Positions 1 through 38,840 of a stretch of 38,840 bases of DNA are shown piece by piece. Origin of the DNA: an uncultured Traorella sp. (GTDB lineage Bacteria; Bacillota_I; Bacilli_A; Erysipelotrichales; Erysipelotrichaceae); the NCBI RefSeq assembly GCF_944327115.1, contig NZ_CALVGS010000040.1, forward strand, positions 1 to 38,840, in the 5' to 3' direction. Made by a program: the position numbers and the translations under genes. Each line of letters begins with the position of its first letter. Within the stretch, counting starts at the first letter, position 1. Below the pieces are notes generated by a model that saw nothing but the letters and a program-made list of their open reading frames with translations, did no database searches and was not told the origin of the DNA.

Positions 1-986
1 AATGAAATATGGTTCATCAGATTCAAACGCAAATTATCATCATTGAAAAAATCAATATCGCTATGCAGATAAATTGTCCTTAAAAATAGATTATAAAAGG
101 TGATGACTTCTGGATCTTCAAGATTTACTACAAGATTTCTGTCTAAAGCAGAATCATTTCTTTTTATATGCAAAGAAAAATAATAGACTTCATCTTTTGA
201 TAAGGATAAACCGAATATTTTTTCAATGTCCTCATTGATCTTTTCCGCAGTCAGATATTCTTTTGTCTTACGGTCATTTACTGAAAGATTACCTACTTTG
301 ATGGCATTATTCGTTTCAATACGATTAATGGCAATAAGAATGTGAATGGCTAATGACTTTACTGAATTTGAGGAAATTGAGATATTATTTAATGTAAGAT
401 TTTTTTCAATAGAAGCTGTCAGCATATCTAATATCTTTGTATGATGTTCCCTGTTTTCTTCATCGTTCATATATTCAAGATAATCCGAACATTCTTTAGC
501 TATTGCACTGCGGATATCTTTTTCATCACCGATAATGATATATCCACGGGAATGAGAATGCTTCAAGGTTAAATGATATTGATCGATCAAAGGCTGCAAA
601 TGCTTGATATCTTTTCTGGCGGATGACACAGAAATATACAATTCATTTGCAAGATCATAGATATTCACATAATTACTGCTAGAAATAAGTTTATTGAAAA
701 TGACCTTCCTTCTTTTTTGAACATCCGAAATATTTTCTTTCTCAAAAAGATCCGCATACCATTCACTGAAAATATCATGATCTTTGACAATCAGCTTGCA
801 GCCATAGCCCTGCTTGGTAATAACTTCAAAGCCATGTCCATCCGCATCATCTTTAATCTTATTTAAATACGTTAATACGGTTCTTTTTGAAACACTTAAT
901 GTATATGCGATTTGTTCACTTGTCATATAATCATCGTTGTTTTCATGCATTAGTGAAACGATATCTGCGTATATTTTACTTTCCAT
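1..986 (-). CDS. PRD-domain transcriptional regulator (BglG/LicR/MtlR type), C-terminus beyond window
   Basis: The reading frame is open from the ATG at 986 to the window edge (about 328 codons), so the 3' part is missing. The N-terminus has two helix-turn-helix-like segments: one around SEQIAYTLSVSKRTVLTYLN, and a Mga-type segment near residues 85-130. A PRD follows, with conserved histidines in 'LAIHILIAINR' and 'YYFSLHIKR', and a second PRD begins just before the edge ('LMNHIS'). The helix-turn-helix start, rather than an RNA-binding CAT domain, indicates a DNA-binding activator controlled by PTS phosphorylation. It lies 3 nt downstream of the membrane-protein gene, as the last visible gene of the PTS operon, and probably controls that operon. 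The missing end may include EIIB- and EIIA-like domains. Confidence 0.85.
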   Translation of the reverse strand, partial: MESKIYADIVSLMHENNDDYMTSEQIAYTLSVSKRTVLTYLNKIKDDADGHGFEVITKQGYGCKLIVKDHDIFSEWYADLFEKENISDVQKRRKVIFNKLISSSNYVNIYDLANELYISVSSARKDIKHLQPLIDQYHLTLKHSHSRGYIIIGDEKDIRSAIAKECSDYLEYMNDEENREHHTKILDMLTASIEKNLTLNNISISSNSVKSLAIHILIAINRIETNNAIKVGNLSVNDRKTKEYLTAEKINEDIEKIFGLSLSKDEVYYFSLHIKRNDSALDRNLVVNLEDPEVITFYNLFLRTIYLHSDIDFFNDDNLRLNLMNHIS

Positions 987-989
987 AAA

Positions 990-1685
990 TCACGAATCCT
1001 TTTTAAATGATAGCTTATTTCTATAACCGGCAAATAATAAAACAATATAAATACCAAAAACTAAAACCTTGTTTTGAATGCAATATTGCGAATAAAAGAA
1101 GATAAAAATCCCGACGATAAAGATCAGATAATCAGCTATTTGAACTTTATTTCTACATAACATACAGAAGAGTGACTTCATGATAAAAAAGCTGCAGATC
1201 ATCTCAATGATCAGAAGTAAGATATCACTGCTGGAAATTTCTTGATAGTAATTTAATAACTCATTGACTGTTTCCATCGGATAATAGGCAGAAAGTTTCT
1301 CCGCACTGTTATGAATGGCAACAAACACTAAGAAGCTATAAGCATTCATGTTGTAAAGAAAAGTATTTACAAGTGAAAACCCGGAATATATCAAATTAGC
1401 TCTGTGTTCATCACCAAAGATTTTTTTACTTAAAGAAAATAGAACGATTACGATCGTGAGCGACAGCGTTACCATGACAACATAGGTTTCTCTGTCTTCC
1501 GCAAGATTCAAACTCTCAAGTCCAATAGCTTGGGCAGTGAAATTTGTAAGCGCAGTTGACAGAACATAGATCAATACACCCAATGCCATTGCCATGATCA
1601 TACCACGCCTTTTATGTTCAAATGCTACCACTAGCGGCAGGACCAAAGAAAGAATCAAAAAGATAATTAATAGAATGAGTTTCAT
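990..1685 (-). CDS. unknown polytopic membrane protein in PTS operon (possibly YhfC-like)
   Basis: I do not recognise this 231-residue protein with certainty. It is very hydrophobic, with about seven predicted membrane segments and a short basic C-terminus. Its general layout resembles YhfC-type membrane proteins, but I see no catalytic motif. It starts 3 nt after the stop of the GH1 gene and ends 3 nt before the regulator, so it is surely cotranscribed with the PTS genes. It could be an accessory membrane factor, but no function can be read from the sequence. Confidence 0.6.
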   Translation of the reverse strand: MKLILLIIFLILSLVLPLVVAFEHKRRGMIMAMALGVLIYVLSTALTNFTAQAIGLESLNLAEDRETYVVMVTLSLTIVIVLFSLSKKIFGDEHRANLIYSGFSLVNTFLYNMNAYSFLVFVAIHNSAEKLSAYYPMETVNELLNYYQEISSSDILLLIIEMICSFFIMKSLFCMLCRNKVQIADYLIFIVGIFIFFYSQYCIQNKVLVFGIYIVLLFAGYRNKLSFKKDS

Positions 1686-1688
1686 GGT

Positions 1689-3523
<1,835 letters not shown>

Positions 3524-3534
3524 AGCTTATATCA

Positions 3535-4857
3535 TTATTCTCCCTGTTCCTGTTGCAGACATGTTGCTTCATATCTCTTAAAGAATGGCCAGAAGATGAC
3601 CCAGTCTAAGGCAAACATGACGATTACTAATACTGCTGCCCGCCAGTCCATCGTGGCAACAAAAGCACCTATCGGAGCAGGAGTTGTACTTGTTAAGAAA
3701 ATATAAGATTTATTTACTAAATTCATTGATGTAGCTGCCCATCCAAGGATGATATTCACTGTCGGTGCCAGCATGAACGGAATGACAAGTGTTGGGTTCA
3801 AGAAAATAGGTAATCCGAATATTACCGGTTCATTGATATTGAAGAGTGATGGAATGATTGATACCTTGCCTACTGAGCTCAACTGTTTTGATTTGCTTCT
3901 TACGCACATGATTGCTAATGCAAGCGTAGATCCGGCACCACCAATACAAGAATAATAAGCCCAGAACGATTGTGTATAGACGTTTGGCAGATCGCTTAAA
4001 GCAACACCGGCTGCTACTGCTTCAGCATTTTCAGCTAAGGTTACTAACTGCAATGGATCCAGAAGCGGTCCGACAACCGTTGTCGGGTGAATACCAAAAC
4101 CACCAAATAACAGATTTTCAAATGCTGTCAAGACTGTAACAGCCACTGAATTATTCACACCAAATGAAATCAATGTAAAGATGTATGACCAGATTTCCGG
4201 AATCAGCATTCCAAAGGCAACCTGACAAATCACTGAGAGTGCATAGAAAGCAATTAAAGCATATAAGAATGGGAATATCGTTGAGAACGTATTTTCAATA
4301 ACCTGAGGCACTGAAGGCGGCATATGAATCGTCCAGCCCTTTTCAACAGATAAACGCATGATTTCAACTGCTCCCAAAGCAACTAGGATTGCTAGGAAAA
4401 TATTGACAGAACCGAGATTGCTGTAAGTGATGTCACCACCCACCATGACTGGTGAACATATGAGCAAGAAGATAGATGCCGAACAAACTGCAAAGTTAAT
4501 CGCATTCTTTTTGTAATGCTGGGCTAGTGAATAAGCTACCACAAAGCAGATCCATAAAGATAAAACACCGATGGTTGCTGCATATGGCGGATAAGTAAAC
4601 TGTGGAAAATTAGTAGATAAATACCACCATGCATCCATAAATGCATCAAAGAAACCAATACCGGTTGATGCGGTATCGCTCCAAGGACATTTATAAATCA
4701 AAAACGCAAAACCCCCAATAAATGTAAATGGCAATGAACTAACAACACCATCACGAATTGCTAAAAAGTGTGGTTCTGTTCCGAAAAATGTTGCCATTGG
4801 CTGACACCATTCTTCAATTTTGTCAATGATCGACACTTTTTTTGTGTTTTCAGACAT
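3535..4857 (-). CDS. celB: PTS lactose/cellobiose-family EIIC permease
   Basis: A 440-residue integral membrane permease of the Lac/Cel EIIC family. It has about ten membrane segments, an N-terminal cytoplasmic stretch ending near residue 28 (FFGTEPHFLAIRDG), and the typical segment 'FNINEPVIFGLPIFLNP' near 340-356, which carries the conserved NEP motif of the sugar site. It moves the sugar across the membrane while EIIB phosphorylates it. AGGAGGAAAG precedes the ATG. It lies 18 nt after EIIB and 11 nt before EIIA, the usual celA-celB-celC order. Confidence 0.94.
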   Translation of the reverse strand: MSENTKKVSIIDKIEEWCQPMATFFGTEPHFLAIRDGVVSSLPFTFIGGFAFLIYKCPWSDTASTGIGFFDAFMDAWWYLSTNFPQFTYPPYAATIGVLSLWICFVVAYSLAQHYKKNAINFAVCSASIFLLICSPVMVGGDITYSNLGSVNIFLAILVALGAVEIMRLSVEKGWTIHMPPSVPQVIENTFSTIFPFLYALIAFYALSVICQVAFGMLIPEIWSYIFTLISFGVNNSVAVTVLTAFENLLFGGFGIHPTTVVGPLLDPLQLVTLAENAEAVAAGVALSDLPNVYTQSFWAYYSCIGGAGSTLALAIMCVRSKSKQLSSVGKVSIIPSLFNINEPVIFGLPIFLNPTLVIPFMLAPTVNIILGWAATSMNLVNKSYIFLTSTTPAPIGAFVATMDWRAAVLVIVMFALDWVIFWPFFKRYEATCLQQEQGE

Positions 4858-4875
4858 GTAATTCTTTCCTCCTAT

Positions 4876-5187
4876 TTATTTGTTTTTTTCATTTTCCCGA
4901 ATCATATTAAGAACTGCTTCACCATTGCATCTTCCAAAATCGATTGCGGGAATGTTTAAGATTGTGATCCCAGGAATATCTTTGCATAATTCCTTGATCA
5001 TGTTGGTTTGAAATTTTACCTGAGGTGCAAGCAGAACATAATCATACTTTCCAAATTTTGTCTTAGCTTCAGAAACTGATAATGCTCCGATCTCCCAATC
5101 CTTTTCATCTTCTTTTAAATTATCACGCATATTCTGCATCAAAATAGAAGTAGATGAACCACAGGCACAAACTAACAAAATGTTCAT
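4876..5187 (-). CDS. celA: PTS lactose/cellobiose-family EIIB component
   Basis: A 103-residue EIIB with the phospho-cysteine loop CACGSSTS at residues 7-14 after the first beta strand, and the family segment 'LLAPQVKFQ'. It takes phosphate from EIIA and gives it to the incoming sugar. AAGGAGGTC lies at good spacing before the ATG. It is the first gene of the operon. The upstream region holds a TATACT box, a cre-like site and the terminator of the preceding small gene. Confidence 0.94.
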   Translation of the reverse strand: MNILLVCACGSSTSILMQNMRDNLKEDEKDWEIGALSVSEAKTKFGKYDYVLLAPQVKFQTNMIKELCKDIPGITILNIPAIDFGRCNGEAVLNMIRENEKNK

Positions 5188-5235
5188 ATTACAATGACCT
5201 CCTTACTGTAAACATGATTGCTATAGCTGCTTGTT

Positions 5236-5254
5236 TGTTTACGCTTTCAGTATA
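5236..5254 (-). promoter_or_regulatory. cel operon promoter (-10) with overlapping cre-like site
   Basis: On the minus strand TATACT (5249-5254) is a good -10 box, with no recognisable -35 at 17 nt, as expected for a promoter that needs an activator. TGAAAGCGTAAACA (5236-5249) follows directly and matches the CcpA operator consensus TGWAANCGNTNWCA at 13 of 14 positions. Its place over the start point predicts catabolite repression. Both elements were read by eye. Confidence 0.65.
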
Positions 5255-5262
5255 ACAAATGT

Positions 5263-5311
5263 AAAAAAAAGAAGTTGGAAATTGTCGTCATAACAATAAT
5301 GCAACCTCTTT
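5263..5311 (-). terminator. intrinsic terminator of the 81-codon gene
   Basis: Seven nucleotides after the stop codon, AAGAGGTTG pairs with CAACTTCTT (9 bp with one G-U pair), with an inner ATTGT/ACAAT stem, and eight T follow on the minus strand. The T-run occupies the -35 zone of the next promoter, so end and start signals are packed together. Confidence 0.7.
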
Positions 5312-5317
5312 CATTTT

Positions 5318-5563
5318 TTAATACAATTTACCGTTTTGAATGACGCGAAATGAAATCGTCCTACCTATTTCAGAACCTTTGATCGTTTTCTTGATCAGAT
5401 CACAACATTCCTGTTCATCCTCGCTATCTGTTTCAAATACCAGCGTCGTCCTAACAAAAGATGCGTTAGGAAGATAAGTAAACTTAGGATTTCCGATTCC
5501 CTCTACTACATCAATTACATTTTTTTGTAAACTTGGCATTACGCCTTCAACATTTATTTTCAT
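5318..5563 (-). CDS. unknown 81-residue protein upstream of the PTS operon
   Basis: I do not recognise the family. The protein is soluble and mixed alpha/beta: residues 1-30 are followed by a beta-rich part (FTYLPNASFVRTTLVFET) and an acidic helix with two adjacent cysteines (EQECCDLIKKTIKG). The start at 5563 is preferred because GGAGG ends 5 nt before it; an ATG four codons upstream lies before that ribosome binding site. The gene has its own promoter, a cre-like box upstream and its own terminator, so it is a separate unit despite lying next to celA. Its cre-like box suggests a link to carbon status. Confidence 0.7.
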   Translation of the reverse strand: MKINVEGVMPSLQKNVIDVVEGIGNPKFTYLPNASFVRTTLVFETDSEDEQECCDLIKKTIKGSEIGRTISFRVIQNGKLY

Positions 5564-5583
5564 CATGACCTCCATTCGTAATC

Positions 5584-5612
5584 ATTGTATTTTCTTAAGG
5601 TCATAAATTCAA
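5584..5612 (-). promoter_or_regulatory. sigma-A promoter of the 81-codon gene
   Basis: Minus strand: TTGAAT (5607-5612), 17-nt spacer, TACAAT (5584-5589). The start point would lie about 10-15 nt before the chosen ATG, giving a very short leader that just holds GGAGG. Confidence 0.6.
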
Positions 5613-5618
5613 TAAAAG

Positions 5619-5632
5619 TGAAAACGATTTCC
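5619..5632. promoter_or_regulatory. cre-like CcpA operator upstream of the 81-codon gene promoter
   Basis: TGAAAACGATTTCC on the plus strand matches TGWAANCGNTNWCA at 13 of 14 positions. It is centred near -50 of the TTGAAT/TACAAT promoter. CcpA sites upstream of the -35 often activate, so the effect could be activation by glucose rather than repression. The region between it and 5754 shows no other convincing element. Confidence 0.5.
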
Positions 5633-5754
5633 TCTTTCATCATTGATCAGCAAATGCTCATTAATCAATCGCACAATTCAAAAGGTTCATAGTTTTTTTT
5701 ACTGAAAGACTTTCGTTTTCATCTTTAATAAGATCATATAAATTAAAATATTTG

Positions 5755-6891
5755 TCAATCCATTCTCTTTATTTCATTTTGCATTTTCTCTTTTTTAATG
5801 ATATAACGTCTAAAAATCTCATAAATGACAGAGAAAGTCGGCAGTCCGAAGAGCATTCCGGCAACACCGAAAAGTCCGCCGCCAAGCGTAACCGCAAATA
5901 AGACCCATAAAGGCGGCAGCCCGATCGAAGAACCAACGACATGCGGATAGATCAGATTTGATTCAAACTGCTGCAGGCAGACACCAAAAACAAGAAAGAT
6001 AAGTCCCTGGACAGGATTCACAAAAGCAATCAGCAAGGCACTGAAGGCCGTTCCGATGATCGCTCCAAAGATGGGGATCATATTCGTAACACCGATGATG
6101 ACAGAAACGATCGAAGCATATTCAAAGCCTAAGATCTTACATCCGATATAACATAATACCCCAATGATCACAGCTTCGATTCCCTGCCCGCTGATAAAGC
6201 TGGCAAAGGTATCACTGATCAAATGCATCAATTCCTTGAACAGATGATATCGTTTTTCATTCAATAAGGCTTTGCCGATACGATCTCCCTGCCTTATCAG
6301 CGTTTCTTTGGAAATAATCAGATACATGGCAATCAATATCGAAAAAACAACATTGGTAATCGAGCTGGCTATCATCGTAAGAATGCTGAACATGGCCGGT
6401 ATGAGCGACTGCAAAGCACCCACGAACTGATTTCCCAATTCTCCCAAAGAATTGATAAAGCCGTCGATCAGATCATTGGACAGTCCCATATTTTCAAATA
6501 ATATTTCAATAAATCTTTCAACTTCTGCGATATACGAATCAAAGTTATTGACCAATAACATGATATTATCAACGATTCTTGGCACGATGATCCAAATGAT
6601 CAATGTGATGACGATAATGAAACACAGAAGGGTGATCAGCGCTGCTAATAATTTAGGCTTCCGGCCATCTTTTTTAGGCGGCAGCTTGCGCATGAAAAAC
6701 TGCATCGGAATATTAAAGACAAAAGCGATACATACACCATAAATAAAAGGCTTTATCACATCTAAAAAAGTCATCAGGGTGGCCCAAAGCCAGCTGTAAT
6801 TCATCAATATGAACAGCATCAATACAATAATTCCTACCAGTATGAGCACTTCTTTAAAAGTAGCTTCCTTAACTTTTTTCTTAAAATTCAT
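5755..6891 (-). CDS. AI-2E family transporter (UPF0118)
   Basis: A 378-residue membrane protein with the layout of this family: two N-terminal membrane segments, a third near 88-110, a long amphipathic loop (about 110-200), then a C-terminal half of four to five segments with 'GVTNMIPIFGAIIG' near 265-280 and 'LGGGLFGVAGMLFGLP'. Members have been proposed to export autoinducer-2 or to exchange sodium and protons; nothing here decides between them. GAGGT precedes the ATG. It follows lgt by 10 nt, so the two are probably cotranscribed. No clear terminator follows. Confidence 0.88.
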   Translation of the reverse strand: MNFKKKVKEATFKEVLILVGIIVLMLFILMNYSWLWATLMTFLDVIKPFIYGVCIAFVFNIPMQFFMRKLPPKKDGRKPKLLAALITLLCFIIVITLIIWIIVPRIVDNIMLLVNNFDSYIAEVERFIEILFENMGLSNDLIDGFINSLGELGNQFVGALQSLIPAMFSILTMIASSITNVVFSILIAMYLIISKETLIRQGDRIGKALLNEKRYHLFKELMHLISDTFASFISGQGIEAVIIGVLCYIGCKILGFEYASIVSVIIGVTNMIPIFGAIIGTAFSALLIAFVNPVQGLIFLVFGVCLQQFESNLIYPHVVGSSIGLPPLWVLFAVTLGGGLFGVAGMLFGLPTFSVIYEIFRRYIIKKEKMQNEIKRMD

Positions 6892-6901
6892 ATCACTTAC
6901 C

Positions 6902-7663
6902 TCAATTTGAATCCATTATAACCTTTTTGGTACATTTAAAATAGATATAAATGCCCAAAAGAAGCGTAAAAACAGATATTAGCTGCGATGTTGAAAGAAA
7001 ACCGACAAAGCCTCGTTCATCATTTCGTAAAAATTCAATCATGAAACGTCCGATACTATAAACGATCAGATAAACGCTCAGCAAGGTACCGGTTCTTTTA
7101 TTTTTTGAAGCTAAATAAAACAAAAAGCCTGCCAGCAAGAAATCAAAAGCACTGCTGATGAGCTGCGTCGGTATGAGAGCGACATGGTTAGGTGCAATCT
7201 GTGAATGATGAAAAGCGATCCCATACCATGCATCTGTCGGCTTGCCATAACAACAGCCTGCAAGAAAACAGCCGATCCTGCCAAACCCTTGCGCCCAGGC
7301 AAGCGATGGTACGAAGATTTCAAAATATTTCAAAAAAGAAAGACCCTTGAAACGGCAATACTGATAACCGCCAAGCAAGGCGCCAAGCAGTCCGCCATAA
7401 ATGACAAATCCATTTTCAAAGTCAAAAAGCAGGGCCGGATCTTTTGAAAAAGCATCATATTCAACGATGCAGTATAACAGCTTCCCACCGACGACACAGC
7501 CCAGCATACATACAAAAAACAGATTCAACAGCTCATCGGTATTCAAATTCGCTTTTTTCGCTCTTTTTTCCGCAATCAGATAACCGCTGAAAAGGCCTAT
7601 GGCAATCAACAGGCCATAGCTGTGAATGGTCAATGAACCAAACGTAATGAGATCATTGTACAT
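6902..7663 (-). CDS. lgt: prolipoprotein diacylglyceryl transferase
   Basis: A 253-residue membrane enzyme that moves diacylglycerol from phosphatidylglycerol to the lipobox cysteine of prolipoproteins. The family pattern is seen as 'HSYGLLIAIG' at the N-terminus, a glycine-rich 'YGGLLGALLGGY' segment near 88-99, 'GFGRIGCFLAGCCYG' in the middle, and C-terminal 'RFMIEFLR'. About seven membrane segments. The start at 7663 has GAGGAGAA at the right distance; nine extra codons upstream are not supported. It overlaps the end of recJ by 11 nt, which suggests translational coupling. A likely substrate is the lipoprotein at 35375-35902. Confidence 0.93.
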   Translation of the reverse strand: MYNDLITFGSLTIHSYGLLIAIGLFSGYLIAEKRAKKANLNTDELLNLFFVCMLGCVVGGKLLYCIVEYDAFSKDPALLFDFENGFVIYGGLLGALLGGYQYCRFKGLSFLKYFEIFVPSLAWAQGFGRIGCFLAGCCYGKPTDAWYGIAFHHSQIAPNHVALIPTQLISSAFDFLLAGFLFYLASKNKRTGTLLSVYLIVYSIGRFMIEFLRNDERGFVGFLSTSQLISVFTLLLGIYIYFKCTKKVIMDSN

Positions 7664-9233
7664 AAATATTCTCCTCAATGACGTCTTCAACCGTCATACA
7701 GATATGATATTGGCCTCTGAAATCATTTAAAGATACTTTTGCGATCACATTCATTCCCTCATGGATCAAGGGGATCAGGGAAGAATTGAAGAAAAGATAT
7801 TCAATGCCGCTTGAAGAAATGATTTTATAATATTTTCCGTTTGATAAAGAAATCTTTTTTTGTATCTGTATATTTTCGATATAAAAGAGGATTTCTTCAA
7901 AGCCGTTACCAAAGGGTGCCAATTTCATATATTCCATCACTGTCTGAATCGAAAAAGCCTGTTCTGACGCCCATTCGCATTCGATCGTTTTATTTTCCTC
8001 ATAGATCATTTCATGCGTTTCAATATAATGTTTTAATGCAGATAAATTCTCTTTCTTGATCGTGACACCGGCAGCCTGTGCATGTCCGCCAAATCGTTCA
8101 AAACCGTCAAAGGATGAAAAGTAACGTATCAGATCAAAACCTTCTACACTGCGCATGCTTCCTTTATATTCATTTTCCAGTTCGCTTAAGATAAGAAAAG
8201 GCCGATGATGGGCAGAAGCCATCTTGCTGGCAACCAAACCTACGATGCCTTCATGAAAATCACGATGGGCAATGATCTCAAAGGATGTATGTTGTAATTC
8301 ACCATTGGCGATCTTTTCCATGTCACTGCTCATTTCCTTGCGCAATTCATTGATCTTATTGATCTGCCGGGCTACATTTAAGATCGCATTCTGATCTTTC
8401 AAAAGAAGATAGCGGACAGCATTATTGACATTCACATGATCGCTTAAACGACCCATGCTGTTGATCTTAGGGATGATCGTGTAAGACATCATCTTCATGT
8501 TAAAAATGTCCTGTGGCTTATTTTTGAGGGCGTGAAGGGCCGGCATGCACCCTTCATTCAGAAATTCGATGCCCTTTCGAATGATATTTCTGTTTTCCCG
8601 AATAACCGGCATGCTGTCTGCAATGGTTGCCAAAGCAGCAAGGGCAACGATATCCTTATCATCGGGAATCAGACAGCGAGCAATCTGTAACGCCATACCG
8701 GCTCCACAGCAGTTATAAAAAGCATCATCTGCAAGAAAAGGATGAATGAAACAATCACAAACGATATCTTCCTTTTCAAAGGTATGATGATCACTGAGAA
8801 TCAAACGCATATGATTTTCTCTGATAAACTTCATTGCCTCAACAGCACGTACACCGTTATCCACGGTAATGATATTCCGATATCCCTTTGCCAACGCTTT
8901 CTCAAGCACATCGACATGAAGACCATAACCTTCCTCGATCCTTTTCGGGATATAAAAGCCATAATCGATCTGACAGGCTTCAAACGCCTTACATAAAATG
9001 GCTGTGGCACAGATACCGTCACAATCATAATCGCCACAGATAAGGATCTTTTCATGCTTTTCCCTGATATCTTTCAATATCGACAGGCACAGTTCCATAT
9101 TGGTACATGTCAAAGGATCGCTTAATTCATTCTTTTTTAATCGTTCAAGATCATCTGCCTGAAGATGATAATGAGAAAGGACGATCTCTCTCAGATCATC
9201 TGCATGTTCACAACGATGGATTTTTACTTCCAT
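7653..9233 (-). CDS. recJ: single-stranded-DNA-specific exonuclease RecJ (short form)
   Basis: A 526-residue DHH-family nuclease. DHH motifs: GDYDCDG (67-73), VDNG (124-127), SDHH (147-150). The DHHA1 domain carries GGHAQAAG near residue 380, followed by the OB-like C-terminal part. It degrades single strands 5' to 3' in recombination and repair. It is near the size of proteobacterial RecJ and clearly shorter than Bacillus RecJ, which has an extra C-terminal region. AGGTGA precedes the ATG. It follows the comN-like gene by 10 nt and overlaps lgt. Confidence 0.94.
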   Translation of the reverse strand: MEVKIHRCEHADDLREIVLSHYHLQADDLERLKKNELSDPLTCTNMELCLSILKDIREKHEKILICGDYDCDGICATAILCKAFEACQIDYGFYIPKRIEEGYGLHVDVLEKALAKGYRNIITVDNGVRAVEAMKFIRENHMRLILSDHHTFEKEDIVCDCFIHPFLADDAFYNCCGAGMALQIARCLIPDDKDIVALAALATIADSMPVIRENRNIIRKGIEFLNEGCMPALHALKNKPQDIFNMKMMSYTIIPKINSMGRLSDHVNVNNAVRYLLLKDQNAILNVARQINKINELRKEMSSDMEKIANGELQHTSFEIIAHRDFHEGIVGLVASKMASAHHRPFLILSELENEYKGSMRSVEGFDLIRYFSSFDGFERFGGHAQAAGVTIKKENLSALKHYIETHEMIYEENKTIECEWASEQAFSIQTVMEYMKLAPFGNGFEEILFYIENIQIQKKISLSNGKYYKIISSSGIEYLFFNSSLIPLIHEGMNVIAKVSLNDFRGQYHICMTVEDVIEENIYVQ

Positions 9234-9243
9234 GCACGCTCAC

Positions 9244-9528
9244 CTACCATGAATGCTCACCAATCAATGCATCCAGCTCATTTTCATCCATCTGAGAGCC
9301 AAGAATGATGGCCTGACTTGACAAATATGCGACGATCTCACTCACGGTTATCTTAAATATATCATCTACCGCTTTTGAAAATGTTTTTGGCGGCTGATTT
9401 TTCCATACACTGCCATATAAGGTATCTCTTACATGCTGCTCGGTAATGCTTTTCAGATCACATCGCTGAAGCTGACTGGTTTTGATCGCAATCGCAAGCT
9501 CGATCTGATTATGCAGCTTTGAATCCAT
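9244..9528 (-). CDS. comN: ComN-like post-transcriptional regulator
   Basis: A 94-residue soluble protein resembling the 'post-transcriptional regulator' family that includes Bacillus ComN (YrzD): an N-terminal helix, a central 'ITEQHVRDTLYGSVWKN' segment, a helix ending in 'EIVAYLSSQAI', and an acidic tail. In Bacillus comN lies beside spoVB and near recJ, as here, which supports the call. ComN acts there on comE mRNA; no com genes are in this window, so its target is open. A TATAAT box lies in the 64-nt divergent gap. Confidence 0.65.
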   Translation of the reverse strand: MDSKLHNQIELAIAIKTSQLQRCDLKSITEQHVRDTLYGSVWKNQPPKTFSKAVDDIFKITVSEIVAYLSSQAIILGSQMDENELDALIGEHSW

Positions 9529-9544
9529 AAACTACTCACTCCAA

Positions 9545-9572
9545 TCATAAGCATAATTATAAAACATATACT
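9545..9572 (+). promoter_or_regulatory. possible sigma-E promoter of spoVB-like gene
   Basis: CATATACT at 9565-9572 fits the sigma-E -10 pattern CATAHAHT. TCATAAG (9545-9551) 13 nt upstream partly fits the -35 pattern. The start point would lie a few bases before GGAG. In Bacillus spoVB is sigma-E dependent. The spacer is slightly short, so this is tentative. Confidence 0.4.
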
Positions 9573-9592
9573 GCGAAAAGTGGAGTGAAAAT

Positions 9593-10882
9593 TTGAAAAA
9601 AAAAATATTCTATGCAACGATCTCTCTTATTCTGCTTTCAACGATTGCGAAGATACTCTCATTTATCGTCCGTATCTATCTGGCCCGTACACTGTCACTC
9701 GAAGCCATGAATCTCTATTCCTTGGCCATGCCTACCCTTGTCTTTCTGATAGCCTTGGCCCAGATGGGGATCCCTACTGCCTTAAGCAAGGTGATCGCTC
9801 AAAGCGTTAATCCGCTCAATGGCATCTTATCCTCATTTATCCTGTCACTCATCAACAATTTGATCCTGATCACGCTTTTTCTGATCATGATTCCTTTTTT
9901 ATCGACACATCTGTTTAAAGACATCCAGATATCCTCAATATTAAAAAGCATGGTCTTCATGATCCCGATGGTCACGCTCAGCGGTTTATGCAAGGCGATC
10001 CTTCAAGGAAAGCAGCATCATGCGATTGCCTGTGCTTCCCAGATCTTCGAAGAAGTCTTCCGGATCATCTTTCTTATCATTGGCTTTTCGCTTTTTCTCA
10101 AGGATGCCCGTTCATTGGCAACGACAGCCATGTTCAGCGTTTTTGTTGGTGAATGCGGTTCGACCCTTTTCATGTTAGCTTTTTTATTCATAAAAAAACA
10201 TCCGCTCAAACGTCGTCAGCATGATTTGAAAAAAGAACATTTTTTAGAAATATTATCATTATCCGTTCCCATGACCAGTGCGCGTTTGATCGGCTCATTG
10301 ACCTATTTCCTAGAACCGATCATCTTCCTTGCCTTTGCCGATCCTGTTTTATTAAAAAATGCCTATGGCATCTTCAATGGCTATGTTTTGCCGCTGCTGA
10401 CCATGCCCTCTTTTATCAGTGTCACCTTAGCCAGCGCCCTGTTGCCGACATTTGTGTATGAGAAAAAACATAATCATTTGGAAAAGGCCAAAAAGATCTT
10501 TTACATGATGTCTTTGATCTGCCTTTTGATCTCGTTGACCTGTGCGCTTACGACCTATTTCTTTCCAAGTGAGATCTTACAGCTTTTCTATAAGACAAAA
10601 GAAGGCAGCGCTTTTCTAAAAAACAGCTCCCTTCCTTTTATCTTCTATTCCCTTCAGCCGGTTTTAAGCAGCATTCTTCATGCTCTTGACCAAAGCAAAA
10701 AAGCCTTGATCGACACATTGCTTGGCTGTCTGCTCCGCTTGGCCATCCTTGCTTTGCTTACCCCTTTGCTGCAAGAAAATACACTGATATTGGCGATCGT
10801 TGCTAGCATGCTGACAACGACCTTTCTTCATGCACTTAGAGTGTGCTGGTCCTTGAAAAAGCTAAGCTTGACTTCGAAATAA
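9593..10882 (+). CDS. spoVB: SpoVB-like MATE/MOP-superfamily flippase
   Basis: A 429-residue membrane protein with about 12 segments of the polysaccharide-flippase fold. The N-terminal 'TIAKILSFIVRIYLARTLS' is typical of SpoVB and its relatives. It probably flips lipid-linked cell-wall or cortex precursors during spore formation. It starts with TTG at 9593, with GGAG at good spacing; no better ATG is near. It is shorter than Bacillus SpoVB (about 518). Neighbours (comN, a DUF421 gene, a TIGR04086-type gene) match the Bacillus surroundings. Its 3' end overlaps the opposite-strand DUF421 gene by 47 nt. A second flippase of the same superfamily is at 33700-35388. Confidence 0.82.
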   Translation: MKKKIFYATISLILLSTIAKILSFIVRIYLARTLSLEAMNLYSLAMPTLVFLIALAQMGIPTALSKVIAQSVNPLNGILSSFILSLINNLILITLFLIMIPFLSTHLFKDIQISSILKSMVFMIPMVTLSGLCKAILQGKQHHAIACASQIFEEVFRIIFLIIGFSLFLKDARSLATTAMFSVFVGECGSTLFMLAFLFIKKHPLKRRQHDLKKEHFLEILSLSVPMTSARLIGSLTYFLEPIIFLAFADPVLLKNAYGIFNGYVLPLLTMPSFISVTLASALLPTFVYEKKHNHLEKAKKIFYMMSLICLLISLTCALTTYFFPSEILQLFYKTKEGSAFLKNSSLPFIFYSLQPVLSSILHALDQSKKALIDTLLGCLLRLAILALLTPLLQENTLILAIVASMLTTTFLHALRVCWSLKKLSLTSK

Positions 10883-11507
10883 ATGAAAAGCCTGATTTTG
10901 TCGCCATGCATAGAAACACATCCGCCACATCCGCAATTCCCTGCTGACGCATGGAGTGCATGATCTCATGGATATCAAAGCCGCTCATCTGCAGATGTTC
11001 GCGCTGAAGCTTGCCATCCTGTATCAGGGGAAAGGGATATTTGACCTTACAGTCATTCTTTTTTAACAGCGTTAATTTTCCATTTGTTTCCAAGATGCCA
11101 AAAGCAATTTCATGAATGCTTCCGATGCTGCATTCCCTTACTTGCATCATTAAATCATCGATATTATATCTTTCTTTCTTCATCGCCTGCTGGTCGATCA
11201 GACCATTTCGTATGAGAATGACCGGTTTCCCATCGATCAATGTCCGAAAGCCTTCAAATTTCATGATCAGAAAAGCAACGATGACCTGCAAGGCAGAAAG
11301 CGTAATTAAAGGAATCAATGTTTTTAAGATAGAATCGCTGTTTTCGGTCAGCGACAGTGCTAAAAGTTCAGACATGACAAGATAGATCACGATATCAAAG
11401 ATGCTTAATTCACCAATCTCACGCTTGCCCATGCAGCGCAAGGCAAAGATGATCATAAAATAAAAAAAGAAGCATTTGAAAATCAGATTAAAATATTCAT
11501 TCATCAT
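10836..11507 (-). CDS. DUF421 membrane protein (YetF/YrbG type)
   Basis: A 223-residue protein with three N-terminal membrane segments carrying the family signature 'FALRCMGKREIGELSIFD', then a cytoplasmic alpha/beta domain ('GKPVILIRNGLIDQQAMKKE', 'FGILETNGKLTLLKK'). In Bacillus such proteins occur in spore or vegetative membranes, and YrbG lies next to spoVB as here. The start at 11507 is set by GGAG six nt upstream; an ATG four codons earlier overlaps this ribosome binding site. The last 47 nt overlap the spoVB-like gene on the other strand. Confidence 0.87.
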   Translation of the reverse strand: MMNEYFNLIFKCFFFYFMIIFALRCMGKREIGELSIFDIVIYLVMSELLALSLTENSDSILKTLIPLITLSALQVIVAFLIMKFEGFRTLIDGKPVILIRNGLIDQQAMKKERYNIDDLMMQVRECSIGSIHEIAFGILETNGKLTLLKKNDCKVKYPFPLIQDGKLQREHLQMSGFDIHEIMHSMRQQGIADVADVFLCMATKSGFSFISKSSLAFSRTSTL

Positions 11508-11544
11508 TTTCATCTCCATGGCATATTAGTAAGTGAGGTAGATC

Positions 11545-11883
11545 ATGAAAAAAAATATCCGCTCGCTCCTGTTTACGCTTTTATGCTGTATTTTGCTTAC
11601 ACTTATAGTATCGCTGATTCTTTCTTTTTTATACTTTCTGAATCTTTTTGTATCATCATTAGCTCTGATATCAAAAATATTTGGTTTTCTGGTTTTGATC
11701 ATCTGCGGTTTCCTGTTAGGACGCAATATACGTGAAAAGACCTTCTTTTTTGCTTTAGGCTTTGCCTTGGCAGGCTTTCTTATCTGCTTTATCTTTGTTG
11801 AAAAAAGTGTCTTTGCCATTCTTTTATTAGCCGCTAAATGGCTCATCTTCATCATCGCCGCTCTATTTGCGAGAAGCATATGA
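11545..11883 (+). CDS. small membrane protein, TIGR04086 family (YrzE-like)
   Basis: A 112-residue protein made almost wholly of four membrane segments with a central 'LIICGFLLGRNIREKTFFFALGFALAG' part (glycine-rich turn, then basic loop). TIGR04086/YrzE proteins have this size and lie beside yrbG and spoVB in Bacillus. Function unknown. GAGGT precedes the ATG at 11545. It is divergent from the DUF421 gene (37-nt gap) and convergent with ruvB. Confidence 0.7.
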   Translation: MKKNIRSLLFTLLCCILLTLIVSLILSFLYFLNLFVSSLALISKIFGFLVLIICGFLLGRNIREKTFFFALGFALAGFLICFIFVEKSVFAILLLAAKWLIFIIAALFARSI

Positions 11884-11907
11884 AAAAAGAAGCTTAAAAA
11901 AGCTTCT
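11884..11907 (-). terminator. intrinsic terminator of the Nudix-exoA-HAD-ruvAB unit
   Basis: AGAAGCTT pairs with AAGCTTCT (arms at 11900-11907 and 11888-11895 on the plus strand, 4-nt loop), followed on the minus strand by a T-run. The ruvB stop codon is inside the hairpin. Confidence 0.8.
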
Positions 11908-12895
11908 GCTGATATTCTATACCTAAATGCTCATAAGCCTTTGCAGTAACGACACGACCGCGAGGCGTACGATTGATGAAACCGATCTGAAGCAGATAAG
12001 GCTCATAGACATCTTCAAGCGTCATCGCTTCTTCACCAATGCTGCTGGCAATGGCCTCCAGCCCCACAGGACCGCCTTTAAAGCGCTCTATGATACCTTT
12101 CAGATACTTATGGTCAACCAGATCAAGTCCCTTGGAATCGACATGCAGGCGGTCCAATGCCATCTTAGCGATCTCAACGGAAACGACACCGTCATTCATG
12201 ACCTGGGCAAAATCACGCACTCTGCGGAATAAACGATTTGCGATACGCGGTGTACCACGGCTTCGCAAAGCAATCTCATGGATCGCTTCATCATCGATTT
12301 CATTGCCCATGACCCGGCTCGTTCTTAAAATGATGCTGGAAAGCTCTTCGATATCATAATATTGAAGCTGGCTCACGATACCGAAGCGGTCCCGTAACGG
12401 TGCAGAAAGATCACCGGCACGCGTCGTAGCCCCTACCAAGGTAAAAGGCGGCAGGCTCAATCGGACCGTACGTGTCGTCGCTTCTTTTCCTACGATGATA
12501 TCAATACAGAAATCCTCCATCGCCGGATATAAGATTTCTTCGACCTGGCTTGGAAGACGATGGATCTCATCGATAAACAGCACATCACCCGGTTCCAGCG
12601 AAGAGAGGATGGCGGCCAGATCGCCTCCCTTTTCAATTGAAGGGCCGCTGGCAGTTTTTATATGCGTGCCCATCTCATTGGCCAGGATATAAGAAAGCGT
12701 TGTTTTCCCAAGACCCGGAGGGCCATATAAAAGCACATGGTCCAAAGCCTCATTACGTGCCTTGGCAGCCTTTACGAAGATACGCATGTTCTCTTTTAAT
12801 TCCTTTTGTCCCACATAATCATCCAAACGCTGCGGACGCAAGGAAGCATCATCCTCATAATTCATCGTTTCAGCTTGTAGTATTCTCTCACTCAT
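11894..12895 (-). CDS. ruvB: Holliday junction branch-migration ATPase RuvB
   Basis: A 333-residue AAA+ ATPase that drives branch migration with RuvA. Walker A GPPGLGKT (58-65), Walker B DEIH (109-112), sensor motif '[18 protein letters not shown]' near 155-172, arginine-finger region, and the winged-helix C-terminus ending '[15 protein letters not shown]'. Normal length. It starts 2 nt after the ruvA stop and is the last gene of the unit before a terminator. Confidence 0.98.
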
Positions 12896-12897
12896 GT

Positions 12898-13473
12898 CTA
12901 ATACCTCTTCAACAGATAAGAAAGCGCCATACGCATCGCTTCATCTGTATTTTTATAATTACTTTTAGCCACTTCACGAAGCACCGATTTGATTTCCTGT
13001 TCACGATAACCCAAAGCAATCAAAGCATCATGAGCATCCTGAAGGTTCTGATCGATCTTTTCCTTGGCATCATCCTTCACGGATACCAGCTTGCCTTTCA
13101 GATCTAAAACGATCTGCTGGGCCGTTTTAGCGCCTATGCCGGGACAGCTCTTTAAAAATGTCAGATCGCCCTGCTCGATCGCTTCCACGATTCTAGAAAC
13201 CTGTCCCATCGAAAGCATGTTCATGGCACTTTTGCACCCCAAACCCTTGACCTCGATCAGACGCAAAAAAAGCTCATAGGTTTCATGCTCCTTAAAACCA
13301 TATAAGGCAAGAGCATCCTCACGTACATATTGATACGTATATAAAAGTACCTCACTGCCAATTGCATACTGCTTAGGATCAGGGGTAAATATCTGATAGC
13401 CGATCCCATGATTTTCAAGGATCAACGCATCATTGGTACTGCCGTACACGCTTCCCTTTACAAAAGCGATCAT
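12898..13473 (-). CDS. ruvA: Holliday junction DNA-binding subunit RuvA
   Basis: A 191-residue protein: OB domain (1-65), two helix-hairpin-helix motifs ('[16 protein letters not shown]' and '[19 protein letters not shown]' near 110-125), a linker, and the C-terminal RuvB-binding domain ('[17 protein letters not shown]'). It forms the tetramer that holds the four-way junction. It precedes ruvB by 2 nt, the standard arrangement, and follows the HAD gene by 18 nt with a GGAGG motif at its start. Confidence 0.98.
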
Positions 13474-13491
13474 ATCAAACCCTCCTTTACA

Positions 13492-14130
13492 TCAATCTGA
13501 ATCAAGCAATTCCTGAAATGAATGGATCGTTTTCTCACAGATCCGTTTCATCTCATCCTGATCATGGCTCCACATATCATCTAAAATACCAACAACATGA
13601 AAATGCGCCTTATGTGCAGACAAAGCCGCTGAAGCTACATCCTCGAACACTACGCATTCTTCAGGCAAAAGTCCCAGTCTTTCAGCACATAATTCATATA
13701 TTTTAGGATTTTCCTTATTGTAACCGACTTCATTGGTCGTTATAACATCTTCCATGAAGTCATAAAGTCCCGTACGCTTCAAAGCTGCCACCGCACTCTC
13801 CTTATGACAAGAAGTAGCGATGATACACTTACCGATCGAAGCACACCTTTGAACAAACTCATAGGCATACGGCTTCAGGGGAAGCTCATTCTGATATGCG
13901 GCATGCGACATATCTTTCCAATCCTGCTGGATCTGTTCAGCCTGTTTATTCACGCCCAATACATCCTTAAAATAATATGAGCATTCCACATAAGTCAATC
14001 GCTTGATCGCATCCGTATATTCTCTTTTATATTCAATACCATGCATCGCCATATATTTTTTATCAATATCAAGCCAAAGGCCCAACGAATCCAAAAGCGT
14101 ACCATCTAAATCAAAAATAAAGCCCTTCAT
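13492..14130 (-). CDS. HAD-superfamily phosphatase (subfamily IA, phosphoglycolate phosphatase/phosphomutase type)
   Basis: A 212-residue HAD hydrolase. Motif I FDLDGT has Asp7 and Asp9; an alpha-helical cap follows (about 17-80), then motif II 'IIATSCHK' near 100, the motif III lysine in 'NKENPKIYE', and motif IV 'VVFEDVASA' near 158. This subgroup dephosphorylates small sugar phosphates or acts as beta-phosphoglucomutase; the exact substrate is not readable. Its ATG overlaps the exoA stop (ATGA), so the two are translationally coupled. Confidence 0.85.
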   Translation of the reverse strand: MKGFIFDLDGTLLDSLGLWLDIDKKYMAMHGIEYKREYTDAIKRLTYVECSYYFKDVLGVNKQAEQIQQDWKDMSHAAYQNELPLKPYAYEFVQRCASIGKCIIATSCHKESAVAALKRTGLYDFMEDVITTNEVGYNKENPKIYELCAERLGLLPEECVVFEDVASAALSAHKAHFHVVGILDDMWSHDQDEMKRICEKTIHSFQELLDSD

Positions 14131-14879
14131 TCTTTTATCTCCAATCCGACAGGTGCATGATCACTGCCTAACACATCCGTATAAATTTTAGAATCGATGA
14201 TCTTATCCTTCAAGATCTCACTGACGATAAAATAATCGATCCGCCATCCGGCATTTTTTTCTCTTGCCTTAAAGCGATAGCTCCACCATGAATATTCGAC
14301 CTTATCCGGATACAAATAACGATATGTATCTATAAAGCCGCTATCCAATAATTCGCTCATCTTCGCACGCTCCTGATCGCTGAAACCAGCATTCATGCGA
14401 TTTGTCTTTGGATTTTTTAAATCGATTTCCTCATGTGCCACATTCAAGTCACCACATAAAATAACCGGTTTATGCCCTTCTAATTTCTTTAAAAACGCAC
14501 GGAAATCATCTTCCCACTGCATACGGTAATCAAGACGGACAAGTCCATCCTTGCTGTTAGGCGTGTAACAGTTGACAAGATAAAATTTATCATATTCACA
14601 ACACAGCACTCGTCCCTCCTGATCATGCTCCTCGATACCTATTCCCTTTCTTACCGACAAAGGCTTGATCTTGGAAAAAGTAATGACCCCGGAATAACCC
14701 TTCTTTTGTGCACTATTCATATAGATATGATAATCCGGCAAATCAAAATCCAGCTGTCCTTCCTGCATCTTGCTTTCCTGAATACAAAAAACATCTGCAT
14801 TTTCCTTTAAGAAAAAATCATAAAACCCTTTATTCACACAGGCACGTATGCCATTCACATTCCACGATATAAGCTTCAT
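14127..14879 (-). CDS. exoA: exodeoxyribonuclease III / AP endonuclease
   Basis: A 250-residue enzyme of the EEP fold that cuts DNA at abasic sites. Motifs: 'SWNVNGIRA' at the start, metal-binding Glu35 in 'CIQESKM', 'YTPNSKDGLVRLDYRM' near 105-120, 'CGDLNVAHEEIDLKNPK' with the catalytic Asp-Asn pair, and C-terminal 'GSDHAPVGLEI'. It is complete and normal in size. One nucleotide separates it from the Nudix gene upstream; it overlaps the HAD gene by 4 nt. Confidence 0.97.
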   Translation of the reverse strand: MKLISWNVNGIRACVNKGFYDFFLKENADVFCIQESKMQEGQLDFDLPDYHIYMNSAQKKGYSGVITFSKIKPLSVRKGIGIEEHDQEGRVLCCEYDKFYLVNCYTPNSKDGLVRLDYRMQWEDDFRAFLKKLEGHKPVILCGDLNVAHEEIDLKNPKTNRMNAGFSDQERAKMSELLDSGFIDTYRYLYPDKVEYSWWSYRFKAREKNAGWRIDYFIVSEILKDKIIDSKIYTDVLGSDHAPVGLEIKE

Positions 14880-14880
14880 C

Positions 14881-15357
14881 CTATTCTCCTATTCTTATTT
14901 CTTCAAATATATCTGTTTCAGCTTCCTTCGTACATCCGAAAAAATCAACCTTTTGATCAAAACAGCTTTCAAAACGAAAAAGAAGATCTTTTCTGATCAG
15001 CTTAAAAGCCTGATCGATATCTGCCCAGCAATAATCATCATGCTCATCAGAAAGGACCACCTCTTTATGATCACACCCACACACAAAATCAAAGACAATT
15101 GAAGGTAAGATCCTTTGGACACCGTTATAGCCCTTCCGGGCATTTGTAATGGAGGTAACGCAGCTTAGATATCTGATATCTACACAAAGACCACATTCCT
15201 CTTGAACCTCTCTTTTCAGACCGGCTATGAGCGTTTCTCCGTTTTCGATGATACCTCCCGGTGTTTCCCAGCCTTTTTTGGGATTGTGTATGAGCAAAAG
15301 CTGCTGTTTATTAAAAATAAAGGCTGCCGCACTGACGGTATGACTTGCTAATTCCAT
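14881..15357 (-). CDS. Nudix hydrolase
   Basis: A 158-residue protein with a complete Nudix box at 35-57 (G-x5-E-x7-REVQEECGL), preceded by strands around 'TVSAAAFIFN'. It would hydrolyse a nucleoside diphosphate linked to another group; the substrate is not readable, though the DNA-repair neighbours fit a house-cleaning role. There is no ribosome binding site before the ATG. A good promoter (TTGAAA-17-TACTAT) ends 7 nt before it, so the mRNA would begin at or next to the start codon. It is the first gene of a unit running through exoA, the HAD gene, ruvA and ruvB. Confidence 0.88.
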   Translation of the reverse strand: MELASHTVSAAAFIFNKQQLLLIHNPKKGWETPGGIIENGETLIAGLKREVQEECGLCVDIRYLSCVTSITNARKGYNGVQRILPSIVFDFVCGCDHKEVVLSDEHDDYCWADIDQAFKLIRKDLLFRFESCFDQKVDFFGCTKEAETDIFEEIRIGE

Positions 15358-15364
15358 ATGGATA

Positions 15365-15393
15365 ATAGTATCATTTTATCGCTTTCTTTTCAA
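15365..15393 (-). promoter_or_regulatory. promoter of the Nudix-exoA-HAD-ruvAB unit, predicted leaderless
   Basis: Minus strand: TTGAAA (15388-15393), 17-nt spacer, TACTAT (15365-15370). Only seven bases separate the -10 from the ATG at 15357, so initiation falls at or one base before the start codon. Confidence 0.6.
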
Positions 15394-15405
15394 TCAAAAC
15401 AAATT

Positions 15406-15433
15406 TCAAAAAAAAAGACAGCCATGCTGTCTT
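15406..15433 (-). terminator. intrinsic terminator after obgE
   Basis: AAGACAGC pairs with GCTGTCTT across a 3-nt loop, followed on the minus strand by a run of nine T. The obgE stop codon lies in the first arm. Confidence 0.88.
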
Positions 15434-16718
15434 ACTCTACGAATGCAAATTCTACGTTGCACAAAATGATGATATCGCCATCCTTGCATCCGGCATCACG
15501 CAGTGCCTGATCAACGCCCATGATACGCATCTTACGGGCAAAGCGCTGATCGGCTTCCTCAGAATTAAAGCGAGTTGCATGGAAAGCCTTTTCTATCTCA
15601 TCACCCACTAATTCCCAACGGCCATTGCCAAGGTTTTTGATCTCAAATGCAGGCTTTGGTTCCTCAAACTTATAGAGAACACCCTGCGTTACTTCCTGAT
15701 GGTTTTCATCCAGGATCGGGAAAGGATCTGTCTGATCCAATAAATCAGCAGCCCGATACAATACAGGCTCCAGTCCTTCATCAATGATCGTTGTCGTTTC
15801 AAAGACCTCTATATCCGGATAAGCTTCTTTAAACCGTTTCAGATTTTCGCCGGCTCCTTCCAGATCCATCTTATTGGCAACGACAATCTGTGGTCTTTCT
15901 AAAAGACGATATTGGTAATTTGCCAGTTCCTGATTGATGATCCGGTAATCTTCTACCGGATCACGGCCATCATTCGCACCCATATCGATCACATGGATGA
16001 TGACACGGCAACGCTCGATATGGCGCAAAAACTCATAACCAAGACCCTTGCCCTGTGAAGCTCCTTCGATCAATCCCGGAAGATCGGCCATCACAAAGCT
16101 GCGGCCATCCGGTACCTGTACCATGCCCAGATTTGGCTTCAAGGTCGTAAAATGATACTCGGCAATCTCCGGGCGAGCAGCACTGACAACAGATAAAAGC
16201 GTACTCTTGCCTACGCTAGGAAAGCCAACCAAGCCAACATCCGCTAATACCTTTAATTCAACGATGACATCTCTTTCATCGCCAAATTCGCCCATCTCAC
16301 AATATTCAGGGGCAGAATTAACGCTGCTTTTGAAATGAAAGTTTCCACGGCCGCCTTTACCTCCCGCACAAATGACCGCTTTTTGATCCTTACGTGTCAG
16401 ATCTGCCAGAATGGCACCGCTCTTTTCATCCTTGATGATCGTTCCTAAAGGAACCTTCACAATGACGTCTTTACCATTTGCCCCATGCATTTTCTTGGGT
16501 TTTCCTTTTTCACCATCTCCGGCAGCTACTTTTTTTGAATAACGCAGATCTAAAAGAGTAAACTTTCCAGTGTCCGTTTCAAAGATGACACTGCCGCCCT
16601 TACCGCCATCTCCGCCACTGGGACCACCCAGCGGGACATATTTTTCACGACGAAAAGCTACGATCCCATCGCCGCCTTTTCCTGCTTTACAGTGAATCTT
16701 AACTCGATCAACAAACAT
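15432..16718 (-). CDS. obgE: GTPase Obg (CgtA), ribosome assembly
   Basis: A 428-residue Obg protein: glycine-rich N-terminal Obg fold (1-158, with 'GGPSGGDGGKGG'), G domain with G1 GFPSVGKST (165-173), switch 'DLPGLIEGAS', 'NKMD', and the C-terminal OCT domain of Firmicutes. It acts in 50S assembly and stringent control; in Bacillus it also affects entry into sporulation. AAAGGAGG precedes the ATG. It follows rpmA, the common order, but a hairpin with a T-run lies between them and no separate promoter is seen, so expression may depend on read-through. Confidence 0.97.
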   Translation of the reverse strand: MFVDRVKIHCKAGKGGDGIVAFRREKYVPLGGPSGGDGGKGGSVIFETDTGKFTLLDLRYSKKVAAGDGEKGKPKKMHGANGKDVIVKVPLGTIIKDEKSGAILADLTRKDQKAVICAGGKGGRGNFHFKSSVNSAPEYCEMGEFGDERDVIVELKVLADVGLVGFPSVGKSTLLSVVSAARPEIAEYHFTTLKPNLGMVQVPDGRSFVMADLPGLIEGASQGKGLGYEFLRHIERCRVIIHVIDMGANDGRDPVEDYRIINQELANYQYRLLERPQIVVANKMDLEGAGENLKRFKEAYPDIEVFETTTIIDEGLEPVLYRAADLLDQTDPFPILDENHQEVTQGVLYKFEEPKPAFEIKNLGNGRWELVGDEIEKAFHATRFNSEEADQRFARKMRIMGVDQALRDAGCKDGDIIILCNVEFAFVE

Positions 16719-16731
16719 GCTACGCCTCCTT

Positions 16732-16763
16732 TAGAAAAAGAAAATCTCCATGACGGAGATTTT
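16732..16763 (-). terminator. hairpin terminator/attenuator between rpmA and obgE
   Basis: AAAATCTCC and GGAGATTTT (9 bp, loop 16750-16754) are followed by CTTTTTC on the minus strand. The stem starts at the rpmA stop codon and ends 22 nt before obgE. Confidence 0.7.
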
Positions 16764-17047
16764 TAAGCCTGTGGATAAACAGATACCTGTGTCTTCTTCT
16801 TACCTAATCTTTCATAACGAACGATACCGCTTGCCTTCGCAAATAACGTATCGTCACCGCCACGTCCAACATTTAAGCCCGGATGAATCTTAGTTCCGCG
16901 CTGACGATAGATAATAGAACCACAGTTAGTAAATTGTCCATCAGCTTTCTTGGCACCTAAACGTTTAGAATGAGAATCACGTCCGTTCTTTGTTGATCCT
17001 ACTCCCTTTTTAGAAGCAAAGAATTGAATATCTAATACGAATCTCAT
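16763..17047 (-). CDS. rpmA: 50S ribosomal protein L27 with cleavable N-terminal extension
   Basis: A 94-residue L27. Residues 1-10 end in QFF before ASKKG, the Firmicute-type extension that the Prp protease removes so that the N-terminus can reach the peptidyl-transferase centre. The rest is typical ('[15 protein letters not shown]', '[11 protein letters not shown]', '[12 protein letters not shown]'). It overlaps prp by 4 nt (ATGA), with AGGAGGTG inside the end of prp. Confidence 0.98.
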
Positions 17048-17361
17048 GATGACACCTCCTGTTTTATTTCAATATATGATGAATACTGCTCTTCGATCGT
17101 TGCCAGCTGGATCAGCATCGTCTGTAAGATCAGCTGACATTTCTCATCGAGAAGATTCAAGACTTCGATCACGATTTGTTGACTTACTTGAAAATCAACG
17201 CTCTTAGAAGCCAATTTATCCAATGCATTTAATGTTCCAAAGACAATTGAAGAAACCCCGGCACATACCAGATCTTCACCCTTCCGGGCACTTCCGGCAT
17301 GACCGCTCACCGTTATTTTCTTGATTGCTTCATTCTTTGAAACAACACAGACCCGGACCAT
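17044..17361 (-). CDS. prp: ribosomal-processing cysteine protease Prp (YsxB)
   Basis: A 105-residue protein of the DUF464 family with the catalytic pair His21 (SGHAG) and Cys33 (DLVCAGVSS). It removes the N-terminal extension of L27, which is encoded immediately downstream and carries the matching site. The rplU-prp-rpmA order is the standard one in Firmicutes with extended L27. It starts 1 nt after rplU; GAAGG at the end of rplU serves as ribosome binding site. Confidence 0.94.
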
Positions 17362-17362
17362 C

Positions 17363-17674
17363 TTAACCTTCGATAGCTTCTACAGTTAATTTTGTATATG
17401 GCTGTCTGTGACCCTGTTTACGGTGGCTGCTTCCGTTTTTACATTTGTACTTGAAGATGATGATCTTCTTTCCTTTACCTTGTTTTTCAACCTTTGCTAC
17501 AACCTTAGCACCCTTAACATAAGGAGTACCTACCTTCGTTGTTCTGTTTGAATAACAAACCACCTTGTCAAATTCAACTGTATCTCCTTCGTTAACATCT
17601 AACTTTTCTACGAAGATTGTTGAACCAACTTCACATTTTACTTGCTTTCCGCCAGTTTCAATAATTGCGTACAT
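17363..17674 (-). CDS. rplU: 50S ribosomal protein L21
   Basis: A 103-residue L21 starting [11 protein letters not shown], with the basic C-terminal RNA-binding part '[31 protein letters not shown]' (shown in part by '[10 protein letters not shown]'). It binds 23S rRNA. The start at 17674 has AAGGAGGTG upstream; earlier in-frame codons belong to the leader. It is the first gene of rplU-prp-rpmA-obgE. Confidence 0.98.
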
Positions 17675-17679
17675 CGTTG

Positions 17680-17772
17680 CACCTCCTTCTATCTTTGACT
17701 CGCCAAATGAGGGGACCATCGTCTTAACCCTTTTATGAGCGGTTGTACCCAAATAAGGGAAACAACATCCGT
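17680..17772 (-). ncRNA. probable L21 leader (autoregulatory structure in rplU 5' UTR)
   Basis: The roughly 90-nt leader between the promoter and rplU contains two nested hairpins on the minus strand: GTTGT..CCC/GGG..ACAAC, then GGG..GAC GATG GTC..CCC. Position and size fit the Firmicute L21 leader, where L21 is thought to bind its own mRNA. I cannot align it to the Rfam model here. Confidence 0.55.
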
Positions 17773-17801
17773 ATATTACCATAAAGGCACTCAAGAGTCA
17801 A
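17773..17801 (-). promoter_or_regulatory. sigma-A promoter of rplU-prp-rpmA(-obgE)
   Basis: Minus strand: TTGACT (17796-17801), exactly 17 nt, TAATAT (17773-17778). It is the strongest housekeeping promoter in the window, as expected for ribosomal protein genes. Confidence 0.85.
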
Positions 17802-17810
17802 CAAAATTCG

Positions 17811-17842
17811 AAAAAAAGCCTTTAAACAAGCATGTTTTTTAA
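17811..17842 (-). terminator. weak intrinsic terminator after scpB
   Basis: A short AAACA/TGTTT stem with flanking AT pairs is followed by GGC and a run of seven T on the minus strand, between scpB and the rplU promoter. The stem is weak. Confidence 0.35.
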
Positions 17843-17858
17843 ACAATGACAGAAATGG

Positions 17859-18416
17859 CTAATAAATATCATCCTCTTTAAATAATTCACTATCCATATT
17901 CTGTTCAACTGCCGGCAGATCCGGAAGCTCTTTTAAGCTTTCAAGCTTAAAGGCATCCATGAACTCCTCTGTTACCTCATAAAGAAAAGGACGTCCCGGA
18001 CCATCTGTACGGCCACATTCCCGAATCAGGTTTCTGGCCAGCAGCTTACGGATCATCATATCACAATTGACCCCTCGAATTTCTTCGATCTCAATACGTG
18101 TCAGCGGCTGTTTATAAGCAATGATCGCCAGTGTTTCCAAAGCTGCCTGGGAAAGCGTAGCCATCTTGCTGCTTGAAAAAAGTGCTTCAGCCGCTTCATG
18201 GATCTTCTCCTTCGAAATAAACTTATAGCGTCCGCCATAATTCACACATTCAAAACCATGATACTCCTTGCAATACTCATCCATGATATCCTTGATCAGC
18301 TCCAAGACATCTTTTTCCATCATATTACAAGAAGCAGCCAGCTGTTCAAGCGTACATCCTTCATCACCGCTCAAAAAAATCAATCCTTCGATCACGCTGC
18401 ATCTCTCATCCATCAT
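17859..18416 (-). CDS. scpB: segregation and condensation protein ScpB
   Basis: A 185-residue winged-helix protein of the Smc-ScpA-ScpB condensin. Typical parts: N-terminal 'EGLIFLSGDEGCTLEQLA', 'ALETLAIIAYKQPLTRIEIEEIRGV' near 90-115 (here cited by 'AYKQPLTRIEIEEIRG'), and 'LIRECGRTDGPGRPFLYEVT'. The acidic C-terminal tail is normal. Its start overlaps the end of scpA by 11 nt. Confidence 0.97.
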   Translation of the reverse strand: MMDERCSVIEGLIFLSGDEGCTLEQLAASCNMMEKDVLELIKDIMDEYCKEYHGFECVNYGGRYKFISKEKIHEAAEALFSSSKMATLSQAALETLAIIAYKQPLTRIEIEEIRGVNCDMMIRKLLARNLIRECGRTDGPGRPFLYEVTEEFMDAFKLESLKELPDLPAVEQNMDSELFKEDDIY

Positions 18417-19143
18417 CTTCCACTCCTTTTACGATCCAGATCTCATCCTCTTCATCAATGATATAAGAAATGATCTGGAATTTGATCATATCTAAAATAG
18501 CCATAAACGTAACGATGACCATCTGTTTGCTGGTACAATCGCTGCAAAGCTCTGTAAAACTCATCGTACCTTTAAAACCATCCAACCGCTCTTCGATCTG
18601 TTCCCTGCGCTCATCAACACTTAATTCCTTCACCGTCATCTTGGTTTCAAGCGGGTGATTCAAAGCTAAACGGCGCAGCACCTTATTCATGGCCTTCATC
18701 AGATCATAAGGACTGCCGCTGAGCTTTTCTTCTTTTACCACGCTCATCCACTGCTGTGTTTCATTGCTTAAAGGTTTTGTATAAGAAAGCTGACGTTCTT
18801 CGTATAATGGTTTTAATGACTCGCTCGCTTCTTTATAACGCTGATATTCAAGAAGCCGTTTCACCAGTTTGTCACGATGATCTTCTTCATATTCTTCTTC
18901 GATCTCTACTTTTTCTTTCGGTAAAAGCTTTTTGCTTTTATATTCCAAAAGGCCTGCCAATTCAGTTAAGAATTCACTGGCAATATCAAGATGCATCTCT
19001 TCCATCTGATTCAGATATGCCAAATATTGCTCACTTAAAACATCCATATCCAGATTAAAAAGATCCAACTTATTTTCTTTGATCAAATGATACATCAGAT
19101 CCAACGGACCTTCAAATTCTGAAATCGTAACTGAAAAATGCAT
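18406..19143 (-). CDS. scpA: segregation and condensation protein ScpA
   Basis: A 245-residue kleisin that bridges the Smc heads. The N-terminal segment 'FEGPLDLMYHLIKENKLDLF' and the C-terminal winged helix ('VIVTFMAILDMIKFQIISY') are typical. GGAGG precedes the ATG. A TATAAT box with an upstream TG lies in front. It forms an operon with scpB and is divergent from the plus-strand island. Confidence 0.97.
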   Translation of the reverse strand: MHFSVTISEFEGPLDLMYHLIKENKLDLFNLDMDVLSEQYLAYLNQMEEMHLDIASEFLTELAGLLEYKSKKLLPKEKVEIEEEYEEDHRDKLVKRLLEYQRYKEASESLKPLYEERQLSYTKPLSNETQQWMSVVKEEKLSGSPYDLMKAMNKVLRRLALNHPLETKMTVKELSVDERREQIEERLDGFKGTMSFTELCSDCTSKQMVIVTFMAILDMIKFQIISYIIDEEDEIWIVKGVEDDG

Positions 19144-19163
19144 AGAAATCCTCCAACTATAAT

Positions 19164-19172
19164 ATTATATCA
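19164..19172 (-). promoter_or_regulatory. extended -10 promoter of scpAB
   Basis: TGATATAAT on the minus strand is an extended -10 (TGnTATAAT), about 20 nt before the scpA ATG. No good -35 is present, which is common for this promoter type. Confidence 0.55.
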
Positions 19173-19212
19173 TAATATCTTTGATAAAAACATGCTTTAT
19201 CTTTTTCAAATA

Positions 19213-19235
19213 TACCTATATACTATATGTAGGTA
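19213..19235. repeat. 23-bp inverted repeat, likely operator
   Basis: Arms TACCTATATA and TATGTAGGTA around CTA, with one mismatch in ten pairs. It covers a TATACT box on the plus strand, upstream of the small frameshifted ORF. No T-run follows, so it looks like a repressor site (such as those of GntR/YtrA-type proteins) and not a terminator. The rest of 19236-19265 shows nothing I can name. Confidence 0.5.
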
Positions 19236-19295
19236 AACTATGTCTTTCATTACTGTCTTATCACAAAAAGGAGGGAGAGATTAATCATCAATAAA

Positions 19296-19593
19296 ATGAG
19301 CAAAAAAAATATGAAAAAAAACAGCTAAAACGTTAAGATGTGTATCTTCTACTGGAGAAGCTGCCTTTATTAGTTCATTTCAAATAACTGCAACCGCTTT
19401 AGCTGGAGGAAAAGTTTCTGTGTCTGCATTTGAAGGTATGTATTCTCATTGGAAACTTAGCTTCAGTGGTAATATCGGTTTTGGTATAACCGTGGGACCA
19501 AATTCCAGTGTTTCATCCAGTCTATCTGTATCAGGTTCACTAACTGCAAACTTTGAAGAAATGAATCACGTATATATACCTAGAAATTTATAA
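19296..19593 (+). pseudogene. small frameshifted ORF (98 residues if restored), unknown
   Basis: The ATG at 19296 (and a second in frame at 19311) leads to a stop after ten codons, just past a run of eight A (19314-19321). The next frame is open from 19315 to 19593. Removing one A would give a 98-residue protein beginning MSKKNMKKTAKT, with a Ser/Gly-rich C-terminal half ('SFSGNIGFGITVGPNSS', 'SVSSSLSVSGSL'). The gene may be inactive, may switch by slippage at the A-run, or may start at GTG 19420, where GGAGGA sits 9 nt upstream (57 residues). Upstream, GGAGGG at 19270 has no start codon at good spacing. AT-rich and on the strand opposite to its neighbours. No family recognised. Confidence 0.5.
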
Positions 19594-19642
19594 ATACTAA
19601 ATCGTTCTAAAATTCTATAAAAAGTTGGAAAGGGGTATGAGC

Positions 19643-20332
19643 ATGTTTAAATTTATTAAAAAACGTCTGATATTAGATAAGAAATCTAGTAAATTGTTTG
19701 ATTTATTATTGATCGGATTCACGATTGGTATCATAAACTTTATTTTATCAGCTTCCTTTTCTAATTATTTATTTAACAGTTTTAAAATTTCACTCATATC
19801 CTATACTGATATAAGTCTGCTAACTGCATTGGCATCTATGCTTTATTTGTATTATTTAGATGAATTACCTGCTTTATCTTCATTGATTGATGATGAAAAT
19901 ATAAAAATTATAATTAAAGGTATTTTATGGTCAATACTTATTGGTCTGATTGTAGCAGCTGTTTCTCTTCTCAGTAATCTTTTGCTTCAAGAAATATCTA
20001 AGAGCGAAGCACCGCCGATCTTTGTCTTTGAAGTATATCCACCATGTTTTCTTCTTGTTTCTCTTTGTTATATATCTAAACACATACAGTCAAGCAATCA
20101 GAAAAAAGATAGAAATTTAAAATATTCGCTGTTCTTTTTAATCATTGGATTTGCCGGTATGCTTTTACGTCTTTTCCTTTTAAATGATGTTTATTTTGGT
20201 GGAGAACTCGTGACGATATTTGGTGCCTTTCCTTTTATCATTCACTTGTTTACATATTTTATTTCACCATTGCTTGTCATAGTCGGACTTATCAGGCTTT
20301 TATTTTCAAAAAACCAAAATAGAGGAAACTGA
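19643..20332 (+). CDS. unknown membrane protein of the plus-strand island
   Basis: A 229-residue protein with about six membrane segments, a basic N-terminus (FKFIKKRLILDKKSSK) and a basic C-terminus. I do not recognise it. The start at 19643 is chosen because AAAGGGG lies 7 nt upstream; a TTG at 19625 and an ATG at 19637 are also in frame. It is AT-rich compared with flanking genes and follows the small frameshifted ORF by 49 nt on the same strand. The pairing of a small Ser/Gly-rich peptide with a small membrane protein recalls peptide/immunity pairs, but no motif proves this. Confidence 0.6.
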   Translation: MFKFIKKRLILDKKSSKLFDLLLIGFTIGIINFILSASFSNYLFNSFKISLISYTDISLLTALASMLYLYYLDELPALSSLIDDENIKIIIKGILWSILIGLIVAAVSLLSNLLLQEISKSEAPPIFVFEVYPPCFLLVSLCYISKHIQSSNQKKDRNLKYSLFFLIIGFAGMLLRLFLLNDVYFGGELVTIFGAFPFIIHLFTYFISPLLVIVGLIRLLFSKNQNRGN

Positions 20333-20363
20333 TTCTTAAAAATGCTTTACTATGATTTAATAT

Positions 20364-20408
20364 AAAGAGATGATACATATGAAATTCATATATCATCTCT
20401 TTTTCTAT
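20364..20408 (+). terminator. bidirectional terminator between the island and glcD-type gene
   Basis: Perfect 12-bp stem AAAGAGATGATA / TATCATCTCTTT (20364-20375, 20391-20402) with a smaller inner stem. T-rich tracts follow on the plus strand; the minus strand reads A-to-T run TTTATATTAA. It can end both the island and the convergent etf operon. Confidence 0.85.
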
Positions 20409-20411
20409 CTG

Positions 20412-21815
20412 TTAATCTACGATCTTACCCGGATTTAAGATGAACCGGGGATCAAAGACCTGTTTGATTTTTCTCATCAATTGAATTTGAGTTTCACCTA
20501 CAGATTCTTCTAAATATTTCTTTTTCGCATGACCGATTCCATGTTCACCGGAAACTTGTCCATTTAATTCTCTTGCCTTTGCATAAAAGCCATCCATGAC
20601 TTCATGAACGACACGCGTCCAGGTTGCATCATCCATGTCATCTTTACAAATATATACGTGAAGGTTGCCATCACCTGCATGTCCAAAGCTGCGAATACGC
20701 ACATGATATTTCTTTGAACATTCTCTTGTATATTCTACAAATTCAACGACCTTGTCAAGGTTCAAGACAACATCACATTCATCCATTTCAGTCGTTGAGT
20801 TTTTGATGGCTTCAAGAAAAGCACCTCTGGCATTCCAAATAGCTTCCTGTCTTTCTTCAGTATCGGATAAGAATACATCTAAGGCCTTGTTTTTCATGGC
20901 TGTTTCAGAGGCTCTATCCAACATAGATTCAATTTGTGCTTGTGAATTTCCGCTATATGAAACGATCAGATATGCCGGATAATTGCGATTTGGAAATTCC
21001 TTTCCTAAATATTCCTGGGCATCATCCAAGACTTCTTTTTCCATAAATTCGATCGTTGTCGCTACATCAGGCAATTTCATGATTTCAGGAACGGTTTTTA
21101 ATGCAGCTGACAAAGAATCAAACGGGATCAACAAGCTAGTCATCTTCTTTGGAGAAGGCAGGATCTTCATCGTAATACGGGTTACGATCCCAAGTGTTCC
21201 TTCCGAACCGATCATAAGATGCAGCAAGCTGTATCCACTGCTGTTTTTTGCTACCTTACCGCCTAATTCCAGGATTTCTCCTTCCGGTGTTACAACCTGC
21301 ATGCCACGTACATAATCACGGGTAACGCCATATTTCACGGCCCGCATGCCACCGGCATTGGTCATCACATTTCCGCCGACCGTAGCACTTTTTTCACCCG
21401 GATCAGGAGCATATAAAAATCCGGCATTCTTTACGGCTTCCTGCACTTCCATCAATAATACTCCCGGCTCCAAGGTCACGCTCATGGTATCCGGATCAAT
21501 TTCCAGAATATGATTCATCAAGGAAGTATTGACAACGATACCGCCTTCTAAAGGCACACAGCCGCCGCACAAACCGGTTCCGGCTCCTCGAGGTGTTACC
21601 GCAATATTCTTTTCAGAAGCATATTTCATGATCTTGGCTGCTTCCTGGGCATTTTTTATCTGAATGACAACCTCGGGTTTCCTTTTCCCGTATATCATCA
21701 TTTCATCATGAGAATAATCAGGATGAATGTCATCATTCACAAAGATCCGATCCTCAGAAACAAAGCTTCTTAAAACTTCAAGATCCTTTTCATCAACTTT
21801 CTTATAAGGCTTCAT
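20412..21815 (-). CDS. FAD-linked oxidase, GlcD/LctD type (probable lactate dehydrogenase of a bifurcating complex)
   Basis: A 467-residue flavoprotein. The FAD-binding PCMH domain carries 'VTPRGAGTGLCGGCVP' near 77-92 and 'GSEGTLGIVT'; the C-terminal cap has 'SFGHAGDGNLHVY' and 'GEHGIGHAKKKYL', ending NPGKIVD. Such proteins oxidise D-lactate, glycolate or related 2-hydroxy acids. Its ATG overlaps the etfA stop by 4 nt, behind GGAGGG. The etfB-etfA-glcD order equals lctBCD of Acetobacterium, where lactate oxidation with NAD is driven by reduced ferredoxin. No lactate permease or racemase lies beside it. Substrate by inference. Confidence 0.88.
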   Translation of the reverse strand: MKPYKKVDEKDLEVLRSFVSEDRIFVNDDIHPDYSHDEMMIYGKRKPEVVIQIKNAQEAAKIMKYASEKNIAVTPRGAGTGLCGGCVPLEGGIVVNTSLMNHILEIDPDTMSVTLEPGVLLMEVQEAVKNAGFLYAPDPGEKSATVGGNVMTNAGGMRAVKYGVTRDYVRGMQVVTPEGEILELGGKVAKNSSGYSLLHLMIGSEGTLGIVTRITMKILPSPKKMTSLLIPFDSLSAALKTVPEIMKLPDVATTIEFMEKEVLDDAQEYLGKEFPNRNYPAYLIVSYSGNSQAQIESMLDRASETAMKNKALDVFLSDTEERQEAIWNARGAFLEAIKNSTTEMDECDVVLNLDKVVEFVEYTRECSKKYHVRIRSFGHAGDGNLHVYICKDDMDDATWTRVVHEVMDGFYAKARELNGQVSGEHGIGHAKKKYLEESVGETQIQLMRKIKQVFDPRFILNPGKIVD

Positions 21816-22999
21816 GATTTACCCTCCTTAATTTTCGCAATAAGCTTAGGTATCAACGTATAAATATCATCTACAACCGCATAATGTGCCAGATCAAAGA
21901 TCGGTGCATGAGGATCCTTGTTGATGGCAATGATCATCTCACTGTCTTTCATCCCTGCCGTAAATTGAATAGCACCGCTGACACCACATGTAATGATTAA
22001 TTTAGGCTTGACGGTACGTCCTGATAATCCGATTTGCTGATTGACATGTCCCAATCCCTTTTCAACCATTGGACGAGTCACTGCAACGGAAGCATTTAAA
22101 AGCGATGCAAATTCACGAATCATTTCCATTCCTTTTTCATCCTTGATCGCTGAGCCGGCAACAACTAAGCTTTCAGCTTCTTCTATGCTTGAAACCTTGG
22201 CCTTTTTTTCTACTTTAAGAATTTCAATATCTGATTTTTTTATTTCATCACTGACCTCACATTCAATGATCTTTCCTTGCGGCTTTCTTAACCTCTCAGA
22301 AGCATTCATGACCTTATATCGTACGGTCGCAAATTGCGGACGACATCTCGTGTTAATGATTTGGGCCATGATATTTCCACCAAAGGCCGGACGGATTTGG
22401 ATCAAATCGGTATTTTCACGCATTTCAAGTGAAGTACAATCTGCTGTCAAACCTGTTTGGAAACGGACAGCCACCCGCGGAGCCAGTGAACGTCCTGTTG
22501 TCGTTGCACCTACAAGACATACAGAGGGTTTCATTCGATGAATACAGTCCTCAAAAACATTGGCATAGCTATCGACACGAAATATTTCCAAGCTGTCATC
22601 TTCATATAAATAAACCCTATCTACACCGCTATATAATAGTTCTTCCGCAAGCTTCTTGATATTTTTACCGGCCATCAAGGCAGCAACCTTCATATGAACA
22701 GGTCTGGCTAATTCAAGTGCTTTTCCGATCAATTCGTAACTGATAGGATGAATCATTTCATGATCATGCTCGATATATACCAAAATATCCTGCCATTGGC
22801 TTTTATCCACTTCAGCTTTCTGCTCTTCCTCTATATGAATCGCATTTACGGGACAATTTTTTACACAGATACGGCACATCTTACATGCCGCATTGATCTC
22901 TACTTTTCCATCGACCATCGACATGGCAGCAAAAGGACATTGTGCTACACATAACCCGCACTGAATACACGTATCATGATTAATTACCAATTGTGCCAT
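21812..22999 (-). CDS. etfA: electron transfer flavoprotein alpha subunit with N-terminal 2x[4Fe-4S] domain
   Basis: A 395-residue protein. Residues 1-60 are a bacterial ferredoxin domain with two CxxCxxCxxxCP motifs (C11, C14, C17, C21; C39, C42, C45, C49). The EtfA core follows, with the C-terminal FAD site 'GVSGAIQFTAGMKDSEMI' and 'DPHAPIFDLAHY'. This fused form is typical of electron-bifurcating or confurcating complexes such as LctC and allows electron exchange with ferredoxin. It overlaps etfB by 20 nt and glcD by 4 nt; AGGAGGAAAG precedes the ATG. Confidence 0.94.
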   Translation of the reverse strand: MAQLVINHDTCIQCGLCVAQCPFAAMSMVDGKVEINAACKMCRICVKNCPVNAIHIEEEQKAEVDKSQWQDILVYIEHDHEMIHPISYELIGKALELARPVHMKVAALMAGKNIKKLAEELLYSGVDRVYLYEDDSLEIFRVDSYANVFEDCIHRMKPSVCLVGATTTGRSLAPRVAVRFQTGLTADCTSLEMRENTDLIQIRPAFGGNIMAQIINTRCRPQFATVRYKVMNASERLRKPQGKIIECEVSDEIKKSDIEILKVEKKAKVSSIEEAESLVVAGSAIKDEKGMEMIREFASLLNASVAVTRPMVEKGLGHVNQQIGLSGRTVKPKLIITCGVSGAIQFTAGMKDSEMIIAINKDPHAPIFDLAHYAVVDDIYTLIPKLIAKIKEGKS

Positions 23000-23801
23000 G
23001 TTTCTTTCCTCCTTCGAACACTTTTAACTCTAAAAGCTTATCATATAATGCAGATGCATTTTCTTCACTCGTGCCTTCCAAGCGTACAGATTCTAAATCA
23101 TAGGATGGCTCAAAGATCTTCTCTACTTGGGTAGGTGAACCGCTTAACCCATATCGCCGGATATCACGACATTCACAATCATCCATCGTTAATAAATGAA
23201 TATCTTTCTTTTTTGCCTCCTTCATCTTAAGATATGAAGGCAGTCCCGGTTCAAAGATACCTTTTTCGACAGTCAGAAGACATGGATAATTCAAACGTAC
23301 CTCAGCCACGCTGTCCATCATTTCCTGCAGAACCGTAATTCCCTTTTCATCAGCATCAATCAGCTTCCGCACCCAACTGACATGAGGAATTTTCAGCACT
23401 TCTCCAATCGCAGGACCTACCTGAGCCGTATCCCCGTCAGTCGTCTGCTTACCGCACAAAATCAGATCGACATGGCCCATCGTTTTAATTCCCTGTGCCA
23501 GAGTAAAGGATGTTGCCAGAACATCTGCCCCGGCAAAACGACGGTCACTCATCAGCCATGCATCATCAGCACCTAAGGCCATGGACTCATATAAAACAGC
23601 CTTTGCCGAATCGGGTCCCATCGTGATCACATAAATTTCAGCTTGTGTTTTTTCCTTGATACGAAAAGCAGTTTCTAGTGCATATAAGTCATATGGATTC
23701 ATTTTCGTGTCAATGCCCTGACGGATAAGGACGCCTGTTTCAGGATCTACTTGTACCTTTTGAGTATCCGGTACCTGTTTGACACATACCACTATTTTCA
23801 T
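22980..23801 (-). CDS. etfB: electron transfer flavoprotein beta subunit
   Basis: A 273-residue EtfB beginning MKIVVCVKQVPDT, with the nucleotide-binding segment 'GKQTTDGDTAQVGP' near 120-133. In bifurcating ETFs this subunit holds the FAD that meets NADH. The start at 23801 has AAGGAGGAG upstream; 13 further in-frame codons upstream are not supported. First gene of the operon, behind a promoter whose -35 is covered by a cre site. Confidence 0.95.
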   Translation of the reverse strand: MKIVVCVKQVPDTQKVQVDPETGVLIRQGIDTKMNPYDLYALETAFRIKEKTQAEIYVITMGPDSAKAVLYESMALGADDAWLMSDRRFAGADVLATSFTLAQGIKTMGHVDLILCGKQTTDGDTAQVGPAIGEVLKIPHVSWVRKLIDADEKGITVLQEMMDSVAEVRLNYPCLLTVEKGIFEPGLPSYLKMKEAKKKDIHLLTMDDCECRDIRRYGLSGSPTQVEKIFEPSYDLESVRLEGTSEENASALYDKLLELKVFEGGKKHGTIGN

Positions 23802-23848
23802 AATTCTCCTCCTTACCAAATCAACGTCTTTATGAAACAATTATAACT

Positions 23849-23886
23849 ATTATAGCACTAAATCCGATAAGGTGAAACCGTTTTCA
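23849..23886 (-). promoter_or_regulatory. etfBA-glcD promoter with consensus cre site
   Basis: TATAAT (23849-23854, minus strand) with a poor -35 (TTTCAC) 17 nt upstream. TGAAACCGTTTTCA at 23873-23886 matches the CcpA consensus at all 14 positions and covers the -35. Repression by preferred sugars is expected, which fits a lactate-use operon. Confidence 0.75.
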
Positions 23887-23963
23887 AGCCAAAACATTGT
23901 GAAATAATTTATAAATGCCTGTCCATCCATCAATGGTCATATGATGCTCAGATATAAATAAAT

Positions 23964-23987
23964 GACAGCACAATTGCTCATGCTGCC
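23964..23987. terminator. hairpin downstream of spoVAF
   Basis: GACAGCA and TGCTGCC form a 7-bp stem with one G-U pair and a 10-nt loop. On the minus strand it is followed by ATTTATTT, a weak T tract that could end the spoVA transcript. On the plus strand two runs of seven T follow, which would stop transcription entering spoVAF from behind. Confidence 0.4.
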
Positions 23988-24010
23988 TAAGCTTTTTTTC
24001 TTTTTTTAAT

Positions 24011-25321
24011 CTATTTTGTATAGATATTGGTATCTACGATCATACGCTTCAATTCTTTGATATCAAAAGGAAATAAAGGATAAAGATATGGAAGCTTAAA
24101 CGTACGTGTTGTCAGAAGCAATAAAAAATGAATGAGCAGGCCGATACAAAAGCCGGTTATTTGAAAGGCCAATGACAGCATCGTCAGCATGATACGCATG
24201 ATCTTATTCGCCAGTGCCACTTCATAGGATGGAGTTAAAAAATTACCCAGATTGCTTAATGCGACAAGCAATAGGATCTCTTTCGTATAAGCTCCCATTT
24301 CAATTCCAAAATCACCTAGGACAAAGACAACCAGAAAGCCCATCATACTGTTGATCAAATTAGGTGCATACAGAAAGGACTGACGGATCCATTCGATCAA
24401 AAGCTCACAGATCAAGACCTGAAAGGCGATAAATCCGATATTACGGCTTTCTGCCGGAAGCTGTAAGAAGGAATGGGGACTTAGCATGCATACGATGATG
24501 AAAGGCAAAAGATAGATGCTCATAAAGACACCTAAATAACGGATCAACCGTGTAAAAAATGAAACGATCGGCGTTTGGGTATATTCCTCGATCTGTGAAA
24601 GCTGTTCAAAGAAAGTAGTCGGCAGGATCATGGCACTTGGCATGTTGTCTACCAAAATGATGATATGTCCTTGAAGCAGATGTATCGCACAGATATCGGG
24701 ACGTTCGGAATAACGTACATGGGGATAAGGATTTAGCGTTTTGCCATATAGCACTTCAACAAGATTACGTTCATTATTGATTTCAATGTTTTGATTAAGC
24801 ATCATTCGTTTTTGTATATCCCCAAGAAGCCGGTGATCTGCCTTATCATCCATATAACAGACAGCAATATCATTTTGAGTCATCCTGCCTTCCTGTGTCA
24901 GCTCGATCTTTAGCTTTTCGCTTCTGATACGACGGCGAATGAGCCCTACATTAAAAAGGATATTTTCACTGAAGGAATCATGACTGCCGCGAATGCTTTT
25001 TTCAATATTCGGATTTTCGATTCCCCGATTTGGATAAGCACGTGTTTCTAAAGCATAGACTTCATCTTGAATACATACCAGACATTGTCCGCTCATCAAT
25101 AAAAAAACAGCTTTAGAATAGTCGTCAATCTTTTCAGAAGAACCATTGAAAAAACATAACGGATCCTGATCTTCACTAAATAGAAAGCCTTCGATGATAG
25201 AAGTAATTGAACTTGTTGATGTCAGTGAGGAAAGAAACATCATGAAGACGCTTTGATGATTCAGGATGACCTCATGCTTGACGATATCAAAGGATTCAAG
25301 ATTTCGTAATCGTTCAATCAT
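24011..25321 (-). CDS. spoVAF: spore protein SpoVAF (GerA-family membrane protein)
   Basis: A 436-residue member of the GerAA/SpoVAF family: a soluble N-terminal half (with 'RRRIRSEKLKIELTQEGR' and 'GHIIILVDNMPSAMILPTTF') and a C-terminal half of about four to six membrane segments ('LSPHSFLQLPAESRNIGF'). In Bacillus SpoVAF joins germinant receptors and speeds germination. It is shorter than Bacillus SpoVAF (about 490), mainly at the N-terminus. It overlaps the end of spoVAE by 8 nt and is the last gene of the operon. Its linkage to spoVAE separates it from true gerAA, which comes with gerB/gerC partners. Confidence 0.9.
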   Translation of the reverse strand: MIERLRNLESFDIVKHEVILNHQSVFMMFLSSLTSTSSITSIIEGFLFSEDQDPLCFFNGSSEKIDDYSKAVFLLMSGQCLVCIQDEVYALETRAYPNRGIENPNIEKSIRGSHDSFSENILFNVGLIRRRIRSEKLKIELTQEGRMTQNDIAVCYMDDKADHRLLGDIQKRMMLNQNIEINNERNLVEVLYGKTLNPYPHVRYSERPDICAIHLLQGHIIILVDNMPSAMILPTTFFEQLSQIEEYTQTPIVSFFTRLIRYLGVFMSIYLLPFIIVCMLSPHSFLQLPAESRNIGFIAFQVLICELLIEWIRQSFLYAPNLINSMMGFLVVFVLGDFGIEMGAYTKEILLLVALSNLGNFLTPSYEVALANKIMRIMLTMLSLAFQITGFCIGLLIHFLLLLTTRTFKLPYLYPLFPFDIKELKRMIVDTNIYTK

Positions 25322-25664
25322 GGGCTTTAAAGAAAATGGCTACCCAGAAAGCCATAAAGATCGCAAAGCTGATTCCGCTGGCAGTCTTATCAAATAAACC
25401 TGTTAGGATACCGATCCAGCCTTCATTCTGAGCGGCACTGAGTGAAGCATGCGTCAGTGAATGACCAAATGAGAGAATCGGCAATGTGGCTCCGATACCA
25501 CAGATGCGGATCAGAAAATCATAAACGTTTAAGCATTCCAGCAATGAACCGATAACTACAAATAAGGAGGTGATGTGGCCGGGAGTCAGCTTTGTATTAT
25601 CATAGATCATTTGACCGGCCAAGGCACATCCACCGCAAAATAAAAATCCGTATAAATAAGTCAT
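25314..25664 (-). CDS. spoVAE: spore protein SpoVAE (SpoVAEb)
   Basis: A 116-residue membrane protein, equal in size to SpoVAEb, with four membrane segments and glycine-rich 'YGFLFCGGCALAGQMIYD' and 'IGATLPILSFGHSL'. It is part of the channel that moves calcium dipicolinate into the forespore and out at germination. The start at 25664 has AAAGGAG upstream and lies 1 nt after the spoVAD stop; 11 upstream codons are inside spoVAD. Confidence 0.94.
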   Translation of the reverse strand: MTYLYGFLFCGGCALAGQMIYDNTKLTPGHITSLFVVIGSLLECLNVYDFLIRICGIGATLPILSFGHSLTHASLSAAQNEGWIGILTGLFDKTASGISFAIFMAFWVAIFFKAHD

Positions 25665-25665
25665 A

Positions 25666-26646
25666 CTAGCTCCTTTCAATGCAGATGGCATGGGCAACGC
25701 TTGGGATTGAAAGCTTTTGCTGAGTCAAAAAAACATTATGCAAAGAACCGGTCGCTACCAATAAGATTCTCTTCATCTTCTTGCTTCTTAGATCTTTGAA
25801 TAGCTTTCCTAGTAAAACGGCCATGGAACATCCGCATCCGCTGCCGCCGCAAAAGACATCCTGATGATTGATATCATAGATCATGATGCCACAGTCATTC
25901 AGCTTATTTTCTAACTGGAACCGGGCTTTTTCGATCATTTCGGACAGCATTGCATAACCAATCTTTCCCAGATCCCCGCTAACGATCAGATCATAATCAT
26001 CAAAGGTGCGCCCCAGATCTTCAAAATGAGTCATGATCGTCTGATAAGCTGCCGGTGCCATGGCCTTTCCCATATCATTGACATCGCTAAACTGCCAGTC
26101 GACGACACTGCCGATCGTAAAAGAGGTAACCTTAAGGTCAGAAAATTCATTACTTAACAAAACTGCACCGCTGGCAGTAACCGTCGATGTCGAACATTCT
26201 TTTTTCTGTACACCGTATTCATTCGGGTATCGAAACTGACGTTCCGCAGCCTGTGTATGAGAGCTTGTAAAAGCGAGGACATGCTTCATATGCAGATGTT
26301 CTACTGCCATCGCCGCATGACCAATCGTCAATGCCGAATTGGAACAGGCACCATAGAGTCCTACAAAAGGAGCTTTCAATTCACTTGCTAAATAATGGGT
26401 GCAAAGCTGGTTGATCAAATCTCCGGCATAGATCAGATCCACCGTTTCAGCCTTTCCTTTTTTCAGACATTTATCTACACATAGACGATTCATTTCTATT
26501 TCTGCTTGTTCAAAGGAAGGCTGATTCAAATAGGGATCGCAGGTATAATCATCAAAATAAGAACCTAAGGGTCCTTCTTTTTCTAATTTTCCGACAATGA
26601 CATTTTCACTTTTCACATAGACATTCTTAAATTGCAGCGTCGTCAT
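25666..26646 (-). CDS. spoVAD: spore protein SpoVAD (dipicolinate-binding)
   Basis: A 326-residue thiolase-fold protein that binds dipicolinate in the forespore membrane. Typical: 'LEKEGPLGSYFDD' near 20-32, 'GLYGACSNSALTIGHAAMAV' near 100-120, 'GSGCGCSMAVLLGK', and 'LLVATGSLHN'. Start at 26646, overlapping the spoVAC stop (ATGA); an in-frame TTG five codons earlier lies inside spoVAC. Confidence 0.96.
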   Translation of the reverse strand: MTTLQFKNVYVKSENVIVGKLEKEGPLGSYFDDYTCDPYLNQPSFEQAEIEMNRLCVDKCLKKGKAETVDLIYAGDLINQLCTHYLASELKAPFVGLYGACSNSALTIGHAAMAVEHLHMKHVLAFTSSHTQAAERQFRYPNEYGVQKKECSTSTVTASGAVLLSNEFSDLKVTSFTIGSVVDWQFSDVNDMGKAMAPAAYQTIMTHFEDLGRTFDDYDLIVSGDLGKIGYAMLSEMIEKARFQLENKLNDCGIMIYDINHQDVFCGGSGCGCSMAVLLGKLFKDLRSKKMKRILLVATGSLHNVFLTQQKLSIPSVAHAICIERS

Positions 26647-27077
26647 AACATTCTTACCCAATAGGTGATCAAAGAAAAGATGATCGCACTGACAATTCCA
26701 TAAGTAATGACCGAGCCTGCCAGCTTGAACATATTGCTTCCGATACCATAAATCAATCCTTCCCGTTTACATTCCAGCGCTGAGCTGGAGAGTGCGTTTG
26801 AAAATCCTGTAATAGGAATGAAAAGTCCTGCTCCGGCATATTTCGCAAGCTTGTCATAAATTCCCATGCCGGTAAGTATCGCGGCGATGAATATAAAGAA
26901 TAAGATCGTTAAGATACCGGCATTTTCTTTAGAAAAATATATCATCAGCCAGTCGTTCAAAAGCTGACCGGATACTGCCAGCATCCCTGCACTGATAAAG
27001 GCTATCAATGCTTTTCTTGCCTTGTGGTCATTCACCTGATGGCGTGAACTGATTTCATGCAATTCTTTTTGATTCAT
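26643..27077 (-). CDS. spoVAC: spore protein SpoVAC
   Basis: A 144-residue membrane protein with four segments, near the Bacillus size of 150. 'GAGLFIPITGFSNALSSSA' near 85-103 is the family hallmark, with 'YGIGSNMFKLAGSVI' after it. SpoVAC is a mechanosensitive component of the dipicolinate channel. GGAGG sits 8 nt before the ATG but is also the 3' arm of a hairpin (27082-27117). First gene of spoVAC-spoVAD-spoVAE-spoVAF; no spoVAA/spoVAB is present here. Confidence 0.96.
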   Translation of the reverse strand: MNQKELHEISSRHQVNDHKARKALIAFISAGMLAVSGQLLNDWLMIYFSKENAGILTILFFIFIAAILTGMGIYDKLAKYAGAGLFIPITGFSNALSSSALECKREGLIYGIGSNMFKLAGSVITYGIVSAIIFSLITYWVRML

Positions 27078-27117
27078 AAAAAAATCCTCCTTTTCATTAG
27101 TATGAACAGGAGGATTT
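27078..27117 (-). terminator. terminator between sigF and spoVAC that also masks the spoVAC ribosome binding site
   Basis: AAATCCTCC (27109-27117) pairs with GGAGGATTT (27082-27090), a perfect 9-bp stem with an 18-nt loop, followed by a T-run to 27078. The 3' arm contains the only ribosome binding site of spoVAC, so read-through RNA from sigF would be both ended and hidden from ribosomes. Confidence 0.8.
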
Positions 27118-27127
27118 GATTAAATCA
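27098..27127 (-). promoter_or_regulatory. sigma-G (or sigma-F) promoter of the spoVA operon
   Basis: Minus strand: TGATTT (27122-27127), 17-nt spacer, CATACTA (27098-27104). The -10 equals the sigma-G consensus; the -35 matches TGMATA at four positions. The -10 lies in the loop of the hairpin above, and initiation near 27091 would leave out the upstream arm and free the ribosome binding site. Confidence 0.7.
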
Positions 27128-27848
27128 TTTTATCTTTCAGTTTTTGCAGAATACCTTTCTCAGCTCTGGAAATCTGTACCTGTGTGCAGTTAAGACGTTT
27201 GGCCACCTCACTCTGGCGGAATCCCAAGGTGTAACGGAAATAAAGGATGAGCTTTTCTTTTTTGCTAAGAAAGCTGATTTCATGATTTAAGCCTAATATA
27301 AGGACCTCATCTTTTACCACATCCGCAAGCTGATCATTAAGGGTAATCGTCTTTCCATCACTTTCAGTGATCTGTTCATCAATGCTGGAAATATGCTGAT
27401 GGGCATCAAAGGCAATATAGACCTCTTCAATGCTGCATGCACAGGCAGCGGCGATCTGCTCATAAGTGGGCTCACTGTTCAGCTCATGTATCAGCCTTTC
27501 CCTTTGCGCAAGCATACGGCTATAATTCTCCTTGATCGAACGCGAAATGCGGATCGAACCATCGTCACGGAAAGAACGCTTGATCTCTCCTAAGATGATC
27601 GGAATCGCATAGGTAGAAAACTGGACATCCTTGGAAAGATCAAAGTGATTGAGTGCCTTCATCAGACCAACGATACCGATCTGGAAAAGATCCTCACGAT
27701 TTCCTTTATATAAGAATCTCTGAATACATGAATAAACCAATCCCTGATTTTTTAATACGAAGTATTCCTTCGCTTCTTCATCATTTTCTTGAATGATGCG
27801 TATCAGCTCAAGATTACTTAGATTTTTGTAGCTGTTTCTGGACGACAA
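27120..27848 (-). CDS. sigF: RNA polymerase sporulation sigma factor SigF
   Basis: A 242-residue sigma-70-family factor, the first forespore-specific one. Region 2 ('DLFQIGIVGLMKALNHFD', 'FSTYAIPIILGEIKRSFRDDG'), region 3, and region 4 ('LSKKEKLILYFRYTLGFRQ', 'RLNCTQVQISRAEKGIL') are intact. It starts with TTG at 27848 with GAGGG upstream, 35 nt inside spoIIAB; no ATG fits the N-terminus. It is held inactive by SpoIIAB. Confidence 0.97.
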   Translation of the reverse strand: MSSRNSYKNLSNLELIRIIQENDEEAKEYFVLKNQGLVYSCIQRFLYKGNREDLFQIGIVGLMKALNHFDLSKDVQFSTYAIPIILGEIKRSFRDDGSIRISRSIKENYSRMLAQRERLIHELNSEPTYEQIAAACACSIEEVYIAFDAHQHISSIDEQITESDGKTITLNDQLADVVKDEVLILGLNHEISFLSKKEKLILYFRYTLGFRQSEVAKRLNCTQVQISRAEKGILQKLKDKMI

Positions 27849-28242
27849 CGCTCGTACCCTCTTTCAGACGTGAAATCACATCAAAGCTATCTGAGAAGGT
27901 TTGCATGATCGTCATCCCCATCCCGCTTCTTTCAAGCTCGGCCTTACTTGTATATAGAGGCTCCATCGCCTGCCTGATATCTTCAATGCCATTTCCCGAA
28001 TCACTGATGATCATTGTCACACAGCCATTATCATCATAGCCGATTTCCAGCTTCACAAGCTTATTGGGATTTGAATCATATCCATGAAGGATGGCATTGG
28101 TCACCGCTTCGGAAACGATCGTCTTGATCTCCATCATCTCCTCGATCGTTGGATTGAGGGGAGAAAGAAAAGCACAGGCCGTGATCCTCGCAAATGATTC
28201 ATTTTCCATACGGCTTTTAAATTTTAACGTTACTTTATTCAT
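27814..28242 (-). CDS. spoIIAB: anti-sigma-F factor SpoIIAB (protein kinase)
   Basis: A 142-residue GHKL kinase that binds sigma-F and phosphorylates SpoIIAA. N box 'VSEAVTNAILHGYDS' near 44-58, G1 'ISDSGNGIED', G2 'ERSGMGMTIMQTF'. The start at 28242 overlaps the spoIIAA stop by 4 nt, with GGAAGAGG 7 nt upstream. The end overlaps sigF by 35 nt, which ties the amounts of the two proteins together. Confidence 0.97.
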   Translation of the reverse strand: MNKVTLKFKSRMENESFARITACAFLSPLNPTIEEMMEIKTIVSEAVTNAILHGYDSNPNKLVKLEIGYDDNGCVTMIISDSGNGIEDIRQAMEPLYTSKAELERSGMGMTIMQTFSDSFDVISRLKEGTSVVVQKQLQKSK

Positions 28243-28547
28243 AAGCAAGCCTCTTCCTTGATCAGATGAAAAAGTCCCGACATGGCAAATATCACCCGAT
28301 GATGCTGATTCAAGCCTCTTAATACTAACTCACACTGATTCGATGCACACTGCTTGTAGCGTGCAAGCACAAAACCGATACCTGTACTATCCACAAAGCT
28401 GACATCAGTAAAGTCCAGAATGACCTTTGCCGGATGCACTGAATCGATCAAACGAATACATTCTTCTTTGATCAGCGAAATCTGATAATCATCTACATCT
28501 TCATTTAAATAAAAAGTCAACACATCTTTTTTCTTTTCAACGCGCAT
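28239..28547 (-). CDS. spoIIAA: anti-anti-sigma factor SpoIIAA
   Basis: A 102-residue STAS protein. The phosphorylated serine is Ser54 in 'FVDSTGIGFVLARYK'. When dephosphorylated it displaces sigma-F from SpoIIAB. The SpoIIE phosphatase that acts on it is not in this window. A 62-nt gap separates it from dacF, without a clear terminator; GGAATGAG precedes the ATG. Confidence 0.97.
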   Translation of the reverse strand: MRVEKKKDVLTFYLNEDVDDYQISLIKEECIRLIDSVHPAKVILDFTDVSFVDSTGIGFVLARYKQCASNQCELVLRGLNQHHRVIFAMSGLFHLIKEEACL

Positions 28548-28609
28548 AACTCATTCCTTTCGGATTCATTTTATCACGTTATGAAACAAATGTGGTGACT
28601 TGCGACAAA

Positions 28610-29749
28610 CTAAGTCAAAACTCGCCAAAAAGACATCTGAAAATAATCCAAAAACTGCATCTTGGAAACGCTCTGTGCCACACCGATATCAACGATACTT
28701 TCACTTTGATTATCATAGATGATCCTTACTTCACCGATCTTCTCTTGAGCATCTAACGGCAGATCAAAGCGTGTCTGTGTAAATATCTGTGAAGTCACAT
28801 CTACCTTTTCATCCTTATTCAAAACAACACCTACATCATTCAAATAAATCAGATCAACCTCATGCGGCAGCCCGACCTCAAAGGTATGACGCTGATATAC
28901 CTCATTCTTCTTGAAAATAGGCTGATAGATGACCTTAGAAAAACCAACGTTGATCATTTCCATCACTTCCGCATTTCTCGTTTTAGAATCCGGTTCCTTC
29001 ATCACCACACCGATCAAACGTAAATCATCCTTTTTGGCCGTAACTGTAATACAGCTTAATGCTTCCTGGGTAAAACCGGTTTTCAAGCCATCGACACCTT
29101 CTACATGCTTGACAAGCTTATTGGTATTGACCAGCCAGAACGGATTGGCACTATCCTCACGAATATAGGCATCATAAGTAGAAGTAATGGAAAGAAGCTC
29201 CTCCTTTCCCACTTCGATCAGCTTTTTGGCGATCAATGCCATATCCTTGGCACATGAATAATGATTTTCATCATGCAATCCCGTCGTATTTTCAAAATGT
29301 GTATTGACTAAATTCAATTCACTGCCTTTTTCATTCATCCTGGCAACAAATTCAGATACGCTGCCACTGATCCTTTCCGCAAGTGCCACCATCGCATCAT
29401 TTGCACTTGAAATACAAACTGCTTTTAAAAGATCCCTGACGCTCATCTGTTCATTAGGCTGCAAGAAAACCTGGCTGCCTCCCATGCTGGCAGCATTTGT
29501 TGATATGCTCAAGATCTCCTCTGACTTTAAAGAACCATTATTGAGGGCTTCATAAACAAGGATCAAGCTCATCATCTTTGTCATGCTGGCAGGAAAAAGC
29601 TTTTCTTCACCATTCTTATCGTAAAGCACCTTTCCTGTTGTCGCCTCAATAAGATAAGCACTTTGGGCATGAGCCGCCAGCTCTTCTTCACCATGAACAT
29701 TTTGTGTAAAACAAAAAAAGCATAAAAATAAGAGAACTACTTTTTTCAT
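28610..29749 (-). CDS. dacF: D-alanyl-D-alanine carboxypeptidase DacF
   Basis: A 379-residue penicillin-binding protein of the S11 family. Signal peptide at 1-20 (VHGEE boundary), SMTK at 55-58, SAN at 115-117, KTG at 223-225, then the C-terminal PBP5 domain and a hydrophobic tail ('FLDYFQMSFWRVL') that anchors it. It trims spore peptidoglycan. dacF before spoIIAA is the Bacillus order. The start at 29749 has GAGGTGG upstream; that site is the 3' arm of a small hairpin. An ATG four codons earlier lies at the ribosome binding site itself. Confidence 0.95.
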   Translation of the reverse strand: MKKVVLLFLCFFCFTQNVHGEEELAAHAQSAYLIEATTGKVLYDKNGEEKLFPASMTKMMSLILVYEALNNGSLKSEEILSISTNAASMGGSQVFLQPNEQMSVRDLLKAVCISSANDAMVALAERISGSVSEFVARMNEKGSELNLVNTHFENTTGLHDENHYSCAKDMALIAKKLIEVGKEELLSITSTYDAYIREDSANPFWLVNTNKLVKHVEGVDGLKTGFTQEALSCITVTAKKDDLRLIGVVMKEPDSKTRNAEVMEMINVGFSKVIYQPIFKKNEVYQRHTFEVGLPHEVDLIYLNDVGVVLNKDEKVDVTSQIFTQTRFDLPLDAQEKIGEVRIIYDNQSESIVDIGVAQSVSKMQFLDYFQMSFWRVLT

Positions 29750-29754
29750 AAACC

Positions 29755-29776
29755 ACCTCATCCTATTTTATGAGGT
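29755..29776 (-). promoter_or_regulatory. hairpin masking the dacF ribosome binding site
   Basis: ACCTCAT (29770-29776) and ATGAGGT (29755-29761) can pair over 7 bp with an 8-nt loop on the minus-strand transcript. The second arm contains the dacF ribosome binding site. No T-run follows, so it would act on translation. Confidence 0.45.
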
Positions 29777-29787
29777 AATGAGAAAAG

Positions 29788-30285
29788 TTAGACATCGATC
29801 GAAGAACTCTTTCTTATCAGAAAAAGAAAGATGACACGCAAGACCCCCAAGCTTAATACACTGAAAAGAGTCAGGATATCTGCATATCGTGCACTTACCT
29901 GTTTAAATATTTTATGTGACAGAAAACAATCTAAGATAAAGCCGCATAGCAGCAATAAAAGAAATACTACGAACAAAACTGCATGAAAGCTTTGAAAATG
30001 ATAAAAATAGAAACCTAGCAATATGATCAAACAATTATTCAATGCCAGTATCCCACCAAGCCTGTTTGAATGGGCTGCTTTTCCCAAAAGATATTTATTA
30101 TAAAAGGGGATCCATGCCTGCCAATATCCGCTGTCATGGGCATTTTTATAAATCTGCATCAACGCAATGCTTTCAAATACATAGGTAAATAACAGATAAG
30201 CCATGAGAATAAGAAAGATTGCGACAAAAAAATAAAAAATTGCCGATAAGATGCTAATTAGAATAAGAACGCTTATACCACCCAT
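29788..30285 (-). CDS. DUF5684-like membrane protein
   Basis: A 165-residue membrane protein with four or five segments and, in the first loop, 'HDSGYWQAWIPFYNKYLLGKAA' (key part WQAWIPFYN), which recalls DUF5684 and signal-peptidase-linked membrane proteins. Function unknown. GAGGTG precedes the ATG and a TATAAT box lies about 23 nt upstream. It ends 38 nt before dacF with no terminator, so it may share a transcript with the dacF-spoIIA genes. The basic tail (RKSSS) is cytoplasmic. Confidence 0.6.
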   Translation of the reverse strand: MGGISVLILISILSAIFYFFVAIFLILMAYLLFTYVFESIALMQIYKNAHDSGYWQAWIPFYNKYLLGKAAHSNRLGGILALNNCLIILLGFYFYHFQSFHAVLFVVFLLLLLCGFILDCFLSHKIFKQVSARYADILTLFSVLSLGVLRVIFLFLIRKSSSIDV

Positions 30286-30307
30286 AAGATCACCTCAATA
30301 TGTAAAT

Positions 30308-30313
30308 ATTATA
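30308..30313 (-). promoter_or_regulatory. -10 box upstream of the DUF5684-like gene
   Basis: TATAAT on the minus strand, just after the pdp terminator. No good -35 at 17 nt. It could drive the DUF5684-like gene and perhaps dacF-spoIIA. I found no clear sigma-H promoter for the spoIIA genes between here and dacF. Confidence 0.4.
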
Positions 30314-30321
30314 GCATATGA

Positions 30322-30357
30322 TAAAAAGAAAAGCATTCTCATAAAGAAAATGCTTTT
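30322..30357 (-). terminator. intrinsic terminator after pdp
   Basis: A 12-bp stem AAAAGCATTTTC / GAGAATGCTTTT with one G-U pair and a 5-nt loop, followed by CTTTTT on the minus strand, just after the pdp stop codon. Confidence 0.88.
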
Positions 30358-30362
30358 TCATG

Positions 30363-31664
30363 TTATTCAATAACCTTATAGATCAATGGTGCCTTTTCAA
30401 CCTTTTCATTGCTCATTTCAAAGCAATCATAGAAATGATCGATCCACTCATCGCTCAATGGCTGATCTGTATGGATGGTCGCTAAAGAATCACCAATCTC
30501 AACATGATCACCATCTTTTTTATGAAGAACGATTCCCACAGCATGATTGATCGTATCTTCCTTTACCGCTCTTCCGGCACCGATCTGCATTGCCAATGTT
30601 CCCAGCTCCAATGCCTTCAAGCGTTTCACATAACCCTCTTTTTTAGATGCCAGTTCGATTTGCATCTTTGCCTTAGGAAGCAGCTCCGGATGGAGGACCT
30701 GCTCAGGATTTCCGCCCTGTGCCTTGACCATTTCAACAAGCTTGCCAAGAGCAGCACCGTTATCAATATTTTTCTGAAGCATGGCTCTTGCTTCCTGTTC
30801 ATTTTCAGCCAGTTTTCCCTGCATCAGCATGATTGCACCGGCATTCATGCATAATTCTTTAAAATCTTCAGGACCTTCATTTTTTAAAGTGGCAATGGCT
30901 TCTTCAACCTCTAAGGCATTGCCGATCGCATTGCCTAACGGCTGGTCCATGCTGGAGATCATGGCACGGGTATCCTTATTTAATTTTTTGCCGATTGCTA
31001 TCATGGTACGTGCCAGCTTTTCCGCATCCTCAGGAGTCTTCATAAAAGCTCCATCTCCGAATTTCACATCTAAAAGGATCGTATCAGATCCACTGGCAAG
31101 CTTTTTGGACATGATGCTTGAGGCAATCAGCGGAATGGAATCTACGGTTGCAGTCACATCACGTAAGCTATATAATTTCTTATCCGCAGGTACCAGCTGT
31201 TTGGTCTGACCGATGATGGCCAAACCGATTTCATTGACCTGTTTTTTAAACTGTTCTTCATCCAAAGCAACCTGAAAGCCATCAATTGATTCAACCTTAT
31301 CTAAAGTTCCGCCGGTATGGCCAAGCCCTCTTCCGCTCATCTTTGCAACCTTCAGGCCACAGGCAGCGACCATCGGTGCCAATGACAGGGATGTCTTATC
31401 ACCTACACCACCTGTTGAATGCTTATCTGCTTTGATGCCGGCAATATCACTCAGATCAATGATCTCACCGCTATGCATCATCTCATCACAAAGCCATGCG
31501 ATCTCATCATCATTCATTCCCTGAAAATAGATGGCCATACATAAAGCGCTGACCTGATAATCCGGAATGCTTCCATCTACATATCCTTTGATCCAGAAGG
31601 AAATCTCCTCTTGTGTTAAGGCAAGTCCATCTCTTTTTTTCTCAATTATATCTACAAAACGCAT
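30363..31664 (-). CDS. pdp: pyrimidine-nucleoside phosphorylase
   Basis: A 433-residue enzyme that splits thymidine, deoxyuridine or uridine with phosphate. Family signature 'MSGRGLGHTGGTLDKVESI' near 108-126, 'KHSTGGVGDKTSL' near 80-92, C-terminal 'VGIVLHKKDGDHVEIGDSL' domain. Normal length. It starts 1 nt after the folA stop, so thymidylate synthesis (thyA, folA) and pyrimidine salvage are coupled. In Bacillus drm and pupG occupy the place before dacF, another nucleoside-breakdown link. Confidence 0.96.
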   Translation of the reverse strand: MRFVDIIEKKRDGLALTQEEISFWIKGYVDGSIPDYQVSALCMAIYFQGMNDDEIAWLCDEMMHSGEIIDLSDIAGIKADKHSTGGVGDKTSLSLAPMVAACGLKVAKMSGRGLGHTGGTLDKVESIDGFQVALDEEQFKKQVNEIGLAIIGQTKQLVPADKKLYSLRDVTATVDSIPLIASSIMSKKLASGSDTILLDVKFGDGAFMKTPEDAEKLARTMIAIGKKLNKDTRAMISSMDQPLGNAIGNALEVEEAIATLKNEGPEDFKELCMNAGAIMLMQGKLAENEQEARAMLQKNIDNGAALGKLVEMVKAQGGNPEQVLHPELLPKAKMQIELASKKEGYVKRLKALELGTLAMQIGAGRAVKEDTINHAVGIVLHKKDGDHVEIGDSLATIHTDQPLSDEWIDHFYDCFEMSNEKVEKAPLIYKVIE

Positions 31665-31665
31665 A

Positions 31666-32139
31666 TTATGCTTCCTTTCTTTGCAGTGTTACGACACTGA
31701 ATCGTTCATATTTCTGAATGCTGACCGTTTCAAAATCATCCTCATCATAATCAGGAAAATACGTATCTCCTTCATATGCCTGATCGATGACGCTGATCAC
31801 CATTTTATCTACATAAGGCAAGGCTTCTTTATAAACCTGTGCCCCACCGATGACAACTAATTCTTTGTCATTATTTTTATATTTGTCAATGACTTCTTTT
31901 ATATCATGAATGACCTTTACGGCATCATCATGATATTCATAGTTTCCCCTTGTCAGCACGTAATGAAAGCGATGCGGCAAGGGCTTCTTGAAGCCTTCAA
32001 AGGTCTTACGGCCCACAAGCAGATCCTTGTTCATCGTATAATCACGAAAATGCTTCAGATCCTCTTTGATGTTCCATGGCATCCAGCCATCCTTGCCAAT
32101 CAGATGATTGACATCATAAGCAACGATAAGGGAAATCAT
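31666..32139 (-). CDS. folA: dihydrofolate reductase
   Basis: A 157-residue DHFR that regenerates tetrahydrofolate after thymidylate synthesis. N-terminal '[21 protein letters not shown]' core (key part DGWMPWN), the Asp in '[11 protein letters not shown]', 'GRKTFEG' near 50 and '[16 protein letters not shown]' near 105. The start at 32139 overlaps the thyA stop (ATGA) with GGAAAGG upstream; ten extra upstream codons lie inside thyA. Confidence 0.96.
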
Positions 32140-33008
32140 ACGCTGACCTTTCCTTTGATTGCCGGCCATGGATCATAATCAACGATTTTAAAATCATCAT
32201 ATGTAAAATCATAGATGCTTGTCACATTCGGATTCATGACCAGCTTCGGAAGCTTTCTTGGTTCTCTTGAAAGCTGGGTTTCGATCTGTTCAAAATGATT
32301 GCTGTAAATGTGGACATCTCCAAAGGTATGAATGAACTCCTTTGCTTCATAACCACAGACCTGAGCTATCATATGTGTAAAAAGGGCATAAGAGGCAATA
32401 TTAAACGGTACTCCTAAAAATACATCGGCACTTCGCTGATAGAGCTGACAGGATAAATATTTTTTATCTGAGGAAACATAGAATTGCATAAAGGCATGGC
32501 AAGGAGGAAGAGCCATATCTTTGATCTGGGCAGGATTCCATGCACTGATGATATGTCTTCTGGAAAAAGGATCATTTTTCAAATCATGGATCAGATTTTC
32601 CAGCTGGTCCACCCCAAAGAAATCACGCCACTGATGTCCGTAAACCGGACCCAGATCACCATACTTCTTCGCAAAATCATCATCATTTTTGATCTTTTCG
32701 ATAAATTCTTCCATGCTCTCATTCTGATAAGCATCAGATTGCTTATATTTTTCATAAGGCCATTCATTCCAGATACGTACATGATCCTTAACGAGAGGCT
32801 GGATATTCGTAGAACCGCTGATAAACCATAAAAGCTCTAATGCAATTCCCTTGAAAAATACCTTTTTGGTCGTCAGTAAAGGAAATCCTTCCCGAAGATC
32901 CATCCGCATCTGATATCCAAAGCAGGATTTCGTACCCGTATGGGTACGATCCATTCTCATCTCACCATTTTCCATGACATGTCTGCATAAATCCAGATAT
33001 TGTTTCAT
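32136..33008 (-). CDS. thyA: thymidylate synthase
   Basis: A 290-residue ThyA. Arg21 region '[11 protein letters not shown]', '[10 protein letters not shown]' (121-130), '[14 protein letters not shown]' and catalytic Cys170 in '[11 protein letters not shown]', then '[19 protein letters not shown]' (key part [13 protein letters not shown]). It methylates dUMP with methylene-tetrahydrofolate. Its start overlaps the rsuA-type gene by 4 nt and its end overlaps folA by 4 nt. Confidence 0.98.
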
Positions 33009-33703
33009 AATTGTCCTCCCAATTCTTTAATTTCATCCTCACTTAAGCTGCGCCATTCTCCTGCCTTTAGGCGAGCATCCAGCTTCAGCGGACCAAACGC
33101 CACTCTTTTTAAATAAACGACCTCATTTCCGACATGATGAAGCATACGCTTGACCTGATGATACTTTCCTTCCTGAATTGTCAGATAGATCTCCTTTGAA
33201 CTGATCCGCTCGGCCCTGCCCGGCTGATAGATTTCATCTTTGAGCTCGATGACCTGTTCAAGCTTTGAAAGCATCTCTTCTGTCACCTCATTTGCACACT
33301 GCACGTAATACTTTTTGTCAACATGATATCTTAAAGAAAGCAGACGATGGGCCAGTGCTCCATCATTGCTGATCAAAAGCAGCCCTTCCGTATCCTTATC
33401 CAGTCTGCCAATCGGAAATACATCATCTCTTAAAGGAATATCAAAACAATCTAAAACTGTTTTATCCTTACGGTCTGTTGTCGCACTGACGACTCCCTGC
33501 GGCTTATTCAACATATAATAAACATATTTTTGATAAATGATCCTTTGATCATTAAATAAAATGATATCTTCTGCTTCATTGATCTTCAGATCCTCTTTTT
33601 TTACGACACAGCCATTGACCTTGATCCTTGACTGTCGTATCAGCGCTTTAACTTCCTTGCGCGTTCCCAGATTTGCATGGGCAAGATATTTATCCAATCT
33701 CAT
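33005..33703 (-). CDS. rsuA: 16S rRNA pseudouridine synthase, RsuA family
   Basis: A 232-residue protein: S4 RNA-binding domain (1-50, '[18 protein letters not shown]') and the RsuA/RluB-type catalytic domain with '[12 protein letters not shown]' (catalytic Asp102). It lies next to a YtgP-type flippase, as ytzG does in Bacillus. Start overlaps the flippase stop by 4 nt; end overlaps thyA by 4 nt. Target in 16S rRNA is inferred from the subfamily. Confidence 0.92.
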
Positions 33704-35388
33704 CTTCTTTTCAGCTTTCTGATGATCATCTTAAAATTGATATGGAAAAGCTGCTGCGGAAGCTGGAAGACAGCCGTCAAAGCTACATAGACGATCAGGA
33801 CGATCACTCCTTCCAATACAAACAGCGGTATCATCTCAATTCTGCCAAAGCGGGTAATATCTCCAAAGATCGCATGAAGCCCCATATATACAAGACTTGT
33901 CAGCAAAAGACAGAAGCACATCACCAAGATCTTTCTTAACGTATAATTCCAATTGATCTTATATTGACGATTGAGATAATAAACATCCATCACGATGATC
34001 GTGATATAAGAAAGCAGATTGGACATCGTTGCCCCGGTCATTCCAAAGATCTGGACACAGAAAAATAATGAAATAAACTTCACGACAGCTCCAACAGCTA
34101 AAGAAATCAAAGGTTCCTTACGCAATCGGCAGGCAATCAACAGTGATGTAAATAATGGTGCGATCGTTCCGAAGATCGCATCTATCACACGATAGCGCAT
34201 CAGATAATCCTCGTAATCAAGCTGCTGGATCGTTGCCACGACCTGACCCAGACCATCACTCATGGAAAGTGTAGGATTACCGAATAACAGATACATGACT
34301 TCTTTTGAAAAGAAAAACAAACAGAAGGACAACGGCAAAACGATATAAAGCACTGACTCTAACGTATCCTTCACATGCTTGCAGACCTGCTTGAAATTTT
34401 TGCTTTCCAAAGCAGTAGTAATATAAGGAATCAGCGAGGCACTGAAACCGACAGCGAGGATCTGCGGTATCGCAATGATCTTTTTCGTATGCATCGCTAT
34501 GACCGTACCATAAATATAATTACTTAAATCAGCATTCATTCCGGTGGATTCCAGGGCTCTTGAGAAGAACATCAGATCGATCATATCCGAAGAATAGGCA
34601 ACGATCGAAGAAACAAAGTAAGGGATCGCGATGATGATCAGCTCTCTTAGCAACAGCTTAGGATTATTGTTGGCAATTCTCTCTTGGGTTGCCGCCAATT
34701 CCCTCATTTCCTTTGTTTCCTGCTTATCATACTTATAAATATGCAGTAAAGCACAAATCGCTGAAACAGTTGCCGAGAAGACCGCAAAATATACGGCCCA
34801 TATCTGATCTTTATCAAAAATATAGACAGCGATGGCCCCTGCACCTAACAGGAAAAATACTCTGACCAGCTGTTCAAAAACCTGTGAAAAAGCATAAAGC
34901 TCCATCCTCTTCAAGCCTTGATAAAAGCCGCGATAACCGCTCAGCACCGGTACAAAAAACAAAGCAAAAGAAATGATGATCAATACGTTCTTCGTAATTT
35001 CAATATCTTCCGCACTGCTTCCTTTGGCAAGTATCAATTCCGCAAGCTGGGTGCTGGTCAGCAGGACAAAGCACATTCCGGCAAAACCCAAAGCCATCAT
35101 CAGTCCCAAAGAAAGTTTTTTGATCAGCAAAGCTGTCTTATAGTCTTTTACGTTATAATATTTAGCTACCATCGTCGCAATGGCAAACGGAATACCGGCT
35201 ACCGATATATTCAAAAGATAAGAATAGATGTTATAAGCATAACCATAAAATCGAATATTCTGATCTCCGGCAATCATATTAAACGGTATGACATAGACCA
35301 ATCCCAACACCTTGGAAAGCAATACCCCGGCACTGGAAATCAGTCCTCCAAATATGATCGATTGCTTACGATTTTCATTCATTGCCAT
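33700..35388 (-). CDS. ytgP: MurJ/YtgP-type lipid II flippase (MOP superfamily)
   Basis: A 562-residue membrane protein with about 14 segments. N-terminal 'SSAGVLLSKVLGLVYVIPF' and 'SVAGIPFAIATMVAKYYN' are typical of YtgP, the Bacillus MurJ-type flippase, and the RsuA-family neighbour supports this. It would flip lipid II for wall synthesis. GAGGT lies 5 nt before the ATG at 35388; a second ATG two codons on is possible. It overlaps the lipoprotein gene by 14 nt. Confidence 0.9.
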   Translation of the reverse strand: MAMNENRKQSIIFGGLISSAGVLLSKVLGLVYVIPFNMIAGDQNIRFYGYAYNIYSYLLNISVAGIPFAIATMVAKYYNVKDYKTALLIKKLSLGLMMALGFAGMCFVLLTSTQLAELILAKGSSAEDIEITKNVLIIISFALFFVPVLSGYRGFYQGLKRMELYAFSQVFEQLVRVFFLLGAGAIAVYIFDKDQIWAVYFAVFSATVSAICALLHIYKYDKQETKEMRELAATQERIANNNPKLLLRELIIIAIPYFVSSIVAYSSDMIDLMFFSRALESTGMNADLSNYIYGTVIAMHTKKIIAIPQILAVGFSASLIPYITTALESKNFKQVCKHVKDTLESVLYIVLPLSFCLFFFSKEVMYLLFGNPTLSMSDGLGQVVATIQQLDYEDYLMRYRVIDAIFGTIAPLFTSLLIACRLRKEPLISLAVGAVVKFISLFFCVQIFGMTGATMSNLLSYITIIVMDVYYLNRQYKINWNYTLRKILVMCFCLLLTSLVYMGLHAIFGDITRFGRIEMIPLFVLEGVIVLIVYVALTAVFQLPQQLFHINFKMIIRKLKRR

Positions 35389-35902
35389 CCACTACCTCTT
35401 CACCTACAAAATCATCATAATTCGCATTAATGATAAAATATATATAATTGTCTGTCTGATTCCTATCTCGATAAACAACAAGACAATTCAGCACGAACGC
35501 CTTCTCGCTGCTCGTACCGCTGATACCTATTCCTTCATAATACCCTCTGTCGACATTGACTTGATTCGGGATCATGTTATATACCGTATCTTCAAAGATA
35601 CCGATACTTGGTGCAACCTGTTTTTCATTGATCTCCGCAATATTTGCCCCGATCATCTGAACATTGCTCATTGCAACTCTTGGATTAAAGATTCTGACCT
35701 CATATATGTAGCCATCCTCGCTTTTTTCCATCTGAAAATCCCAGTCAAACGGTATATTCGTGGTAATCTGCTTCGAATTGTCAATCAGCAGCTCCATAAA
35801 GTTTTCATATCTTTCATTCTGCTCCTGTTCATTGCTGCCATTCGATTGAAAGCAGCCTCCCAGCAAAAGTGTTAAACACAGCAGTATTCCTGTTTTTTTC
35901 AT
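35375..35902 (-). CDS. predicted lipoprotein of unknown function
   Basis: A 175-residue protein with a lipoprotein signal: MKKTGILLCLTLLLGGC, lipid attachment at Cys17. The mature part is soluble, with a short Ser/Asn/Glu-rich linker and a compact alpha/beta domain; no motif I can name. It should be lipidated by Lgt and sit on the outer face of the membrane. GAGGTG precedes the ATG and TACAAT lies upstream. Its 14-nt overlap with the flippase gene suggests a joint role in wall synthesis. Confidence 0.75.
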   Translation of the reverse strand: MKKTGILLCLTLLLGGCFQSNGSNEQEQNERYENFMELLIDNSKQITTNIPFDWDFQMEKSEDGYIYEVRIFNPRVAMSNVQMIGANIAEINEKQVAPSIGIFEDTVYNMIPNQVNVDRGYYEGIGISGTSSEKAFVLNCLVVYRDRNQTDNYIYFIINANYDDFVGEEVVDGNE

Positions 35903-35952
35903 GACAACACCTCGTCAACATTGTATCACAATTAACAGCTAAATGGTACTAT

Positions 35953-35982
35953 AAAAAGATCTCCTGCATTTTTCAGGAGATC
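35953..35982 (-). terminator. intrinsic terminator after the DUF1540 gene
   Basis: GATCTCCTG and CAGGAGATC form a perfect 9-bp stem with a 7-nt loop, followed by TTTTTAT on the minus strand. It ends the dpaA-dpaB-dapA-cse60-DUF1540 region. Confidence 0.88.
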
Positions 35983-36002
35983 CTTTCAAGAATTAACAGC
36001 AA

Positions 36003-36164
36003 TTACTCTGTACGCATACGGAATGAAACACATTCAGTTTCATGGGTACAGTTAGGACTTGCACAGCGATCACATCCGACACTGATTTCATGAGCATCAC
36101 AAATTTTCTGGTTATTAAAGATACATGACATGACCGAGCAATTGATCTTAGTTTTATTTTCCAT
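36003..36164 (-). CDS. DUF1540 cysteine-rich small protein
   Basis: A 53-residue protein with seven cysteines (9, 14, 22, 31, 34, 39, 45) in the DUF1540 pattern: 'INCSVMSCIFNN', then Cys22 before 'AHEISVGC', then CASPNCTHETEC. It probably binds a metal such as zinc. Such proteins are common in spore formers; their role is unknown. GGAGG lies 8 nt before the ATG. A longer reading frame in another register (to 36217) covers this stretch but has no ribosome binding site or family resemblance. A sigma-G-like promoter lies just upstream. Confidence 0.85.
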   Translation of the reverse strand: MENKTKINCSVMSCIFNNQKICDAHEISVGCDRCASPNCTHETECVSFRMRTE

Positions 36165-36183
36165 CGTTTTTTCCTCCACGACT

Positions 36184-36213
36184 TAGTATGCCGGATAAAA
36201 AGAGTTTTATTCC
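36184..36213 (-). promoter_or_regulatory. sigma-G-like promoter of the DUF1540 gene
   Basis: Minus strand: GGAATA (36208-36213), 17-nt spacer, CATACTA (36184-36190). The -10 equals the sigma-G consensus and the -35 differs from TGAATA at one base. The -35 covers the stop codon of the Cse60-like gene. Confidence 0.7.
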
Positions 36214-36374
36214 TCATAGAGGATCAATGCGCTGAAACAATAGATCTGTTCATCATTGTTTTTGAAACAGGCATTAGAAAACTTAATATCAATGACCTTC
36301 TTATCCTTGATAAATTCGTTGATGACCATCGTCAGATCATTCTCATGCTGTTCATCGATACATTTTACTTTCAT
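36207..36374 (-). CDS. Cse60-like sporulation protein
   Basis: A 55-residue acidic protein starting MKVKCIDEQHENDL, which resembles Cse60 (a small sigma-E-dependent Bacillus protein; pattern V-K-x-x-D-E-x-H-E-x-D-L followed by an 'INEFI' helix). The start at 36374 is preferred on that resemblance, although the ribosome binding site is poor; 25 upstream codons lie over the end of dapA. It follows dapA by 13 nt and may be coupled to it. Confidence 0.7.
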   Translation of the reverse strand: MKVKCIDEQHENDLTMVINEFIKDKKVIDIKFSNACFKNNDEQIYCFSALILYEE

Positions 36375-36387
36375 AAAAGAATGATAT

Positions 36388-37257
36388 CTAAGATTCCATA
36401 AATAATTTGTCGTAATTTTGATCAAGAACCACTCTGGCTTCATAACCAATCGCTGTCATTGGCAGACGTAATACATTCTCACATTCATTCTTTTGACTCA
36501 GCAAGTATTTGATTACGATCGGATTAGATTCTAAAAAACATAGATGTGCAAGCTTCTTAAAAAAGATATCCAGCTCACTGACATCTCTTCCCTCTTCAAG
36601 GCCTTCAAAGAAAGCGTGCATCTGTAAAGCCGCAAAATGAGCAATGACGCTGACGACTCCGCTCATTCCGCTTGTGATTCCTTCTAAAAGATAATCATCA
36701 TTGCCGCTGAGCACAATAAAATCTTGGGTGGCATTTAATATTTCCTTGACCATTTCCAGATCTCTTGAAGCCTGCTTCAACGCAACGATATTTTCAAAAT
36801 CATTTGCCAGTTTGATAACAGTTGCCGCACTCAATGATACGCCACATCTTGCAGGCACATTATAAAGCATGATCTTCTTTTTAGTTTCAGTCGCAAGCGT
36901 TGAAAAGTGTTCATATAACCCAAACTGTGTAGGCTGATTGTAATAAGGGGTCACGATCAGATAGCCTTCAAAATCCAACGCTTCACTTAATTTCAACAGG
37001 CGCATGGAATCACAGGTATTGCTGCTGCCGATCCCAAAATAGATCTCGGCACGGTGATCACAAAGCTCAATCACATGTTCCAGCAAGGCAAGCTTTTCAT
37101 TTTCACTGCATGTCGAGCTTTCACCCGTTGTACCACATACCACAAATCCTTCTACCTTTTCATCTAAAAGACGTAAGATGATCTTATCAAGGGCCGGATA
37201 ATCAATGTCGTTTGTGATCGTAAAGGGTGTAATAAGGGCCGTATATAATTTTTTCAT
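36388..37257 (-). CDS. dapA: 4-hydroxy-tetrahydrodipicolinate synthase
   Basis: A 289-residue class I aldolase that joins pyruvate and aspartate semialdehyde. Schiff-base Lys161 in 'IVALKQASRDL', Tyr132 in 'LYNVPARCG', 'CGTTGESST' at 41-49. It starts 4 nt inside the dpaB end. Its product feeds dipicolinate synthase encoded upstream, so this copy is probably dedicated to spore dipicolinate; no other lysine genes lie near. Confidence 0.95.
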   Translation of the reverse strand: MKKLYTALITPFTITNDIDYPALDKIILRLLDEKVEGFVVCGTTGESSTCSENEKLALLEHVIELCDHRAEIYFGIGSSNTCDSMRLLKLSEALDFEGYLIVTPYYNQPTQFGLYEHFSTLATETKKKIMLYNVPARCGVSLSAATVIKLANDFENIVALKQASRDLEMVKEILNATQDFIVLSGNDDYLLEGITSGMSGVVSVIAHFAALQMHAFFEGLEEGRDVSELDIFFKKLAHLCFLESNPIVIKYLLSQKNECENVLRLPMTAIGYEARVVLDQNYDKLFMES

Positions 37258-37832
37258 TGTTTTTTCTCCATTAATATTGGCTGTATCTGCCTAGATTTAT
37301 AAGCTAAATCCAAAGCAGCTTTCAGTTGTGTAAAATCACTTGTACAGCTATTCGGTTTCAGCTCACAAGCATCCTGATAAAACGGCAGGATGTAGAAATG
37401 CTTCATATTGATCACTTTCATGACATTCACACCACTAATGCCTAAGATATCATTGCTTGCGATCCCTATTAACACGTTTTTCTGATTGCGTACCATTGCT
37501 TTTGCACATAATGCTACCGGACAATCATAAGCACCATGGACGATTCTGGAAAGCGTATTGGCACTGCATGGTACGATTGCCATCAGATCAAAATCATTGA
37601 GCGGTCCGATCTTTTCTGCTTCCACTATATTCGTAATGATCGGATGTGAGGTCAATGCCTGACATTTTTTCATTAAATCAGCAGCACTGGAAAAACGTGT
37701 ATCAAGCATCGCAACGTTTTTAGTAAAGACAAAGCTGAGCTCATATTCATCATAAAGCTTTTTTAGTTCGCATAGAACGCGTTCATGATTGCAGAAGGAT
37801 CCGCTGATCCCAACCAACAGCTTATTTTTCAT
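37254..37832 (-). CDS. dpaB: dipicolinate synthase subunit B (flavoprotein)
   Basis: A 192-residue protein of the flavin-decarboxylase fold (SpoVFB). 'LLVGISGSFCNHERVL' at the N-terminus is the flavin loop, 'VPCSANTLSRIVHGAYDCPV' near 90-110, and 'FYILPFYQDACELKPNS' at the C-terminus. Starts at 37832, overlapping dpaA by 11 nt; the longer in-frame extension upstream lies within dpaA. The ribosome binding site is weak, as for coupled genes. Confidence 0.95.
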   Translation of the reverse strand: MKNKLLVGISGSFCNHERVLCELKKLYDEYELSFVFTKNVAMLDTRFSSAADLMKKCQALTSHPIITNIVEAEKIGPLNDFDLMAIVPCSANTLSRIVHGAYDCPVALCAKAMVRNQKNVLIGIASNDILGISGVNVMKVINMKHFYILPFYQDACELKPNSCTSDFTQLKAALDLAYKSRQIQPILMEKKQ

Positions 37833-38589
37833 ATAAGATATCCATAAGCGTTTCCTGCATGACATGGGCAGCACTTTGCGGTGAAAAAATAGCGGGAAGC
37901 GGTCCGGCATGAACGATTCTGCAATGTCGCTGGCGAAGCAGCGCTTCATTAAAGGAGGCACTTCTTACCAGATTGACGATCAGATTTTCATCCATCTTGT
38001 GTATCATCAGATCATCAATGATATTCGTAATCGAAGTATTGATGATGATCGAAGAAGGTTTGAGTCCGAGATACTCATCAACACTTACAAAATCACTGCT
38101 TTCCTCCAATACGACTCGGCGAACCACCCGTATTTTTACGCCTATCCTTTTCAACAGCTCATAGATTGCCTTACCGCTATGCCCATAGCCGATCAGATCC
38201 ACATCAAGATCCAGAAGACCCTGATTTGTGTTATCTAAAAGCAGAAACAAAACACCTTCCGCAGTAAGTTTGGAATTGGCCTGAATAAAGGCCTCATAAG
38301 AATTTAAATCAATTTTTCTATAAGGTAATTCTTTGATCTTAGGCGTCATATTTCCACATATGATGACTCCGTCCTCTTTGATCATATCAAAAAATTCTAT
38401 TGGACATTTCATATCAATACCACGAACCACCATGGCTCCGTCATCCTTCCATCCGGACATCGGCAGTAGAATCGCATCAAACTTCATTTTTAAAACAGTA
38501 AAATCATCAAGCAGGATACACTCCATCTTATTTTTTAGATACTGATATACCATATTCATGCGTGTATCACTATTTAATATCGCAAGCAT
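37822..38589 (-). CDS. dpaA: dipicolinate synthase subunit A (dehydrogenase)
   Basis: A 255-residue Rossmann-type dehydrogenase (SpoVFA). The nucleotide loop is 'VDLIGYGHSGKAIYELL' near 135-150; the N-terminal lobe has 'AILLPMSGW' and the C-terminal part ends 'PAIFSPQSAAHVMQETL'. It is shorter than the Bacillus protein (about 297). Start at 38589 with AAAGGG 7 nt upstream; a GTG two codons earlier is possible. First gene of the module, expected in the mother cell under sigma-K. Confidence 0.94.
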   Translation of the reverse strand: MLAILNSDTRMNMVYQYLKNKMECILLDDFTVLKMKFDAILLPMSGWKDDGAMVVRGIDMKCPIEFFDMIKEDGVIICGNMTPKIKELPYRKIDLNSYEAFIQANSKLTAEGVLFLLLDNTNQGLLDLDVDLIGYGHSGKAIYELLKRIGVKIRVVRRVVLEESSDFVSVDEYLGLKPSSIIINTSITNIIDDLMIHKMDENLIVNLVRSASFNEALLRQRHCRIVHAGPLPAIFSPQSAAHVMQETLMDILYEK

Positions 38590-38602
38590 AGTCACACCCT
38601 TT

Positions 38603-38640
38603 CAATATAAAGTATGCCCAATGGCATATCTTGCGACAAG
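38603..38640 (-). promoter_or_regulatory. possible dpaA promoter with palindrome
   Basis: On the minus strand TTGTCG, 17 nt and CATACT form a fair sigma-A promoter. The same -10 zone reads CATACTTTA, which fits the sigma-K pattern CATAnnnTA, but no AC-type -35 is found. A small palindrome TATGCC-n4-GGCATA overlaps it and could be an operator. Confidence 0.4.
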
Positions 38641-38641
38641 A

Positions 38642-38665
38642 AAATGATTTTGTAACCAAAATCAT
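38642..38665. repeat. perfect 9-bp inverted repeat upstream of dpaA
   Basis: ATGATTTTG and CAAAATCAT around a 4-nt loop. On the minus strand TTTCTTG follows, so it may be a weak terminator of whatever lies further upstream; otherwise an operator. Confidence 0.5.
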
Positions 38666-38826
38666 ATGCAAATAAGTAACTCCCTATCTGCATACCCACT
38701 TACCTTTCTAGCAGCGTGGTTCCACTGACACCTTCCCATCTCCTTCTTTTGCTTCTCTCTGAAGCGCAAGGCATTGGCGAAATGTTCCATTGTCAGCTTA
38801 TGATTTAATCTTTCACAGGATTCCAT
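38662..38826 (-). other. uncharacterised open frame reaching towards the window edge
   Basis: A frame open from the window edge to a TGA at 38662-38664. If it starts at the ATG 38826 it gives 54 residues, rich in Arg, Lys and Glu ('LRFREKQKKEMGRCQWN'). I recognise no family; it could be the tail of a longer gene beyond the window or chance. It contains AGTGGAACCACGCT (near 38711-38727), which resembles a T-box core but lacks the pairing partner expected downstream. Confidence 0.25.
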
Positions 38827-38840
38827 CCCTTCCCCATGCT

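Follow-up and report, generated by a model that had tools for sequence, protein, structure and literature searches.

The analysed window, a stretch of 38,840 nucleotides from a 2.23-Mb assembly of an uncultured Traorella (Erysipelotrichaceae), carries a run of sporulation genes extending from spoIIAA to a GerA/SpoVAF-like gene, all of which are encoded by the minus strand; a dacF-like gene lies upstream (Table 1). Within this run sigF directly adjoins spoVAC, the two genes being separated by a gap of 42 nt, the sequence of which, inclusive of the spoVAC start codon, is TCAAATCCTCCTGTTCATACTAATGAAAAGGAGGATTTTTTTATG. The nearest named relative is Traorella massiliensis Marseille-P3110T (designated G004), whose SpoVAC is 88% identical, and further genomes fall into the same genus group.

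Read along the minus strand, the sigF stop codon is followed by TC AAATCCTCCT g TTCAT acta ATGAA a AGGAGGATTT TTTT ATG, in which AAATCCTCCT pairs with AGGAGGATTT to form an outer stem of 10 bp, succeeded, after a one-base mismatch, by an inner stem of 5 bp. The initial annotation had described a 9-bp stem with a T-run, of which the spoVAC Shine-Dalgarno sequence (SD) formed the 3' arm; the SD arm and the T-run stand, while the stem proves to be one base pair longer and to be continued by the inner stem. The sense strand folds with a free energy of -22.2 kcal/mol (z = -4.5), which was equalled by none of 200 shuffled sequences, and when the 22 nt preceding CATACTA were exchanged for random T. 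massiliensis DNA, none of 4000 draws matched the observed stability. A stable, G+C-containing 10-bp stem with seven T residues directly after GGA has the sequence characteristics of an intrinsic terminator, and transcripts are predicted to end at this hairpin and its U-run. A simple terminator scan, which considered loops of 3-8 nt only, did not list the sigF-spoVAC hairpin.

Table 1. Features of the sigF-spoVAC region and related junctions (window positions unless a contig is given; SD, Shine-Dalgarno sequence).
Feature	Position	Strand	Basis or remark
spoIIAB and spoIIAA, at the head of the spoIIA operon	27814..28547	-	TIGR01925, TIGR02886
sigF	27120..27848	-	Upstream of the element; best models NCBIfam TIGR02885/NF004052 and ORF; stop codon 27122-27120
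Putative sigma-G -35 TGATTT, weak, over the sigF stop	27122..27127	-	3/5 to gHATR
Hairpin 5' arm AAATCCTCCT (anti-SD), doubles as promoter spacer	27108..27117	-	Fold
Inner 5-bp stem TTCAT/ATGAA (27106-27102 with 27097-27093), loop ACTA	27093..27106	-	Fold
Sigma-G type -10 CATACTA, spanning inner stem and loop	27098..27104	-	Invariant in five genomes
Predicted sigma-G transcription start, +/-1-2 nt	27091	-	~7 nt after the -10, spacing rule
Hairpin 3' arm AGGAGGATTT, includes spoVAC SD AGGAGG (27086-27091)	27082..27091	-	Fold
T7 run separating the SD from the start codon, putative terminator U-run	27078..27084	-	At least 7 T in 5/5 sigF-adjacent genomes with the layout
spoVAC	26643..27077	-	TIGR02838, 152 bits; ATG from 27077; start putatively masked/licensed
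spoVAD, spoVAE and GerA/SpoVAF-like gene, remainder of the spoVA operon	24011..26661	-	ORFs and family models
recN-spoIVB nested layout (L035/L192)	G000:C113:24881-24903	+	CATACTA flanked by the arms of an SD-masking stem, T5
spoIIIAH junction (one of L361-L379)	G000:C113, about 16797-16871		SD-masking hairpin, sigma-E-like CATAnnnT -10 in loop

Between the arms of the hairpin lies CATACTA, a perfect match to the sigma-G -10 sequence CATnnTA. This element had been assigned to the loop; it is indeed located between the arms, but its CAT is paired within the inner stem and it is therefore only partly unpaired. The position previously given for TGATTT, 17 nt upstream of the -10 and over the sigF stop codon, is exact, though as a -35 the hexamer is weak, its GATTT agreeing with the gHATR consensus of Bacillus sigma-G at three of five positions. 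At 17-18 nt upstream of the -10, the same comparison with the Bacillus consensus yields 3/5 in T. massiliensis, 4/5 in G002 and in G028 and 5/5 in G003, while a full gHATR match is also found at the spoIVB and DUF1540-like sites of Traorella. The promoter claim is most vulnerable at the poor -35 in the genome under study, that of T. massiliensis being likewise weak. Sigma-G start sites are placed ~7 nt downstream of the -10, by which rule the predicted promoter, putatively sigma-G dependent, would initiate near 27091. The genome possesses a sigG gene (L061), which adjoins sigE and is the top match to the sigG model, with a score under the curated cut-off, as in the relatives. Elsewhere in the window, a sigma-G-like promoter (GAATA, 17 nt, CATACTA) without a T-run lies just before a short cysteine-rich DUF1540-like gene (36150-36230, minus strand), and similar DUF1540-like promoter sites are present in G004 and G002.

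The fused layout, with sigF directly before spoVAC, was found in five genomes, i.e., the one studied here, G004, G002 and G003 (all Traorella) and G028, which belongs to another genus, their junction sequences being, in that order, AAATCCTCCTGTTCATACTAATGAAAAGGAGGATTTTTTT, AAACCTTCCTGTTCATACTAGTGATAAGGAGGTTTTTTTT, AAAACCTTTTTGCTCATACTAGCAGCAAGGAGGTTTTTTT, CACCTTCTGAGCATACTAATGTCAGGAGGTTTTTTT and TCTCCTTGTCTGCACATACTATGGACAAGGAGGTTTTTTT. All five share CATACTA, AGGAGG and seven or more consecutive T residues, and these constitute the only conserved blocks. The check that had been proposed for the -10 came out in favour of the original proposal, in that the stem sequence varies around a constant CATACTA, SD arm and T-run; none of the five combines a retained stem with a lost -10. 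When each sequence was folded individually, seven positions were found at which both sides of a pair are altered and three that differ only by a G-C to G-U change; the inner stem also varies among the relatives, with pairs altered on both sides. As bulges shift the register of the stem, an alignment-free arm-swap test, in which the 5' flank of each genome is joined to the 3' part of every other, was used instead of column-wise covariation on a MAFFT alignment. Own pairs reached a mean of -15.6 kcal/mol versus -11.7 kcal/mol for swapped pairs, and 4 of 120 permutations were equally good; the comparison covers five genomes, of which two are close relatives, and the support from spoVAC alone is modest. 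Across the five fused junctions, between 0 and 25 of 4000 random 5' flanks per genome folded as stably as the native one.

These comparisons also bear on two other ways of reading the inverted repeat. The first, that it represents a DNA operator for a regulator, agrees with the fact that the outer repeat is perfect as DNA in the genome studied here, but G-U pairs in G002, G003 and G028 and a bulge in G004 preserve the RNA stem while breaking the DNA symmetry, and the repeat sequence is unconserved outside the SD; we therefore regard it as very improbable. The second would make the region a ligand- or protein-controlled leader, i.e., a riboswitch-like attenuator, in which SD-masking terminators are typical. 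A search of Rfam 15 returned no family at its gathering score, the best match being PyrG_leader with 36 bits versus the required 65, which overlaps the element (27078-27154, minus strand) and probably reflects a general hairpin likeness. Given that the 42-nt gap leaves no room for an aptamer and that conservation is confined to the three blocks named above, a leader of this kind is hardly to be expected.

The same junction is organized differently elsewhere. Most other Bacilli in which sigF adjoins spoVAC have a plain, separate terminator after the sigF stop codon, and in G221 and G034 such a terminator is accompanied by a free-standing CATACTA promoter; insulation of spoVA from sigF would therefore appear to be a common need, met by separate terminator and sigma-G promoter in those genomes and by a fused arrangement in the five genomes above, where the distinctive feature is that terminator, promoter and SD are combined in one element. 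Among metagenome Bacilli (L121-L151), many sigF-spoVAC terminators place their 5' arm within the last sigF codons, which represents another economy of space. In relatives whose sigF is located elsewhere, spoVAC often retains CATACTA just before the SD, mostly without an SD-masking hairpin or T7, and hardly any spoVAC start without an upstream sigF has seven or more T residues in succession; L006 (G014), with an anti-SD stem around CATACTA, is an exception. A candidate layout in genus-g20 (G023, G250 and G251), where sigF also adjoins spoVAC, was rejected, its hairpin being weaker, with the -10 paired to the SD-ATG spacer, and being equalled by random flanks in 2814 and 497 of 4000 draws in the two genomes tested. 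CATACTA also occupies the loop of an SD-masking T-run hairpin at L182 (G211:C178:31-57), where the contig end cuts the gene, in a genome without detected spoVAC or spoIIAB; this hairpin may have arisen by chance or serve a different use.

Folding predictions distinguish sharply between the two RNAs that could carry the spoVAC start. In long RNA entering from sigF the probability that the SD is unpaired is 0.000-0.009 across the five fused genomes, versus 0.26-0.65 in the predicted sigma-G RNA that starts just before the SD, in agreement with the original proposal that read-through RNA hides the spoVAC ribosome binding site and that RNA from the inner promoter is free. In long RNA from seven genomes without the fused layout the corresponding values are 0.25-0.98. 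In a background of 1.14 Mb from T. massiliensis, the SD is fully paired upstream at 109 of 781 gene starts, and so it is at four of the six that have CATACTA nearby; a paired SD alone is therefore not rare, and the argument rests on its combination with the -10, the T-run and the co-change of the arms. To the extent that these models apply in the cell, the SD would be masked there in read-through RNA.

We consider it probable, at roughly three chances in four, that the sigF-spoVAC gap acts as a compact developmental insulator, in which a terminator and an SD mask act against early RNA and an inner sigma-G promoter escapes both. Polymerase arriving from the spoIIA/sigF operon would produce RNA carrying both arms, and most of these upstream transcripts would end at the hairpin and U-run, while in any residual read-through RNA the spoVAC SD would be buried in the stem. 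Sigma-G polymerase, in turn, would use a promoter that has the 5' arm as its spacer and its -10 across the loop, giving an RNA that starts close to the SD, is devoid of the 5' arm and should be translatable. In this manner spoVA would remain silent until sigma-G acts, despite the presence of sigF directly upstream. A variant in which the hairpin masks the SD without terminating, such that sigF and spoVA are co-transcribed under purely translational control with CATACTA as a late promoter, is in line with the full pairing of the SD in read-through RNA and with precedents from phage T4 that work so (PMC3014915). At least seven T residues directly after the stem in all five genomes, and their near absence where sigF is not upstream, nevertheless fit termination, and this variant is thus judged improbable.

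The layout is not restricted to spoVAC. The pattern CATACTAN{2,15}GGAGGWTTTT has 14 matches in 316 genomes of the order, versus one for the reversed pattern, with two matches in each of four Traorella genomes; across 247 genomes sampled from the class, only two further matches occur outside the order. The second match in the genome studied here, in G004 and in G003 lies at the recN-spoIVB junction (own sequence ACCTCCCATccatactagATGTGGGAGGTTTTTATATG), while in G002 it precedes a short gene that we take to be DUF1540-like. The recN-spoIVB layout is kept in G004 (L186) and G003 (L187), and a -10 of TATACTA or CACACTA is found there in G001 (L343) and G028 (L345); the arm-swap result for spoIVB is weak, with 13 of 120 permutations equally good.

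For spoIIIAH, by comparison, whose 5' flank and SD region change together throughout the family, the arm-swap test on 20 genomes gave an own-pair mean of -14.7 versus -10.4 for permuted pairs, with none of 20,000 permutations equally good, a result that holds when a single Traorella is retained. The stem sequences differ between genera yet remain complementary, while the -10 position always shows CATA with a T four bases further along and the -35 remains CATA-like; these elements resemble the sigma-E promoters familiar from B. subtilis. RNAalifold returned no consensus structure for the spoIIIAH alignment, in which stem registers shift. SD accessibility at spoIVB and spoIIIAH is descriptive only, the null having kept part of the 5' arm and some SDs having been poorly chosen.

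More generally, SD-T5-ATG sites number 32 in the genome studied here versus eight for the reversed pattern, and GAGG is fully paired upstream at 12 of the 24 gene-like sites. Such hairpin starts include spoVAC, spoIVB, spoIIIAH, a pdaA-like polysaccharide-deacetylase gene and dprA, along with a gene for a family-1 glycosidase and one that is thiT-like, the products other than SpoVAC having been named by reading the sequence; non-sporulation genes are also among them. In both genera the pdaA-like gene (L297 in the own genome, L332 in G028) has CATAAGAT or CATACATT between the arms of a T-run hairpin that masks its SD. At the sigE-sigG junction of the own genome and of relatives (L061, L060, L059 and L057), a sigma-F-like -10 (GGGAAAAATG or similar) lies between hairpin arms before sigG, and in the own genome SD masking of sigG is only partial by folding (probability unpaired about 0.5).

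The recurrence bears on a further alternative, that the sigF operon simply has its terminator here, superimposed on the SD and a sigma-G promoter for want of space, the masking being without a function of its own. The T-run in five of five genomes suits this explanation, as does the plain terminator that serves alone at most other sigF-spoVAC junctions of Bacilli. Against it, the 3' arm falls exactly on the SD in all five genomes and does so again at spoIVB and spoIIIAH, and some spoIIIAH junctions (e.g., G028, G147 and G016) are without a long T-run yet keep the SD-masking stem. We thus view the plain-terminator explanation as unlikely, albeit the most serious competitor to the insulator.

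Taken beyond this one gap, the data lead us to favour, with some reserve, the existence in Erysipelotrichaceae of a recurring one-piece switch at sporulation junctions, in which a sigma-E, sigma-G or perhaps also sigma-F promoter contributes its spacer as the 5' arm and the SD of the next gene forms the 3' arm, often with a U-run, and which would end or silence upstream transcription and license a stage-specific transcript. With similar reserve, its scope would be family-wide at spoIIIAH, several genera at spoIVB, those genomes with an adjacent sigF at spoVAC, and two genera at the pdaA-like gene. The initial annotation had described a single site; the recurrence strengthens the idea of a switch and at the same time ties it less closely to sigF-spoVA.

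The insertion elements IS10 and IS50 offer a known parallel, since external transcripts of their transposase genes form a foldback that masks the ribosome binding site and RNA from the inner promoter is unmasked, although these are mobile elements and involve no developmental sigma factor. For sigG (spoIIIG) of B. subtilis, translation from spoIIG read-through RNA has been proposed to be blocked by a large hairpin, which transcripts of the sigG promoter are unable to adopt (PMC5942855, citing Masuda 1988 and Sun 1991). As at spoVAC, a sporulation gene there lies behind an earlier sigma-factor operon, with the read-through RNA proposed to be masked and the own-promoter RNA to be free; however, the spoIIG-sigG hairpin is of 20+ bp with no terminator described, whereas here terminator, spacer, -10 and SD share ~40 bases. 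The sigE-sigG junction hairpin described above resembles the B. subtilis arrangement. In phage T4, early RNA of gene e and of I-TevI-type late genes masks the ribosome binding site, and the late promoter is situated at the sequence encoding the stem's 5' strand; late transcripts of gene e are freed, with an effect of about 100-fold, and late promoters of several homing-endonuclease genes likewise remove the 5' strand of the masking hairpin (PMC3014915, PMC2988022). The spoVAC element is similar to gene e in that the long transcript would mask the ribosome binding site and an inner promoter is predicted to bypass the 5' arm, but T4 employs phage late promoters and a phage sigma factor, and its translational masking is described without a terminator U-run. 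No report of a nested hairpin at sigF-spoVA, recN-spoIVB or spoIIIAH was found in the open-access literature subset; the principle is established by B. subtilis sigG and phage T4, while what looks new is that the promoter spacer doubles as the terminator 5' arm in so compact a form, and that this arrangement is used repeatedly.

As promoter, terminator and ribosome binding site are mutually constrained within about 40 bases, the arrangement is directly testable with small reporter constructs. If correct, it would caution against reading gene pairs of the sigF-spoVAC type as a single operon, and would provide a compact rule, readable from sequence, for how neighbouring spore genes can follow different schedules with no separate terminator between them. 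It would furthermore mean that an idea known from phage T4 and from one B. subtilis gene is used repeatedly within one bacterial family.
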